A stretch of DNA of 64,000 bases, taken from the NCBI RefSeq assembly GCF_019734885.1, contig NZ_JAAXCM010000031.1:62001-126000 (forward strand), read 5' to 3'. Made by a program: the position numbers and the translations under genes. Under the pieces are notes generated by a model, which was given only the letters and a program-made list of their open reading frames with translations, was not told the DNA's origin and did no database searches. This DNA is from Pseudocoprococcus catus (lineage in GTDB: Bacteria; Bacillota; Clostridia; Lachnospirales; Lachnospiraceae). Below, piece by piece: positions 1 through 64,000 of the stretch (positions are counted from its first letter, which is position 1; every line of letters begins with the position of its first letter).

Positions 1-2
1 TA

Positions 3-1535
3 AGAGCTGTAACAGAGATGGGATTTGAAGAGGCAACACCTATTCAGGCTAAGGCTATTCCGGAAGTGATGACAGGTCAGGATATTATCGGACAGGCACA
101 GACCGGTACAGGTAAGACGGCTTCTTTCGGTATCCCGATGCTGCAGAAAGTGGATCCGAAGAACAGGCATGTTCAGGCAATCGTTCTCTGCCCGACGAGA
201 GAACTGGCAATCCAGTCAGCAGATGAGATCCGTAAGCTGGCGAAGTTTATGCATGGCATTAAAGTACTGCCGATTTACGGTGGTCAGGATATTGTGAAAC
301 AGATCCGTTCCCTGAAAACCGGTGTTCAGGTACTGATCGGTACACCGGGACGTGTGATGGACCATATGAGACGCCATACGATTAAGTTGGATGATCTGAA
401 GATCCTTGTACTGGACGAAGCGGATGAAATGCTGAATATGGGCTTCCGTGAAGATATTGAGACAATTCTTTCCCAGACACCGGAAGAACGTCAGACATTA
501 CTTTTTTCAGCAACAATGCCTCAGCCGATCATGGAAATTGCCAGAACTTATCAGAAGGATGCCAAGATTGTGAAGGTTGTGAAGAAGGAATTGACAGTTG
601 CCAATATTGAGCAGTACTATTATGAAGTGCGTCCGAAGAACAAAGAAGAAGTGCTTTCAAGACTTTTGGATATTTATAATCCAGCACTCTCTGTTGTATT
701 TTGTAATACAAAGAGACAGGTGGATGAGCTGGTGGAAGGATTAAAGGGCAGAGGTTACTTCGCAGAAGGTCTCCACGGAGATATGAAGCAGCAGCAGCGT
801 GACCGTGTGATGAATGGTTTTCGCAATGGCCGTACAGAGATTCTTGTTGCAACGGATGTGGCTGCCAGAGGTATTGATGTAGACGATGTGGATGCGGTAT
901 TTAATTATGATCTTCCTCAGGATGACGAATATTATGTGCATCGAATCGGCAGAACAGGCCGTGCAGGCAAGAATGGTAAGGCATTTACATTTATTACAGG
1001 CCGTGAGTTCTACAAGTTGAAGGATATTCAGCGTTACTGCCGTACAAAGATCATTGCAAAGCAGGTGCCTTCATTGAATGATGTGGCCAATGTCAAGGCA
1101 GATAAGATTTTTGAAAAGGTAACAGGTATGATCGATGAAGAAAATCTGAAGCCTTATATCAGTATGATCGAAGACAAGCTTGAGAAAGAAGATTATACAA
1201 CACTGGATCTTGCAGCAGCATTTTTGCGAATGGCACTTGGCGATGACGATAAGAGTGTTGAAGTTGATGATTTTGGCGATACAGGTGCTGAGGACGGTAT
1301 GGTGCGTCTTTTTATTAATATTGGCAAGAATCAGAAGGCAAGACCGGGTGATATTCTTGGGGCGATTGCCGGTGAGACAGGTATTGCAGGCAGTCTGATC
1401 GGTACCATCGATATGTATGACAAGTACACATTTGTTGAGGTTCCGAAGGAATATGCCAGGGATGTACTGAATGCGATGTCCCATGCACGTATCAAAGGCC
1501 GCAATATTAATATTGAGCCGGCCAATAGAAAGTAA
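3..1535 (+). CDS. DEAD-box ATP-dependent RNA helicase, 5' end outside window
   Basis: The frame is open from the left edge, so the true start and the first part of the Q motif lie outside; the first ATG inside is at 18. Counting from it, motif I AQTGTGKT is at about 27-34, DEAD at 133-136, SAT at 164-166, and the helicase C domain ends with HRIGRTGRAG. The last ~75 residues look like the DbpA-type RNA-binding domain (PF03880), which in this family directs the enzyme to structured RNA, typically rRNA. This places it with the DeaD/CshA/DbpA helicases that remodel RNA in ribosome assembly or decay. Whether it is the DbpA or the CshA orthologue cannot be decided from the sequence alone. Confidence 0.95.
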   Translation, partial: RAVTEMGFEEATPIQAKAIPEVMTGQDIIGQAQTGTGKTASFGIPMLQKVDPKNRHVQAIVLCPTRELAIQSADEIRKLAKFMHGIKVLPIYGGQDIVKQIRSLKTGVQVLIGTPGRVMDHMRRHTIKLDDLKILVLDEADEMLNMGFREDIETILSQTPEERQTLLFSATMPQPIMEIARTYQKDAKIVKVVKKELTVANIEQYYYEVRPKNKEEVLSRLLDIYNPALSVVFCNTKRQVDELVEGLKGRGYFAEGLHGDMKQQQRDRVMNGFRNGRTEILVATDVAARGIDVDDVDAVFNYDLPQDDEYYVHRIGRTGRAGKNGKAFTFITGREFYKLKDIQRYCRTKIIAKQVPSLNDVANVKADKIFEKVTGMIDEENLKPYISMIEDKLEKEDYTTLDLAAAFLRMALGDDDKSVEVDDFGDTGAEDGMVRLFINIGKNQKARPGDILGAIAGETGIAGSLIGTIDMYDKYTFVEVPKEYARDVLNAMSHARIKGRNINIEPANRK

Positions 1536-1598
1536 TATATCGAATTTGACAGGTGCCTGACAGCAACGATTCTTTAAAGTGAAAGTGGTGAATTGAAT

Positions 1599-1976
1599 AT
1601 GAAGACAAATGATGAATACGAACAGGGTATCAATGAGTCAGGACAGACACAGGTACATCCGGATGTGGTTGAATATGTGGCGGCACACATGCCGGATATG
1701 GATGATCTGATCGATGTGGCCGAGTTATTTAAAGCCTTTGGTGATCTTACAAGATCAAAGATCATCTGTGCACTGGCACAGTCGGAGATGTGTGTCAGTG
1801 ATCTTGCCGTACTGCTTGAAATGAACCAGTCAGCTGTATCCCATCAGCTGCGTATGCTCAAGCAGGTGCGTCTGGTAAAGACGCGAAGAGACGGCAAGGT
1901 TCGCTATTATTCATTGGCAGATGAACATATTCAGAAGTTGTTTCAGGTTGCTTTTGAACATATCATGGAAGATTAA
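1599..1976 (+). CDS. ArsR/SmtB-family metal-sensing repressor
   Basis: A 125-residue winged-helix protein. The recognition region reads EMCVSDLAVLLEMNQSAVSHQL, close to the ELCVCDL core of SmtB/CadC/ArsR proteins. The last helix carries D-x-H-x9-H-x2-E (DEHIQKLFQVAFEHIMED), the arrangement of the alpha-5 zinc site in SmtB/CzrA. The alpha-3 cysteine pair used for arsenic or cadmium is not present, so a zinc-type sensor is inferred. ATG 1599 was chosen over TTG 1593 because a GTGGTG ribosome site lies about 8 nt before it. No metal transporter is adjacent: the next gene is HPr, so its target must be elsewhere or itself. Confidence 0.88.
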   Translation: MKTNDEYEQGINESGQTQVHPDVVEYVAAHMPDMDDLIDVAELFKAFGDLTRSKIICALAQSEMCVSDLAVLLEMNQSAVSHQLRMLKQVRLVKTRRDGKVRYYSLADEHIQKLFQVAFEHIMED

Positions 1977-2052
1977 TTGTTGGTAAATAATGGAAGTTGC
2001 ATAAAAATTTCATTGATTTTTCCAAAAAGAACGTGCTTTTTGCCCAAAAAGA

Positions 2053-2061
2053 TGTTATACT
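2053..2061 (+). promoter_or_regulatory. Extended -10 promoter before HPr
   Basis: TG-n-TATACT (2053-2061) is an extended -10 element; the -35 region is poor. Transcription would start near 2068 and leave a leader of about 125 nt before the HPr start. An 8-bp inverted repeat (GCGCAGAA at 2097-2104, TTCTGCGC at 2142-2149) closes a structured domain inside that leader. Confidence 0.55.
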
Positions 2062-2194
2062 ATACATACATTCAAGTCGAGGATATGAAAGACTTGGCGC
2101 AGAATGAGGGACTTCTGTGCAGGCATATTCCGGATAAGGATTTCTGCGCAGACCTAAGGTATGACATAGGGAAAGTAACGGGGGTTTGATCTTT

Positions 2195-2449
2195 ATGGTT
2201 AGCGCACAGGTGACAATTCATACACCACATGGTCTTCATCTTCGTCCGGCAGGAGAGCTGGCGGAAGAAGCATTAAAGTATCGCTGCAGAGTTTCTCTGG
2301 CACATGGTGATAAGGAGATCAGTGCGAAGAGTCTTCTTGGTATCTTAAGTCTTTGTATCAGACAGGATACAGAGATTACCGTTGTCTGTGACGGCATGGA
2401 CGAGCAGGAGGCTTTGGAAGGCATGGTTCAGTTTATTGAACACTTATAA
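2195..2449 (+). CDS. ptsH: HPr phosphocarrier protein
   Basis: An 84-residue HPr, the family's usual length. It carries the PTS phosphoryl group from enzyme I to sugar-specific EIIA, and in Firmicutes is also a CcpA cofactor. His15 lies in HGLHLRPA and Ser46 in AKSLLGILSL, so both the catalytic and the HPr-kinase site are present, arguing against the Crh paralogue, which lacks the histidine. ATG 2195 fits the GGGGG ribosome site at 2180-2184; TTG 2186 is too close to it. It stands alone: no ptsI follows, and a strong terminator ends the unit. Confidence 0.93.
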   Translation: MVSAQVTIHTPHGLHLRPAGELAEEALKYRCRVSLAHGDKEISAKSLLGILSLCIRQDTEITVVCDGMDEQEALEGMVQFIEHL

Positions 2450-2477
2450 AAGAGAAGACGAATGGATGAAACTGGAA

Positions 2478-2502
2478 GGGCAGTCGCAGGACTGCTCTTT
2501 TT
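2478..2502 (+). terminator. Intrinsic terminator after ptsH
   Basis: GGGCAGTC (2478-2485), loop GCAG, GACTGCTC (2490-2497), then a run of five T. One G-T pair in an otherwise complete 8-bp stem. Confidence 0.9.
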
Positions 2503-2550
2503 GTTTTATCAGGGAAAATTTGTAAAACAGACAGAAAGGATGGGATTTTT

Positions 2551-2809
2551 ATGAAAGAGTCATATGCAGAAAATGAAGAAGTATTTGCGGATATTGTGAT
2601 CAGCGGGCGTATATTTGACTGCAGCGGAAGGCAATTATCAGATCATGTTCGGTAATCCTGTGATGATGAAAGAGGGTGAACCGGCGAATCTGACAGTGTA
2701 TGATGAAAGAGTAGAATCTTATTCGGAACTTGATCAAGACCAATCCAAGGTATTGATGAAAATCGAAGACGGGAAGATTGTCTATAGAAAACGTCATCCA
2801 AACAGATAG
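2551..2809 (+). pseudogene. Short decayed amidohydrolase-like fragment in two frames
   Basis: ATG 2551, with a GAAAGGATGGG ribosome site, opens a 34-residue frame containing FADIVISGRIFDCSGR and stopping at 2653. The next frame, from about 2615, gives 64 residues ending VLMKIEDGKIVYRKRHPNR. The first piece resembles the N-terminal strand of amidohydrolases (ADLVI..GRIFDG) and the second their C-terminal strand (ANLTVYDE...IEDGKIVYRK). Between them the whole metal-binding barrel of such enzymes would be missing. I read this as a remnant with a large internal deletion, but a genuine small protein with a frameshift cannot be excluded. Confidence 0.35.
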
Positions 2810-2922
2810 CAAGTGTCAATTGCATGGAATATCATTTCTTATGCAACGAGAGGGAATACGTCTGGCCGGATTATTGGTATAAAAATAAAAAAGCCCTGCA
2901 AAAGGCTTATAAACAGAGGGAG

Positions 2923-3003
2923 GCCGGATGGCTATTGGGGAACCATCCGGCGAATGTTATGAAAAAATCAAACTGCATAGTAATCATCTGCTTGATTACT
3001 ATG
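2923..3003. other. Two tandem perfect inverted repeats
   Basis: The stretch 2816-3077 holds no credible gene. It has two hairpins: GCCGGATGG (2923-2931) with CCATCCGGC (2943-2951), and CATAGTAATCA (2976-2986) with TGATTACTATG (2993-3003), both perfect. Lying between fragments on the + strand and a gene on the - strand, they may stop transcription from both sides, although neither is followed by a strong T run. Confidence 0.5.
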
Positions 3004-3077
3004 ACTTTATTATAATCGAAAAATGTGTTCAAATTATGTCTGTATCATAAAAGAAATATAAATTTTATTAACAAATG

Positions 3078-3317
3078 TTATTTTTTTGAAGATGCTTCCT
3101 CCGAATTGGATGGCGAATCTTGTTTTTTGTGGCCAAAAATCCTGTACACCAAAACATAACTGTATAAGATGACTGGAATAATAACTGTACAGAAGATAGA
3201 AGCTTTGAACAAATAGGTGGCATTCGGACTGTCGGACAGAGCAAAAACCACAGTTGAACCGTATAGTGCCACAAGCAGAATAACGGCGATCAGCGCAAAT
3301 ATTTTTTTTATTTTCAT
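3078..3317 (-). CDS. Small two-helix membrane protein, unknown function
   Basis: A 79-residue protein with two hydrophobic segments (about residues 4-24 and 36-60) and a polar, serine-rich tail after FGHKK. The first segment could be a signal anchor. ATG 3317 is preferred over the longer frame starting at 3362 because GGAAAGGA lies just before it, and a very good promoter (3392-3421) lies upstream. I do not recognise a family with known function. It is monocistronic and faces the fragments at 2.5-2.8 kb. Confidence 0.75.
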   Translation of the reverse strand: MKIKKIFALIAVILLVALYGSTVVFALSDSPNATYLFKASIFCTVIIPVILYSYVLVYRIFGHKKQDSPSNSEEASSKK

Positions 3318-3321
3318 AGGT

Positions 3322-3734
3322 ATTTCCTTTCCGGAAGCAATCGGTGTTCCGTTTTGAGTCATTCGAAACTAACATGTGTGTTTCTTTAGGTATTGTATAA
3401 CAGCCATCTTTTGTAAGTCAAGAAAGATCTGGGGAAAAAAAGGAAAACCTCCGGCAGCTCGATTGAGAAACCGGAGGTAAAAAAGGGGAGGATAAGTAAA
3501 TTATCTTTTGTATCTGGGGGATAATTCTGATCAATATCGATCAGAACAATAACAGTATATCCACAAAAGGATAATGTTATACATCAGAAGAGTTGATTTG
3601 CAAAAAAGATAATGCTACAATAAAAAACAGCGTGAATAAAAATAATACAGCCAGCAATTGGGGCTGAGAAACGTGCAGCTGAAATTATACAGCGAATGAT
3701 AAGAAATGATAAGATAGTAAGAGCAGGATGATTT
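3322..3734. other. Intergenic stretch with promoter, minus-strand terminator and palindrome
   Basis: Besides the promoter at 3392-3421, an 8-bp hairpin (ACCTCCGG 3447-3454, CCGGAGGT 3471-3478) is followed on the - strand by TTTTCCTTTTTTT. It would act as an intrinsic terminator insulating that promoter from antisense transcription. A separate palindrome TTCTGATC-N6-GATCAGAA (3525-3546) could be an operator. No gene is seen. Confidence 0.5.
3392..3421 (-). promoter_or_regulatory. SigA promoter for the small membrane protein
   Basis: Read on the - strand: TTGACT (3416-3421), 18-nt spacer, TACAAT (3392-3397). Transcription would start near 3385, about 68 nt before the ATG at 3317. Confidence 0.75.
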
Positions 3735-4520
3735 ATGAACGAAAGATTTACATTGGAGAGTACAGTAACAGAAATAACAGAGAATGACAGGGTCAATAAG
3801 AAATTGCCCATTTTTTTTGATCTTGAATTATGCAGTCAGGTAAAATGGCCCTTTTCAAAAATGAAATTAAAAAATATGATGAAGATGACGAAGTTTCCGG
3901 GACAGGACCTGGTGGATGCGGCAAATTTTATTCTGGAAAGGCGGGAAGCCGGAGATAAAACAACGATCCCAATCTGGCGGGGATTGCCGGATGGCGAGGC
4001 AGAGGCGGCAGAACATACGGTTTTAGTTCCGTTTGTGTCTGATAATGAAGACAGACCAGCCGTTATCATCTGTCCGGAATGGGAGAATGGCCGGCAGAAA
4101 ATGATGGAGGAGGGGGTGAAGATAGCAGCAGGCATTTCAGAAATGGGGTGTCAGGCCTTTATTCTGAATCTGCGGGAAGGCAGTGAGGCTGATGATATGG
4201 GACGTGCGATCCGTTTTGTCAGAGCCAATCATCAGAAATTACATGTCCTTTCCGATCAGGTTGTATTGATGGTTTTCGGTGAGATGAAGGTGCCTGCACG
4301 AAAACTCTATTTTCACAGTAAGAGAGTGAAGGATGTGACCCACCGTTATGATGCATTGAAATGTGAGCCGGAAGCACTGTGGATTATCGGACAGCCGGAT
4401 GAGGATGCAGATAAAGATGGAATTTTCTTCTGTGGAAGGGAAGTGCTGTCCACGGATGAAGGAAAGCAGTGGCTCCGTGAAAGAATCATTCGTTCTTGCA
4501 GGTTGATCAAAGACATATAG
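3735..4520 (+). CDS. Alpha/beta-hydrolase-like protein without a recognisable nucleophile motif
   Basis: A 261-residue soluble protein. Residues ~100-150 (VPFVSDNEDRPAVIICPEW, then GVKIAAGISEMGCQAFILNLR) follow the strand pattern of small esterases of the BD-FAE/xylan-esterase type, in which a backbone PAVIICPGGGY leads to the oxyanion loop. The following segment (DMGRAIRFVRANHQKLHVLSDQVVLMVFGE) aligns with the helix and strand before the nucleophile elbow, but the expected G-x-S-x-G is replaced by VFGEMK. It therefore looks like a catalytically dead or diverged hydrolase fold. It lies 37 nt before the S8 protease gene and may be co-transcribed. The family call is my reading of patterns, not a database hit. 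Confidence 0.6.
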   Translation: MNERFTLESTVTEITENDRVNKKLPIFFDLELCSQVKWPFSKMKLKNMMKMTKFPGQDLVDAANFILERREAGDKTTIPIWRGLPDGEAEAAEHTVLVPFVSDNEDRPAVIICPEWENGRQKMMEEGVKIAAGISEMGCQAFILNLREGSEADDMGRAIRFVRANHQKLHVLSDQVVLMVFGEMKVPARKLYFHSKRVKDVTHRYDALKCEPEALWIIGQPDEDADKDGIFFCGREVLSTDEGKQWLRERIIRSCRLIKDI

Positions 4521-4557
4521 TTATTATTAAATGATAATGATATGGAGGAGCATTGCT

Positions 4558-6300
4558 ATGTCAGACCAGAAAATCGAGAACTTACTGAATCTGGCAGCAG
4601 GTTCTACAAATTCAGAAAAGGAAAAGTCGGAGAATCTCGGTGTGGGCTTTGATCCACAGACTGATACATGGGAGATTATTGTGAAATATACCGGGGATAT
4701 TCTGGCACTTGAAAGTCGTTATCCCGGGATACGGATCGTACCTTTACTTGGTCAATACGCCATTGCAACAATCAGGCAAAACCAGTTGGAGGATTTTTCA
4801 AATGAGGAAACAATTACCTACATTGAAAAATCCAAACAGCTGGTTTTTGCTGTTTCTTTGGGAAGAAGCGTTTCCTGTATCAACTCTGTGCAGGCACCGC
4901 CGCTGCAGTTGACAGGAGAGGGCGTTCTGACAGCCCTCATTGATTCCGGGATTGATTATACACATAGGGATTTCAGAAATCCTGACGGGACAACGAGGAT
5001 CCATGCACTATGGGATCAGAGCGTTCAGGGTATGCCGCCGGAAGGATATGACAGAGGTGTATTGTATACAATGGAAGATATTAACCGGGCACTTTCAGCA
5101 GAAACGACGGAAGAGAGAAAAAAGATTGTACCAAGTGAAGACAGAAATGGGCATGGAACCGCGGTGGCGGGCATTATGGCAGGAAATGGTAACAGTTCCG
5201 GCAAAATCAACAGAGGCACAGCGCCGGGAAGTGAGCTGCTTGTGGTGAAAATGGGAACAGCAAATCCAAGGGGGTTTCCAAGAACAACAGAATTGATGCT
5301 TGGGCTGGATTTCGTTATTCGTGAGGCAGTTCGGGTGGGAAAGCCTGTAGCTGTGAATATCAGCTTTGGCAACAGCTATGGTGCCCATGATGGTGAATCT
5401 CTTCTGGAGTCTTATATCAATGCGGTATCTCAGATGTGGAAATGCAGTATTGTCATTGCGGCCGGGAACGATGCAGCTTCTGCAGGGCATTTTTCATCGG
5501 TGATGATATCCGGCCAGAATTTGAATGTCGATATCAGCGTCAGCGAATACGAACCGACATTGAATATTCAGATTTGGAAATATTATGGAGATGAAGCCGC
5601 TATTGAGATTATCAGCCCGTCAGGGGAGAGCAGCGGGGCAATAAAGAAAATACTCGGTACACAACGTTTCCGTCTTGGTGATACAGAGATACTTTTGTAT
5701 TACGGAGAACCGACACCCTATTCTTCAGATCAGGAAATCTATATTGACCTTGTTCCCCGGGAGCAATATATCACAGAGGGAATCTGGACCATTCGGCTCC
5801 TGCCGGGAAAAATTACCAGAGGGAATATACAGATGTGGCTGCCGACCTCAGGTATTTTAAATAGAAATACCGGGTTTTTGCGCCCGGATCCTGATCTGAC
5901 CATTACAGTGCCCGGAACTGCGGAAAAAGCCGTAACCGTAGGTGCTTACAATGCGTGGCTGGATGATTATGCGGATTTTTCAGGGAGAGGTTATATCGGA
6001 GCTTTTGGGCGAGTGAAGCCTGAGCTTGCAGCACCGGGGGTGAATATCACCACAACAGCGGCCGGGGGCGGTTATACGGTGGTATCAGGGACTTCATTTG
6101 CGGCTCCTTTTGTAACAGGATCGGCGGCATTGTTGATGGAGTATGGTATTGTGAGGAAAAATGATCCGTATTTGTATGGGGATAAATTAAAGGCCTATTT
6201 ACTGGCAGGGGCAAGATCACTGCGTGGTATCAGTGTTTATCCGGATGTTCGAGTGGGATATGGGGCCTTATGTACAGCCAAAAGTCTCTCTCATATGTGA
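4558..6300 (+). CDS. S8 subtilisin-family protease, CspB-like
   Basis: A 580-residue serine protease. Catalytic Asp129 is in LIDSGIDYTHRDF, His199 in DRNGHGTAVAGIMAG, Ser513 in GTSFAAPFVTG. A long insert between the Asn strand (AAGNDAAS) and the Ser motif fits the jelly-roll domain of clostridial Csp-type subtilases, which act in germination by cleaving pro-SleC. There is no signal peptide, as in Csp proteins. The first ~100 residues would be a prodomain. ATG 4558 fits GGAGGAG at 4543-4549; the longer frame from 4531 begins before that site. All three catalytic residues are present, so it should be active. A germination role is inference. Confidence 0.9.
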   Translation: MSDQKIENLLNLAAGSTNSEKEKSENLGVGFDPQTDTWEIIVKYTGDILALESRYPGIRIVPLLGQYAIATIRQNQLEDFSNEETITYIEKSKQLVFAVSLGRSVSCINSVQAPPLQLTGEGVLTALIDSGIDYTHRDFRNPDGTTRIHALWDQSVQGMPPEGYDRGVLYTMEDINRALSAETTEERKKIVPSEDRNGHGTAVAGIMAGNGNSSGKINRGTAPGSELLVVKMGTANPRGFPRTTELMLGLDFVIREAVRVGKPVAVNISFGNSYGAHDGESLLESYINAVSQMWKCSIVIAAGNDAASAGHFSSVMISGQNLNVDISVSEYEPTLNIQIWKYYGDEAAIEIISPSGESSGAIKKILGTQRFRLGDTEILLYYGEPTPYSSDQEIYIDLVPREQYITEGIWTIRLLPGKITRGNIQMWLPTSGILNRNTGFLRPDPDLTITVPGTAEKAVTVGAYNAWLDDYADFSGRGYIGAFGRVKPELAAPGVNITTTAAGGGYTVVSGTSFAAPFVTGSAALLMEYGIVRKNDPYLYGDKLKAYLLAGARSLRGISVYPDVRVGYGALCTAKSLSHM

Positions 6301-6533
6301 AAGCTAAATATATGCAAGTGGCATGTTATTGAGAATACTACATTTTTCCAACAATTCAAGGGGGATCATTTTCTCTGTTTTTTCATTCTGTTCTTTAGAG
6401 AATCGTGAACTAAAAGATATAAAATATCGTGGTCTTCGGAAATGGGCTGTTTGGAGTCTTGAATATTGTCGATTATTTCTGATCGGAATCAATTCTATTT
6501 TTAGCAATTGCCTCTTTTCTGCTACATAATCGT

Positions 6534-6578
6534 ATAAGCTGTCGGGTTCAGTATTTGCCCGACAGCTTATTTGTTTAT
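6534..6578. terminator. Strong hairpin between convergent genes
   Basis: A perfect 13-bp stem, ATAAGCTGTCGGG (6534-6546) and CCCGACAGCTTAT (6558-6570), followed on + by TTGTTTA. It ends the protease unit and may also stop the kinase gene from the other strand. Positions 6301-6533 show no gene. Confidence 0.8.
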
Positions 6579-9500
6579 AGGGACTGTAAAATCATTTCAA
6601 TCATTTTTTCTGAGTCAAGGGGTTTGATCAGATGACCGTTCATACCGGCTTTTTGACTCTGGCTGATACTGTCTGATGTGCATTGTGCGGTCATGGCCAG
6701 AATAACAACTGACTGTGCATCACTTCTTGAAAGTGCGCGGATTCTTCGGGTTGCTTCAAGGCCATCCATGACAGGCATCATGATATCCATCAATATAGCA
6801 TCAAAGCTGCCGGGATCGGAAGCTTTGAACTGGTGGATGGCTTCCTGCCCATTCCATGCTTTGGAGACAACGGCACCGTGATCTTCAAGATAAAATTCAG
6901 CAATCTCCATATTGATGGCATTGTCTTCTACGATCAGCAGGTGAAGTCCTGACAATTCCCGACCTTTCTGAATCTCCGGCAGAGTGCTTTCTGCTTCAGA
7001 AGATGGATATTTGGAAGATGAATCAATCCGGAGCGGAAGTCGGAAGGTGAAGGTCGTACCGACGTTAAGGGTACTTTCTACCTGAATCGTTCCGCCCATT
7101 TTGTCGATCAGTGCTTTGACGATGGACATACCAAGACCGGTGCCTTTGTATTGTGTGCGGGCATCCGTTTCTTCCTGAGTAAAAGGCTGGAACAATTTTT
7201 CTTTTATGAAGGACTCAGATATACCAATGCCGGTATCCCGGATCATAAATTCATAGACTGCAGTTGTATCATCGAAAGAAATTTCGCTGGCATAAGTATC
7301 AATGCTTCCGCCCGGCTTGTTGTATTTGATGGCGTTGCTGAACAGGTTAAGCATAATCTGGCGGATTCGAAGTGGGCTTCCCACCAGTCGGATATGCTGT
7401 ATATTCTTCTTGTGAATATGATAGGTGATCCCGCGTTCGATCATCTGGGCATCCACAAGGGAAGAGACTTCTGACATCAGTTCCTGCAGATCAAATGGTA
7501 TCTGTTCCAGATCTTCATGTCCCGATTCCAGTTTGCTCATATCCAGAACATCATTAATCAGAGCCAGAAGATGACTGGATGAGAGATGAATTTTATTCAG
7601 ACAATCATCAACCTTCTTTTCGTCAGAACGGTTTTTGCGGATGATTTCAAGCATACCCATAATGCCGTTGATCGGTGTGCGGATATCATGGCTCATACGG
7701 TTCATAAATTCCGTTTTGGCCTTATTGGCTGAATCCGCTTCCTCGAAAGCAACTTGCAGGCGCTCTTTTTCCTGTTGTTCTTTTTCGTGAAAAACAGATG
7801 TATTCCTGAACAAGATCATACCATGGACTACGGGGATTTCACGATTGGTTTTCTCGTCATAAAGTGTATCCTGAGACATCAGAACCATTTTCTGAAGCCA
7901 TACCCAGTTGCCGTCGGCTGACTTTTCCCGGTATTCGACGGTGATCTGTTTGGAACCGGTACGAAAACGTTCCAGCAGTTTTTCGGAGGAATCAACAATC
8001 CGGTAATTCTCCATTGTTTCTTCAGAAATATACTGGCTCCGGGCCATGCAGTATTCATTGTAAGAGCAGGGCGGATGAATTCCGAAGCTGAAATCATCTG
8101 CAGCGGCATGATAGAAAATCTTCTCCAGCTGATCATGGGTGAGGTCAACATTGTAGACGGCTTCTGCCGTTTCCATCAGGGCATCAACATAATTGCTGTT
8201 TTCAATAATGGACTGCTTCATCTGTTCGTAATATTGTGTCAGCTGGCGCTTCTCGTTGTCAAGGCTGTCTGCTTTCTTGTGAAAGCTTTCAAAGCCGAGA
8301 ATAAAGTGGTGGAGCTGTCCGGCTGCATCGGCGTCTGCAAACAAAATTGTCAGCCGACCCCGGTGTACAGTGCCGTCTTTGTGGTATTGATACGGTACTG
8401 AGAGATGACAGTCAGAGCCGGAAAGCTGAGCAGCGATATTGGAAAGCTGCAGTGTCTGCCACAGAGAACGGTGGGTGCCGTCATCTGTGAGATTTTGAAC
8501 GATCTGTTCAACAGCACCTGAATAACTGCCGTTATCTGCAAGAAAGAAATTAGAGCTGGCACGAAGAATGGTATACTGATCCAACCGGGCATCACAGTAA
8601 ATACAGTCAGAAAAGAGATATCCCTGGGTATTGATCTGGTTCAGAAGACGATAGTGCAGCTTTTTGACTGCCGCAGCTTCTTCAATCCTGGCTTGGTTCT
8701 TGTCAATATACATATTCTTGTCGGCATGGATAAACAGGTCACGCATGGTACAGGTGTCATAATCTGTGGATAATGCATATCCCGCAGCATAGCTCAGCGG
8801 CATCTCCGGATGCAGTGTGGAATAATCATCAATGTACTGACGGATATCCTGAAGACACTTTTGTATGTCGCTGTGGGTCATATTATGAAAAATGGCAATG
8901 AACTCATCACCGCCGTCCCTTCCGACAAAGTGCTGCGCCGGAATCGCTTTTCGAAGCTGGATGGCAAAGGTGCGGATATATTCATCACCCTTATCATGAC
9001 CGAGATTATTGTTGATGTTGCGCAGATTATTCAGATCAAAAACGCAGACAGCAACGGAAGAAGCAGTATCCACAGCATCCGGTGCATTCAAAATCTCTTC
9101 GCATTTATTCTTGTTCGGCAGACCGGTGGATTCATCCAGATAAACTTTGCTCTGGAGGACCCTGTTCTGTGCAGCATACTGCAGTGCTCGAACAAATTCA
9201 GCAGCGATCAGCAGAATAAGCAAAACGATATCCACCAGTACGATACGCTCCAATTGGTTAAGAGAGGAGGCCAGACGCTGGGAATAAGCTTCTGCCAGAC
9301 CGGTGGCTGTATCACATATTGAAAAGAAATACTCACTCTTGCTGATGATGTCTGTATTCTCATAACCTTTTTCACGGACCAGTTGGATCTCCTGCTTCAA
9401 ATCCTCAAAGTAAGTTTCCAGTTCCTGCATTTTATTCTGAAAAGCTTCATCATTGAGACGGATAAGATCCAGGGAATCACTTCCGTTTCTCAGACCGTCG

Positions 9501-9736
9501 ATATAAGAGGTAACTTCTCCAATCAGTTCATCCTGAGGCTGTCCATCATCTTCAAACTTGATGATGCGCTGTGTGCACCCCCGTACAAGTCCGGAGTAAT
9601 TGACAATCCTTGCTGTTCCCTGGATGCGGCTGACAATAGACATAATAAAAAAGAAAAGGATAATCAGTATTAACGTAAAAACGGACATTAAAAGACGAAA
9701 TATATATGAGGCTTTTTTGTTGGAATGTTTTATCAT
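6575..9736 (-). CDS. Hybrid sensor: GGDEF domain, histidine kinase and receiver in one protein
   Basis: 1053 residues. Membrane helices at ~15-35 and ~165-185 bracket an extracytoplasmic sensor segment. A diguanylate cyclase domain follows with intact GGDEF at 275-279, then two PAS-like regions (about 370-650), a HisKA helix with His683 in MSHDIRTPING, an ATPase domain (NAIKYN, DTGIGI, GTGLGM) and a C-terminal receiver with Asp984 in LMDIMMPVMDG. It should sense an outside signal and both phosphorelay internally and possibly make or respond to cyclic-di-GMP. ATG 9736 has GGAG 8 nt upstream. No partner regulator is adjacent. Confidence 0.92.
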   Translation of the reverse strand: MIKHSNKKASYIFRLLMSVFTLILIILFFFIMSIVSRIQGTARIVNYSGLVRGCTQRIIKFEDDGQPQDELIGEVTSYIDGLRNGSDSLDLIRLNDEAFQNKMQELETYFEDLKQEIQLVREKGYENTDIISKSEYFFSICDTATGLAEAYSQRLASSLNQLERIVLVDIVLLILLIAAEFVRALQYAAQNRVLQSKVYLDESTGLPNKNKCEEILNAPDAVDTASSVAVCVFDLNNLRNINNNLGHDKGDEYIRTFAIQLRKAIPAQHFVGRDGGDEFIAIFHNMTHSDIQKCLQDIRQYIDDYSTLHPEMPLSYAAGYALSTDYDTCTMRDLFIHADKNMYIDKNQARIEEAAAVKKLHYRLLNQINTQGYLFSDCIYCDARLDQYTILRASSNFFLADNGSYSGAVEQIVQNLTDDGTHRSLWQTLQLSNIAAQLSGSDCHLSVPYQYHKDGTVHRGRLTILFADADAAGQLHHFILGFESFHKKADSLDNEKRQLTQYYEQMKQSIIENSNYVDALMETAEAVYNVDLTHDQLEKIFYHAAADDFSFGIHPPCSYNEYCMARSQYISEETMENYRIVDSSEKLLERFRTGSKQITVEYREKSADGNWVWLQKMVLMSQDTLYDEKTNREIPVVHGMILFRNTSVFHEKEQQEKERLQVAFEEADSANKAKTEFMNRMSHDIRTPINGIMGMLEIIRKNRSDEKKVDDCLNKIHLSSSHLLALINDVLDMSKLESGHEDLEQIPFDLQELMSEVSSLVDAQMIERGITYHIHKKNIQHIRLVGSPLRIRQIMLNLFSNAIKYNKPGGSIDTYASEISFDDTTAVYEFMIRDTGIGISESFIKEKLFQPFTQEETDARTQYKGTGLGMSIVKALIDKMGGTIQVESTLNVGTTFTFRLPLRIDSSSKYPSSEAESTLPEIQKGRELSGLHLLIVEDNAINMEIAEFYLEDHGAVVSKAWNGQEAIHQFKASDPGSFDAILMDIMMPVMDGLEATRRIRALSRSDAQSVVILAMTAQCTSDSISQSQKAGMNGHLIKPLDSEKMIEMILQSL

Positions 9737-9847
9737 TTATAAACTCCATTTCAATCCATATTTTTCAGCATTAGTTCCATTTTAACATAGTTTACCTTTT
9801 TTTGAAATCATTTCGGTGGGTTTTATTTCCCGGAATAGGAAAAATGC

Positions 9848-9876
9848 TTGAGAAGTGGGTGCGGGTATGTTAAGAT
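9848..9876 (+). promoter_or_regulatory. Promoter before corA-type gene
   Basis: TTGAGA (9848-9853), 17-nt spacer, TAAGAT (9871-9876). It leaves a leader of ~90 nt, too short for a classical M-box magnesium riboswitch. Confidence 0.55.
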
Positions 9877-9975
9877 GGGTATGGTATAAAATATGGGAAA
9901 GAATTTCCCGGCAGGATTTTCAGGAGAGTCCTGATGAAGAATATAAGAATAAAATACATAAGGCAGGTGAGACAC

Positions 9976-10920
9976 ATGGTAAATATATATGAGACAGAAG
10001 GCGGAAAGCTGAACGCTTTACAAGACTTTGAAGAGGGCTGTTGGGTCAAAGTAACAGCTGCAACCATGTGGGAGATGGAGCCTGTCGCGAAGAAGTACAA
10101 TATTGATATTGAAGATATGCGGGCCGCATTAGATGAGGAGGAGAAATCCCGTATTGTTCTGGAGGATGACTATACACTGGTGCTGGTAGATATACCGGCA
10201 AGTGAGATCCAACATGAGAAGAAGGTCTATACAACTATTCCTCTTGGTCTGATCCTTGCGGATGGTGCGATTATAACTATATGCAGTGAGGATACACCGA
10301 TACTGAATACCTTTATCAAGAGCCATGTCCGTTATTTTTCAACGAAGAAGAGAACACGTTTTGTCTATCAGATTCTTTTGAATTCAATGACGACTTATCA
10401 GAATGTGCTTCGTTCTGTTGATAATCGCCGTCTGGCTATCGAGGCACGAATCGGCGAGGAGAAGGAAGACGAGGCGGATCTGGTGGAGCTTCACGATCTG
10501 GAGTCTACACTGGTCTATTTTGAAACCTCTCTGCGAGCTGCAGGCATGGTTATTGACAGACTGCGCCGCTACAAACACATTCCGCAGTTTCCGGAGGATG
10601 AGGATCTTCTTGAGGATGTACAGGTCGAGAACCGGCAGGCTATAGAGATGGCGACGATCTACAGAGAGATCATCGATGGTACCAGCGAGCTGATGTCCAA
10701 TGTTATCAACAACCGTCTGAACAATACGATGAAGTATCTGACTTCCATTACACTTGTTATGGCTGTGCCGACGATTATATCAGGTTTGTACGGAATGAAT
10801 GTAGATACGGTTGGTATGCCTTTTGGTTCTATGAAAATGGGATTTGGCATTATATGCGGTCTGACATTTCTGCTGTGTCTGTTTATTTTATGGATCCTCT
10901 GGAGAAAACGCATGCTGTAG
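9976..10920 (+). CDS. CorA-family magnesium channel
   Basis: A 314-residue CorA-type transporter. The long N-terminal cytoplasmic domain is rich in acidic residues. The C-terminus has two membrane helices, and the signature YGMN (in SGLYGMNVDTVGMPFG) lies between them at the pore mouth. The family forms pentameric Mg2+ (or Co2+/Ni2+) channels. ATG 9976 after AGGTGAG matches how these proteins usually begin; ATG 9934 with GGAGAG upstream is an alternative adding 14 residues. It is transcribed alone from the promoter at 9848-9876. Confidence 0.92.
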   Translation: MVNIYETEGGKLNALQDFEEGCWVKVTAATMWEMEPVAKKYNIDIEDMRAALDEEEKSRIVLEDDYTLVLVDIPASEIQHEKKVYTTIPLGLILADGAIITICSEDTPILNTFIKSHVRYFSTKKRTRFVYQILLNSMTTYQNVLRSVDNRRLAIEARIGEEKEDEADLVELHDLESTLVYFETSLRAAGMVIDRLRRYKHIPQFPEDEDLLEDVQVENRQAIEMATIYREIIDGTSELMSNVINNRLNNTMKYLTSITLVMAVPTIISGLYGMNVDTVGMPFGSMKMGFGIICGLTFLLCLFILWILWRKRML

Positions 10921-10999
10921 TATTTTATTCTGTATTGATATTTTGTTTGCAGAAGTCATCCGTGAAACCGGATGACAATGACCGAGGAGGTGTGAAAGC

Positions 11000-12439
11000 T
11001 TGGCATTAGATGACAAGAACATAAGAAAGAAAAAAAATCTGCAAAGTGACCGAGGTTCTGAGAAAAACCGTATTAAAAATATAACAAGTAAAGTCCACCC
11101 GGAATATGCGGCTTCTTCGAACAGGAAGCGATCATCCCGGGAGCTTAGTGAAGAAGAGAAGGAGAAGCGGGCACAGATTGCTGAGGTACGCAGAAGACGG
11201 CAGCATCAGGAACGCCGCCGGAAGATCATACAGCGCAGGAAGCGACAGAGAGCATTGAGGATCATTGCTTCCTGTTTAATTGTAGTGGCACTGGTTGTCA
11301 CTGTTTTTATGGTTAAGAACTACAACAGTGGGTCAAGACATGACAATAAAGGCCTGAATGCCTATGAGAATGGGGATTATGAGACAGCCGTCAATGAATT
11401 CAAAGAGGCAATATCCTATGACGGCAATAATGCGGATTATTTTGTCCATCTGGGTATGGCGTATATCGAACAGAAATCTTATGATGAAGCCCTGGGTTAT
11501 TTTAATCAGGCCGAGAGTGCAGCAGAGAGTGATGATCAAAAGGTCAATCTGAACCGCGGACGGGGAATTGCCTGTCTTTACCAGGGAAATTATGAGGATG
11601 CAGTGAAGTGGTTCAATGAGGCACTGGCAGTCAGCAGTCAGAGCAATGATATCAGAATTGATACTTTATACTACAAAGCTGAAGCAGAGCAGAAGTCCGG
11701 GGATTATCAGGCTGCGGTACAGTCCTATGGCCAGATCATTGATCTGAAGGATGATGCGGGAACGAGAATGCTTCGTGGTATGGCCTACATGCAGATACAG
11801 GATTATGCATCGGCAGAGAAGGATCTGTATGCAGCGATTGATCAGAGCAGAAAGAGTTATTCCATTTACAGAACGTTATATAGTGCCCTTGAGGCACAGG
11901 GCAAAGATGATGAGGCAAAGCAGGTGCTGAATGATGCACTTGGTTTATCCGGCAGCAGCGGAGAAGACTATTTTAACCGCGGTATGATCTATATGGATCT
12001 TCAGGATGATACCAATGCCTCTGACATGCTGAACAAATCCTATGACAAGGGGTATAAGGCGGCATTGCTGGGGCTTGGCGAGATTGCCATGAACCAGAAG
12101 GATTATGATACAGCACTTGAAGAGTATACGCGCTTTTTTGATGAGGCGGATGTCAAGAGTCTGGATGCGTCACTGGCAGCTAAGGCATATAATGAATATG
12201 CCGTATGTCTGTTGGCAAAGGGTGATTATGAGAATGCAGCTAAGGCCTGTGAGAGCGGTCTTACCTATAATGATCGGGAATCAGATGAAGCTTTATCTTT
12301 TAACTTGATCATTACTTATGAACATCTGGAGAAATGGGAAGATGCTTATAATACGGCGAAGGCTTACGCCAGTAAGTATCCGGACGATGCCAATGGTCAG
12401 AAAGAGTACCTGTTCCTCCAGAGCCGCGTGACGCAGTAG
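11000..12439 (+). CDS. Membrane-anchored TPR-repeat protein
   Basis: 479 residues beginning at TTG 11000, 10 nt after GAGGAGG. The first ~85 residues are very basic (many RRRR and KKKK runs) and cytoplasmic; one helix follows at ~89-108 (IIASCLIVVALVVTVFMV). The remainder, outside the cell, is made of about nine TPR units with the A-Y-x-x-G-x-Y-x-x-A pattern. Such proteins serve as scaffolds; the partner is not indicated. It lies 44 nt upstream of hflX. Confidence 0.85.
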   Translation: MALDDKNIRKKKNLQSDRGSEKNRIKNITSKVHPEYAASSNRKRSSRELSEEEKEKRAQIAEVRRRRQHQERRRKIIQRRKRQRALRIIASCLIVVALVVTVFMVKNYNSGSRHDNKGLNAYENGDYETAVNEFKEAISYDGNNADYFVHLGMAYIEQKSYDEALGYFNQAESAAESDDQKVNLNRGRGIACLYQGNYEDAVKWFNEALAVSSQSNDIRIDTLYYKAEAEQKSGDYQAAVQSYGQIIDLKDDAGTRMLRGMAYMQIQDYASAEKDLYAAIDQSRKSYSIYRTLYSALEAQGKDDEAKQVLNDALGLSGSSGEDYFNRGMIYMDLQDDTNASDMLNKSYDKGYKAALLGLGEIAMNQKDYDTALEEYTRFFDEADVKSLDASLAAKAYNEYAVCLLAKGDYENAAKACESGLTYNDRESDEALSFNLIITYEHLEKWEDAYNTAKAYASKYPDDANGQKEYLFLQSRVTQ

Positions 12440-12483
12440 CAGCCTGCGAACCTTATCATATAGTTTGAGAAATAGGAGAATTT

Positions 12484-13743
12484 ATGGCAGATTTTTATGA
12501 GAATAAACAGGTAACAGAAGAAGTCATTCTTGTGGGTGTTGCTCTGGGAGAGACATCGGTGACGGATGAGTCACTGGATGAGCTGGAAGAACTGGCGAAG
12601 ACAGCCGGGGCAGTGACTGTGGGAAGACTGATCCAGAATAGAGAGATGATCCATCCGGGAACTTATCTCGGCAAGGGTAAGCTGGAAGAATTGGCATTTC
12701 TCATCTCAGAGACCCATGCAACAGGTATCATCTGTGATGATGAGTTATCACCGGCGCAGATGGCCAATATGGAGGATGTGCTGGATATCAAGGTGATGGA
12801 TCGTACATTGCTGATCCTGGATATTTTTGCCCAACGGGCCACAACCCGTGAGGGTAAGATTCAGGTAGAGCTGGCACAGCTGCGTTACAGAGCCACCCGT
12901 CTGGTGGGCATGAGAAATTCACTTTCACGTCTTGGCGGCGGTATCGGTACAAGAGGCCCCGGTGAGAAGAAACTGGAAGTGGACCGACGATTGATCAGAG
13001 AACGTATTTCACAGCTGAAGCGTGAGTTGGAAGATGTGAAGCGGCACCGTGAAGTGGCCAGACAGCAGCGTCAGAGAAATCAGATCCCGGTGGCTGCCAT
13101 CGTTGGTTATACCAATGCCGGTAAGTCCACACTTCTGAACAGACTGACAGGTGCCGGTGTTCTTGAGGAGGACAAGCTTTTTGCCACCCTTGATCCGACA
13201 ACAAGGAATCTGACACTGGATGACGGGCAGGAACTGTTGCTGACAGATACCGTCGGTTTTATTCATAAGCTGCCGCATCATCTGGTAGATGCATTCAGAA
13301 GTACACTGGAGGAGGCGAAGTACGCCGATATTCTGATCCATATGGTAGATGCCTCCAATCCTCAGGCAGAGATGCATATGCACGTTGTGTATGAGACCCT
13401 GGCGGCATTGGATATTAAGGACAAGAAGATTATCACAGTGTTTAACAAAACGGATCTGATCCAGGATCAGGAAAGTCTTGTCAGTCTAAAGGATTTCAGG
13501 GCTGACTATACAGTGACAGCTTCGGTGAAGCAGGGAACAGGACTGGATGCGCTGCTTTCGACAGTGCAGACGATTCTGAGAGCGAATAAGCTGCTGATCG
13601 AGAGGGTCTTTGATTATGCCCATGCGGGTGAGATCGCGGTGATCCGAAAGTATGGTCAGCTTCTGGAGGAACGTTATCAGGAAGACGGCATTTATGTGAA
13701 AGCCTATATTCCAAAGGATATTTATGCACGGCTGAGCTTTTAA
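12484..13743 (+). CDS. hflX: GTPase HflX
   Basis: 419 residues. The N-terminal HflX domain (TVGRLIQNREMIHPGTYLGKGKL) is followed by the helical linker with GGGIGTRGPGEKKLE and a TRAFAC GTPase domain with GYTNAGKST (P-loop), the DTVGFI G3 motif and NKTDL (G4). HflX binds the 50S subunit and rescues or splits stalled ribosomes under stress. The domain order and length are standard for Firmicutes. Confidence 0.95.
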   Translation: MADFYENKQVTEEVILVGVALGETSVTDESLDELEELAKTAGAVTVGRLIQNREMIHPGTYLGKGKLEELAFLISETHATGIICDDELSPAQMANMEDVLDIKVMDRTLLILDIFAQRATTREGKIQVELAQLRYRATRLVGMRNSLSRLGGGIGTRGPGEKKLEVDRRLIRERISQLKRELEDVKRHREVARQQRQRNQIPVAAIVGYTNAGKSTLLNRLTGAGVLEEDKLFATLDPTTRNLTLDDGQELLLTDTVGFIHKLPHHLVDAFRSTLEEAKYADILIHMVDASNPQAEMHMHVVYETLAALDIKDKKIITVFNKTDLIQDQESLVSLKDFRADYTVTASVKQGTGLDALLSTVQTILRANKLLIERVFDYAHAGEIAVIRKYGQLLEERYQEDGIYVKAYIPKDIYARLSF

Positions 13744-13853
13744 GGCTCAGCCCTTGCTTTATGAACAGAACAGGTGCGTCTGCTGTAATGACTGATTACG
13801 CGTCAGTCAGGGTGTGCCGACATGTAAAAGGATTAAAAGGAGAAGAGAGAGGT

Positions 13854-14420
13854 ATGATAAAGATTTTTATTGGCGCAATTCTGGCGCTGCTTGATTTTAC
13901 AGTTACAAATGGTAGTATGAGATTCGGAATCCTGCCGGACTTCATTGGTTGTTTTTTACTTTATCTTGGTTTTAAGGATATCATGGCTGCTTATCCGAAG
14001 ACATGCCAGCGACTGGCGACAGCAAGGACAACGCTGCTTGTATTGACCGCTTATTCGGCAATTCTTTATGTGATGGCGTTGACAGGGATCGGTGCGGATA
14101 TTGCCTGGCTTGAGACGGCTTTATCTCTGATTTATTATGTGGTACTTTTTTATGTGCTTTATCTGTTTCTGCAGTCTTTATATGAGATTGAGAACGATGT
14201 GTCCGGTGATTTGAAGTTGGAGAAATTCAAGAGATGGTGGCGCTATATGAGCCTGTTTCAGGTGCTGATCTGTGTTTTGATCCTGGTACTTTGCTTTAGA
14301 TCTGCTTCAGTGGAAATCTTGTTTGCTTATTATGTATGTGCGGTTATGGCACTTGTGTGCGAAGTCCTTTATCTGGTTCGATTAAATGGTGTTTTAAATA
14401 CCTTGCAGCGCAGGCATTAG
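13854..14420 (+). CDS. Multi-pass membrane protein preceding a Bce-type two-component system
   Basis: 188 residues with about five hydrophobic helices (first at IGAILALLDFTVT) and the short loop GSMRFGILPDFIGCFLLYLGF. ATG 13854 was chosen because AGGAGAAGAGAGG lies just before it; the longer frame from 13761 has no ribosome site and a non-membrane-like head. It ends 10 nt before the response regulator, suggesting co-transcription. Function unknown; it could be an accessory of the peptide-sensing system downstream. Confidence 0.75.
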   Translation: MIKIFIGAILALLDFTVTNGSMRFGILPDFIGCFLLYLGFKDIMAAYPKTCQRLATARTTLLVLTAYSAILYVMALTGIGADIAWLETALSLIYYVVLFYVLYLFLQSLYEIENDVSGDLKLEKFKRWWRYMSLFQVLICVLILVLCFRSASVEILFAYYVCAVMALVCEVLYLVRLNGVLNTLQRRH

Positions 14421-14430
14421 GAGGCATTGA

Positions 14431-15123
14431 ATGTACAGAATATTGATTGTGGAAGATGATGCCGGCATTGCTGAAGCGGTCAGCGAGCAGGCGAAAATGT
14501 GGAATTTTGAAACACACAGTGTGACAAATTTCAGAAATGTCATGGCAGAATTTGCGGAATTTGATCCGCATCTTGTATTGATGGATATCGGTCTGCCTTT
14601 TTTCAACGGTTATTACTGGTGCGGTGAGATTCGAAAAGTCTCACGTGTACCGGTAATTTTTATATCCTCTGCTTCGGACAACATGAATATAGTTATGGCC
14701 ATGAATATGGGCGGTGATGATTTTATTGCTAAACCCTTTGACCAGACGGTGCTGATTGCCAAAATGCAGGCGATGCTTCGAAGAACCTATGATTTTGCAA
14801 AGACAGGGCATGTTCTGCAATGCCGGGAGGCGGTTCTTAATGTAGATGATCATTCACTGACTTACAGGGGTGAACAAATTGCTTTATCCCGCAATGAATA
14901 TGGTATTTTAAAAATCCTTATGGAGAACGCCGGTAAGATTGTCAGCCGGGAACGTTTGATGGAACGGCTTTGGGAAACGGACAGTTTTATTGATGACAAC
15001 ACGCTGACAGTGAATGTGAACCGTCTTAGGAAGAAGCTGGAGGGAGCCGGGCTGAAAGATTTTATTACAACAAAATTCGGTGTGGGTTATGTGATTTTTT
15101 CGGAGGAGAAAGGGCAGGAATGA
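14431..15123 (+). CDS. OmpR-family response regulator, BceR-type
   Basis: 230 residues: receiver domain with phospho-acceptor Asp52 (VLMDIGLPFFNG) and a winged-helix DNA-binding domain. The extended ISSASDNMNIVMAMNMGGDDFIAKPF region is typical of the BceR/GraR/VraR-like group that controls peptide-antibiotic ABC transporters. Its stop overlaps the start of the kinase gene by four bases. Its likely binding site lies at 16135-16156. Confidence 0.92.
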   Translation: MYRILIVEDDAGIAEAVSEQAKMWNFETHSVTNFRNVMAEFAEFDPHLVLMDIGLPFFNGYYWCGEIRKVSRVPVIFISSASDNMNIVMAMNMGGDDFIAKPFDQTVLIAKMQAMLRRTYDFAKTGHVLQCREAVLNVDDHSLTYRGEQIALSRNEYGILKILMENAGKIVSRERLMERLWETDSFIDDNTLTVNVNRLRKKLEGAGLKDFITTKFGVGYVIFSEEKGQE

Positions 15124-16121
15124 TGGAAGAAAAAATCAGTTTTGTGAAGTGGTTGGGACAAAAGAAAGGTCTGTTCCTGAAAGAGGGACTTTTTGCGGTT
15201 ATATTTTTTGTGACCTTTGCCTTGTATCATCTGCCCCTAGCTGCGATTTTTTATCCGGTGTTGCTGTGCTTTTTTACAGGGATGCTTTTTCTTGTATGGG
15301 ATTACAGAAAGTTTGCAGTAAGACATGAAAGACTGCAGCAATTGTCGGCGATGCCTTTTGATGTGGTGACGGATTTCCCGGAAGCAGTAAGTGCGCTGGA
15401 GACGGATTATCAGCAGATCATTGTTCACCTTCAGGATGGACAGCGCAGGATGAAGGATGAGATGTCTTTTCAATATCAGGATATGATGGATTATTATACT
15501 GTCTGGGCACATCAGATTAAAACACCGATAGCAGCTATGCGGCTGACTTTGCAGAATACAGATTCATCTTTATCAAGAAAGCTTTCTGTGGAGCTTGCCA
15601 GGGTGGAGCAGTACGTGGATATGGTATTGTGTTATCTCAGATTGGACACAGATACCAGGGATTATGTTATTGCTGTTTATGAGCTGGACGATATCCTGCG
15701 GCAGGCATTGCGCAAATTTGCGGGGCAGTTTATCGGCAAAAAGATTCATTTGGATTATCAGCCGCTGAATGCACAGGTCATGACGGACGAGAAATGGCTG
15801 CTTTTTGTTATTGAACAGATCCTTTCAAATGCAGTGAAGTATACACAGCAGGGCTGCGTGTCCATTTATCTGGAATCGCCGAAGACACTGTGTATCCGTG
15901 ATACGGGTATAGGGATTGCACCGGAGGATCTGCCGAGAATATTTGAGAAGGGGTACACCGGGTATAATGGCCGAGCGGATAAAAAAGCCAGCGGACTGGG
16001 GCTGTATCTTTGTGCCAGGATCTGCCATAACCTGGGCCATGGTATTTCGGCTGAATCGGAACCGGATAAAGGGACTGTGATCAAATTGAATCTGAATACA
16101 GCGGAGCGTATGTTTGAGTAG
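15120..16121 (+). CDS. Intramembrane-sensing histidine kinase, BceS-type
   Basis: 333 residues with two N-terminal membrane helices (about 23-40 and 42-60) and almost no outside loop, the hallmark of intramembrane-sensing kinases. The phospho-accepting His131 is in VWAHQIKTPIAAM, and the ATPase domain has N, G1 (DTGIGI) and G2 (GLGLYL) boxes. Kinases of this class do not bind the drug themselves but read the activity of a BceAB-type transporter, here encoded just downstream. Confidence 0.92.
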   Translation: MMEEKISFVKWLGQKKGLFLKEGLFAVIFFVTFALYHLPLAAIFYPVLLCFFTGMLFLVWDYRKFAVRHERLQQLSAMPFDVVTDFPEAVSALETDYQQIIVHLQDGQRRMKDEMSFQYQDMMDYYTVWAHQIKTPIAAMRLTLQNTDSSLSRKLSVELARVEQYVDMVLCYLRLDTDTRDYVIAVYELDDILRQALRKFAGQFIGKKIHLDYQPLNAQVMTDEKWLLFVIEQILSNAVKYTQQGCVSIYLESPKTLCIRDTGIGIAPEDLPRIFEKGYTGYNGRADKKASGLGLYLCARICHNLGHGISAESEPDKGTVIKLNLNTAERMFE

Positions 16122-16134
16122 AAAAGGAACAGCA

Positions 16135-16156
16135 CTTCTTACAAAAGTGTAAGAAG
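16135..16156 (+). promoter_or_regulatory. BceR-type operator before the ABC transporter genes
   Basis: A perfect palindrome: CTTCTTACA, spacer AAAG, TGTAAGAAG. The core TTACA-N4-TGTAA is the known recognition pattern of BceR-like regulators. The likely -10 is TACAAT at 16197-16202, putting the operator centre about 63 bp upstream of the start. No good -35 is visible, as expected of an activated promoter. Confidence 0.82.
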
Positions 16157-16256
16157 TCTGTAAGGTCATTCGATGGAGCGGATGAAAAGAGTTTGATACA
16201 ATAATCCTGTCAAAAGAAATGAACAAGTCATTCAATCAGACAGGAGGATTTTAAAT

Positions 16257-17021
16257 ATGAGTATTTTGGAAGTAAAAGGACTGAAAAAGACCTATACCAC
16301 CCGTTTTGGCGGCAATCAGGTACAGGCACTGAAAAATGTGTCCTTTAGTGTGGAAGAGGGAGAATATGTGGCTATCATGGGTGAGTCCGGTTCCGGTAAG
16401 ACAACATTGTTGAACATTCTTGCGGCACTGGACAAACCAACAGGTGGTACCGTATTGTTAGACGGCAGGAATCTTGCAGAAATCAGAGAATCTGCTATGG
16501 CAGAATTTCGCCGTGATAATCTGGGATTTGTTTTTCAGGATTTTAATCTGCTGGACACATTTTCTCTGGAGGATAATATTTATCTGCCGCTGGTCCTTGC
16601 GGGCAAGAATTACAGAGAGATGCATAAGCGTCTGGAGCCTATTGCAAAACAATTGGGCATCACGCAGCTTTTAAAGAAATATCCTTATGAGGTGTCCGGC
16701 GGTCAGAAGCAGCGTGCGGCGGTAGCCAGAGCACTGATCACACATCCGAAGCTGATCCTTGCGGATGAGCCAACGGGGGCATTGGATTCCAAGTCCTCGG
16801 ATGAATTGCTGGATCTTTTCTCAGTAATCAATCAGGATAAACAGACCATCGTCATGGTAACACATTCTGTCAAAGCGGCCAGCCACGCGGGCAGAGTTTT
16901 ATTTATCAAAGACGGTGAGGTTTTTCATCAGATTTATAAAGGACATCATACACGTCAGGAATTGTATCAAAAGATTTCCGATACGCTGACTCTTCTCACG
17001 ACAGGCGGTGATCGGGCATGA
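16257..17021 (+). CDS. ABC transporter ATP-binding protein, BceA-type
   Basis: 254 residues. Walker A GESGSGKTT at 42-50, Q-loop FQDFNLL, signature SGGQKQR, Walker B LILADEPTGALDSK, H-loop MVTHS. It belongs to the MacB/LolD-like group that powers FtsX-fold permeases. Overlaps the permease gene by four bases. With the permease it should remove antimicrobial peptides such as bacitracin-like compounds from lipid targets and serve as the sensor for the kinase. Confidence 0.94.
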   Translation: MSILEVKGLKKTYTTRFGGNQVQALKNVSFSVEEGEYVAIMGESGSGKTTLLNILAALDKPTGGTVLLDGRNLAEIRESAMAEFRRDNLGFVFQDFNLLDTFSLEDNIYLPLVLAGKNYREMHKRLEPIAKQLGITQLLKKYPYEVSGGQKQRAAVARALITHPKLILADEPTGALDSKSSDELLDLFSVINQDKQTIVMVTHSVKAASHAGRVLFIKDGEVFHQIYKGHHTRQELYQKISDTLTLLTTGGDRA

Positions 17022-19084
17022 GAAAATCTTTTTATCCGAAAATGGCCTGGTCGGGCATCAGCCATAACAGAAAACTCTATATTCCCTATTTTTTTACATG
17101 TATTGCCATGGTCATGATGTTTTATATTATTGACGCACTGAGTGTCAGCAGTGTTCTGGTCCGGATCCGGGGCGGAGAAACAATGCAGGGCATGCTGAAT
17201 TTGGGGAAATGGATCATCGGTCTATTTACATTGATTTTCCTTTTTTATACAAATTCCTTTTTAAATAAACGGCGAAGCAGAGAATATGGTTTGTACAATG
17301 TCCTTGGTATGGATAAACGTAATCTGGCACATATTCATTTCTGGGAAACGGCCATTATTGCAGGTATTTCTCTTGTAGCGGGTCTTATATTCGGAATTGT
17401 TTTTTCAAAGCTTGCAGAATTGTGGATGGTGAATATTCTGAATGGTCAGACGGATTTCAAGCTGAGAATTGAAGGTTCAGCCATCAGAGAAACTATTCTG
17501 ATTTTTCTTGTTATTTTTATCCTGATTCTGTTGAGTGCTTTAAGAAAAATGACCATGGCCAGTCCGATGGAATTGTTGAGAAACGAACATACCGGTGAAA
17601 AAGCGCCGAAGGGCAATTGGTTACTGGCGTTGGTTGGTATTGTGGCGCTTGCCATTGCTTATGGTCTGGCGGTAACGATTGAAGATCCGATTGAGGCTTT
17701 GACATGGTTTTTTGCTGCGGTTATTCTTGTTATCGTAGCAACGTATATGCTTTTTATTGCCGGGTCAGTAACTCTTTGCCGGATTTTGCAGAAGAATAAA
17801 GGTTTTTATTATAGGAAACAACACTTTATATCTATTGCCTCAATGAGTTATCGTATGAAGCGAAATGGCGCCGGTCTGGCTTCCATCTGTGTACTGAGCA
17901 CTATGGTGCTGGTGATGCTTTCATCAACCATCTGTCTTTATGCCGGAGTAGAGAGCATTATGCGTGAGCGTTATCCGAGAGACCTGTCCTATGAGGTTCA
18001 TGTCAGTGCGCCAAAATATCTGAATGAAGAAAGTGAGGCTAATTGGCGTCAGCTGATGGAAGAGACGCTTCACGAAAGCCATCTGACAGCTTCCGATGTT
18101 CTGGAATATACATCCGCTTTTTTTTATGGGAAGCTTGAAGGTCAGAATTTCAGAATGAAAGATGAGTTGATGGATATGGAAACGAATGAATCAACAGCTT
18201 TCGATGTCGATGAAGTTTATGTGGCGCCGCTCGGTGTATATAATCGTGTGACCGGAGAAAAAGAGACACTTGATACGGGTGAAGCGCTTGTTGCTGTGTA
18301 TGGCGGTTCTTATGAAAATAATACAGACACATTATCCATTCACAATGACATTCATTTTAATGTAAAAAAGGTGATTTCAAATTTTAAGGCGATTCATATG
18401 GATGGTTCAGTATCAACGAAAGTTTACTATATTTTTGTGCCGAATTTTGATGAGGTGGCAGAAAAACTGGCTCAGTATAATATGGCTCAGTATATGACAG
18501 AAAATATGGAAAACGTCTATTTTAAATGCTATTACGGCTGCAATTTAGACGGTAGTGATGATGCACAGATGGCTGCAGAGGGTGTGTTAAATAATAAATT
18601 TGCTGCCCTTGATACATCACAGCAGGAAGGTATTAATTATGTCCGTTGTGAAAGCTATGCCTTTAATAAAGAGAGTTTTTACGGTACATTTGGCGGATTG
18701 CTGGTACTTGGCATTCTGCTCGGAATTGTCTTTGTCTTTGCGGCTATACTGATTATGTATTACAAGCAGGTGACGGAGGGGTATGAGGATCAGTCAGGAT
18801 TCGTTGTTATGCAGAAAGTCGGCATGACGAAGAAAGATATCCGGCAGAGTATTAATTCACAGATATTGATTGTTTTCTTTGCACCGCTTCTGCTGGCAGG
18901 TTTGCATTTGCTTTTTGCTTTCCCGATGATTTCTAAATTGCTGTTGTTGTTTGGGCTGAATCGGACACAGTTTCTGGCAATGGTGGCACTGGGATGCTAT
19001 CTGATGTTTGCAGTGTTCTATATTATCGTTTACAAAATGACATCCGGAGTTTATTATCAGATTGTAAGTGCCAATAACAAGTAA
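17018..19084 (+). CDS. ABC transporter permease, BceB-type
   Basis: 688 residues with the ten-helix BceB layout: one helix near the N-terminus, groups of helices with FtsX-like segments, and a large outside domain (about residues 315-550) between helices 7 and 8, which in this family binds the peptide and sets specificity. The final helices contain MQKVGMTKKDIRQSI, the FtsX coupling motif. Part of the operon with the ATPase. Confidence 0.93.
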   Translation: MRKSFYPKMAWSGISHNRKLYIPYFFTCIAMVMMFYIIDALSVSSVLVRIRGGETMQGMLNLGKWIIGLFTLIFLFYTNSFLNKRRSREYGLYNVLGMDKRNLAHIHFWETAIIAGISLVAGLIFGIVFSKLAELWMVNILNGQTDFKLRIEGSAIRETILIFLVIFILILLSALRKMTMASPMELLRNEHTGEKAPKGNWLLALVGIVALAIAYGLAVTIEDPIEALTWFFAAVILVIVATYMLFIAGSVTLCRILQKNKGFYYRKQHFISIASMSYRMKRNGAGLASICVLSTMVLVMLSSTICLYAGVESIMRERYPRDLSYEVHVSAPKYLNEESEANWRQLMEETLHESHLTASDVLEYTSAFFYGKLEGQNFRMKDELMDMETNESTAFDVDEVYVAPLGVYNRVTGEKETLDTGEALVAVYGGSYENNTDTLSIHNDIHFNVKKVISNFKAIHMDGSVSTKVYYIFVPNFDEVAEKLAQYNMAQYMTENMENVYFKCYYGCNLDGSDDAQMAAEGVLNNKFAALDTSQQEGINYVRCESYAFNKESFYGTFGGLLVLGILLGIVFVFAAILIMYYKQVTEGYEDQSGFVVMQKVGMTKKDIRQSINSQILIVFFAPLLLAGLHLLFAFPMISKLLLLFGLNRTQFLAMVALGCYLMFAVFYIIVYKMTSGVYYQIVSANNK

Positions 19085-19094
19085 ATTTGATGGA

Positions 19095-19117
19095 GTGTGT
19101 CCTGTTTTGGGCACACG
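19095..19117 (+). terminator. Hairpin after bceB-type gene
   Basis: GTGTGTCC (19095-19102) pairs with GGGCACAC (19109-19116), followed by GCTTGTT. The T run is weak. Confidence 0.5.
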
Positions 19118-19224
19118 CTTGTTACTTGGCAGATGGTTTATTTCATGTTATCATAAAGAGAGTAAATATCTATGAAGCTATGGTCATTATGTCTATTGCG
19201 AAAGCGTAACAGTATTAAGAGAAT

Positions 19225-20142
19225 ATGAGTAAAGATAAGAAAAAAAGAAACACAGCTTACTTTCACCTCCCCGGGCTGTTTGAATTTTATGAATTGTATC
19301 GTATTTTTCTGTCCTTATTCCATGAGCACAGAGAATACTTTTATGACTGGTGTGCGATTGGCTCTATCTACGGAGCACCATCGGATTGCATCTGGGGCGG
19401 CGGCCGTGTGGAAGATGAAACCTGCGATCCGAGGGATGCTTTAGCCCTTATGCAGAAATATGACATCTCGGCAAGGCTTACTTTCAGTAATTCCCTGCTG
19501 GGAAAAGAGCATCTTTCAGATAAAAGATGTAATACTTTATGTGCATTGTTTTCAGAGAGCAGCCGTGTACAAAATGGCGTGATCATTCATTCGGATCTGC
19601 TGCTGGATCACCTGAAAGAGAATTATCCGAAATTATATTTCATTTCTTCTACAACAAAAGTGCTGACGGATTTTGAGGCATTCCGGCATAAGGTGGAGCG
19701 CGATGATTTTCGCTATGTTGTGCCAGATTTTCGTTTAAATAAACAGATGGATCAGCTGGATACATTGACACAGATACAGAAAGATAAAGTGGAGTTTTTG
19801 TGCAATGAATGCTGCTGGTTTGGCTGTAAGGACAGGAAAAACTGCTATGAAGCGGTCAGCCGCAGGAATCTTGGTGTAAATGCACCGGAACATCGCTGTA
19901 AGGCGCCTGACTCTGAGCAGGGCTATCGGTTTTCAAAGGCAATGATGAATCCGGGATTTATAGGGATTGATGATATCCAAAATATCTATATACCTATGGG
20001 CTTTTCCAATTTTAAGATCGAAGGGCGGGGGCTTGGCAGTGCACTGGTTCTGGAATTTCTGTTATACTACATGACAAAGCCGGAATATCAGTTAAACGTC
20101 AGAGAAGCCATTTATCTGGACAATATGCTGGATCTATTTTAA
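19225..20142 (+). CDS. U32-peptidase-like protein with a cysteine cluster
   Basis: 305 residues, soluble. Several segments match the U32/PrtC-like barrel: YVVPDFRLNKQ, then KVEFLCNECCWFGCKDRKNCYE, and late GFSNFKIEGRG, the conserved KIEGR strand of U32 proteins. Cysteines cluster at NECCWFGC, NCYE and HRCK. In the U32 relatives UbiU/UbiV four cysteines hold a 4Fe-4S cluster used in O2-independent hydroxylation, so an Fe-S protein is plausible here, but this is inference. It stands alone between the Bce operon and argG with a shared terminator at its 3' side. Confidence 0.7.
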   Translation: MSKDKKKRNTAYFHLPGLFEFYELYRIFLSLFHEHREYFYDWCAIGSIYGAPSDCIWGGGRVEDETCDPRDALALMQKYDISARLTFSNSLLGKEHLSDKRCNTLCALFSESSRVQNGVIIHSDLLLDHLKENYPKLYFISSTTKVLTDFEAFRHKVERDDFRYVVPDFRLNKQMDQLDTLTQIQKDKVEFLCNECCWFGCKDRKNCYEAVSRRNLGVNAPEHRCKAPDSEQGYRFSKAMMNPGFIGIDDIQNIYIPMGFSNFKIEGRGLGSALVLEFLLYYMTKPEYQLNVREAIYLDNMLDLF

Positions 20143-20213
20143 AAGCAAAATAACAAGTAATAAGGAAGCTAAAAATGCTTCCATGATATCCAGGAACAGG
20201 CAGAAGAAAATAA

Positions 20214-20271
20214 AAAATAAAACATCCCTGAAGCGTTTGGCGATGAGCCCGTTTCAGGGATGTTTTATTTT
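20214..20271. terminator. Bidirectional intrinsic terminator between U32-like gene and argG
   Basis: A 19-bp perfect stem (20214-20232 with 20253-20271) whose arms are A-rich at one end and T-rich at the other, so it can terminate transcription from both convergent genes. Outer sequences GCAGAAGAAAA and TTTTCTTCTGC extend the symmetry with a small bulge. Confidence 0.92.
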
Positions 20272-20304
20272 CTTCTGCCATCAGATATCACTGAGGCTTT
20301 TTAT

Positions 20305-21537
20305 CTATTTATCAGCGTTTTTGTTGGCTACTTCAGCCATTTTCATTGCACGTACTTTTAATGGCAGACCGAACAGTGTGATGAATCCATCCGCATCGTG
20401 GTGGTCATAGAGGTCACCTGTTGTGAAGGATGCAAGAGATTCGCTGTACAGTGAATATGGGGAAGTTGTACCGGCTTTGATGATATTGCCTTTGTAAAGT
20501 TTGAATTTAACTTCACCTGTCACATATTCCTGAGTGGATTCAACAAATGCCTGAATTGCTTCACGTAATGGTGTGAACCATTTGCCTTCGTAGCATACCT
20601 GAGCCAGTTTGTTGCCCATTTCTTTCTTAACTTCTGCAGTTGCACGGTCAAGAACCAGTTCTTCCAGCTGCTGATGTGCTTCCATAAGAATTGTACCACC
20701 CGGTGTTTCATAAACACCACGGGATTTCATACCTACAACACGGTTTTCAACGATATCAACGATACCGATACCATGTTTGCCGCCAAGTTCATTCAGTGTA
20801 CGGATGATGTCAGCCACTTTCATTTCTTTGCCGTTGACAGAAGTAGGAACACCTTTTTCAAATGTCATTGTGACATATTCCGGTTTGTCAGGTGCTTTTT
20901 CCGGTGGAGTAGTAAGCACAAGTACATGATTGTAGTTTGGCTCAAGAGATGGATCTTCCAGTTCAAGGCCTTCATGGCTGATGTGCCATAAGTTACGGTC
21001 ACGGCTGTAGCTGCTGTCTGCGGAGAATGGAAGGTCGATGCCGTGTGCTTTACAGAAATCGATTTCATCCTGACGGGACTGCATTTTCCATACATCTGTC
21101 ATACGCCATGGAGCGATAATCTTGATGTCAGGAGCCAGTGCTTTGATACCAAGTTCGAAACGGATCTGGTCATTACCCTTACCTGTTGCACCATGACAGA
21201 TCGCAACAGCATTTTCTTTTCTTGCAATTTCAACAAGCTTCTTGGCGATACCAGGACGAGCCATGGAAGTACCAAGTAAATATTTGTTCTCATAAATTGC
21301 GTTGGCCTGAACACAAGGAACGATATAGTCTTCACAGAATTCATCAACGATATCTTCGATGTATAATTTGGAAGCGCCGCTCATTTTGGCTCTTTCTTCA
21401 AGACCGTCTAATTCTTCCCCCTGACCAACATTGATACAGCAGCAGATAACTTCATAATCAAATGTTTCCTTTAACCATGGGATAATGGCTGTGGTGTCAA
21501 GACCGCCTGAATATGCTAAAACAACTTTCTCTTTCAT
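20305..21537 (-). CDS. argG: Argininosuccinate synthase
   Basis: 410 residues. ATP-binding [11 protein letters not shown] near the N-terminus, then the conserved [13 protein letters not shown] and [13 protein letters not shown] segments. It joins citrulline and aspartate with ATP to give argininosuccinate. AGGAGG lies 7-8 nt before the ATG. argH is not adjacent. The gene diverges from argC, with regulatory sites likely in 21540-21820. Confidence 0.97.
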
Positions 21538-21625
21538 TTGTAAAATCCTCCTATATTAAAAAACATGTTCATTCATTTGTGATAATGCATACGCAAAAGT
21601 GAATATTTCTTGCGAGCACTCAATT

Positions 21626-21654
21626 AATATACACCAGAAGTATGAATAATGCAA
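21626..21654 (-). promoter_or_regulatory. argG promoter
   Basis: On the - strand: TTGCAT (21649-21654), 17-nt spacer, TATATT (21626-21631). The divergent 280-bp region is AT-rich and contains AT-rich half-palindromes such as TGCATAATTATG near 21693, loosely like ArgR boxes, but none is a clean match. Confidence 0.55.
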
Positions 21655-21823
21655 TAGTTTTTTTACAAAAAATGTATTTTTATTAATTTTGCATGCATAA
21701 TTATGAAGAATTTTTTGATTTTTGTACTTTACTTAATTGAAGATATGTATTAATATAGATAGGTGTTGAACGAAAAATGAATAAACTGCCTTTTAGCGGT
21801 TTAAGATAAAGGAGTTATGAAAA

Positions 21824-22864
21824 ATGATTAAAGCAGGAATTATTGGTTCCACCGGTTATGCCGGTCAGGAACTGGTTCGTCTTCTGATGCAGCATCCGGA
21901 TGTTGAGATTGTCTGGTATGGCTCAAGAAGTTATATTGATCAGCAGTATGCAGATGTTTTTCAGAATATGTTTCAGATTGTAGATGCCAAGTGTATGGAT
22001 GACAACATGGATGCACTGGCAGATGCGGCAGATGTTATCTTTACAGCAACACCACAGGGTTTATGTGCCTCTCTTGTGAATGAGGATGTTTTAAATAAGG
22101 TAAAGATTATTGATCTCAGCGCAGACTTCCGTATTAAAGACGTAGAAGTTTATGAGAAATGGTACGGCATTAAACACAAGAGTCCTTCCTATATTAAAGA
22201 AGCTGTATACGGACTCTGTGAGATCAATCGTGAAGACATCAAGAGGGCAAGACTGATCGCCAATCCGGGATGTTATACAACATGTTCTATTCTGACATGC
22301 TATCCATTAGTAAAGGAAGGCCTCATTGACCCGAATACCATTATCGTTGATGCCAAGTCCGGTACATCCGGTGCAGGCCGCGGTGCCAAGACGGCTAACC
22401 TTTTCTGTGAAGTGAATGAGAATATGAAGGCTTATGGCGTTGCAACACACAGACATACACCTGAGATTGAAGAACAGCTCGGTTATGCAGCCGGTTATCC
22501 GATCACCATCAACTTTACACCGCATCTTGTACCGATGAACAGAGGTATTCTGGCTACAGCGTATGCTTCTCTGAAAGAAGGCGTGACAGAAGAGCAGATC
22601 AGAGCGGCTTATGACAAATATTATGCCAATGAGAAGTTTGTCCGTGTATTGAAACCGGGTGTATGCCCTGAGACACGCTGGGTAGAAGGAAGCAATTATG
22701 TGGATGTCAACTTCAAAGTGGATCCGAGAACACATCGTGTCATTATGATGGGAGCCATCGATAACCTTGTCAAAGGTGCAGCCGGACAGGCAGTTCAGAA
22801 CATGAACCTTGCCTTTGGTCTGGATGAGAGCACAGGTTTGAATCTTGTGCCTATGTTCCCATAA
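21824..22864 (+). CDS. argC: N-acetyl-gamma-glutamyl-phosphate reductase
   Basis: 346 residues. NADP-binding GSTGYAGQELVRLL at the N-terminus and the catalytic Cys in ANPGCYTT. Reduces N-acetylglutamyl phosphate to the semialdehyde. First gene of argC-GNAT-argJ-argB-argD, preceded by AAAGGAG. Confidence 0.97.
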   Translation: MIKAGIIGSTGYAGQELVRLLMQHPDVEIVWYGSRSYIDQQYADVFQNMFQIVDAKCMDDNMDALADAADVIFTATPQGLCASLVNEDVLNKVKIIDLSADFRIKDVEVYEKWYGIKHKSPSYIKEAVYGLCEINREDIKRARLIANPGCYTTCSILTCYPLVKEGLIDPNTIIVDAKSGTSGAGRGAKTANLFCEVNENMKAYGVATHRHTPEIEEQLGYAAGYPITINFTPHLVPMNRGILATAYASLKEGVTEEQIRAAYDKYYANEKFVRVLKPGVCPETRWVEGSNYVDVNFKVDPRTHRVIMMGAIDNLVKGAAGQAVQNMNLAFGLDESTGLNLVPMFP

Positions 22865-22887
22865 GAAAACGAAGGTAGAATATTAGA

Positions 22888-23343
22888 ATGAATGATATTA
22901 TAATAAGAACAATGACGATTGATGACTATGATGATGTGGCGGCGCTCTGGGCCGGTATCAAGGGCTTTGGTATCCGAAGCATTGATGATTCCAGAGAGGG
23001 CATTGAGCGATTTCTTCGCAGAAATCCCAACACCAGTGTGGTGGCGGAGATGGATGGCAAGGTTGTTGGTTCCATTCTCTGCGGACATGATGGCCGTCAG
23101 GGCTGTCTGTATCATGTCTGCGTGGATGCTTCATACAGACAGCACGGCATTGGCCGTAAGCTTGTAGCCAAAGCGATTGAAGCATTGAAGGCAGAGCAGA
23201 TCAATAAGGTTTATCTGATCGCATTTACAAGAAATGAAGGAGGCAATGCCTTCTGGAAAAAGGTCGGCTGGCAGTGTCAGGATGATCGGAATTATTATGA
23301 TCTGAACCTGAACGAGGCCAATATGACTGTGTTTAATGAATAA
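22888..23343 (+). CDS. GNAT acetyltransferase inside the arginine operon
   Basis: 151 residues. GNAT fold with the acetyl-CoA loop at YRQHGIGRKLV (R/Q-x-x-G-x-G) and the C-terminal strand GNAFWKKVGWQ. It lies 23 nt after argC and 15 nt before argJ, so it is co-transcribed. It is close to YpeA-type small acetyltransferases. Given the place, an N-acetylglutamate synthase role feeding ArgB is attractive, as short GNAT synthases exist, but the sequence alone does not show the substrate. Confidence 0.85.
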   Translation: MNDIIIRTMTIDDYDDVAALWAGIKGFGIRSIDDSREGIERFLRRNPNTSVVAEMDGKVVGSILCGHDGRQGCLYHVCVDASYRQHGIGRKLVAKAIEALKAEQINKVYLIAFTRNEGGNAFWKKVGWQCQDDRNYYDLNLNEANMTVFNE

Positions 23344-23358
23344 AAGAGGTGGCAGGAA

Positions 23359-24582
23359 ATGGAATATATTGAAGGCGGCGTGACAGCAGCAAAGGGATTT
23401 AAGGCTTCCAGTGCAGCTGCAGGCATTAAATATCAGGGACGTACGGATATGGCCATGATCTACAGCGATGTACCATGTGTGGCTGCAGGCACTTTTACAA
23501 CCAACATTGTAAAGGCTGCACCGGTAAAATGGGACAGGCAGGTTGTATATGAATCCGAACATGCACAGGCAGTCATCTGCAACAGCGGTATTGCCAATGC
23601 CTGTACAGGTGTGCAGGGAATGGCTTACTGCGAAGCTACAGCAGCGAAGGCTGCGGAAGTACTTGGTGTTCAGAAAGATGCTGTATTGGTGGCATCCACA
23701 GGAGTTATCGGTATGCAGCTGAAAATGGACAGAATTGAAGCAGGTATTGATATGCTGGTACCTGCCCTTGACGGAAGTATCGAAGCCGGTCATCTGGCAG
23801 CAAAAGCCATTATGACCACAGATACTGTTCCGAAGGAAGTCGCTGTGACATTTGAGATCGGCGGTAAGAAAGTGACCATGGGCGGCATGTGCAAAGGCTC
23901 AGGAATGATTCATCCGAATATGTGTACCATGCTTGGTTTTATCACAACAGATGCCAACATTTCCAAAGCACTGCTTCAGGAAGCACTCAGTGAAGATATC
24001 AAGGATACTTACAATATGGTCTCTGTTGACGGGGATACATCCACCAATGATACGGTGCTGCTTCTGGCGAATGGTCAGGCAGGCAATCCTGTGATCGATA
24101 CAAAGAATGAAGATTACAAAGCTTTCTGTGAAGCACTTCATGCAGTGAATGCATGTCTCTGCAGAAAGATTGCAGGAGACGGCGAGGGTGCATCTGCACT
24201 TTTTGAAGTGAAGATCATCGGTGCCGAAACAAAGGAACAGGCAGTAACATTGAGCAAGTCTGTTGTGACATCCAGTCTTGTTAAGACAGCTATCTGCGGG
24301 CATGATGCCAACTGGGGCCGTATTCTTTGTGCCATGGGTTATTCAGGCGCACAGTTTGATCCTGAAAAAGTGGATTTGTTCTTTGAAAGTGCAGCCGGCA
24401 GGATTCAGATCATGAAGGACGGCGTGGCTGCAGATTACAGCGAAGAAGAAGCAACAAAGATTCTTTCCGAACCTGAGGTAACAGCCATTGCCGATATCAA
24501 AATGGGTAATAAGGAAGCCACAGCCTGGGGCTGCGATCTGACTTATGATTATATCAAAATTAATGCAGATTACCGTTCATAA
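23359..24582 (+). CDS. argJ: Glutamate N-acetyltransferase (ArgJ)
   Basis: 407 residues. Self-cleaving Ntn-type enzyme: the cut falls before the nucleophile threonine in KAIMTTDTVPKE (about residue 154). It recycles acetyl groups from N-acetylornithine to glutamate; bifunctional members also use acetyl-CoA. With the GNAT gene next to it, acetylglutamate supply may come from two sources. Confidence 0.96.
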   Translation: MEYIEGGVTAAKGFKASSAAAGIKYQGRTDMAMIYSDVPCVAAGTFTTNIVKAAPVKWDRQVVYESEHAQAVICNSGIANACTGVQGMAYCEATAAKAAEVLGVQKDAVLVASTGVIGMQLKMDRIEAGIDMLVPALDGSIEAGHLAAKAIMTTDTVPKEVAVTFEIGGKKVTMGGMCKGSGMIHPNMCTMLGFITTDANISKALLQEALSEDIKDTYNMVSVDGDTSTNDTVLLLANGQAGNPVIDTKNEDYKAFCEALHAVNACLCRKIAGDGEGASALFEVKIIGAETKEQAVTLSKSVVTSSLVKTAICGHDANWGRILCAMGYSGAQFDPEKVDLFFESAAGRIQIMKDGVAADYSEEEATKILSEPEVTAIADIKMGNKEATAWGCDLTYDYIKINADYRS

Positions 24583-24610
24583 GCGGCAGTTATAAGAAGG
24601 AGAAATAGAA

Positions 24611-25510
24611 ATGGAAAAAGATATGAACCAGTATCTTTCAAAGGCTGAAGTACTGATTGAGGCCCTGCCTTATATTCAGCGATTCAACCGCAAGATTATC
24701 GTGATCAAATACGGCGGCAGTGCGATGATGAATGACGAATTGAAGAAGAATGTCATCGCCGATGCTGTTTTATTAAAACTTGTCGGATTCAAGCCGATCA
24801 TCGTTCACGGCGGCGGCAAAGAAATCAGCCGTTGGGTGAACAAAGTAGGCATGGAAGCACGTTTTGTCAATGGCCTTCGTGTGACAGATGCGCCAACTAT
24901 GGAAATTGCAGAAATGGTTCTGAATAAGGTGAATAAGAGCCTTGTCCAGATGGTTCAGGAACTGGGTGTCAAAGCAGTTGGTATCAGCGGCAAGGACGGC
25001 GGCCTTCTGAAGGTAAAGAAGAAATACTCCAATGGAGAGGATATCGGTTTTGTAGGTGAGATTACAGAAGTTACACCGAAGATTCTCTACGATTTACTGG
25101 AGAAGGATTTCCTTCCAATCGTATGCCCGATCGGTATGGATGAAGATTACAATACTTACAATATCAATGCGGATGATGCTGCATGTGAGATCGCAAAGGC
25201 TGTGAATGCAGAGAAACTGGCTTTCCTCACCGATATTGAAGGCGTTTACAAGGATCCGGAGGATCCGGATACACTGATTTCAGAGCTGACATGTGAAGAA
25301 GCTCATGCACTGATTGAAGAAGGGTTTATCGGAGGCGGTATGCTGCCAAAGCTCAACAACTGTATTGAGGCAATTGAAAACGGCGTTTCACGCGTACATA
25401 TTCTGGATGGACGTATACCGCATTGCCTCCTTCTGGAAATCTTTACAAACAAAGGTATTGGTACTGCAATTTTGGGCAGTGAAGAAAGCAGGTATTATCA
25501 TGAACAATAA
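24611..25510 (+). CDS. argB: Acetylglutamate kinase
   Basis: 299 residues with KYGGSAM and HGGGKEI at the N-terminus and the nucleotide-binding [12 protein letters not shown]. Phosphorylates N-acetylglutamate, usually the step inhibited by arginine. ATG 24611 follows AAGGAG. The end overlaps argD by 11 bases. Confidence 0.96.
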
Positions 25511-26696
25511 AGAAATTATGGATTATGCAGAAGAGGCGATCATTCATACATATAATCGTTTTCCTGTTGTGCTTGATCACGGTGACGGCGTTTATCTTTA
25601 CGATGTGGAAGGCAAAAAGTATCTTGACTTCGCAGCCGGGATTGCTGTATGTGCCTTTGGTTACAATGTCAAAGAATACAATGATGCCCTGAAGGCTCAG
25701 ATCGACAAAATGATCCATGTGTCCAATTTGTACTATACACAGCCTATGGCAGAAGCAGCACACAAGCTGGTGAATGCCTGCGGCCTTAAAAAGGTGTTCT
25801 TTACCAACAGTGGTACAGAAGCCATTGAAGGTGCCATCAAGCTTGCCCGTAAGTATGCATGGACAAGAGATAACGGTTCCACAGATCATGAGATCATTGC
25901 CATGAACCATTCGTTCCACGGCAGAAGTATCGGTGCCCTTTCTGTTACAGGCAATCCGCATTATCAGGAAGCCTTCAAACCACTGATTGACAAGGTGGTG
26001 TTTGCTGAGTATAACAATTTAGATGATGTTGCTTCTAAGATCACGGATAAGACATGTGCTATTATTATGGAGACTGTACAGGGGGAAGGCGGTATCTATC
26101 CGGCTACACGTGAGTTTATCCAGGGTGTGCGAAAGCTCTGTGATGAAAAGGACATTCTGTTGATTCTTGATGAGATTCAGTGCGGTATGGGCCGTACAGG
26201 CAAGATGTTCGCTTATGATTACTACGATGTAAAACCGGATATCCTGACCGTTGCCAAAGCGCTGGGATGCGGTGTGCCAATTGGCGCCTTTGTTGCCGGA
26301 GAAAAGGTTGAGAAGGCATTAGTAGCCGGTGATCATGGCTCTACATATGGCGGCAATCCTTTAGCTACAGCAGCAGCGAATGCGGTATTTGATATGTTTG
26401 AAAGCCGTCACATCCTTGACAATGTCAACGAAGTAGGAGATTACCTGGGAGAAAAACTGGCATCATTAGTTGAGCGTTATGACTTCATCAAAGAAACAAG
26501 AGGTCTTGGATTGATGAGAGGTCTTGAATTTACAATCCCTGTTGGGGATATTGTTGCAAAATCCATTGCCAGCGGTCTTCTGATCATCTCCGCAGGTACC
26601 AATATCATCCGTTTTGTACCGCCGCTTGTGATCACAAAAGAGAATGTGGATGAAATGTATGAGAAACTGGACAAAGTCCTTTCAGAAGTCCAGTAA
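25500..26696 (+). CDS. argD: Acetylornithine aminotransferase
   Basis: 398 residues, fold-type I PLP enzyme; the PLP lysine lies in [14 protein letters not shown] and the cofactor aspartate in [17 protein letters not shown] 25500, overlapping the end of argB, gives the normal family start ([13 protein letters not shown]); the frame open further upstream belongs to argB. Last gene of the operon. Confidence 0.96.
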
Positions 26697-26769
26697 TCTA
26701 AATAGACTCTCAGATGCATTTATATTATTAAGAAATTTTTAGTGTATAAGTGTCTATACAGATCAAGAA

Positions 26770-26805
26770 GAATCGGATTTCAAAAGAGATCCGGTTCTTT
26801 TTTTT
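26770..26805 (+). terminator. Terminator of the arg operon
   Basis: GAATCGGAT (26770-26778) pairs with ATCCGGTTC (26789-26797) with one G-T, followed by eight T. Confidence 0.9.
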
Positions 26806-27078
26806 GCATTTTGTGGTTTTGATGAAAAATACCCTTTAAAAAATTCAAAATAGAGAGGTTGACATAATCTGAATAATCGGGAATGGGAAAATTAAGGGAA
26901 AAATATAAAGGCTTCAATTATTTTTCTACTCTGAAAGTTGACATAATAAAGCTAAACTCAGATAACATAAAGCAAATTTCTAAAAAAAAGACTTGTCAAG
27001 CGGCACAATATATATTAAAGTGGATATTGGTATGTTTTTACATAAGTTTTACATAAGTAAAATCAAGGAGAAAAAAAG
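26806..27078 (+). promoter_or_regulatory. Upstream region of phosphate transporter with repeated TT(G/T)ACATAA motif
   Basis: No gene. GTTGACATAAT occurs at 26858-26868 and 26937-26947; TTTACATAAG occurs twice in tandem at 27037-27046 and 27048-27057, giving TTTACA-N5-TTTACA, the 11-bp-period direct repeat of Gram-positive Pho boxes. The tandem pair ends about 20 nt before the ATG, so it would repress or block rather than activate unless transcription starts just after it. Confidence 0.45.
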
Positions 27079-28740
27079 ATGAATATTTCAGGTATGGTTT
27101 TGGGCCTTATAGGAGGTCTGGGTCTTTTCCTCTATGGTATGACGTTGATGAGTGACAGTTTGGAGAAGGCGGCTGGTGCCAAGCTCCGTGGGATTCTCGA
27201 ATTGTTTACAAAGAACAGGTATGTGGGAATCATCGTAGGTATTGTGTTTACAGCGATTATTCAGTCCTCCAGTGCCGCAACAGTCATGGTTGTCAGCTTT
27301 GTTAATGCAGGCTTGATGACACTGTATCAGGCTATTGGTGTCATTTATGGTGCCAATATCGGTACAACTGTTACATCACAGCTTGTATCCTTTAACCTGT
27401 CCCAGTACGCACCGGTATTTATTATGGTCGGTGTTCTGATGCTGATGATCTTCAAGAACCCGACAGTGAAGAAGGCCGGAGAGGTTGTCATCGGTTTTGG
27501 TATTCTTTTCCTGGGTATCAGCACCATGTCATCTTCCATGGGAGCATTAAAGGAGCTGCCGGCTATTCAGAATCTTTTCATGTCTTTGGACAATCGCTTC
27601 TTTGCATTGCTTCTGGGACTTATTATTACGGCTATTGTACAGAGTTCGTCTGTGACCGTCAGTATTGTCCTTTTACTTGCACAGCAGGGGCTGCTTCCAC
27701 TGAAGATTTGTTTCTTCATTATTCTTGGATGTAACATCGGTGCCTGTATGTCAGCGATGCTTGCCAGCCTCAGCGGTAAGAAAAATGCAAAGCGTGCAGC
27801 ATTGATTCATTTGCTGTTCAACATTATCGGATCCATTATTATGGCGATTATCCTGCTGATCGGCTCAGACTGGATTGAAGCTTTGATCATGCATATTTCC
27901 GGCGGTAATCTTGGACGATGTGTAGCCAATACACATACAATCTTTAAAGTATTCCAGGTTATTATCCTGATGCCGTTTATGAGTTGGATCGTTAAGCTGA
28001 CTTACCTCATCGTTCCGGGCGACGATAATGATGCACAGGACGAATATGAAATGAAGTACATCGGAGACGGCGACCGACTTTCATCTGCAACAGCCATTCC
28101 TCAGGTCTGCAGTGAGATCAATCATATGGGTGAAATTGCTATCAGTAATTTAGAGAATGCACTGGATGCCCTTTTGACAAAGGATGACAAAGCAGCCAAG
28201 GAAGTCTTTGAAGTTGAGAAACGTATTGACTATATGAACAAAGAGATTACAGATTATCTTGTTAAGGCCAATCAGATCAGTCTTCCGGTGGGTGACCGCA
28301 AGAAGCTGGGTGCTTTGTTCCATGTTGTCAGTGATATTGAGCGTGTAGGTGACCATGCGGAGAATATTGCAGAGGATGTTGAGAAGCTGATCGATATGAA
28401 AGAGGATATCAACGGTATGGCAGGCGATGAAATCCGCAAGATGCAGGAGATGACGGTGAAGATTCTCCATCTTTCGATGGATATGTTCAATCTTGAAGAT
28501 GACAGCCATCTTCAGGATATTCTTGATCTGGAGAATGCCATTGATGAGAAGGAACGTGAACTTCAGAATCTTCATGTGAAATGTCTGACAGCGGGAGAGT
28601 GCACGGCACAGGTGGGTATGATGTTCTCGGATCTGGCATCCAACCTTGAAAGAGTTGCGGATCATGCGACAAACATTGCTTTCTCTATTCTTGAGGAGGA
28701 TCCGGAAGGAGATAAACCACCGAAGGTTGAACTTGTATAA
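27079..28740 (+). CDS. Na+/phosphate cotransporter with PhoU-like domain
   Basis: 553 residues. Two inverted copies of the NptA/PF02690 unit with the signature QSSSAATVM and QSSSVTVSI within eight or more membrane helices, then from about residue 340 a helical PhoU-like cytoplasmic domain with D-x-E-R-V-x-D-H-A (DIERVGDHAENIA and NLERVADHATNIA). Imports phosphate with sodium. AAGGAG precedes the ATG. Monocistronic with a strong terminator. Confidence 0.94.
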   Translation: MNISGMVLGLIGGLGLFLYGMTLMSDSLEKAAGAKLRGILELFTKNRYVGIIVGIVFTAIIQSSSAATVMVVSFVNAGLMTLYQAIGVIYGANIGTTVTSQLVSFNLSQYAPVFIMVGVLMLMIFKNPTVKKAGEVVIGFGILFLGISTMSSSMGALKELPAIQNLFMSLDNRFFALLLGLIITAIVQSSSVTVSIVLLLAQQGLLPLKICFFIILGCNIGACMSAMLASLSGKKNAKRAALIHLLFNIIGSIIMAIILLIGSDWIEALIMHISGGNLGRCVANTHTIFKVFQVIILMPFMSWIVKLTYLIVPGDDNDAQDEYEMKYIGDGDRLSSATAIPQVCSEINHMGEIAISNLENALDALLTKDDKAAKEVFEVEKRIDYMNKEITDYLVKANQISLPVGDRKKLGALFHVVSDIERVGDHAENIAEDVEKLIDMKEDINGMAGDEIRKMQEMTVKILHLSMDMFNLEDDSHLQDILDLENAIDEKERELQNLHVKCLTAGECTAQVGMMFSDLASNLERVADHATNIAFSILEEDPEGDKPPKVELV

Positions 28741-28784
28741 TGCACGGTTAAAACCAAATCAACAGAAATTGAATATAAGACAAC

Positions 28785-28832
28785 AAATGCCTGAGAGAAA
28801 AGGATGGATACATCTTCTCTCAGGCATTTTTG
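28785..28832 (+). terminator. Terminator of the phosphate transporter gene
   Basis: A 15-bp perfect stem, AAATGCCTGAGAGAA (28785-28799) with TTCTCTCAGGCATTT (28815-28829), followed by TT. Confidence 0.92.
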
Positions 28833-28833
28833 T

Positions 28834-28895
28834 AGATGTAGATTGCCGCAAGCGACCGCACTCGGCGCGAGAATGTGATTTGGCCCATTCTTTTC
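28834..28895 (+). repeat. Dispersed intergenic repeat, copy 1 (degenerate)
   Basis: AGATGTAGATTG followed by the CGCAAGCGACCGC core, CGGCGCGAGAATGTG and CATTCTTTT. Shares most of its bases with 32541-32615 and 43100-43176. It lacks the leading GCGCACTTGCGCGA part, and its final hairpin has two mismatches. Confidence 0.85.
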
Positions 28896-28979
28896 TACTG
28901 TACAGATAAACGAAAAGCTATTATAATAGGAAGAGATCAATGATATGCGATAAGAATAAATATCTGGAGGATGCAGAGA

Positions 28980-29426
28980 ATGTCTGATGATAAACAGAAT
29001 AGAAATACAAGGCAGAAATCAATGATTCTTGAATATCTCAAAGACAGGCAGGATACCCATGTGCGGGCGGAAGACATTATTCATGATCTGAATGAGGGTG
29101 AGGAACGGGTTGGCAAGACAACCGTATACAGAGTCCTGAAGTCTTTGGAGACAGAGGGCAAGATCCGCAAATACACATTAAGTGAAAAATCTCCGGCATG
29201 CTATCAATTCAGTGGCGGACATCCCGAATGCAGACATCATTATCACCTAATGTGCAGCGAATGCGGAAAGCTGATTCATTTTGAGAGTGATGGAATGCGG
29301 CAGCTGGCAGAAGAGATGATGTCAAGAGAAGACTTTGCCGTGGATGAGAGTAAAACAGTTTTTTATGGTTACTGCGGTGAATGCCGCAGAAAAATGCAGA
29401 ATGGAGGAGAACATGAAGATAGATAG
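28980..29426 (+). CDS. Fur-family metal/peroxide regulator
   Basis: 148 residues. N-terminal winged helix (RAEDIIHDLNEGEERVGKTTVYRVLKSL), then the His-rich hinge GHPECRHHYHLMCSECGKLIHF and a second CxxC (GYCGECRRK), giving the structural zinc site. It could be Zur, PerR or Fur; the two CxxC pairs are shared by all. ATG 28980 fits GGAGG at 28966-28970. The end overlaps the HAD gene by 14 bases, so the two are translated together. Confidence 0.92.
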   Translation: MSDDKQNRNTRQKSMILEYLKDRQDTHVRAEDIIHDLNEGEERVGKTTVYRVLKSLETEGKIRKYTLSEKSPACYQFSGGHPECRHHYHLMCSECGKLIHFESDGMRQLAEEMMSREDFAVDESKTVFYGYCGECRRKMQNGGEHEDR

Positions 29427-30039
29427 TTTAATTTTTGATCTGGATGGAACCCTTTGGGACTCATCAGAAGGAATCGTTGCCACATGGGCACTTGTACTGG
29501 AGAATTATCCGGAGATTCACAAGAAAGTGACAGCAGAAGAACTGGCATCCAACTTTGGACTTCCGCTTGAGCAGATTGCCCGCAATATGTTTCCGGATCA
29601 GCCGGAATCACTCAGACAACAGCTGATGGCCGAATGCGGTGAAAAGGAGAATCTGTATCTGGCAGAACATGGCGGCCTGCTTTATCCGAAATTGGAAGAA
29701 ACCCTTCGGAATCTTTCGGAGAAATATCCCTTATTCATCGTGAGTAATTGTCAGGACGGCTATATTCAGAGCTTTTATTCCGGCAATCATACAGAGAAAT
29801 ACTTCAAAGACTGTGAATGCATCGGCGTCACCGGCAAATCCAAGGGTGAGAACATCCGACTTGTCATGGAGCGCAACGGCCTGAAAGCTCCGGTATATGT
29901 AGGTGACACCCAGGGAGATGCAGACGCAGCCACTCAGGCGGGCATCCCGTTCATCTATGCCGCTTATGGCTTCGGCCAGGTCAAAGCCTTCGATGCGGAA
30001 ATACACACCTTTGAAGAACTGCTTGATATCGTGGAATAA
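29413..30039 (+). CDS. HAD-family phosphatase
   Basis: 208 residues. Motif I DLDGTLWDS with the nucleophile Asp near residue 9, motif II VSN, motif III lysine in TGKSKGENI, motif IV GDTQGDADAA. The cap is the small helical type of phosphoglycolate/beta-phosphoglucomutase relatives. Substrate not predictable. ATG 29413 with GGAGGAG; it overlaps the Fur-type gene. Confidence 0.92.
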   Translation: MKIDSLIFDLDGTLWDSSEGIVATWALVLENYPEIHKKVTAEELASNFGLPLEQIARNMFPDQPESLRQQLMAECGEKENLYLAEHGGLLYPKLEETLRNLSEKYPLFIVSNCQDGYIQSFYSGNHTEKYFKDCECIGVTGKSKGENIRLVMERNGLKAPVYVGDTQGDADAATQAGIPFIYAAYGFGQVKAFDAEIHTFEELLDIVE

Positions 30040-30109
30040 GCAGAAGGAGATTTTTAGCAGATATTGAGTGGAGCTTTAAGTTTTGTGTAATAAAAATTTG
30101 ACGCGATAA

Positions 30110-30156
30110 ACAAAAGAGAGACTGCCGCATTTACTTTGATAAAGCATGTGCGGCAG
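30110..30156 (-). terminator. Terminator for ychF reading on the minus strand
   Basis: CTGCCGCA (30122-30129) pairs with TGCGGCAG (30149-30156); on the - strand the stem is followed by TCTCTCTTTTGTTT. A third copy of the arm, TGCGGCAGTC, lies at 30346-30355 and could pair instead with 30120-30129. Confidence 0.7.
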
Positions 30157-30168
30157 AACTATATCTGA

Positions 30169-30309
30169 ATGGATTCAAAAAGAGTTATTCGAACACAGGT
30201 GCTTCAACGTCGGCTGGTACTTTGGCAGTGTATTGTACTGCCTTATGTACCACTGCCAGACGTTGGCAACGAGAGTGTGCCTGTATTGAATAACTCTTTT
30301 TGAATCCAT
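30169..30309. other. About 140-nt near-perfect hairpin between convergent genes
   Basis: Outer arms 30169-30202 and 30277-30309 pair over about 30 bp with one small internal loop. The arms include GGATTCAAAAAGAGTTATTC and its complement. An inner stem, CAACGTC-GGC-TGGTAC (30205-30220) with GTACCA...GCC-GACGTTG (30247-30265), continues the same rod, capped by GGCAGT/ACTGCC (30224-30242). The 30040-30366 interval has no gene. It may be a structured RNA or a palindromic mobile remnant. Confidence 0.75.
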
Positions 30310-30366
30310 ATATTGTTTGAGAAGCTGCACTGCATTATTCCATCATGCGGCAGTCTTATTTATGAT

Positions 30367-31467
30367 TTAAACGTTAAAGCGGAACAGAATCACGTCGCCG
30401 TCTTTGACAATGTATTCCTTGCCTTCCATACCAACGATACCTTTCTCCTTGGCGGCAGCAAGACTTCCGTTGTCAAGAAGATCCTGATAGTTGACAACTT
30501 CTGCTTTGATGAAACCACGTTCAAAGTCTGTATGGATCTTGCCGGCTGCCTGAGGTGCTTTGGTACCTTTCTTGATAGTCCATGCACGACATTCATCTTC
30601 GCCGGCTGTAAGGAAACTGATCAGGCCGAGAAGACTATAGCTTGCTGCAACCAGTTTGTCAAGACCGCTGGAGGAAACACCCAGATCCTCCAGGTATTCT
30701 TTCTTCTCATCATCGTCGAGATCAGCAAGTTCCTGCTCGATCTGTGCGCAGATAACAAATACTTCTGCGCCTTCTTCTTTGGCCATCTCTCTGACTTTGG
30801 CAACATGAGGGTTGGATGCACCGTCATCTGCAAGATCATCTTCTGCAACATTGGCAGCGTAGATGGTTGGCTTAGCAGTCAGAAGATTATAATTCTTAAA
30901 CCAGATCTGGTCATCTTCATCATCCGGAATTTCAAATGTTCTTGCCATTTTGCCATCTTCAAGATGTGCCTTAACAGCCTGTGCCAGTTCCAATTCCTTA
31001 GCATATGCCTTGTCCATCTTGGCCTGTTTGGAGATTTTGGAAATTCTTCTGTCCAGAATTTCGATATCAGAGAAAATCAGCTCCAGATTGATGGTTTCGA
31101 TATCTCTGGCAGGATCGACAGATCCGTCTACATGAATGATATTGTCATCTTCAAAACAACGGACAACATGTACGATGGCATCTACTTCACGGATATTGGC
31201 AAGGAACTGGTTGCCCAGGCCTTCACCCTTGCTGGCACCCTTTACAAGACCTGCAATATCAACAAATTCGATGGTGGCTGGTGTTACCTTCTTTGTGTGA
31301 TACAGTTCACCCAGTTTCACAATTCGTTCATCGGGAACAGCAACAATACCTACGTTTGGGTCGATGGTTGCAAACGGATAGTTTGCAGATAATGCTCCGG
31401 CCTTTGTCAGAGAGTTGAATAAAGTACTCTTACCGACATTTGGCAGACCCACAATACCTAATTTCAT
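30367..31467 (-). CDS. ychF: Ribosome-binding GTPase/ATPase YchF (OLA1 family)
   Basis: 366 residues. P-loop [12 protein letters not shown] at the N-terminus, [10 protein letters not shown] (G3), and NVAEDDL in place of NKxD, which explains the ATP preference of this family. Central coiled coil, then the TGS domain with [17 protein letters not shown] and [11 protein letters not shown] at the C-terminus. GAGGAAA precedes the ATG. A + strand open frame across it (30313-31392) is a shadow. Confidence 0.96.
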
Positions 31468-31545
31468 ATCTATTTCCTCACTTTCAATGCAGTTTTCCGT
31501 ATTATTTTAGCACAGTTCACATAAAAAGAACAGATATTTTATGAC

Positions 31546-31574
31546 TTGATTTTTATAATAAAGCAGTTTACAAT
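31546..31574 (+). promoter_or_regulatory. lgt promoter
   Basis: TTGATT (31546-31551), 17-nt spacer, TACAAT (31569-31574). Start expected ~20 nt before the ribosome site AGGAGG. Confidence 0.65.
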
Positions 31575-31602
31575 GAAATGAACGATAAAAGGAGGGCATA
31601 AG

Positions 31603-32469
31603 ATGACAGGAGCAAGTATCCGGTTCCCGCATTTGGGGATCGTTATCGAACATCTGGATAAAAGTATTTCTATATTTGGTTTTAATATTGCTTATTACGG
31701 TATTATCATCGGCATCGGTATGCTGTGCGGTATAGCTATGGCGGTGCATGAAGCAAAACGGACGGGGCAGAACCCGGAAATGTATTATGATTTCGCATTA
31801 TGTGCGATTGTTTCAGCTATCGTGGGCTGCAGGGTTTATTATGTGGCCTTTGAATGGTCCTATTACAGTCAGCATCCGTTGGAAATCCTGAATCTGAGAC
31901 AGGGTGGTCTCGCTATTTATGGAGGCATTATTGGCGGATTCATCTGTATGGTTATTTTTTCGAAGATAAGGAAGGCTAGTCTGCTTTTGATGGCAGATAC
32001 CGTTGCGCCGGCACTTTTGATCGGTCAGATTATCGGACGGTGGGGCAACTTTTTTAACAGAGAGGCCTTTGGCGGTTATTCAGACGGATTGCTGGCGATG
32101 CAGATTCGCGTAGATGAGGCAGCCTATACAACACAGGATCTGATGAACAAGGCAGTGACCATTGACGGGACACAGTATATTCAGGTACAGCCGACGTTTT
32201 TGTATGAGTCCCTTTGGAATCTGGGGGTCCTGATTATTATTCTTCTTTACAGAAAGCATAAGAAGTTTGACGGAGAGCTTTTTATGATGTATCTGTTTGG
32301 CTACGGTATTGGACGATTTATCATTGAGAGTTTCAGGACCGATCAGCTGCTTTTGCCATATATCGGGCTGCCGGTATCACAGGTGTTTTCAGCCTGCCTG
32401 GCTGTATTCGCCCTGATTGTGATGATTTACAAACGAAGCCGGTTAAAGAAGAGCATACACAAGAGCTAA
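31603..32469 (+). CDS. lgt: Prolipoprotein diacylglyceryl transferase
   Basis: 288 residues, seven membrane helices. The Lgt signature lies in IGRWGNFFNREAFGG, with the essential arginine in it, and the early YYGIIIGIGML helix and YGGIIGGF loop are conserved. It moves diacylglycerol from phosphatidylglycerol to the lipobox cysteine of preprolipoproteins. Monocistronic. Confidence 0.96.
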   Translation: MTGASIRFPHLGIVIEHLDKSISIFGFNIAYYGIIIGIGMLCGIAMAVHEAKRTGQNPEMYYDFALCAIVSAIVGCRVYYVAFEWSYYSQHPLEILNLRQGGLAIYGGIIGGFICMVIFSKIRKASLLLMADTVAPALLIGQIIGRWGNFFNREAFGGYSDGLLAMQIRVDEAAYTTQDLMNKAVTIDGTQYIQVQPTFLYESLWNLGVLIIILLYRKHKKFDGELFMMYLFGYGIGRFIIESFRTDQLLLPYIGLPVSQVFSACLAVFALIVMIYKRSRLKKSIHKS

Positions 32470-32489
32470 TTGAATACAACACAATCAAA

Positions 32490-32538
32490 AAGTACTGTCA
32501 GGTGGGGAGTGATCCCATGATCCTGCAGTGCTTTTTTT
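32490..32538 (+). terminator. lgt terminator
   Basis: AAGTACTG (32490-32497) pairs with CAGTGCTT (32526-32533) and inner CAGG/CCTG and TGGG/CCCA pairs extend it; seven T follow from 32532. Confidence 0.88.
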
Positions 32539-32540
32539 AT

Positions 32541-32615
32541 GCGCACTCGCGCGAAGATGTAGATTGTCGCAAGCGACCGCGCTCGGCGCGAGAATGTGCC
32601 AAAGTACATTCTTTT
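32541..32615 (+). repeat. Dispersed intergenic repeat, copy 2
   Basis: GCGCACTCGCGCGAAGATG, then TAGATTGTCGCAAGCGACC, GCGCTCGGCGCGAG and the hairpin GAATGTGC-CAAA-GTACATTC followed by TTTT. Differs from copy 3 in the final stem by a G-C to G-T change, so pairing is kept. Starts 2 bases after the lgt terminator T run. Confidence 0.88.
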
Positions 32616-32677
32616 ATATAATTTTTTGCAATGCCAAAAGTTCACAAAAATTTAAAAGTAAATTTCTATTTTACCTA

Positions 32678-32706
32678 TTGATATATTGATGTGAATAGTC
32701 TAAAAT
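32678..32706 (+). promoter_or_regulatory. mraZ (division cluster) promoter
   Basis: TTGATA (32678-32683), 17-nt spacer, TAAAAT (32701-32706). Transcription would start near 32713, directly before the MraZ repeats. Confidence 0.7.
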
Positions 32707-32717
32707 AAATAACATAA

Positions 32718-32752
32718 GTGGTGATTTGTGGTAAATAGTGGTTTAAAGTGGG
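32718..32752 (+). promoter_or_regulatory. MraZ operator: four 5-mers every 10 bp
   Basis: GTGGT at 32718, 32728 and 32738 and GTGGG at 32748, each followed by 5 AT-rich bases. This matches the known MraZ binding pattern (TGGG/GTGG repeats with N5 spacing). Placed just after the start site, it should let MraZ repress its own cluster. Confidence 0.85.
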
Positions 32753-32813
32753 ATTAAACACCTTGATGTTGTGGCAGACACGAGGATTCCTGTAAAACAA
32801 AGGTGGACATGGA

Positions 32814-33257
32814 ATGGATGGCTTTATTGGTGAGTACTATCATACAATAGATACAAAGGGCAGAGTGATCATTCCCCAGAAGTATAGAGAAGATCTGGGG
32901 GAGACTTTTATTTTGTCCAAAGGCCTTGACGGCTGTCTGTGGATTCACCCGATGGAAGAATGGCGGGAATTTACTGCAAATTTAAGAGAGTTATCTACCA
33001 TTGATAAAGGCAGCAGACAGTTCAAGCGTTTCTTTATGTCAGGAGCAACAGAATGTGAATTTGATAAGCAGGGACGTATTCTTGTACCGGCTTCACTTCG
33101 CAAATACGCAGATCTCCAGAAGGATGTTGTACTGACGGGCATGGATACCCGTATTGAACTCTGGAGCGCAGAGAAATGGGATGTGGAGAGTGACCTGGAT
33201 GACGAAGATATGGAAGCAGTTGCAGCCCATATGGCAAGTCTCGGTGTGAAGATATAG
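32814..33257 (+). CDS. mraZ: Transcriptional regulator MraZ
   Basis: 147 residues, two AbrB-like units: DTKGRVIIPQKYR near residue 15 and DKQGRILVPASLR near residue 85, each with the D-x-x-G-R-x-x-(I/V)-P core. First gene of the division cluster, read from the promoter at 32678-32706 and followed after 9 nt by rsmH. Confidence 0.95.
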   Translation: MDGFIGEYYHTIDTKGRVIIPQKYREDLGETFILSKGLDGCLWIHPMEEWREFTANLRELSTIDKGSRQFKRFFMSGATECEFDKQGRILVPASLRKYADLQKDVVLTGMDTRIELWSAEKWDVESDLDDEDMEAVAAHMASLGVKI

Positions 33258-33266
33258 GAGGATATT

Positions 33267-34208
33267 ATGACGTTTCAGCATTATTCTGTTTTACTGAATG
33301 AAACGATTGAACAATTAGATATAAAAGAGAATGGTATTTATGTGGATGGTACTTTAGGCGGGGGCGGACATGCCAACGCTGTTCTGCAAAGGTTAGGCGA
33401 TGGCGGAAGGCTGATCGGCATTGATCAGGATGCCGCAGCGATTCAGGCAGCCGGTGAACGGCTGGCACCTTTCGGTGACAAAGTGACAGTTGTCAGAAGT
33501 AATTACAGTGCCATGCCGCAGGTACTTGAAGATCTGGGTATCCATGGTGTAGATGGAATCGTGTTGGATCTGGGTGTATCTTCTTATCAGCTTGATACTG
33601 TTGAGAGAGGATTTACTTACAGAGAAGATACTGTTCTTGATATGCGTATGGATCAGAGACAGACGAAGACAGCCAGAGATATAGTCAATGATTACACGGA
33701 GACAGAATTGTTCCACATGATCAGAGATTATGGTGAAGATAAATTTGCACGCAATATTGCCAAGCATATTGTGGCCGCCAGAGAGAAGAAGCCTATTGAG
33801 ACAACCGGTGAGCTGAATGATATTATCAGAGCGGCGATTCCGGCGAAGGTCAGGGCAAAGGGCGGACATCCTTCAAAGAAGACGTATCAGGCGATTCGAA
33901 TTGAGCTGAATCATGAACTGGATGTTTTGAAGAATACTTTAGGTCAGATGATTGATCTGCTGAATGATCATGGAAGAATATGTGTAATCACATTTCATTC
34001 ACTTGAGGATAGAATTGTTAAAAATATATTCAATACCAGTGAGAAGCCATGTACATGCCCGCCTTCTTTCCCTGTATGTGTATGCGGGAAGAAATCAAAG
34101 GGCAAAGTGATTTCAAGGAAACCAATTCTTCCGAGTGAGGAAGAATTAACGGTGAACAGCCGTTCCAAGAGTGCGAAGCTCAGGGTATTTGAACGTATCA
34201 AAGAATAG
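33267..34208 (+). CDS. rsmH: 16S rRNA (cytosine-1402-N4)-methyltransferase
   Basis: 313 residues. SAM-binding [11 protein letters not shown], then [10 protein letters not shown] and the C-terminal [19 protein letters not shown] conserved in RsmH/MraW. Methylates C1402 in the decoding centre. GGAGG precedes the ATG. Confidence 0.96.
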
Positions 34209-34261
34209 ATAACAGGCAGCTGATGCAGGCTGCCTTATTAATAAAGAAAGGGTGGCGTTGG

Positions 34262-34762
34262 ATGGCAGAGAAGCGCAGCAATCAATCTGCAATGCATCGA
34301 AGAGAGACCGAACGCTATTATATAGATGGAAATACAGCACGAAGGCTGAATGAACAGCCTCAAATTCCTAAAAGAACAAAGAAGAATATACAGGAACAGC
34401 CGAAACAGGCTCCTGTCAGACACAAGAAAAGAGTATCTGCTTTTGATTTAAAGTATACCCTTTTTCTTGTTGTGTCTGTAGGAATTACTCTGGGCACCTG
34501 TTTTATGTATCTACACTCCAATTCGGCATTGAGTGATGCCAAACAGAACGTAACTGCACTGCAGACACAGCTTCAGACTTTACAGGAACAGAATACTTCA
34601 TTAAAGGGAAGTCTGAATACAAGCATTGATCTGGATCAGATTTATCAGATTGCTACGGGAGAACTGGGCATGGTGTATGCAGATGAGAGCCAGATTATTT
34701 ATTATAATAGTAGTAACGATGATTATGTACGGCAGTATGAATCTATACCGGACAAACAGTAA
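34262..34762 (+). CDS. FtsL-like division protein
   Basis: 166 residues: basic cytoplasmic head (about 1-58), one helix (LKYTLFLVVSVGITLGTCFMYL), then a short coiled coil (ALSDAKQNVTALQTQLQTL) and an outside tail. Size, topology and place between rsmH and a PBP gene are those of FtsL, the partner of DivIC and FtsQ/DivIB in septal synthesis; FtsL is too variable to be proven by sequence. ATG 34262, after AAAGGGTGG, is preferred over 34223. Confidence 0.82.
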   Translation: MAEKRSNQSAMHRRETERYYIDGNTARRLNEQPQIPKRTKKNIQEQPKQAPVRHKKRVSAFDLKYTLFLVVSVGITLGTCFMYLHSNSALSDAKQNVTALQTQLQTLQEQNTSLKGSLNTSIDLDQIYQIATGELGMVYADESQIIYYNSSNDDYVRQYESIPDKQ

Positions 34763-34794
34763 GATAGATGACTTTAAATTTAGGTGAGTGTTAG

Positions 34795-36777
34795 ATGGCG
34801 AAGAAAAAAATACGGAAATTTTCCAAGACAAATAGAAGAAGATTATTGATTGTGTTTCTATTTGTTCTTGTTTGCTTTGTGTGTCTGATTATAAGACTTG
34901 TGCAGATTAATATCGCAGATGGCGATACTTACGAGAAGAATGTACTGACACTGCTCAATTATGACGGGCAGACGATTCCTTACAAGCGAGGCGATATTAC
35001 AGACAGGAATGGTACTGTTCTTGCAACAAGTGAGAAGATCTACAATCTCGTCCTTGATCCGTATGTTATTACACAAAGTACTGATGAGAAAGCCTCTGAG
35101 TATGTTGCTGAGGTACTGGAGGAATACTTTTCAATTGATCAGGCTACGGTGAAGAAAACTTTGGAGGAACAGCCAAACAGCCGTTATGTTGTTCTGAGGA
35201 GAAAGATGACCTATGATGAGAAAAAGCCATATGATGATTTTCTATCTTCGGAGGACGAGAACGATCAGAAAATCATCAGTGCGGTTTCATCCGGTATCTG
35301 GTTCGAAGAAAGTTATCAGAGAATGTATCCTTTTTCCACACTTGCGTGTGATCTGATCGGTTTTACATCCGGGGATGACATAGGTCTGTGGGGAATAGAA
35401 AGCTATTATGATAAGATGCTTTCAGGCACAGACGGAAGAAAATATGGTTATCTCAATGATGATGTGGATCTTCAGAAGGTAACAGAAGAACCCCATAACG
35501 GCAAGACTATTGTATCCACCGTTGATATCAATATCCAACGAATTGCTGAAAAGTACATCAGTGAATTTATGCAGGAGACAGGTGCCAAGAATGTGGCGGC
35601 ACTGGTGATGAATCCGAACAACGGCGAGGTGCTTGGTATGGCAAGCGCGCCGGTTTTCGATCTGAATAAACCGAGAGATCTGACAATAGCCGGCTATACG
35701 GAGGATCAGATTGCGAATATGAATGATCAGGATATGTCCGATGCACTCTACCAGGTCTGGCGTAATTTCTGCGTGAATGATACTTATGAGCCGGGTTCGA
35801 TCGTCAAGACAATGACAGTGTCCTATGCATTGGATCAGGCCCTGGTGGATCCTGATGAGAATTTTGTCTGTGACGGCGGTCAGACCTATACAGACGGAAC
35901 CTTTGTATCCTGTAACTCTGTTCATGAAAATCTGACATTGACGGGAAGTATTGTTCATTCCTGTAATGATGTTATGATGCAGCTCAGTGACAGGATTGGT
36001 GCTGCAAGCTTTATCCAGATGCAGAAATTATTTGGTTTCGGTCAGCTGACAGGCATTGATCTTCCCGGTGAAGCGAGCTGTGCGGCAACAATTTATACAG
36101 CAGATACGATGGGGCCTGTGGAGTTGTGGACGAGTTCTTTCGGACAGGGCTATAATACAACAATGGTTCAGGTGGCATCTGCATTCAGTTCCATTGTCAA
36201 TGGCGGTTATTATTATAAACCGCATGTTGTTTCCGAGATTGCTTCGGACAGCGGCAATACCATTCAGATGATCGACAAGACACTGATGAGAACAACTGTT
36301 TCCAATACTACATCCGAATGGATGAAGAATGCTCTTTATCAGACGGTTGAAAGCGGCAGTGGTCAGCCGGCACAGGTTGCCGGATATCGCATCGGCGGTA
36401 AGACAGGTACAGCTGAGAAGGTACCGCGAGGAACAAAAGCACGTCTGGTATCTTTTATTGGAGCGGCTCCGATTGATGATCCGCAGCTGGTGGTTTATGT
36501 GGTTGTTGATGAGGCCAACGCAGAAGATCAGGGGCAGAGTTCCTTTGCATCAACGATAGCAGGAAAGATTTTCTCAGAGGCTCTGCCATATCTGCAGATA
36601 TTCCCGACAGAAGAAGTGCCTGAGACAGAGACAGATGAAAATTATGATGGCTACAGTGCAGATAATGAGGATGAAGTTGATGCGAATGAGGGTGCTGATG
36701 AAGGCGATAACATGGATGAAGCAGACAATGGCGATGACGGCAGTGATGACGGACAGGCAGTTGACGACGGCGAATAG
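34795..36777 (+). CDS. Class B penicillin-binding protein 1 (FtsI/PbpB-like)
   Basis: 660 residues. Membrane anchor ~17-37, N-terminal dimerisation region with RGDITDRNG, transpeptidase with Ser335 in EPGSIVK, S-C-N at 389-391 and KTGT at 536-539. All three catalytic motifs are intact. A long acidic tail (about 605-660, mostly D, E, N, G) replaces the PASTA domains of many Firmicute homologues. It crosslinks septal peptidoglycan and pairs with FtsW. Confidence 0.94.
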   Translation: MAKKKIRKFSKTNRRRLLIVFLFVLVCFVCLIIRLVQINIADGDTYEKNVLTLLNYDGQTIPYKRGDITDRNGTVLATSEKIYNLVLDPYVITQSTDEKASEYVAEVLEEYFSIDQATVKKTLEEQPNSRYVVLRRKMTYDEKKPYDDFLSSEDENDQKIISAVSSGIWFEESYQRMYPFSTLACDLIGFTSGDDIGLWGIESYYDKMLSGTDGRKYGYLNDDVDLQKVTEEPHNGKTIVSTVDINIQRIAEKYISEFMQETGAKNVAALVMNPNNGEVLGMASAPVFDLNKPRDLTIAGYTEDQIANMNDQDMSDALYQVWRNFCVNDTYEPGSIVKTMTVSYALDQALVDPDENFVCDGGQTYTDGTFVSCNSVHENLTLTGSIVHSCNDVMMQLSDRIGAASFIQMQKLFGFGQLTGIDLPGEASCAATIYTADTMGPVELWTSSFGQGYNTTMVQVASAFSSIVNGGYYYKPHVVSEIASDSGNTIQMIDKTLMRTTVSNTTSEWMKNALYQTVESGSGQPAQVAGYRIGGKTGTAEKVPRGTKARLVSFIGAAPIDDPQLVVYVVVDEANAEDQGQSSFASTIAGKIFSEALPYLQIFPTEEVPETETDENYDGYSADNEDEVDANEGADEGDNMDEADNGDDGSDDGQAVDDGE

Positions 36778-36838
36778 CCGGAAGTTCTAAAATGACTGAA
36801 ACAACATAATATAATAAAAAATGAAAGCGGACAAATGA

Positions 36839-38578
36839 ATGCAGATTAAAATCTATCACAGACGAAAGATGCTCATCATGGCCGCTTTTATTGTGGGGAT
36901 TGGCCTGCTTCTGACGGGAAGACTGGTATATCTGATGATATTCCGGTCGGAGTACTATCAGGAGCAGGCCAGTGCTTTGCATGAAAGGGAGCGGAGTATT
37001 AAGGCTGCGAGAGGAGTCATTTATGACAGAAATGGCATTGTCCTTGCAGATAATCAGTCGGTCTGTACGATATCGGTGATCCACAATCAGATCACGGATC
37101 CCGAAAGGGTGATTTCGGTTTTGTCGGATGTTTTGTCCCTGGATGAAACTCCAGTCAGAAAGCGTGTGGAAAAAGTATCTTCAATTGAAAGAATTAAGGC
37201 AAATGTTTCAAAAGAATTGGGAGATAAAATCCGAAGCTATCAGTTAAAAGGTGTGATGGTGGACGAAGACTATACGCGGAATTATCCGTATGGAACGCTG
37301 GCATCCAAGGTATTGGGCTTTACAGGCGGAGATAATCAGGGAATTATCGGGCTGGAAGTTAAGTATGACCAGTGGCTTAAAGGAATTAAAGGTGCCATTC
37401 TGACAGTTACAGATGCAAGGGGCGTGGAGGTGGGCCACGCGGCAGAAGACAGAGTTGAACCAGTTCCCGGGAATGATTTGTATACAAGTCTGGATTATAC
37501 GATACAATGCTATGTACAGCAGACAGCGCAAAAAATAATAGAACAAAAAGAAGCGAAAAGTGTATCTGTTCTATTAATGGATCCGCGTAATGGCGAAATT
37601 CTGGCAATGACCAATGAGCCGGAGTTTGATTTGAATTCACCCTATACACTTCCTGGTGATGGACCGATAGAGAATCATCAGGATGCCTTAAACAGAATGT
37701 GGCGAAATGGATGCCTGAATGACACATATGAACCGGGGTCAACATTCAAGATCATTACATCGACGGCAGCCCTGGAATCAGGCAGTGTCTCTTTAAATGA
37801 CCGGTTTTATTGTCCGGGTTACAAAATCGTAGAAGACCGGAGAATCCGATGCCACAAAATAGCCGGACACGGATCGGAATCCTTTGTGGAAGGACTGATG
37901 AATTCCTGTAATCCGGTATTTATTGAAACAGGTCTGAGGACAGGTGTCGAAATCATGTATCAGTATTTTCATAAGCTGGGTCTTATGGAAAAAAGCGGCA
38001 TTGATCTGCCGGGAGAGGCCGGGTCGATTATGCATCAGATCGAGGATGTGGGTGAGGTGGAATTGGCAACCATCTCATTTGGGCAGTCTTTCCAGATCAC
38101 ACCGATTCAGATGCTTCGTGCTGTCAGCACTGTTATTAACGGCGGGAATCTTGTAACACCGCATCTTGGTGTAAAGCTTGTCAGTGAGACCGGACAGATA
38201 AAAAAATTGAAATATGAATATCATCAAAATGCGATCGGCCGGGATGTATCGGATAAAATGAAAATGCTTCTGGAAAAGGTTGTCGCTGAGGGAACCGGAA
38301 AGAAATGCTATATAGAAGGTTATCGCATCGGCGGCAAAACAGCAACCAGTCAGAAACTGCCAAGAGGTTCAGGCAAATATATTGCTTCATTTATCGGGTT
38401 TGCTCCGGCAGATGATCCGAAGATCGTAGGAATTGTGATGATTGATGAACCTGTGGGGGCCTATTACGGCGGAACAGTGGCAGCACCGGTGATGAGGGAA
38501 ATATTTGAAAATGTACTTCCTTATTATCTGGGTGAACAGCCGGAAATAATCAATGAAACAGGAGATGGAAATGAATAA
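36839..38578 (+). CDS. Class B penicillin-binding protein 2 (SpoVD-like), KTA variant
   Basis: 579 residues, same layout as its upstream neighbour: anchor at ~11-33, RGVIYDRNG, Ser301 in EPGSTFK, S-C-N at 356-358. The third motif reads KTAT at 500-503 instead of KTGT; glycine to alanine at this strand is seen in few PBPs and may change beta-lactam affinity. No PASTA domains. Being next to an FtsW/SpoVE gene it could be the spore-cortex enzyme SpoVD, with the first PBP for division. Overlaps the next gene by 8 bases. Confidence 0.92.
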   Translation: MQIKIYHRRKMLIMAAFIVGIGLLLTGRLVYLMIFRSEYYQEQASALHERERSIKAARGVIYDRNGIVLADNQSVCTISVIHNQITDPERVISVLSDVLSLDETPVRKRVEKVSSIERIKANVSKELGDKIRSYQLKGVMVDEDYTRNYPYGTLASKVLGFTGGDNQGIIGLEVKYDQWLKGIKGAILTVTDARGVEVGHAAEDRVEPVPGNDLYTSLDYTIQCYVQQTAQKIIEQKEAKSVSVLLMDPRNGEILAMTNEPEFDLNSPYTLPGDGPIENHQDALNRMWRNGCLNDTYEPGSTFKIITSTAALESGSVSLNDRFYCPGYKIVEDRRIRCHKIAGHGSESFVEGLMNSCNPVFIETGLRTGVEIMYQYFHKLGLMEKSGIDLPGEAGSIMHQIEDVGEVELATISFGQSFQITPIQMLRAVSTVINGGNLVTPHLGVKLVSETGQIKKLKYEYHQNAIGRDVSDKMKMLLEKVVAEGTGKKCYIEGYRIGGKTATSQKLPRGSGKYIASFIGFAPADDPKIVGIVMIDEPVGAYYGGTVAAPVMREIFENVLPYYLGEQPEIINETGDGNE

Positions 38579-39662
38579 AAAAGTGAATGCCGGTGATCCG
38601 TTAATGCTGCTTCTTGTATTTGGGATGATCGTATTCGGCCTTGTCATGATCTATAGTGCCAGTTCTTATACCGCCGGACTTCAGTATGGAAATGCATTTT
38701 ATTATGTCAAACGTCAGATTTTTACCGTTATCATCGGGACGGTCATGATGTACATGATCAGCAGACCGGATTATCATCGGATTCTCAAATATGCCTGGCC
38801 TTTGTATGGTATTGCCCTGTTGATGCTGGCGGCGGTTTTCCTCATTGGAACTGCAAGTCATGGCCAGAAACGCTGGATCTATATTGGCCCTGTCGGGTTC
38901 CAGCCCTCTGAATTTACGAAATTTATATTGATCATCTTTTTGGCAGCAATGTGCAGCGCAGCAGAGCCTCTGATGAAAAAGAGGAAGGGGATCATCCTGA
39001 TGTTTTTATGTGTGATGCCGGCAGCGGCCATGGTCATGGCAACGAATCTCAGTACAGGAGTCATTATTCTCGGAGTGTCTTTTATTATTATTTTTACGGC
39101 CAGCCGCAAATGGGCTCCCTTTTTTGCTTTGACGGGAATGGGGATCGCCATGATGGGCGTTTTCCTGAAATTAGCAGCTTACCGCCTGGACCGGATTGAA
39201 GCCTGGCTGAATGTGGAGACTCATCCTAAAGGCTATCAGACACGGCAGGCACTTTTTGCTATTGGTTCCGGCGGGCTTTTTGGCTGCGGCTACGGGAAAA
39301 GTATTCAGAAACTGGCTTATGTTCCGGAAGCTCACAATGATATGATATTTGCTATTATCTGTGAAGAATGGGGATTGTTCGGTGCCATCATTAGTATTTT
39401 ACTGTTTATTCTGCTGATCTGGCGGTGTGCCGTCATTGCAATGGCAGCACCGGATCTGCAGGGGGCTTTATTTGTAACGGGTGTAATGGCGCATATCGGT
39501 CTGCAGATGATGATCAACATTGCCGTTGTAACCAACAGTATCCCAAACACAGGTGTCCCTCTGCCCTTTATCAGCTATGGCGGAACATCTCTTGTTTTTC
39601 TCATGTGTGAGATTGGAATTGTACAGAATGTGGCACGGCAGGGAAAAGGCGGCATATCATAA
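38571..39662 (+). CDS. SEDS-family peptidoglycan polymerase (FtsW/SpoVE/RodA)
   Basis: 363 residues with ~10 membrane helices. Conserved QKRWIYIGPVGFQPSEFTK (after helix 3), the GYQTRQALFAIGSGGLFG loop and the terminal NTGVPLPFISYGGTSL. Polymerises lipid II with a cognate class B PBP. ATG 38571, 6-7 nt after AGGAGA, is preferred over 38553. Division (FtsW) or sporulation (SpoVE) use cannot be told apart here. Confidence 0.93.
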   Translation: MNKKVNAGDPLMLLLVFGMIVFGLVMIYSASSYTAGLQYGNAFYYVKRQIFTVIIGTVMMYMISRPDYHRILKYAWPLYGIALLMLAAVFLIGTASHGQKRWIYIGPVGFQPSEFTKFILIIFLAAMCSAAEPLMKKRKGIILMFLCVMPAAAMVMATNLSTGVIILGVSFIIIFTASRKWAPFFALTGMGIAMMGVFLKLAAYRLDRIEAWLNVETHPKGYQTRQALFAIGSGGLFGCGYGKSIQKLAYVPEAHNDMIFAIICEEWGLFGAIISILLFILLIWRCAVIAMAAPDLQGALFVTGVMAHIGLQMMINIAVVTNSIPNTGVPLPFISYGGTSLVFLMCEIGIVQNVARQGKGGIS

Positions 39663-39693
39663 ACTATAATGGTACCGGGTCTGGAGGAAAGAA

Positions 39694-40947
39694 ATGTCAT
39701 CGATATGTATCCGGGGCGGTTACTGCCTGAATGGAGAGGTTGATATACAGGGGGCAAAAAATGCCGCACTACCGATTATGGCCGCATCTCTTTTAAACAA
39801 AGGCATTGTCTGTCTTAGACGGTGCCCTCAGATATCGGATGTCAGACATATGTGCCGGCTGCTTGAACAGATGGGTGTTCGTATTGAGACCGATGGAGAC
39901 AGGCTGATTTTGGATACAAAAGAAATTGATCCGATAGAAATATCTGCACCGGATGCGGGAAAGATGCGATCTTCTGTGCTTCTTCTCGGACCGCTGATGG
40001 GAAGAAAAACAGAAGTGCTGATGCCGTATCCGGGCGGTTGTACCATCGGAGCAAGACCTGTCAATTGGCATATAGAAGCATTGCAGAAAATGAACGTTCA
40101 GGTCTCAATGAGGGAAGAGGGGATTTATTGCAGGACAAAAGGAATTAAAGGTGCGAAAATTGTTTTATCCTATCCGAGTGTAGGGGTTACGGAAAATGTA
40201 ATTCTTGCGGCGGTTCTGGCAGAGGGAAGTACTGAGATTATCAATGCAGCCATGGAACCGGAAATAGAAGATCTGTGCAGATTTCTTATTGCTGCTGGTG
40301 CCAGAATAAATGGTATCGGAACAAACAGAATAGTGATAACAGGTGTAGAGCAGCTGCACGATGTCCAATACACAATCATGGCCGATCGGATCGTTGCGGG
40401 AACCTATATGACAGCTGTTGCAGCAGCAGGCGGCCAGGCGGTTTTAAAGGGGGTGCGGGTCCGGCATGTACAATCGGTGGCGGATGTGCTGGCAGAATCA
40501 GGATGTGGCTTGATTATTTGCGAAGAAAGTATTAAAATAATAGCACCATCTGTACTTCTTGGCGTGAAGAATATTCAGACACAGCCTTATCCGGGATTTC
40601 CTACAGATATGCAGTCACAGATGATGGCGTGTCTTTGCACAGCTCATGGGGAGAGTTCTATTACAGAGAATATCTTCGAAAATCGTTTCAAAATTGTCCC
40701 TGAGCTGATTAGGATGGGTGCAGATATTTCAGTGAGTGGGTCGAAGGCATTGATCAGCGGTTCGGCAAAACTGCATGGAGAAGCTGTTGCGGCCAGAGAT
40801 CTGCGAGGAGGAGCAGCCCTTGTTGCTGCCGGTCTGGCGGCAGAGGGAACGACGATAGTACAGGAGAGCGAGTATATCGACAGAGGCTATGTTGATGTGT
40901 GCAGCGATCTGCGCAGTCTCGGTGCGTGCATTGATCGCAGACAGTGA
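39694..40947 (+). CDS. murA: UDP-N-acetylglucosamine 1-carboxyvinyltransferase
   Basis: 417 residues. N-terminal GAKNAALPIMAA and catalytic Cys116 in YPGGCTIGARPV, the fosfomycin target. First committed step of peptidoglycan synthesis. In this cluster it sits where many Clostridia have murD/murG. GGAGGAAAG precedes the ATG. Confidence 0.95.
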   Translation: MSSICIRGGYCLNGEVDIQGAKNAALPIMAASLLNKGIVCLRRCPQISDVRHMCRLLEQMGVRIETDGDRLILDTKEIDPIEISAPDAGKMRSSVLLLGPLMGRKTEVLMPYPGGCTIGARPVNWHIEALQKMNVQVSMREEGIYCRTKGIKGAKIVLSYPSVGVTENVILAAVLAEGSTEIINAAMEPEIEDLCRFLIAAGARINGIGTNRIVITGVEQLHDVQYTIMADRIVAGTYMTAVAAAGGQAVLKGVRVRHVQSVADVLAESGCGLIICEESIKIIAPSVLLGVKNIQTQPYPGFPTDMQSQMMACLCTAHGESSITENIFENRFKIVPELIRMGADISVSGSKALISGSAKLHGEAVAARDLRGGAALVAAGLAAEGTTIVQESEYIDRGYVDVCSDLRSLGACIDRRQ

Positions 40948-40992
40948 GTTTGGATGTAAAAATTGATATAGGAAGACAGGAGGAGAATCTGA

Positions 40993-41763
40993 TTGGCAGA
41001 TAAAGGTACAGAAACTGTGTATAAGCGTCAAAGGAAGCAACCCGGAAAACGAAAGAAAAAGAAGAGACATCCGGTGCTTGCTTTTCTCATCATTCTGATT
41101 GTGCTTGTGTTGGTGGGTGTTTTCGGCTTTCAGACCAAAGATATTCAGATCACGGGCAATGAGCGTGTAACGGATGACAAGGTGAAAGAACTGATTCAAT
41201 GTGATAAGAGTTATGGGAATACATTGATTTTGTGGTTGATCAACCGTAAAATCGATATTTCCTCAGAACCATTACTTTCAGGCATCCGACTCTCTATTGA
41301 GAATCCTCAGAAAGTGGTGGTACACGTGAGAGAGCAGCAGCTCGTAGCAGCAGTGAAGAACAATGATCAGTATAGTTATGTCAATGAAAAGGGCAGGATT
41401 ATTTTGACGCAGGATGATAAGATTCCGGATATCCCGATGATGGATGGTATTCAGATCAAAAGTGCTGAAAACGGGGATGTGCTGACAGCTAATGATGATA
41501 CTGTTCTGGACAGCATTTTGAATATCGCCGCTTTACTGAATGAAGAGGAGATTACCGCTGATACGATCGGCATCACTTCAGATGGCGGTTACGATCTGGT
41601 GATGGGAAAGGTCACCGTTCTTTTGGGAAAAGATATTTATATGGAAGAAAAACTTTCAGAACTGAAGGATCTTCTTCCGAATCTGGATGGATTATCGGGG
41701 ACTTTACATCTTGAAGAATACGATTCCACAAAAGATTCGATTATTTTTACAAAAGATTCATAA
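40993..41763 (+). CDS. Cell-division protein FtsQ/DivIB
   Basis: 256 residues. Basic head (KRQRKQPGKRKKKKRH), one helix (LAFLIILIVLVLVGVFGF), then the POTRA domain starting DIQITGNERVTDDKVKELI and a beta domain. Start TTG 40993, 7 nt after AGGAGA; there is no in-frame ATG before the helix. Works with FtsL and DivIC in the septal complex. Confidence 0.9.
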   Translation: MADKGTETVYKRQRKQPGKRKKKKRHPVLAFLIILIVLVLVGVFGFQTKDIQITGNERVTDDKVKELIQCDKSYGNTLILWLINRKIDISSEPLLSGIRLSIENPQKVVVHVREQQLVAAVKNNDQYSYVNEKGRIILTQDDKIPDIPMMDGIQIKSAENGDVLTANDDTVLDSILNIAALLNEEEITADTIGITSDGGYDLVMGKVTVLLGKDIYMEEKLSELKDLLPNLDGLSGTLHLEEYDSTKDSIIFTKDS

Positions 41764-41846
41764 ATAAAGGTTGATATTTTTAAAAAAAAATAATATTATA
41801 TAATGGTATGATACGATAAAAGGTGAAATATGAAGGAGGAAGAACC

Positions 41847-42992
41847 TTGCTTGAGATAAAACCAAATGAAAATGAAGCAGCAGCAAAAATTCTTGTAATT
41901 GGAGTTGGCGGCGCAGGTAATAATGCTGTCAACCGAATGGTAGATGAAAATATCCTCGGTGTTGAATTCATCGGTGTTAATACAGACCGTCAGGCTTTAC
42001 AGTTATGTAAAGCACCACAGTTAGTACAGATTGGTGAGAAACTGACAAAGGGACTTGGTGCAGGTGCGAAACCTGAAGTTGGTGCCAAGGCAGCAGAAGA
42101 GAGTATGGATGAACTGACAGAGCTCATTAAGGGTGCGGATATGGTATTCGTTACTTGCGGTATGGGCGGCGGTACAGGTACTGGTGCAGCACCTGTTGTT
42201 GCAGGTATTGCCAAGGATCTCGGATGTTTGACAGTTGGTGTTGTTACAAAACCTTTCAGATTTGAAGCAAGACAGCGTATGAACAATGCGATTCAGGGTA
42301 TTGAGAACCTGAAGCAGAATGTTGATACACTGATCGTCATTCCGAATGACAAGCTTCTTGAGATTGTTGACAGAAGAACATCTATGCCTGAAGCACTGAA
42401 GAAGGCAGATGAAGTATTACAGCAGGGCGTTCAGGGTATCACGGACCTGATCAATGTACCGGGTCTGATCAACCTTGACTTTGCAGATATCTCTACTGTC
42501 ATGAAGGACAAGGGTATCGCTCATATCGGTATCGGTGAAGGCCACGGCGATGACAAGGCTCTTGAAGCGGTTAAGCAGGCAATCACAAGCCCGCTGCTTG
42601 AGACAACCATCGAAGGTGCAACAGATATCATCATCAACATTTCCGGTGATATCGGCCTGATCGAAGCCAATGAAGCAGCAATGTATGTTGAGGAACTGGC
42701 CGGTGAATCTGCCAACATCATCTTTGGTGCGATGTATGATGATTCCACACCGGATTCAGCAACAATCACTGTTATTGCAACAGGTCTTGAAGAAGAGAAG
42801 AAAGTTGAGACACCTCAGAAGTCTGGTTATGCAAAGAAACCGCTTTACCAGACAAGTGTTGGCAGCAATACATACAAGGCGCCGACAGGAAGTCCTGTAC
42901 CACCTGCATTTGTTCAGCAGAATCAGGCTGCAAAGAAACCGGCAGGCACAACAGGTAATATTCAGATCCCAAGCTTCTTACAGAAGAGATAA
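41847..42992 (+). CDS. ftsZ: Cell-division GTPase FtsZ
   Basis: 381 residues. [11 protein letters not shown] at the N-terminus, tubulin signature [11 protein letters not shown], and a C-terminal linker ending in [10 protein letters not shown], the conserved tail that binds membrane tethers. TTG 41847, 7 nt after AAGGAGG, gives the usual start [17 protein letters not shown] 41823 lies before the ribosome site. ftsA is not adjacent. Confidence 0.97.
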
Positions 42993-43011
42993 TTTGACAG
43001 CAATATGATAG

Positions 43012-43038
43012 GGCACATCCTTTGGATGTGCTCTTTTT
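43012..43038 (+). terminator. ftsZ terminator
   Basis: GCACATCC (43013-43020), TTT, GGATGTGC (43024-43031), T-C-TTTTT. Confidence 0.92.
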
Positions 43039-43084
43039 GTGTAATAGGGAATTCTGAGGAATTCCCTATTACACAAAAAGGCAC
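43028..43084. repeat. Long palindrome with 22-bp perfect arms
   Basis: Left arm 43033-43054 and right arm 43059-43080 are exact reverse complements around the 4-base loop TGAG; after one bulged T (43032), GTGC/GCAC extends it to 43028-43084. It begins inside the T run of the ftsZ terminator and contains GAATTC at the inner end. Next to it lies copy 3 of the dispersed repeat. Confidence 0.92.
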
Positions 43085-43099
43085 TAATGCGCCTGCGAT

Positions 43100-43176
43100 G
43101 CGCACTTGCGCGAAGATGTAGATTGTCGCAAGCGACCGCGTCCGGCGCGAGAATGTGCTTTGGCACATTCTTTTTT
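43100..43176 (+). repeat. Dispersed intergenic repeat, copy 3
   Basis: GCGCACTTGCGCGAAGATG, TAGATTGTCGCAAGCGACC, GCGTCCGGCGCGAG and the perfect 8-bp hairpin GAATGTGC-TTTG-GCACATTC with six T. Most complete copy. It ends against the first Spo0A-like box of the sporulation promoter, sharing the T run. Confidence 0.9.
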
Positions 43177-43240
43177 GTCGAAATATTTATAGGAACCTTC
43201 TCTGGATTTGACAAAATATTTATGGGACATAGGCTATAAT
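43174..43240 (+). promoter_or_regulatory. spoIIG-type promoter with two Spo0A-like boxes
   Basis: TTGACA (43208-43213), 21-nt spacer, TATAAT (43235-43240). Spo0A-box matches: TTTGTCGAA around 43174-43182, a full TGTCGAA, and TTTGACAAA at 43207-43215, overlapping the -35, 33 bp further. The surrounding bases (AATATTTAT) are repeated at both sites. The B. subtilis spoIIG promoter has the same rare over-long spacer and Spo0A sites. Confidence 0.85.
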
Positions 43241-43269
43241 AGACCCGTACCAAAAATCAGGAGGATAGC

Positions 43270-43770
43270 ATTATTTTTTACCAGACTGCCACCTGGGATA
43301 AAATATGCGGGTACGATTACTTCCTGCAATTCCATTATACGCATTTCATAAATCATCACTTAGCAAAGAAACTGCGTCAATGCTACAGGGATCTTTGCTG
43401 TCATCAACGGAAAAATCTTTACCGTGTACAAATCAAAACAGGAATGAAATTAATAGAAACAATAGGGCTTTATGATACAGGGAATCGTTTGTATGAACCC
43501 ATCAGGAAAAAGCCGGTCAGCATTATCGGGAAGGAACTGGCTATGCGTTTGCTTGAAGGGGAACAGGAATGGGGAAGACGATTTCGCCTGATTCCTTACA
43601 GCAGTATTGGCGTGGAAAATGGGCTGATGAAAGGATTTGTTGCGGACGAATTGGTTGTGTTTGTGAACCGATATTCTTTTGTATATGCACATCCGGTTTT
43701 GGCTGTGGCTGAACAGTCCTTTGGTAAAAGGGATGGCTATGAGATCATTTTGCATCCGGACATGATCTGA
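43270..43770 (+). pseudogene. spoIIGA: SpoIIGA pro-SigE protease, N-terminal membrane domain missing
   Basis: The frame is open from 43240 to 43770 and reads through ...LAKKLRQCYRDL, NLYRVQI and then IGLYDTGNRLYEPIRKKPVSII, the aspartic-protease core of SpoIIGA with the catalytic D-T-G (Asp at 43474-43476). The five-helix membrane domain (~150 residues) that normally comes first is absent. AGGAGG stands at 43259-43264 but only ATT codons follow at 43270 and 43273; the first ATG is 43444. So either translation starts at ATT, giving a soluble ~166-residue form, or the gene is dead. Directly upstream of sigE. Confidence 0.75.
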
Positions 43771-43812
43771 GTGCATAAGATATGGAAATTAAATTCAGGA
43801 GGGAATGGGTTG

Positions 43813-44550
43813 ATGCGGACAATCAATTATGCAGGGTATCGTATGCTGCGTGGGTTCAGAAGTGTGATTTATAAATCGAATGGAGAAATCCATTATATCA
43901 GCGGAACGGATGTCCTTCCGGTTCCGCTGGAGGGTGAACAGGAAAAAAAGGCCATTGAGATGCTGGCGTTGGAAAAGGAGAGAGAACGGGGACGTAATAT
44001 TCTGATCGAACATAATCTTCGTCTGGTAGTTTATATTGCCAGAAAGTTTGATAATACAGGTGCCGGAATGGAGGATCTGATTTCCATAGGAACCATCGGT
44101 CTGATCAAGGCCATCAATTCCTATAATCCGGAAAAAAATATAAAGCTTGCGACTTATGCATCCAGATGTATTGAAAATGAAATTTTGATGTATTTAAGGC
44201 GCAGCAGCAAATTGAAAATGGAAGTATCGATTGATGAACCTTTAAATGTAGACTGGGATGGCAATGAATTGCTGCTGTCAGATATATTGGGCACGGATGA
44301 AAACGTCATTTACAGTAAAATGGAGGAGGAAGTGAATTATCATTTGCTGTATAAAGCACTGTCAAGACTGTCACCCCGGGAGAAGACAATTATTCAGCTC
44401 CGTTTTGGGATACGAACTTCGGACGGACAGGAAAAAACTCAAAAAGAGGTGGCAGATCTCCTTGGTATTTCTCAATCTTACATTTCCAGGCTGGAGAAGA
44501 AGATCATCGGACGATTAAAAAAGGATATTGTGAGAATGGAAGGGGCGTGA
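43813..44550 (+). CDS. sigE: Sporulation sigma factor SigE, pro-form
   Basis: 245 residues. Region 2 [23 protein letters not shown] and [15 protein letters not shown] are near identical to B. subtilis SigE. A head of ~25-30 residues precedes [16 protein letters not shown], which aligns with the SpoIIGA cleavage region of pro-SigE (EVYYIGGSEALPPPL). ATG 43813 has AGGAGGG about 9 nt before it. Drives mother-cell genes. The pro-sequence is retained although its protease gene is truncated. Confidence 0.93.
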
Positions 44551-44611
44551 ATGTACGGTTGAAGGGATGGGAAAATTTTGCATCTGAAATGCATCTAAAA
44601 TGTTGAAAACA

Positions 44612-44640
44612 TTGTACTGTCTGTGAAAATCATGTAAAAT
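44612..44640 (+). promoter_or_regulatory. Promoter of the MoxR/DUF58/transglutaminase operon
   Basis: TTGTAC (44612-44617), 17-nt spacer, TAAAAT (44635-44640), about 35 nt before the MoxR start. Confidence 0.65.
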
Positions 44641-44675
44641 GATAAAAAAGGAATCAAAAAACGGAGGAAATTCGA

Positions 44676-45632
44676 ATGGGGTCTGTGAATTTACAAAAGG
44701 CAAATGCTGTTATAGATGAAGTAAAAAAAGTCGTGATCGGAAAAGATGCCTGCATATTTAAGGTCATGGCGGCTATGATCGCCGGCGGTCATATTTTGTT
44801 GGATGATATTCCCGGTGTCGGAAAGACAACAATGGCACTGGCATTTTCGAAGGCAATGGATCTGCAGCAAAATCGTGTCCAGTTTACACCGGATATTCTT
44901 CCGGCAGATATCGTAGGATTTTCCATGTATGATAAAAGCAGCGGAAAGTTTGTCTATCAACCCGGAGCTGTTATGTGCAATTTGTTTCTGGCGGATGAGA
45001 TTAATCGTACATCACCGAAGACCCAGTCTGCGCTTCTTGAAGTGATGGAGGAGGGAAGCGTAACTGTGGATGGCGTAACAAAACCTGTGCCGGAACCTTT
45101 TATTGTTCTGGCAACCCAGAATCCGGTGGGAAGTGCCGGCACACAGATGCTGCCGGAATCCCAGGTTGACCGTTTTATGATCTGCCTGACCATGGGCTAT
45201 CCGAATCCCGAGGATGAGATTGCCATTTTGAAGGGTAAATCCGAAGGAGATCCATTAAATGAAGTTGCATCGGTGATGAATGCGGCAGCCCTTTTGGATG
45301 CAAAACGTGAAGCTGAACAAATCTATGTTCATCAGGCAATTTATAAATACATGGTACGTCTGGTTAATAAAACACGTCAGCATGATATGATCGAGCTGGG
45401 AATCAGTCCGAGAGGTACAGTGGCCCTGGCAGCCATGGCCAAAAGCTGTGCATGGCTCCAGGGAAGAAAGTTTGTCTATCCGGATGATGTAGCCAATGTA
45501 TTTTACGATGTTGCTATCCATAGAATACGGCTGAATGCCAGAGCACGGATCAATCATGTGACGGCATCTGATCTCCTTGACCAGATTATCAATGATACAG
45601 AGCGGCCTACTGTGCGGAGAAAGAAGCAATGA
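44676..45632 (+). CDS. MoxR-family AAA+ ATPase
   Basis: 318 residues. Walker A in DIPGVGKTTMA, Walker B LFLADEINRTSPKTQSALLEVMEE, sensor ATQNP and the MoxR lid. Acts as a chaperone-like ATPase for the products next door. It starts 7 nt after CGGAGGA and overlaps the DUF58 gene by ATGA. Confidence 0.93.
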   Translation: MGSVNLQKANAVIDEVKKVVIGKDACIFKVMAAMIAGGHILLDDIPGVGKTTMALAFSKAMDLQQNRVQFTPDILPADIVGFSMYDKSSGKFVYQPGAVMCNLFLADEINRTSPKTQSALLEVMEEGSVTVDGVTKPVPEPFIVLATQNPVGSAGTQMLPESQVDRFMICLTMGYPNPEDEIAILKGKSEGDPLNEVASVMNAAALLDAKREAEQIYVHQAIYKYMVRLVNKTRQHDMIELGISPRGTVALAAMAKSCAWLQGRKFVYPDDVANVFYDVAIHRIRLNARARINHVTASDLLDQIINDTERPTVRRKKQ

Positions 45633-46729
45633 TGATACGCTGGGGTATATATCTTGCTTTTGTGGTTTTAATGGTCTATGAGTCGGTGATCTATGAGAAT
45701 GCGGCTGTCAGTATGCTGATGGCTGCGGCTATTTTTTTGCCGGTTATTTCACTGGTATTGTTGGTTGTCGCCCGAAGAAAAATAAATATCACCATGAAAA
45801 TACCGGTTCCCGTGGCAGAAAAAAATAATCCGATTCAATTGCAGATAGATATCAAACGGGGGATCATGCTTCCCGTGGGACAAATCAATCTGCGTATGCG
45901 CTGCATTTCCGTTCTTACTAATCAACAAAAGGTCAGTTATCTGAGGATTGATCATGATGGAAGAATTAACAGCCATGTCATTTATGATATTTGCGGTTAT
46001 CAATGCGGAAAAGTCAAAATTGTGATTGACAGAATCCGGACAAAAGACATTTTCGGCTTCTTCAGTCTGAACAAAAAAATAACTCTGACAAAAGAGATAA
46101 CCTTTCTTCCTAAAATTTATGAAACGATGGTGGATGTATCGGAAGGTGTCCGCCATTTTGCCGGCGAGACTGAGGAGGACGAGCCGGAGGCTGCGGGGAA
46201 TGACCATTCACAGATTTATCAGATCCGTCCTTATCGCCCCGGAGATCGTCTTCAGACAATCCATTGGAAATTGACAGCACGAAGCGGTGAGCTTTATGTC
46301 AGGGAGGCCGGTGAGCCAATTTGTCTTGCGGCAGGAATCTTTATGGATTTTTATGCAGCGTCTCAGAGGGAAAAAAGCAATGCGGAAGCTTTGGTCGAAG
46401 CCGCGTTATCTATTTCCAATGCGCTGTTGGAACAAAACTGCCGGCATTTTATTGTGTGGTATGATGCAGAGGCAAAAAAGCTTTCAAAGCAGCGCATCAG
46501 TAAAATAGATGATATTTATGCATTGATGAGCTATCTGATGTCAGTGTCCTGTTATGAAGGATTCGTGGATCTGAAGGAAATGTACAAAGAAGCTTTTCCT
46601 TATGGACTTTATGCTGCGGATATCACATTAAAATTGTCCGGTGAGATACTGACAAACGAAGAAACGGCAGGCTATTTTAATGCAGCGAATATTAAGAAAT
46701 CAATGTCAGAATGTTTAATTCGTATTTAA
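45629..46729 (+). CDS. DUF58 (von Willebrand A-like) membrane protein
   Basis: 366 residues. Two short N-terminal helices (about 6-20 and 27-46), a beta-rich middle and the DUF58 core YRPGDRLQTIHWKLTARSGELYVREAG. DUF58 proteins accompany MoxR ATPases and transglutaminases in many bacteria; their joint task is not settled, though surface assembly is likely. Confidence 0.9.
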   Translation: MMIRWGIYLAFVVLMVYESVIYENAAVSMLMAAAIFLPVISLVLLVVARRKINITMKIPVPVAEKNNPIQLQIDIKRGIMLPVGQINLRMRCISVLTNQQKVSYLRIDHDGRINSHVIYDICGYQCGKVKIVIDRIRTKDIFGFFSLNKKITLTKEITFLPKIYETMVDVSEGVRHFAGETEEDEPEAAGNDHSQIYQIRPYRPGDRLQTIHWKLTARSGELYVREAGEPICLAAGIFMDFYAASQREKSNAEALVEAALSISNALLEQNCRHFIVWYDAEAKKLSKQRISKIDDIYALMSYLMSVSCYEGFVDLKEMYKEAFPYGLYAADITLKLSGEILTNEETAGYFNAANIKKSMSECLIRI

Positions 46730-46751
46730 ATAGGTTTTAAGGTACAAAAGG

Positions 46752-49175
46752 ATGGGTAAAAAATTAAAAAAAGAATTTGAATTGGATATCGATCAGAAGT
46801 GGCCGGTTTATAACAGTGAACCTGAGGTAAGAGAACGGATACTGACCGGTATATTCCATGGTTTGCTGCTGTGTGTCTGGTCGATCGGATGGATCGAATG
46901 GATCTGCGGCAATGCAGGGTTAAAACCGGACACTGTAAAGATGGCTGTCCTTTCGGTAGCATTTGGTATTCTAATTGAAGTTCTGAATTTAACATATCAG
47001 GAAAATAAAGGTTTTGTCATAGGCTGTGTACTATTGGCGGTTATTGCGAGATTTAATCAGGGCAGTGTCCTTTCGGGATATAATGCCTGGGCTCAGGGGC
47101 TGGAAAAAGCGATTTCCCATTATTACCAGATAGATGTACATCTGGTTATCGACAATGTGAATACAGTTGAAAATATGCTTTTTTATGGAGTGGTTCTTGG
47201 ATTTCTGATGTTGATCATAAACTATGCAACAGCTGCAATGCGGTCAAATAAAATCACGATTTTATTGACCGGGCTTGCATTGGTTATGTCTTTAATGCTG
47301 GATGCTTTTCCGGATGTGATTTGGATGTTTGCGGTGATCATTACCTTGGGCGGCCTCATTGCCTTTGATTCTGTTGATGTTTATGTGCTGAATTCTATGA
47401 TGAATAGAAAAGCACTCCGAGGGGGAGTCCTGGCCGTTGTTATGCTGACTTTGGTATTTGGGTTTAGTGACTGGCTTGCTCGAAATTATGCAGCAGATTT
47501 TATGCATAATCAGTATGCTGTTGTCAAAGATTATCCGCAGCAAATGTTTTCAGCAGCCCAGAGGACTCTCGGTAAATTGATGGGTGATCAGCCGGGGCTT
47601 TTAAGTAATCAATCTCCTGTGCAGTCCGGCAAAGTTGAATTGAAAGTCTGGACAGATGTCAGGCCTCGGTCAGCTGTTTATATGAAGGATTTTTCAGGTG
47701 CTTCTTACAATACAGATACAGAGTGCTGGGCTGTGATCACAGATGATGGACTGCGCAAAGATTATCAGCAATGGCCGGCATCCGGGCAGTGGACCTATGA
47801 TGAAGCGAAAGCACTGTGGGCCCAGCAGCTATTCCGCTGTCTTGGCGCAATAGAAGATGATGCATCTGAACAAAATTACATTGTCTCCAATATATCTGCA
47901 GATGATCAGTGTACCTGGGCACCATATGGTATCAACATAAGCGGCATGACAATGGAAGGAGATAGTTATCTGAGAGCCTCATCCGGGAATGAATTCAATG
48001 GCTATCCACTGCCTGATTTGGAAAAAATACTGGCAGATGATACCCCGGAAAGTACTGTTCTTAATCAGGATGAGGCTGATTTATTCCAGGATTATGACAG
48101 TTATGTATATGCCAATTATTTAAGTGTGCCGGATGGCATGCCTTCACTGGAGCAGGCTGTCAAAGCGCTCCGGTCAGAAAATGGTGATATGACGGTGTAC
48201 CAGTGGGTGACAGAAATACAAAATATTCTGCAGCAGAATTACACCTATGAGAAAAATAATCTGGAACCTGTGTCGGATGGGAGTAATGTTATTGAGGATT
48301 TTTTTGGAAGGCAGAAAAAGGGTTACTGTATTCATTTTGCTTCTGCAGGCGTCATGATGCTTCGCCTGGCAGGTATTCCTGCCAGATACGCATCGGGATA
48401 TGTTGTATGGCCGCAGGATTTTAAGGCAGACACATCCCTTGGAGGTTATACGGCCGATGTAACAGGTTACAGGGGACATGCATGGACAGAAATCTATGAT
48501 CGTGTACATGGGATATGGATCCCGGTGGATATGACACCGGCAGAGGATGCCATCGCTCAAAATCATCCGTCAACTACAGAGACAGATCCTGCTTCAGAAG
48601 AGAATTCTGAATATACGGACACTTCGCAGGAAACAGAATCAGGAGGGAGTGAAACTGCATCAGAGACATCAGCAGAGAGTTCAGAGACGGGGCATGAAAC
48701 AAAAGGAGATGATGCAGAGTCTTCACAGAAGGATAAAGAAACAGGAAACAGTACAAACTCATTGAAGGGTTCTCAGAGGGGTGTAGGCGAAAATAAAGGG
48801 ATTCCTTTATGGCCGGCGGCAGTTATGGCTGTGATAGCGGTGTTTGGAGGGTTTGTCTATTATTCCGGATATCGGAAGCAGTCTTTTAGAACCTACAGTC
48901 GTATAAATAGAAATAAAGCATTATTATCCAGATGGCAGCATCTAACAGAAGAACTGGAACGGTCGGGTATCCGGCCGGAGCGGCCGTTGGATGACTGGGA
49001 CTACGTGAAATGGCTGCAGTCGCAGCTTGAACATCCGGATGAGAAAGAATTAATGTGGCTGATGGAAAAACTCCATCAGGCGGCTTTCAGTGAAGATATG
49101 CTGACAAAAGAAGAGTATGAGCAATGTACAGGGATCTGTCATGAAATCAAATGTCATTTAGAGAAGAAAAAATAA
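46752..49175 (+). CDS. Membrane transglutaminase-like protein (TgpA type)
   Basis: 807 residues. About seven membrane helices in the first ~240 residues, then an outside domain with a papain-like transglutaminase core: Cys in KKGYCIHFASAGVMMLRL, His in GHAWTEIYD, Asp in WIPVDMTP. A low-complexity S/T/E linker (about 605-675) leads to a last helix (WPAAVMAVIAVFGGFVYY) and a cytoplasmic DUF4129-like tail. Triad intact. Third gene of the MoxR operon. Confidence 0.9.
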   Translation: MGKKLKKEFELDIDQKWPVYNSEPEVRERILTGIFHGLLLCVWSIGWIEWICGNAGLKPDTVKMAVLSVAFGILIEVLNLTYQENKGFVIGCVLLAVIARFNQGSVLSGYNAWAQGLEKAISHYYQIDVHLVIDNVNTVENMLFYGVVLGFLMLIINYATAAMRSNKITILLTGLALVMSLMLDAFPDVIWMFAVIITLGGLIAFDSVDVYVLNSMMNRKALRGGVLAVVMLTLVFGFSDWLARNYAADFMHNQYAVVKDYPQQMFSAAQRTLGKLMGDQPGLLSNQSPVQSGKVELKVWTDVRPRSAVYMKDFSGASYNTDTECWAVITDDGLRKDYQQWPASGQWTYDEAKALWAQQLFRCLGAIEDDASEQNYIVSNISADDQCTWAPYGINISGMTMEGDSYLRASSGNEFNGYPLPDLEKILADDTPESTVLNQDEADLFQDYDSYVYANYLSVPDGMPSLEQAVKALRSENGDMTVYQWVTEIQNILQQNYTYEKNNLEPVSDGSNVIEDFFGRQKKGYCIHFASAGVMMLRLAGIPARYASGYVVWPQDFKADTSLGGYTADVTGYRGHAWTEIYDRVHGIWIPVDMTPAEDAIAQNHPSTTETDPASEENSEYTDTSQETESGGSETASETSAESSETGHETKGDDAESSQKDKETGNSTNSLKGSQRGVGENKGIPLWPAAVMAVIAVFGGFVYYSGYRKQSFRTYSRINRNKALLSRWQHLTEELERSGIRPERPLDDWDYVKWLQSQLEHPDEKELMWLMEKLHQAAFSEDMLTKEEYEQCTGICHEIKCHLEKKK

Positions 49176-49177
49176 CG

Positions 49178-49225
49178 AAAACGGATGCCATTCACTGTTA
49201 TCAGACAGTGGGTGGCATCCGTTTT
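49178..49225. terminator. Bidirectional terminator between tgpA-like gene and nrdR
   Basis: AAAACGGATGCCA (49178-49190) pairs with TGGCATCCGTTTT (49213-49225), with an inner CACTG/CAGTG stem. A and T runs at the ends serve both strands. Confidence 0.92.
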
Positions 49226-49227
49226 GG

Positions 49228-49683
49228 TTAATTAGACGCAAGTATTTTCTTGATCTCATCCATAAAAGTATCGATATCTTTGAATTCACGGTAAACCGAT
49301 GCAAAACGAACGTAGGCTACAGGATCCAGATTCTTGAGGTGGTCCATGACAAGTTCCCCGATGACCATCGTCGGAATCTCACGTTCTTCTCTGTTGAAAA
49401 GCGTATTCTCAATATCGTCAATGACTGCAGTGATCTGGGCTGTTGAAATCGGACGCTTATGACAGGAACGAACAATGCCGGCTTCGATTTTAGAACGGTC
49501 GTAAGGTTCCCGGTTGTTGTCTTTCTTGATGACAATCAGAGGCAGTGTCTCGATTTTCTCATAGGTTGTAAAACGTTTCCCGCAGACCGGGCACTGACGT
49601 CGGCGGCGAATGGAAGCGTTGTCGTCGGTAGGACGGGAATCAATCACACGTGTATCCTCTGCGCTGCAAAATGGGCATTTCAT
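49228..49683 (-). CDS. nrdR: Transcriptional repressor NrdR
   Basis: 151 residues, the standard length. Zinc ribbon CPFC...CPVCGKRF at the N-terminus, ATP-cone from about residue 49. Represses ribonucleotide reductase genes according to dATP/ATP level. No nrd genes are in the window. AGGAGG before the ATG. Confidence 0.97.
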   Translation of the reverse strand: MKCPFCSAEDTRVIDSRPTDDNASIRRRRQCPVCGKRFTTYEKIETLPLIVIKKDNNREPYDRSKIEAGIVRSCHKRPISTAQITAVIDDIENTLFNREEREIPTMVIGELVMDHLKNLDPVAYVRFASVYREFKDIDTFMDEIKKILASN

Positions 49684-49758
49684 ATCTTCTTCCTCCTGTA
49701 CATAAGGGAATCATCCCTGTTAACGTTTATTATAAACAATTGTGTAACGAAGGTCAAT

Positions 49759-50019
49759 TTAATTCGTCGGTTTTTGCATACATTTTTCGAGATCAACGTC
49801 CACAAGAATGATATCTGCACCAATTTGGCGGATGCATTTCCAACCGATCAGATATTCGGCATCCCGACCGAAGAAGCCGCAGAAGCGGGAGGGCCCCGGA
49901 AGAATCAGCTGACAGATGGCACCTGTATGAAGATCAAATTCAATGTCCAGAACACGGCCCAAACGCTGACAGTTCCGGATGTTAATAACTTCTTTTTCAC
50001 GGAGTTCACAGATACGCAT
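49759..50019 (-). CDS. YlmC/YmxH-family PRC-barrel sporulation protein
   Basis: 86 residues, RICELREKEVINIRNCQRLGRVLDIEFD followed by a beta barrel, as in YlmC/YmxH. GGAG lies 8 nt before ATG 50019; the longer frame to 50124 has no ribosome site. These small proteins are common near spore genes; the role is not settled. In B. subtilis too, yl- genes neighbour sigG. Confidence 0.85.
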   Translation of the reverse strand: MRICELREKEVINIRNCQRLGRVLDIEFDLHTGAICQLILPGPSRFCGFFGRDAEYLIGWKCIRQIGADIILVDVDLEKCMQKPTN

Positions 50020-50123
50020 AAAGCAATTCTCCGATAATGCTATCTCTAAAATATATGATGCGGCTTGAAGAATTATTTTATTTTGGATATAATAAGGCCA
50101 AAAGTGTAAATGGAGGCGGGACA

Positions 50124-50894
50124 ATGAAATTCAGACCGTGTATTGATATACATAATGGAATGGTGAAACAGATTGTAGGCGGCAGTTTAAAGGATGAGAT
50201 GAATCAGGCCATTGACAATTTTGTTTCGGAACAGGATGCAGCCTGGTATGCCAGGTTATACAGAGAGAAAGGACTGATTGGCGGTCATATTATCCTTTTA
50301 AATCCCGAAGGCTCTGAGTATTATGATGCAGACCTTGCCCAGGCCATGGGGGCACTTGAAGCTTTTCCGGGCGGTTTGATGATCGGCGGCGGCATTCACA
50401 GTGATAACGCGATGAAGTTTATTCGCGCCGGTGCTTCACATGTTATAGTGACTTCTTATGTGTTTAAGGAAGGAAAGATTGATTTTGAACATTTAAAAGC
50501 AATCCATGAATCTGTTGGCAGAGAACATCTGGTTCTGGATCTGAGCTGCCGCAAAAAAGATGGGCTTTATTATATTGTCACTGATCGTTGGCAAAAGTTT
50601 ACTGAACATATCGTGAATGAAGAGACACTGAATCTTCTGGCGCCTTACTGCAGTGAGTTTCTGATTCATGCAGTGGATGTGGAGGGCAAAGCCTCCGGAA
50701 TAGAGAAAGAACTCGCATCAATCCTCGGCGCCTGGGATGGCATTCCGATTACTTATGCCGGCGGTGTCGGATCTCTTGATGATGTTGAAATATTAAAAAG
50801 ACTTGGCAATCATCGTCTGGATGTGACAATTGGCAGTGCACTGGATATTTTCGGCGGCACCATTCCTTTTGAGAAGGCGGCAGATATTTCCTGA
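50124..50894 (+). CDS. hisA: HisA, eukaryote-type ProFAR isomerase
   Basis: 256 residues. Begins FRPCIDIHNGMVKQIVGG, with the catalytic Asp in it, and shows GGHIILLNP, MIGGGI, LVLDLSCRKKDG, HAVDVEGKASGIE and ITYAGGVGSLDD. This matches the eukaryotic-type HisA subfamily (TIGR02129) rather than the usual bacterial one. It catalyses the Amadori isomerisation in histidine synthesis. It is an orphan here, with no his genes near. ATG 50124 after GGAGGCGGG. Confidence 0.88.
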   Translation: MKFRPCIDIHNGMVKQIVGGSLKDEMNQAIDNFVSEQDAAWYARLYREKGLIGGHIILLNPEGSEYYDADLAQAMGALEAFPGGLMIGGGIHSDNAMKFIRAGASHVIVTSYVFKEGKIDFEHLKAIHESVGREHLVLDLSCRKKDGLYYIVTDRWQKFTEHIVNEETLNLLAPYCSEFLIHAVDVEGKASGIEKELASILGAWDGIPITYAGGVGSLDDVEILKRLGNHRLDVTIGSALDIFGGTIPFEKAADIS

Positions 50895-50902
50895 TACAGC
50901 AT

Positions 50903-50934
50903 TGCATAAAATGACCTCATCATGCGCATCATTA
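50903..50934 (+). promoter_or_regulatory. Possible SigF/SigG promoter before sigG
   Basis: TGCATA (50903-50908), 18-nt spacer, CATCATTA (50927-50934), close to the forespore consensus TGMATA-N17/18-CATACTA. Confidence 0.35.
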
Positions 50935-50977
50935 TGTTTGGGATGAATTCTCAATCTAATGATGCGGAGGTATTTGT

Positions 50978-51757
50978 ATGGCTGGATACAAAGTGGAGAT
51001 TTGCGGTGTCAATACGGCAAAACTGCCGCTCCTGAAAGAAGACGAGAAGGAAATGCTGATGAAGAGAATCAAGAACCATGATTTGCGGGCCAGAGAGCGT
51101 TTTATCAATGGTAATCTCAGGCTGGTTCTCAGTGTTATACAGCGTTTCTCGGGTACCAATGAAAACGTCAATGATCTTTTTCAGGTGGGCTGTATCGGCC
51201 TTATAAAAGCAATCGACAACTTCGATTTAACACAGGGTGTACGTTTCAGTACTTATGCTGTGCCTATGATCGTTGGGGAAATTCGTCGCTTTCTGCGTGA
51301 CAACAGTGCTATACGGGTCAGCCGCTCTTTAAGAGATACGGCTTATAAGGCGATATACGCCAGAGAGGCTTTAATCACAAGAAATAATCGTGAACCGACG
51401 GTAATGGAAATAGCTGAGGAAACAGGTATTCCGAAGGAAGACATTGTCTTTGCCCTGGATGCCATTCAGAGCCCGATGTCTTTATATGAACCGGTTTATA
51501 CTGATGGTGGGGATGCGTTGTGTATTATGGATCAGGTCAGCGACAGGAAAAATGGTGAAAACAGCTGGGTTGAGAATCTGGCATTGAACGATGCAATGAA
51601 AAGACTAAATCATCGTGAGAACAGAATTATCAAAATGCGCTTTTATGAAGGAAAGACCCAGATGGAAGTAGCGGATGAACTGGCCATTTCACAGGCCCAG
51701 ATTTCAAGAATAGAAAAATCAGCACTTCAAAATATGCGGACATATCTGAGAGCCTGA
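50978..51757 (+). CDS. sigG: Forespore sigma factor SigG
   Basis: 259 residues. KVEICGVNTAKLPLL at the N-terminus is a SigG hallmark (it binds CsfB/SpoIIAB), then NLRLVLSVIQRF, QVGCIGLIKAIDNFD, VRFSTYAVPMIVGEIRRFLRD and SQAQISRIEKSAL. Directs late forespore genes. GCGGAGG before the ATG. Confidence 0.96.
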   Translation: MAGYKVEICGVNTAKLPLLKEDEKEMLMKRIKNHDLRARERFINGNLRLVLSVIQRFSGTNENVNDLFQVGCIGLIKAIDNFDLTQGVRFSTYAVPMIVGEIRRFLRDNSAIRVSRSLRDTAYKAIYAREALITRNNREPTVMEIAEETGIPKEDIVFALDAIQSPMSLYEPVYTDGGDALCIMDQVSDRKNGENSWVENLALNDAMKRLNHRENRIIKMRFYEGKTQMEVADELAISQAQISRIEKSALQNMRTYLRA

Positions 51758-51761
51758 ATGT

Positions 51762-52217
51762 ATGCTGTATATCAAATGGGTTTCAGGCAGACTCCAAGAT
51801 AAAGCAAATGTAACATTAATTGCAAATGAAGTAGAGGCATTTTATACAAACGTTAATGGAGATGGAAATCTAGTTCATACAGTTCAATGTAATCACACAT
51901 TAGAAAAAATCATCGGACAAATCCGTAGCGGTGCCCCCGACAGTAGAATTCTGCTCATATCGCCCATCTGGCTGGGAGAGAATGTCTGGAAACTGGGATT
52001 CGATCCGGAATTCTCAGAGAAATCTGTCGATGTCTCAAAGCATCTGGCAAAAGTTTATCGTCAGATTGCGGAAAAAGAAAATATTCCATTTCTTAATGCG
52101 GCTGCATATGCAAAACCAAGTGCAGCCGATCAGGAACATATGGACCCTGAGAATCATCGATTGCTAGCAGAGGCAATTTATCAAAAAGTAATAGAAATTG
52201 AAGGCATCCTCGGCTAA
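51762..52217 (+). pseudogene. C-terminal half of an SGNH-hydrolase (arylesterase type)
   Basis: 151 codons. From residue ~45 the protein follows SGNH acylhydrolases: LEKIIGQIRSGAPDSRILLISPIWLG, KSVDVSKHLAKVYRQIAEKENIPFLNAA and the D-x-x-H block (ADQEHMDPENHRLLAEAI). The N-terminal GDS nucleophile and GTND blocks are missing; the first ~40 residues match nothing I know. It begins 4 nt after sigG with no ribosome site of its own. A deletion remnant, likely inactive. Confidence 0.65.
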
Positions 52218-52228
52218 GGATGCCTTTG
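52204..52228 (+). terminator. Terminator after the SGNH fragment (sigG unit)
   Basis: GGCATCCT (52204-52211) pairs with AGGATGCC (52218-52225), then TTT. The hairpin contains the stop codon. Confidence 0.8.
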
Positions 52229-52313
52229 TGCATGTATAGGATGTCTTAATCGGCGGCTTACAGGCTCTGTTCTGCGGCTGACATGAACGAAATCGACAGA
52301 TAGAGAATGGTGA

Positions 52314-52763
52314 TCAGTGCTTTTGCTTGCTGTCCATAGTAATCGTTACAGGTCCATCATTGACCAGAGAAACCATCATATGGGCACCGAACTCGCCTTC
52401 TTCTGTATGGATACCGCAGTCACGGCAGGCTGCAATAAACTTCAGATACATCTCTTTAGAAAAATCAGGTGCGCCGGCTTCTGTGAAGCTCGGGCGATTG
52501 CCTTTCTTCGTGCTGGCAAACAGTGTGAACTGAGAAATGATCAGAATTTCACCGCCGACATCTTTCAGAGAAAGATTCATCTTGCCTGCTTCATCTTCAA
52601 ATATCCTCATCTGAGTAATCTTCTTCACCAGATAATCCATATCCTCATCGGTATCTTCATTGGCTACACCGAGCAGGACAAGAAATCCTCTTCCGATCTT
52701 CCCGATGGTTTCATCATTGACATCAACACTGGCGCGGGAAACGCGCTGTATAACTGCTTTCAT
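52314..52763 (-). CDS. dtd: D-aminoacyl-tRNA deacylase
   Basis: 149 residues. SQFTL (oxyanion/catalytic Thr) and the second motif NDGPVTI near the C-terminus, both typical of DTD, which hydrolyses D-aminoacyl-tRNA. GGAGG before the ATG. Confidence 0.96.
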   Translation of the reverse strand: MKAVIQRVSRASVDVNDETIGKIGRGFLVLLGVANEDTDEDMDYLVKKITQMRIFEDEAGKMNLSLKDVGGEILIISQFTLFASTKKGNRPSFTEAGAPDFSKEMYLKFIAACRDCGIHTEEGEFGAHMMVSLVNDGPVTITMDSKQKH

Positions 52764-52983
52764 GTGTATTCCTCCATAGTTGTCATTTGATCATCAGTAA
52801 AAACTGAAAAACGAATGTCTGATGACATTATAGCAGAATTTATTAGATAAATCACCTGCCATATGATGACAGATTATAAAATCTATTGTGGATGATGTCG
52901 ATGAATGATATTTGCGGGGAATTTCAAGGATGGATATAATGGATTTTAAGGGATTCGTGTATTTGCTGCAGGAAAGGTCGGAG

Positions 52984-54537
52984 ATGTTTTGTAAAACAAC
53001 CAGTGCGGTACTGATTGGAATGAGCAGTGAGATGATTACAGTGGAGACGGATGTCAGCGGCGGTTTGCCTTATTTTGATATGGTAGGGTATCTTTCAGCA
53101 GAAGTGAAGGAAGCCAAGGAGCGAGTGAGGACAGCTGTCCGGAATGCCGGTTTTAAATTAGAACCGCGCAGAGTCATTGTGAATCTGTCGCCTGCGGATG
53201 TCCGCAAGTCAGGGACGATGTGTGATCTGGCTATTGCTGCCGCAGTTTTATGCGCCTATGGTTTTATCGCACAGGATAAGTTGAATGATGTATTGTTGAT
53301 CGGAGAATTGAGCCTGGATGGCAGTGTCCGATCAGTGAATGGTGTACTGTCAGTTGTACTGATGGCCAGAAAACTGGGCATATCAAAATGTATCGTTCCC
53401 TCTGTGAACGCATTTGAAGGGGCTGCTGTGGATGACATTGAAGTTTATGGAATACATACCCTGAAGGAACTGATTGGCTTTCTGAACGGAAGCTGCTATG
53501 TTGAGGCAGCTTATACAGACAAAGAGGCACTGCTTGATCAGTCAGGAAAGCGAATGCCGAAGATTGATTTCAGTGATATATCCGGGCAGAGGACAATGAA
53601 GAGAGGATTGGAGATTGCAGCTGCCGGAATGCATCATACAATGTTGATCGGGCCTCCGGGAGCAGGCAAGTCTATGGCTGCGAGACGGCTGCCTACCATT
53701 CTGCCGGGGATGACATGGGATGAGTGTCTGGAGGTGTCAGAGATTTACAGTGCCGCAGGTTTGCTGAAAGCTTCGGAGGGGCTGATCACATCACGGCCAT
53801 TCAGAAGTCCGCATCATACGGCTTCGGATGTGGCCTTGGCCGGTGGGGGCAGAGTGCCCAAACCCGGAGAGATCAGTCTGGCACACAGAGGAGTGCTGTT
53901 TTTGGATGAACTGACAGAATTCAGCTCAGCAGCCATGGAAGTAATGCGTCAGCCTATTGAGACAGGGAAGATCATGATTAATCGCCTGCAGGCGATGTGT
54001 GAATTTCCGGCAGGATTTATGCTGGTGGCAGCAATTAATCCATGCCGATGCGGATATTATCCGGATGTTAAGAAGTGTCATTGTACACCGCTTCAGATCC
54101 GCCGATATATTGGAAGAATCAGTCAGCCTTTGATGGATCGAATTGATCTCAATATAGAAGTCCTGCCTGTCAGAATTGACGCTTTGCAGGAACCTTCCGA
54201 AGAAGAAAGTTCCGGTGAGATTTTGAAGCGTGTAGAAAAGGCACGGAGGATACAGGATGAACGCTATGAAGGAACGAACTATCGATATAATTCACAGCTG
54301 CATGATCGGGATGTGGAATTTTATTGCACCATAGGAAGGGCTGAACGTGAATTAATGCGGAGAATTTATGAGAAGTATGATCTCAGCGCTCGTTCTTATC
54401 ATAAGATTTTGAAAGTGGCCAGGACGATTGCAGATTTGTCGGGACATTCGACAATCTCCACAGAGGATATCAGCGAAGCTGTATTTTATAAATGTCTGGA
54501 TGGAAGATATTGGGGAAACAATGATGGAAAAGGATGA
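52984..54537 (+). CDS. YifB/ComM-family AAA+ ATPase (Mg-chelatase-like)
   Basis: 517 residues. N-terminal ChlI-like domain (SGGLPYFDMVGYLSAEVKEAKERV), Walker A GPPGAGKSMAARRLP, Walker B HRGVLFLDELTEF, and the C-terminal zinc-like segment NPCRCGYYPDVKKCHC. ComM is a branch-migration helicase used in transformation. ATG 52984 after AGGAAAGG gives the normal family start; the frame extends upstream to 52912. Overlaps dprA. Confidence 0.92.
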   Translation: MFCKTTSAVLIGMSSEMITVETDVSGGLPYFDMVGYLSAEVKEAKERVRTAVRNAGFKLEPRRVIVNLSPADVRKSGTMCDLAIAAAVLCAYGFIAQDKLNDVLLIGELSLDGSVRSVNGVLSVVLMARKLGISKCIVPSVNAFEGAAVDDIEVYGIHTLKELIGFLNGSCYVEAAYTDKEALLDQSGKRMPKIDFSDISGQRTMKRGLEIAAAGMHHTMLIGPPGAGKSMAARRLPTILPGMTWDECLEVSEIYSAAGLLKASEGLITSRPFRSPHHTASDVALAGGGRVPKPGEISLAHRGVLFLDELTEFSSAAMEVMRQPIETGKIMINRLQAMCEFPAGFMLVAAINPCRCGYYPDVKKCHCTPLQIRRYIGRISQPLMDRIDLNIEVLPVRIDALQEPSEEESSGEILKRVEKARRIQDERYEGTNYRYNSQLHDRDVEFYCTIGRAERELMRRIYEKYDLSARSYHKILKVARTIADLSGHSTISTEDISEAVFYKCLDGRYWGNNDGKG

Positions 54538-55603
54538 ATATTGGTTTTGGCTTGGGAATATTCCGGGGGTGGGAAGCCGGACAGCTCTCAGACTGGTGAA
54601 TGCCTTCGGAGGCAATGTCTGTGCCTTGTTTGAAGCAGAAGAGAAGAGGGTTGATGCATGCCATATTGTGAATAAAGCACAGCTTCAAAGCATTATATAT
54701 AGTAGAAACAGGGATAGAATTCAGCATGATTATGAACAAATAAAATCAAAGGGGATTCAATGCATATCTATTGAGAATTCATTTTATCCGGATACATTAA
54801 AGTATCTGTATGATCCGCCGGTTATTTTGTATATTCTTGGCAGTTTGCCAAAGGCTGATGAATGGATGATCGCACTGATCGGGGCCAGACAGTGCAGCAG
54901 TTATGGACGACAGGTCAGCAGGATGCTGGCAAGAGGAATGGCAGCGGCAGGACTGACGGTTGTCAGTGGAATGGCCAGGGGGAGTGACAGTGCTGCGCAT
55001 TGGGGAGCACTGCAGGAGGGCGGACGCACTTTTGCCGTTCTTGGGTGTGGCGTGGATATCTGTTATCCCCGGGAGAATATGGATCTTTATACAGAAATCA
55101 GCAGAAATGGCGGTATTATTTCTGAACTGCCGCCGGGGACAAGACCGGAGGGCTATCAGTTTCCGCGGAGAAACCGGATCATTGCAGCATTAGCCAGGGG
55201 AATTGTTGTAACAGAAGCCAAACAAAAAAGCGGCACTTTGATAACGGTAGAACACGGATTGAATCTTGGCAAGGAGATTTTTGCAGTTCCGGGAAGAATT
55301 GATGATGCTCTGAGTGAGGGATGTAATCAGTTGATCAAGGCAGGTGCGAAACTCGTTATGCAGCCATCGGACATTCTTGACGAGTTTGGAATTCTGGCCC
55401 GGGAATACAAAAAAAATAATATTACGCTTGATAATTCTGAAAAAGTAGTGTATGCTAGCATATGTTTAGTTCCTAGAAGTGCAGATGAGATTGCATTGTT
55501 GACAGGGATGGAAGTACAGAATGTGATTCACAATTTGATTTCCATGGAATTGAAGGGAATTATTCACAGTGTAGGAAAAAATCAATATGTGTTGAATATA
55601 TAA
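54521..55603 (+). CDS. dprA: DNA-processing protein DprA
   Basis: 360 residues. N-terminal SAM-like part, Rossmann core VVSGMARGSDSAAHWGALQEGGRTFAVLGCG and YPRENMDLY, then SGTLITVEHGLNLGKEIFAVPG and a winged helix near the end. Loads RecA on incoming ssDNA. Starts inside the end of the yifB gene, and the pair fits natural-competence functions. Confidence 0.94.
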   Translation: MMEKDEYWFWLGNIPGVGSRTALRLVNAFGGNVCALFEAEEKRVDACHIVNKAQLQSIIYSRNRDRIQHDYEQIKSKGIQCISIENSFYPDTLKYLYDPPVILYILGSLPKADEWMIALIGARQCSSYGRQVSRMLARGMAAAGLTVVSGMARGSDSAAHWGALQEGGRTFAVLGCGVDICYPRENMDLYTEISRNGGIISELPPGTRPEGYQFPRRNRIIAALARGIVVTEAKQKSGTLITVEHGLNLGKEIFAVPGRIDDALSEGCNQLIKAGAKLVMQPSDILDEFGILAREYKKNNITLDNSEKVVYASICLVPRSADEIALLTGMEVQNVIHNLISMELKGIIHSVGKNQYVLNI

Positions 55604-55620
55604 ATGTGGAGGAATGGGCT

Positions 55621-57696
55621 GTGGCTAAATATTTAGTTATTGTTGAATCCCCGGCCAAGGCGAAGACAATTAATAAGTTTTTGGGTTCGAATTATCATGT
55701 TGTTGCCTCTAACGGACATGTGAGAGACTTGCCGAAGAGTCGTCTGGGGATAGATGTAGAAGATGATTATGAGCCAAAATATATTACAATCAGGGGCAAA
55801 GGCGATATTCTGGCAATGCTGCGTAAGGAAGCCAAGAAGGCTGATAAGATTTTTCTCGCGACTGACCCGGACCGTGAAGGTGAAGCGATATCATGGCATC
55901 TTGCAACTGCGCTAAAGCTGGATGAAGCGCATACAAATCGAATTACATTCAATGAGATTACGAAGAATGCGGTCAAGACAGCCATCAAGCATCCGCGTAA
56001 AATTGATATGGATCTGGTGGATGCACAGCAGGCACGAAGAATGCTCGACAGAATGGTGGGTTACAGAATCAGCCCGTTGCTGTGGAGCAAGGTCAAGAGA
56101 GGCTTAAGTGCAGGCCGTGTCCAGTCAGTTGCACTGCGTCTGATCTGTGACAGAGAACAGGAAATTGATGCATTTATCCCAAAGGAATACTGGTCATTGG
56201 ATGCAATTTTGAATGTCAACGGAGAGAAGAAACCTTTGACAGCAAAGTTTTATGGCAAGAAGAAAGAGAAGATAGAGATCCATTCACAGGATGAACTGAA
56301 GGCAATCAAGGAAGAATTGAAGGATGCAGAATATCAGATTGTCGATATCAAGACAGGTGAACGTACAAGAAAAGCTCCTGTACCTTTTACAACGAGTACT
56401 TTGCAGCAGGAAGCTTCAAAACAGCTGAATTTTTCAACTCAGAAGACAATGCGGCTTGCACAGCAGCTGTATGAAGGTGTTGATATTGAGGGGCTTGGAA
56501 CAGTTGGCCTGATCACGTATCTGAGAACGGATTCTATCCGTATTTCAGAAGAAGCCGACAGCAATGCAAGAAATTTCATTGCAGAGAATTACGGACAGGA
56601 ATATGTAGCGGCTGCGCCTAAGACGGCAGAATCAGGCAAGAAGATCCAGGATGCCCATGAAGCAATCCGTCCAACCTATCTTGATCAGCTTCCGATTAAA
56701 GTAAAGGAATCTCTCAGCAGAGACCAATTTCGTTTGTATCAGTTGATCTGGAACCGTTTCGTAGCCAGCCGTATGAAAGAGGCTGTTTACGAGACAACCA
56801 ATATTAAGATTGAAGCTGCCGGTTACCTGTTTACTGTTTCTACTTCAAGACTTGCTTTTGAAGGATTTATGTCAGTTTATAAACCGGATGATGAGAAAGC
56901 TGAGAACAACGTGCTGGCCAGAAAGATCAACAACGACAGCCAGCTGAGTTTCAAAGATTTCGATGCAAAACAGCATTTTACTCAGCCGCCGGCACATTAT
57001 ACAGAGGCATCACTGGTCAAGACACTGGAGGAACTCGGTATTGGACGTCCAAGTACGTATGCACCGACCATTACAACGATCATTGCCAGACGATATGTGG
57101 CAAAGGAGAATAAGAATTTGTATGTCACTGAACTTGGGGAAGTTGTCAACCGAATGATGGTACAGTCCTTCCCAAGCATCGTTGATGTGAATTTTACAGC
57201 TAACCTCGAATACCTGCTTGATAAAGTCGGAGAAGGCGTTGTCAATTACAAGACGGTTATCCGCAATTTTTATCCGGATCTTGACGAAGCTGTCCAGAAA
57301 GCAGAGAAGGAGCTGGAAGAGGTTAAGATCGAAGATGAAGTATCAGATGTTCAATGTGATCAGTGCGGCCGGATGATGGTTATCAAATACGGTCCCCATG
57401 GTAAATTCCTTGCATGCCCGGGATTCCCTGAATGCAGGAACACCAAGACTTATTTTGAGAAGATTGGTGTAAGCTGTCCGAAATGCGGCAAAGATATCGT
57501 CATCAAGAAGACGAAGAAAGGCCGCCGTTACTATGGCTGTATGGGCAACCCTGAATGTGATTTTATGACATGGCAGCGCCCGTCAGATAAGAAATGCCCT
57601 GAATGCGGCAGTGTTCTTCTTCATAAGGGAAACAAACTGGTATGCATGAATGAAACCTGTGGTTTTGTTATGGCAAATCCAAAAGAAGACGAATAA
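55621..57696 (+). CDS. topA: DNA topoisomerase I
   Basis: 691 residues. TOPRIM domain (VIVESPAKAKTINKFLG, then ATDPDREGEAISWH), the active tyrosine in TYLRTDSIR, and three C4 zinc ribbons at the end (CDQCGR..CPGFPEC, CPKCGK..CMGNPEC, CPECGS..CMNETC). Relaxes negative supercoils. GTG 55621, 8 nt after GGAGG, is the better start than GTG 55606. Confidence 0.97.
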   Translation: MAKYLVIVESPAKAKTINKFLGSNYHVVASNGHVRDLPKSRLGIDVEDDYEPKYITIRGKGDILAMLRKEAKKADKIFLATDPDREGEAISWHLATALKLDEAHTNRITFNEITKNAVKTAIKHPRKIDMDLVDAQQARRMLDRMVGYRISPLLWSKVKRGLSAGRVQSVALRLICDREQEIDAFIPKEYWSLDAILNVNGEKKPLTAKFYGKKKEKIEIHSQDELKAIKEELKDAEYQIVDIKTGERTRKAPVPFTTSTLQQEASKQLNFSTQKTMRLAQQLYEGVDIEGLGTVGLITYLRTDSIRISEEADSNARNFIAENYGQEYVAAAPKTAESGKKIQDAHEAIRPTYLDQLPIKVKESLSRDQFRLYQLIWNRFVASRMKEAVYETTNIKIEAAGYLFTVSTSRLAFEGFMSVYKPDDEKAENNVLARKINNDSQLSFKDFDAKQHFTQPPAHYTEASLVKTLEELGIGRPSTYAPTITTIIARRYVAKENKNLYVTELGEVVNRMMVQSFPSIVDVNFTANLEYLLDKVGEGVVNYKTVIRNFYPDLDEAVQKAEKELEEVKIEDEVSDVQCDQCGRMMVIKYGPHGKFLACPGFPECRNTKTYFEKIGVSCPKCGKDIVIKKTKKGRRYYGCMGNPECDFMTWQRPSDKKCPECGSVLLHKGNKLVCMNETCGFVMANPKEDE

Positions 57697-57701
57697 ATAA
57701 A

Positions 57702-57750
57702 GGAATCTGTCGGAGAAGTCAGAAAAGACTTTTTGGGCAGATTTCTTTTT
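57702..57750 (+). terminator. Probable topA terminator
   Basis: GGAATCTG (57702-57709) pairs with CAGATTTC (57738-57745), with an inner AGTC/GACT, followed by five T. Confidence 0.65.
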
Positions 57751-57773
57751 GATTTTACCGCAATTGTAGATAA

Positions 57774-57838
57774 AATTTTCTTAATTAATAAAAAAATTTG
57801 AAATTTTCATACAAACCTCTTGTTTTAAGCGAATTTTC
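57774..57838 (+). promoter_or_regulatory. Three CodY-box half-sites upstream of codY
   Basis: AATTTTC occurs at 57774-57780, 57802-57808 and 57832-57838, about 28-30 bp apart in an AT-rich stretch. The CodY box is AATTTTC-W-GAAAATT; only half-sites are seen. Autoregulation is plausible. Confidence 0.4.
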
Positions 57839-57893
57839 ATGATAGAATGAGAAAGTAAAAATGGGCAATCTTAAAAAGAAAGAAGGATTTGAT

Positions 57894-58658
57894 ATGAGCG
57901 TACAATTGTTAGATAAAACACGTAAAATAAATAAATTACTGCATAACAATAATTCACATATGGTTGTCTTTAATGATATATGTGAAGTGCTCAGTGAAAT
58001 ACTGGAATCCAACATTCTTGTCATCAGTCGCAAAGGCAAGGTCCTGGGCATCAAGAATAGACCGGATTTTGCAGAATTACATGAGCTGATCGTAGATGCG
58101 GTGGGCGGGCATGTCGATGAAATGCTGAACGAGAGATTATTAAGTGTCCTTTCTACAAAAGAGAATGTGAACTTGCTGACCTTGGGGTTTGAGAGTGAAG
58201 ATATCAGCAGCTATCAGGCAATCATTACACCGATTGATATTGCAGGCGAACGTTTGGGAACATTATTTATTTATCGTAAGGATAAACCTTATGAGATTGA
58301 TGATATTATACTGAGCGAATATGGGACAACCGTTGTGGGCCTTGAAATGCTTCGTTCTGTGAATGAAGAGAATGCTGAGGAGACGAGAAAGGTTCAGATT
58401 GTCAAATCAGCCATCAGTACACTGTCATTCTCTGAGCTGGAAGCCATTACACATATATTTGAAGAGTTGGATGGCAATGAGGGTATTCTTGTAGCCAGCA
58501 AGATTGCGGACAGAGTAGGTATTACCCGTTCTGTTATTGTCAATGCACTTCGAAAGTTTGAGAGTGCAGGTGTTATCGAATCCCGTTCCTCCGGTATGAA
58601 AGGAACGTACATTAAGGTTTTGAATGACGTTGTCTTTGATGAATTGAAGAAATTATAA
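57894..58658 (+). CDS. codY: GTP- and branched-chain-amino-acid-sensing repressor CodY
   Basis: 254 residues. N-terminal GAF domain (KTRKINKLLHN...VFNDICEVLSEIL) that binds Ile/Leu/Val, long linker helix, and the C-terminal winged helix ASKIADRVGITRSVIVNALRKFESAGVIESRSSGMKGTYIKV. Represses amino-acid genes in good nutrition. ATG 57894 with GAAGGA upstream; the frame is open to 57861. Confidence 0.97.
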   Translation: MSVQLLDKTRKINKLLHNNNSHMVVFNDICEVLSEILESNILVISRKGKVLGIKNRPDFAELHELIVDAVGGHVDEMLNERLLSVLSTKENVNLLTLGFESEDISSYQAIITPIDIAGERLGTLFIYRKDKPYEIDDIILSEYGTTVVGLEMLRSVNEENAEETRKVQIVKSAISTLSFSELEAITHIFEELDGNEGILVASKIADRVGITRSVIVNALRKFESAGVIESRSSGMKGTYIKVLNDVVFDELKKL

Positions 58659-58704
58659 TTTATATTTTACGAAAATAGACAATTCCAAAGGAATTTTATG
58701 AAAA

Positions 58705-58736
58705 GGCTTGCCAATGGCAGGCCTTTATGTTATAAT
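58705..58736 (+). promoter_or_regulatory. rpsB promoter overlapping the codY hairpin
   Basis: TTGCCA (58708-58713), 17-nt spacer, TATAAT (58731-58736). The -35 sits in a hairpin AAGGCTTGCC-AAT-GGCAGGCCTT (58703-58725) that probably ends codY transcription. Confidence 0.75.
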
Positions 58737-58742
58737 GCTATT

Positions 58743-58840
58743 CGGTAAAAAAAGACACGCGGATTGATTTCGGGAATGGTGCCCATTGGGTTGAACCCGG
58801 AGAGGACGTCTGCGGAAGAAAAAACCATGGAGGTATTAAA
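58743..58840 (+). promoter_or_regulatory. Structured leader of rpsB
   Basis: About 98 nt between start site and ATG with two small stems: AATGG-TGC-CCATT near 58779-58791 and GGGTT-G-AACCC just after. A ribosomal-protein leader that S2 may bind is possible; no family match is claimed. Confidence 0.4.
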
Positions 58841-59566
58841 ATGAGCGTTATTTCAATGAAACAGTTACTGGAAGCCGGTGTTCATTTCGGACATCAGACA
58901 AGAAGATGGAACCCTAAGATGGCTCCTTATATCTACACAGAGAGAAATGGTATCTATATCATCGATCTTCAGAAATCTGTAGGTATGGTTGACGATGCTT
59001 ACAATGCAATCAAAGATATCGTTGCAGATGGCGGTTCAATCCTTTTTGTTGGTACTAAGAAACAGGCACAGGATGCTATCAAAGCTGAAGCAGAACGTTG
59101 CGGTATGTACTATGTAAACCAGAGATGGTTAGGTGGTATGCTTACAAACTTCAAGACAATCGAGAGCAGAATCGCAAGACTCAAAGCAATCGAAAAGATG
59201 TCTGAAGATGGTACATTCGAAGTTCTTCCTAAGAAGGAAGTTATCGAACTGAAGAAAGAATGGGAGAAGCTTGAGAAGAACCTTGGCGGTATCAAGGATA
59301 TGAAGAGAATCCCAGATGCAATCTTCATCGTAGATCCTAAGAAGGAAAGAATCTGTGTACAGGAAGCACACATCCTTGGTATTCCACTCATCGGTATCGC
59401 AGATACAAACTGCGACCCAGAAGAACTGGATTACGTTATCCCAGGTAACGATGATGCTATCAGAGCAGTTAAACTGATCGTTTCCAAGATGGCAGATGCT
59501 GTTATCGAAGCAAAACAGGGTGCTGATGCTGAAACAACAGAAGCAGCTGAAGCTGATGCAGAATAA
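58841..59566 (+). CDS. rpsB: Ribosomal protein S2
   Basis: 241 residues. Begins [26 protein letters not shown], includes [22 protein letters not shown] and [13 protein letters not shown]; ends in an acidic, alanine-rich tail. Strong codon bias compared with neighbours. Followed by tsf, the usual bacterial pair. Confidence 0.98.
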
Positions 59567-59604
59567 TTATAGAGACTGATTTGTTCGTTGAATAAATAGT
59601 TCAG

Positions 59605-59642
59605 GCTGTCTCGGGGCCGGATAAGCTTTGAGACAGCTTTTT
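59605..59642 (+). terminator. Hairpin terminator between rpsB and tsf
   Basis: GCTGTCTC (59605-59612) pairs with GAGACAGC (59630-59637), followed by five T. No clear new promoter is seen before tsf, so it probably acts as a partial terminator setting S2 above EF-Ts. Confidence 0.85.
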
Positions 59643-59695
59643 AAGCTAAATGATATTATTTTTATATATTATATGAATAACGGAGGAATAGAATC

Positions 59696-60634
59696 ATGGC
59701 AATTACCGCAGCAATGGTAAAAGAATTAAGAGAAATGACAGGCGCAGGCATGATGGACTGCAAGAAAGCACTGAACGAAGTAGACGGCGATATGGACAAA
59801 GCTGTAGAATTCCTTAGAGAAAAAGGTCTTGCAGCAGCAGCTAAGAAAGCATCCAGAATCGCAGCTGAAGGTATTGTAGCAACACTTGTATCTGATGACA
59901 AGAAATCTGCTGCTATCGTTGAAGTTAATGCAGAAACAGACTTCGTTGCTAAGAATGAAGTATTCCAGTCATACGTTGCACGTGTAGCTGCACAGGTACT
60001 GGCTTCCAATAACACAACTATGGAAGCATTCATGGCAGAACCATGGATCGATGATGCCTCTTTCACAGTAGAACAGGAACTTTCCCAGATGGTTGCTAAG
60101 ATCGGTGAAAAATTGAGCATCAGAAGATTTGAGAAAGTTACAAATGAAAACGGTGTAATCGCTTCCTACATCCATGCAGGCGGTAAGATCGGTGTTCTGG
60201 TTAACATGGATACAACAGCATCCGCTGAAACAGTTGAAGAATGCGGCAAGAATGTTTGTATGCAGGTTGCAGCTCTTAAGCCTCAGTTCACAAACCGTAA
60301 CGAAGTAAGTGCAGAGCATATCGCACACGAGAAAGAAATCCTTCTTGCTCAGATCATGAACGATCCTAAGGAATCTCAGAAACCAGCTAAGGTTATCGAT
60401 GGTATCGTAACAGGTCGTATCAACAAAGAATTAAAGGAAATCTGCCTTCTTGATCAGGTTTATGTTAAAGCTGAAGACGGTAAACAGTCCGTTGGTAAAT
60501 ATGTTGAATCTGTAGCTAAAGAAGTTGGTGCACCTATCGCTGTTAAATCTTTCGTACGTTTCGAGACAGGTGAAGGTATGGAAAAACGTGAAGACGATTT
60601 TGCAGCTGAGGTTGCTAAACAGGCTGGAATGTAA
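59696..60634 (+). CDS. tsf: Elongation factor Ts
   Basis: 312 residues. N-terminal UBA-like TAAMVKELREMTGAGMMDCKKAL, the TDFVAKNEVF core contacting EF-Tu, and C-terminal ETGEGMEKREDDFAAEVAKQAGM. Recycles EF-Tu-GDP. Last core gene before the mobile region. Confidence 0.98.
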   Translation: MAITAAMVKELREMTGAGMMDCKKALNEVDGDMDKAVEFLREKGLAAAAKKASRIAAEGIVATLVSDDKKSAAIVEVNAETDFVAKNEVFQSYVARVAAQVLASNNTTMEAFMAEPWIDDASFTVEQELSQMVAKIGEKLSIRRFEKVTNENGVIASYIHAGGKIGVLVNMDTTASAETVEECGKNVCMQVAALKPQFTNRNEVSAEHIAHEKEILLAQIMNDPKESQKPAKVIDGIVTGRINKELKEICLLDQVYVKAEDGKQSVGKYVESVAKEVGAPIAVKSFVRFETGEGMEKREDDFAAEVAKQAGM

Positions 60635-60931
60635 TCTATTCAGCAACTTTACAGAAAAATGTTCTGCTAAACTCAATAAAATCAAGGCTTCTAGCAATTT
60701 TATTACTAAAACATGTGTGTTGCGTAAGTATTATAAAGTATCATAATTTATCACCATTTATCACAGTATTTTGCGTCAATCTTGCGTAGGGTTTTGCGTC
60801 AGATGACAATCTAGTTCCCTTCGGCTAAGTTTACGCAAAATAACGATTATGGAATGACTTATATACACATATAAGAGACTCTATTATTTAGAGTCTCTTT
60901 TTTAGTAAAGAATGAGACGATATACAAAAAG
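60635..60931. other. Gene-free stretch with TTGCGT repeats, possible element end
   Basis: TTGCGT occurs directly at 60720, 60771, 60782 and 60794, and inverted (ACGCAA) at 60833-60838; TTTATCAC is repeated near 60748 and 60757. Such close repeats are typical of integrase arm sites at the end of integrated elements. No gene is seen. A terminator closes it. Confidence 0.45.
60874..60903 (+). terminator. Intrinsic terminator
   Basis: AGAGACTCT (60874-60882), 7-nt loop, AGAGTCTCT (60890-60898), then T run. Confidence 0.88.
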
Positions 60932-61066
60932 ATCGAGTATGAGGCTAACCATTTAGTTGATTAGCCGACCTCTTACGCCACCGTGCGTACCGTTCGGTAC
61001 ACGGCGGTTCTCTAGTTTTCACAAACTGTTAGATAATAGTCAAGCATGGATGTATATCCAAGCTTG
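60932..61066 (-). mobile_element. 3' end of a group II intron on the minus strand
   Basis: Read on the - strand: the end of a reading frame GYTSMLDYYLTVCEN-stop (to 61012), then a domain V hairpin (61010-60976) with the paired CCGCCGTG/CACGGTGG stem and 2-nt bulge, a domain VI hairpin GGCTAA/TTAGCC, and a 3' end CTCATACTCGAT at 60932. This is the usual 3' end of a bacterial group II intron. The 5' domains and nearly all of the maturase are missing. Confidence 0.75.
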
Positions 61067-61124
61067 GCTATTATTTTATTTGAAAAGATTTGGTTCAGTA
61101 CCTTGGAAAATATGCGGTGTATCC

Positions 61125-61344
61125 GTAAAATACCAAAATCTTGTGGCGGTGATGATAAATATAATAATCTGATTATTGTGCATACAGGGATGGAAAGGCT
61201 GATAAAAAGTCAGGACAAAAAGAAATCAATCGTGTTCTAAACAAATATAAACTGGAATGTAATCAAAGACGGAAAGTAAATACCATAAGAAAAAATGCAG
61301 GATTAGAGGAAATAGACGTAAAAGCACTTGATAAGGAACTGTAA
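61125..61344 (+). pseudogene. C-terminal end of group II intron maturase with HNH, frameshifted
   Basis: IPKSCGGDDKYNNLIIVHTG, MERLIKSQD then, after a -1 shift in an A run at 61217-61221, KEINRVLNKYKLE...NTIRKNAGLEEIDVKALDKEL-stop. This matches the HNH endonuclease tail of LtrA-type proteins (..GG.D.Y.NL..VH...HKLIHA, then L.L...Q..K.N.LR..AG). No reverse transcriptase domain remains. Confidence 0.75.
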
Positions 61345-61381
61345 GTTACGATGTTAAAAAGTAGAAGTTACTGATGATGGA

Positions 61382-61462
61382 ACGCCGGATGAGGGGAAAC
61401 TCTCATGTCCGGTGTGAAGTGGGGGAAAATCTGGCGATAACATCAAAGGATTACCTATCACT
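61382..61462 (+). ncRNA. Group II intron domains V and VI
   Basis: Domain V (61382-61416) is a stem with GAAA tetraloop, 2-nt bulge on its 3' side and a CGC catalytic triad at the base; domain VI (about 61418-61458) would hold the branch A. Still well formed although the rest of the intron is lost, so it cannot splice alone. Confidence 0.75.
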
Positions 61463-61464
61463 AT

Positions 61465-62534
61465 AGGATCGTCTGATTGCCCTACATCATCTGGATATTG
61501 GGTGGAAACCGTCTGACTTGGAACAGAGGGAAGGACGTATTATCCGTCCGGGAAACCATAATAAAAAGGTTCATATCTTCCGGTATGTAACAGAATCCAC
61601 ATTCGACAGTTATATGTGGCAGTTAATCGAGAACAAGCAGAAATTCATCTCCCAGATTATGAGGAGCAAAGTACCGGTCAGAAGTTGTGAAGATGTGGAC
61701 GAAGCGGCGCTGTCCTATGCAGAGGTCAAAGCACTTGCAACCGGAAATCCGGCAGTAAAAGAGAAGATGGCATTGGATGTGGACGTGGCAAAGTTGAAAC
61801 TTTTAAAAGCCAACCACATGAATAATCAGTATCGTTTGGAAGATGACATTGCAAGGAATTTTCCGCAACAGATTGCAAAACTGATGGAGATCATTGACAG
61901 CTACAAGGCAGACATCGCTCATTTTTCTGAGCATAAAATCACAGATCCAGAGCAGTTTTCTATGGAAATCAGTGGCAAAGTGTTCACAGAAAAGAAAGAG
62001 GCAGGTATGGCACTTCTGGCGGTCTGCAAAGACATTAAGTCTGTAGATGCAGCTATGGACATTGGAAGCTATCAGGGATTCAACATGAGAATCCAATTCG
62101 ACAGCTGGAGCAAAGAGTTTATCCTGTCTGTAAAGCATGAATCGGTAGCTAAAGTTCGGTTGGGAGCCGATGCTCTAGAAAATATCACTCGTATCAACAA
62201 CCTTTTGGAAAGCTATCCGGAGAAACTGGCAGAAGCAGAACAACGGCTGGAAACGGTTCAGGAGCAGATGACAAATGCCAAAGAGGAAGTCGGGAAGCCA
62301 TTTCCGAAAGAAGAGGAACTGAGCCAAAAACTGGAGCGGCTGTCAGAATTAAATGCACTTCTCAATATGGATGAACGGGAAGATACAGAAACAGAGCAGT
62401 CGGAATCAAAAGAGAAAGAAGAAAGACCGGCACGAGGTTCTATCCATGAGAAACTGCAGATTTATAAGGAAAAGAGTCAGCGGGAAAGTGAAACTGGCAA
62501 GGAAACCAGAAAACGGGACTTCGGTCTGGAATAA
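61465..62534 (+). pseudogene. 3' exon of an integrative-element SNF2 helicase gene
   Basis: Open from the intron end to 62534 (~356 residues). DRLIALHHLDIGWKPSDLEQREGRIIRPGN is SNF2 motif V/VI, followed by the VHIFRYVTESTFDSYMWQLIENKQKFISQIM segment of the very large helicase/methyltransferase proteins of Tn1549/CTn-like elements. The rest is coiled coil and ends with a K/E-rich tail. The ~2000 upstream residues are missing. Without intron and 5' exon it is not functional; an ATG at 61518 could give a fragment. Confidence 0.88.
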
Positions 62535-62543
62535 AGAGGAAAG

Positions 62544-62590
62544 ATGGCATAATTTGGTAGAAGAAGGTTCTGTCGGTTATGCCATTTTTT
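62544..62590 (+). terminator. Terminator after the helicase gene
   Basis: ATGGCATAA (62544-62552) pairs with TTATGCCAT (62577-62585), then five T. Confidence 0.85.
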
Positions 62591-62610
62591 AGAACACAGG
62601 AGGAATTTAT

Positions 62611-64000
62611 ATGGCAAGAAACAGGATAACGGGTAGAGAAACACAGAAAATGCAGGAATACACGCAGGGACAGATCAGTCAGGCAGAGCGTAGAGGCATA
62701 GAATTTCCAACAGATGTAAAAGAACAGCTTTTTGAATATGCGAATCTGATCGGTGAGGAAGAGAAAGTTAGGACTCTGGTAAGAAATCTAGCAGATGCAG
62801 TGATCCAGGCAGATGAAGAAGGGGTAGAGGATCTACTGGATGATGCAAGAATGGATATTCAGGATCTACCAGATCCAACCATAGGTAAGCTGGAATTACG
62901 TGATTATGGATATACAGCAGAAGACATGGTGCCGCTTAGAAAAGAAGCAGCTTTGGATTATCACAGAATGGGTTCTAAGATTTATTGCCTGGGCAGCGAT
63001 GGCAGCAAGGGAGAGTATGCAAGTAAAGAAATGATACAGGCGCATGAAGGTCTGTTTGGCATGGAATCGCAGATGTGGGAACGGATAGAGGAGAATGACC
63101 TGGATTATGCCGATGAAGATTTTGGAGCATTTCAGGAGCCTATGAGTGTCATTGAGCAGGAAGAAGCACTGAAATTATACGATGCCGGAGCAGATATCTA
63201 TCTGATCACTAATTTTTCATCACCAATGTATGTCACGGAACGCATGGAAATTGAACGAGGACCGGAGCATTATCAGATGTCTATGACAGAACTGGAGCGT
63301 TTCCGTAACCTGGAATGGGAAATGCAGAAATATCCGCAGATTCAGTCTTTGAAAGAGGCAAACCTGTTGTTAGGAACAAGGCGAACCTTTGGTATTTATC
63401 AGATCAAGGACGATTCACCGGGCGAAAACTATGCATTTATGAATATGCGCTTTATTGAAAGTCATGGTATGCAGATAAAAAAAGAAGATTATAAGCTGGT
63501 CTATGTTGGGGAATTATCGGGAAATATGTCACTGGATGATATTTTTGAAAGGTTCAACATTGATAGACCGGAAGATTTCCGTGGGCATTCCCTGTCTGTC
63601 AGTGATATCATAGTTCTGAATGACGGGGAAAAAGTAACCGCTCATTTTGTAGACAGTATCAGTTTTGAACAGCTGGATTCTTTCCTGAATCTGGAAGAAC
63701 AGGTTCTTAGTGAACTGGCATATGAGGTAGGAGAACGTTACTTTGCTATTCAGAGAACAGAAGAAGGATATGATTATTCGTTTTACGATGAAGATTTTCG
63801 TCTGATGGATGGTGGCGTCTATGAAAATGATCAAATTTCTATTGAAGAAGCGGCAGAGGAACTTCTGGAAGACGAAGGCTGGACTGGAGAACGCATCCGT
63901 GGAGATTATGATCAGTTGATGGAAAAAGTAGAAGAAATGGATGAAGTTGTAATGGCAGAGATTCAGAAAAGCCAGGGCGAATATAAGCCTTTGGCAAAGG
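62611..64000 (+). CDS. YodL/DUF4316-type protein of an integrative element, 3' end outside window
   Basis: Starts at ATG 62611 after AGGAGG and stays open to the window end (463 codons). N-terminal part is soluble and acidic with many E/D. From about residue 245, GTRRTFGIYQIKDDSPGENY, FMNMRFIESHGM and VGELSGNMSLDDIFERFNIDRPEDFRGHSLSVSDIIVLND matches the YodL domain (PF14191) found in Firmicute conjugative elements next to the SNF2 helicase. Role unknown, perhaps antirestriction or single-strand DNA handling. It confirms that mobile DNA continues beyond 64 kb. Confidence 0.85.
   Translation, partial: MARNRITGRETQKMQEYTQGQISQAERRGIEFPTDVKEQLFEYANLIGEEEKVRTLVRNLADAVIQADEEGVEDLLDDARMDIQDLPDPTIGKLELRDYGYTAEDMVPLRKEAALDYHRMGSKIYCLGSDGSKGEYASKEMIQAHEGLFGMESQMWERIEENDLDYADEDFGAFQEPMSVIEQEEALKLYDAGADIYLITNFSSPMYVTERMEIERGPEHYQMSMTELERFRNLEWEMQKYPQIQSLKEANLLLGTRRTFGIYQIKDDSPGENYAFMNMRFIESHGMQIKKEDYKLVYVGELSGNMSLDDIFERFNIDRPEDFRGHSLSVSDIIVLNDGEKVTAHFVDSISFEQLDSFLNLEEQVLSELAYEVGERYFAIQRTEEGYDYSFYDEDFRLMDGGVYENDQISIEEAAEELLEDEGWTGERIRGDYDQLMEKVEEMDEVVMAEIQKSQGEYKPLAK

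Follow-up and report, generated by a model that had tools for sequence, protein, structure and literature searches.

SpoIIGA is a membrane protease that activates the mother-cell sporulation factor sigma-E. A 2026 study of Bacillus subtilis argued that the target of SpoIIR is the cytoplasmic domain of SpoIIGA and not its outer loops (PMC13174948). A reduced SpoIIGA is therefore mechanistically plausible, and the premise of a preliminary description of the present locus, that SpoIIGA must be embedded in the membrane for activation, is now questioned in B. subtilis. Such a protein is of interest for the reception of the forespore signal. A natural lineage in which the membrane domain was lost while selection still maintains the protease also offers an independent test of the purpose of that domain. 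In Staphylococcus aureus, AUU and AUA start codons combined with an extended Shine-Dalgarno (SD) sequence give roughly a tenth of the output of AUG (PMC13009471).

The window analyzed here is a 64,000-nucleotide stretch of the genome of the gut bacterium Pseudocoprococcus catus. Its forward strand carries, at positions 43270 - 43770, a reduced spoIIGA of 166 codons and a stop. The nearest relatives with a comparable gene belong to the genus of Candidatus Onthocola gallistercoris, which is called the sister genus below.

The protease domain and its operon

The Pfam family PF03419 matches the P. catus product at positions 142 - 284 of 284 only (7e-29; 101.5 bits against a cut-off of 28.4). The match to a family profile built from 43 family members is likewise confined to positions 145 - 279 of 281, the retropepsin-like protease half. 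The TIGR02854 equivalog cut-off is missed (65.5 versus 209.55 bits). The five-helix N-terminal membrane domain is missing, as there are no profile positions before 142 and no hydrophobic helix. The frame is open from 43243 to 43770 and has no ATG, GTG or TTG before 43444. The absence of both the membrane domain and an ATG, as described earlier, is thus borne out. The hexanucleotide AGGAGG, the promoter and the protease core are also present as described.

The active-site motif DTGN is encoded at 43474 - 43485, with residue 69 as the catalytic Asp. The Asp, Gly and Asn of this motif are invariant in 70 family sequences, and all invariant residues of these sequences are retained in the P. catus protease domain. 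The score of the domain lies at the 57th percentile of those of 61 held-out full-length relatives. The genome is a draft in 67 contigs and is 99.99% complete. PF03419 has a single match across all of it, and a profile of the membrane domain has no match at E<=0.1, so the search for a second spoIIGA proposed in the preliminary description turned up no full-length copy elsewhere. The idea that another protease serves in place of SpoIIGA finds no support, given the retained invariant residues and the lack of a second SpoIIGA.

AlphaFold predicts, with high confidence (mean pLDDT of 89 for P. catus), a helix of 32 - 34 residues followed by a retropepsin-like domain in both P. catus and the sister genus. 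The retropepsin fold with its DTG motif is found in the predicted P. catus model, whose closest structural match has a Z-score of 9.2 (5c9f, the Rickettsia protease APRc) and whose best Foldseek E-value is 2.7e-3. A sequence search of solved structures gave no matches. The predicted helix of P. catus (residues 16 - 47, positions 43315 - 43410) occupies the place of the single hydrophobic helix of the sister genus and has the same length as that in the model of the sister-genus locus L077. Its maximum hydrophobicity (KD19) is 0.36, compared to 1.8 - 2.35 in the sister genus. Because the remaining helix is polar, the P. catus SpoIIGA probably either is soluble or has no more than a peripheral attachment. 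A resemblance between the IIFYQT start of the P. catus product and the IIFYHT end of the relatives' fourth helix was left out, as the alignment is ambiguous.

The sequence TTTGTCGAAA at 43174 - 43183, which on the established consensus we take to be a Spo0A (0A) box, forms a direct repeat with the sequence at 43207. The spoIIG-type promoter at 43207 - 43240 consists of TTTGACAAAA (43207 - 43216), a reverse 0A box lying over the -35 region, and TATAAT (43235 - 43240), separated by a 21-bp spacer. The arrangement TTTGACAAA...TATAAT is kept in the promoters of the sister genus. The SD sequence AGGAGG at 43259 - 43264 has AGGAGGTGAT and GGGAGGTGAT as counterparts there. The next gene is sigE, encoding pro-sigma-E (43813 - 44550; NF006158/TIGR02835 above the cut-off). 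In line with the preliminary description, its product retains the pro-sequence, which has 27 residues and precedes the HYISG site. The reduced gene is in an operon with pro-sigE under a spoIIG promoter to which Spo0A would bind as the activator.

A palindrome with perfect 22-nt arms (43033 - 43080) is part of a dispersed intergenic repeat (43033 - 43176) that is situated immediately 5' of the first 0A box and has many copies in the P. catus genome. Some parts of it are present at roughly ten or more further sites of this genome, and its right-hand part, from about 43097, is also found in human-gut phage contigs. The palindrome and repeat thus exist as reported, but the suggested link to the rearrangement is not supported: the element is dispersed, lies upstream of the promoter and was not seen beside the reduced spoIIGA in the sister-genus loci read. 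It is not considered part of the mechanism.

Start codons of spoIIGA

Two ATT codons, at 43270 and 43273, follow AGGAGG at distances of 5 and 8 nt, confirming the ATT reported earlier, and are proposed as a non-standard start (43270 - 43275). A survey of 157 distinct full-length spoIIGA genes of the family gives this proposal a context. GTG or TTG is often the start in these genes, and about 15 of the 157 have no usable standard start, with ATT, ATC, ATA or ACG near the SD sequence instead. ATT is in the start position in L024, L029, L056, L065, L073, L103, L181, L199, L232 and L239, all of them full-length Lachnospiraceae genes, ATC in L185 and L197, ATA in L057 and L159, and ACG in L017 and L100. 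In L056, ATT replaces the ATG of MYYEIYID, and in L181 the start region reads ATT, AAGGAGGTGATAAGCAAATT. As a control, the sigE genes of these loci all (181 of 181) begin with a standard start codon behind an SD sequence. A standard start was also seen for 84 of 86 ftsZ genes, and the remaining two resemble motif mis-hits.

Because about 15 of 157 relatives are alike in this respect, the control genes start in the standard way and AUU/AUA starts are weak in Firmicutes, the ATT of P. catus is in line with a tendency of the family to translate SpoIIGA weakly. The recurrent ATT and ATC starts suggest that the dosage of SpoIIGA is held low. They also mean that automated annotation will misplace or miss spoIIGA. 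In the isolate Falcatimonas sp. MSJ-15 (L165), the full-length spoIIGA has an in-frame TGA just 5' of the codons for the conserved N-terminus, and no standard start follows it.

In the sister genus (L077, L201, L202 and L203), AGGAGGTGA or GGGAGGTGA is found just past the SD sequence, so that the SD sequence is followed directly by a TGA in the protease frame. No well-spaced start common to all four genomes was found, and in L202 no plausible in-frame start was found near the SD sequence. A programmed frameshift from an SD-adjacent start was considered and rejected, because the frames differ among the species. Three of the four genomes show unusual conservation of the DNA that comes next (GATAAAATCTGTTCACCACCAGATTCTTTTAT), which could form a hairpin. 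A putative hairpin around GATAAAATCTG...CAGATTCTTTTAT is present in three sister-genus genomes.

Relatives and the origin of the reduced form

PF03419 is found in 262 of 397 family genomes and is missing from 135; among the matches listed, most are full-length. A contig search with the reduced SpoIIGA itself confirmed no close relatives, and SigE was therefore used as the query. The resulting scan covered 80 named Lachnospiraceae. In 74 of these, sigE is preceded by an intact spoIIGA of full length, so that a membrane domain of ~150 residues is the correct expectation for the relatives. The other six comprise two genes cut by contig ends, one split between frames, one with an internal stop and two that are reduced. 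One of the reduced genes is from Candidatus Onthocola gallistercoris (L124), whose SigE is the most similar to that of P. catus (75% identity), and the other is from an uncultured bacterium (L183).

Each of the five sister-genus genomes has a reduced gene. In L204 the gene runs into a contig end. In the remaining four, a single hydrophobic helix and the protease are encoded downstream of the promoter and SD sequence that are also present in P. catus. The comparison with relatives that had been called for thus finds the reduced form in five other genomes that were assembled separately, which disfavors a collapsed sequence. In the larger of two trees, built from SigE and FtsZ, P. catus groups with the Onthocola genus, beside L144, which has a full-length SpoIIGA. 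Because of this grouping, two changes account for the reduced state in that tree, and the reduction is old and common to P. catus and the sister genus. Support for the branch uniting them was 65% (SH-aLRT) in the first tree, where the branch supports were 65 and 92. Another truncated SpoIIGA, in G129, has no ftsZ upstream and originated separately. A separate origin is also probable for L183, which was placed in the first tree only.

Several other irregular genes were seen in the family. The reduced SpoIIGA of L183 (2430 - 3040) lies behind a spoIIG-type promoter, outside the P. catus clade. A division of the gene into two frames was seen in L154 and L098, both at profile position 54/55, in L076 at the boundary between the membrane and protease domains, and in L092. 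The apparently short SpoIIGAs of G271, G149, G050, G091, G006, G341 and G400 are located at contig ends and were excluded from the truncations. By comparison, L115 (G196) has a true pseudogene, in which three stops interrupt what is left of spoIIGA.

Function of the reduced SpoIIGA and comparison with known systems

The sister-genus protease domain is under purifying selection, with dN/dS values of 0.25/1.05, 0.25/1.16, 0.28/1.06 and 0.33/2.26 (ratios of about 0.15 - 0.26). The genus of P. catus is represented by one genome, and these figures are for the copies of the sister genus only; between P. catus and the sister genus, synonymous sites are near saturation. The P. catus frames of spoIVA (499 aa) and spoIIIAE (430 aa), both sigma-E-dependent genes, are intact, and so are those of sigE and sigG. 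Because spoIVA and spoIIIAE are intact, sporulation has probably been retained. The earlier suggestion that it is lost is disfavored by these two genes and by the selection on the sister-genus domain. An ATT-initiated soluble protease is the best supported of the three options offered at that time.

We therefore consider it likely that the reduced SpoIIGA of P. catus works and is weakly translated; the ATT start, the solubility, the proteolytic activity and the switching are all part of this reading and are presumed. In the common ancestor with the sister genus, the five-helix membrane domain would have been lost down to at most one helix, and the Spo0A-dependent promoter, ribosome-binding site, retropepsin-like protease domain and pro-sigE would have been retained through the reduction. 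In P. catus, the last helix would have turned polar, giving a protein that is probably soluble or peripheral and is translated at a low level, probably from the ATT after AGGAGG.

The signal for such a protein is a separate matter. SpoIIR is not recognizable in P. catus (no PF09551 match in the genome, compared to matches in 103 of 200 family genomes), nor in two further genomes with a reduced SpoIIGA that were tested, G288 and G129. For this reason, a signal, if there is any, would have to reach the cytoplasmic domain, or timing and dosage would have to replace it. SpoIIR is also missing from 35 of 135 SpoIIGA-bearing genomes of that sample, 33 of them besides P. catus and G129, and most of the 35 have a full-length SpoIIGA. 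The association of SpoIIR absence with reduced SpoIIGA is thus only suggestive, and loss of SpoIIR is a weak candidate for the driver of the truncation, as it is often missing beside full-length SpoIIGA. In genomes that have SpoIIGA and no recognizable SpoIIR, including full-length clades, the sigma-E signal may differ. We propose tentatively, and with less confidence than a working protease as such, that pro-sigma-E in this lineage is activated without a membrane-embedded receptor-protease or SpoIIR, by a small, weakly translated, ATT-started soluble SpoIIGA that is run in the mother-cell cytoplasm by dosage or by some cytoplasmic signal. If this is true, one classic forespore-to-mother-cell signal has been rewired.

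The main rival to a working protease is that the reduced SpoIIGA inherited from the ancestor is still active in the sister genus, while in P. catus the copy is losing its function and sporulation is disappearing. The loss of even the single hydrophobic helix could be decay, the P. catus gene has no standard start, spoIIGA is wholly missing in the 135 family members mentioned above, and G196 has a spoIIGA remnant with stops. However, the P. catus frame is open through to its normal stop with every invariant residue in place, the protease scores at the family median, the promoter and SD sequence are retained, the four sporulation frames are intact, and ATT starts recur among full-length relatives. 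We regard decay as unlikely. The membrane domain might instead be supplied in trans by a separate, highly diverged gene, with the protease domain docking on it, and G273 does have the two domains in two frames; but the membrane-domain profile has no matches in P. catus and four of five sister genomes and gave one partial match in the fifth, G397 (E=0.004, within a 468-codon frame), which makes this very improbable. That an assembly deletion or collapse took the membrane domain out of a full-length gene is scarcely credible, for although the genome is a draft of 67 contigs with a repeat about 100 bp upstream, that repeat is upstream of the promoter, away from the junction, and four separate sister-genus assemblies have the same layout of promoter, SD sequence and reduced gene.

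The P. catus gene resembles the known spoIIGA genes (PF03419/TIGR02854) of Bacillus subtilis and the Lachnospiraceae in its position before pro-sigE, its Spo0A-type promoter, the DTGN motif and the conserved protease domain. It differs from them in the loss of the five-helix membrane domain (no helices remain in P. catus and one in the sister genus), in the non-standard start codon and in not reaching the TIGR02854 cut-off. A strong SD sequence with ATT in the start position likens it to infC, cvfC1 and ccpN of S. aureus, which combine AUU or AUA with an extended SD sequence (PMC13009471), although these genes are unrelated in identity and function and the P. catus start is a predicted one. 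Retropepsin-like proteases, such as Rickettsia APRc and the retroviral enzymes, share the predicted fold and the single DTG per chain, which implies a dimer, whereas sequence identity to them is ~10 - 20% and the substrate of SpoIIGA is pro-sigma-E.
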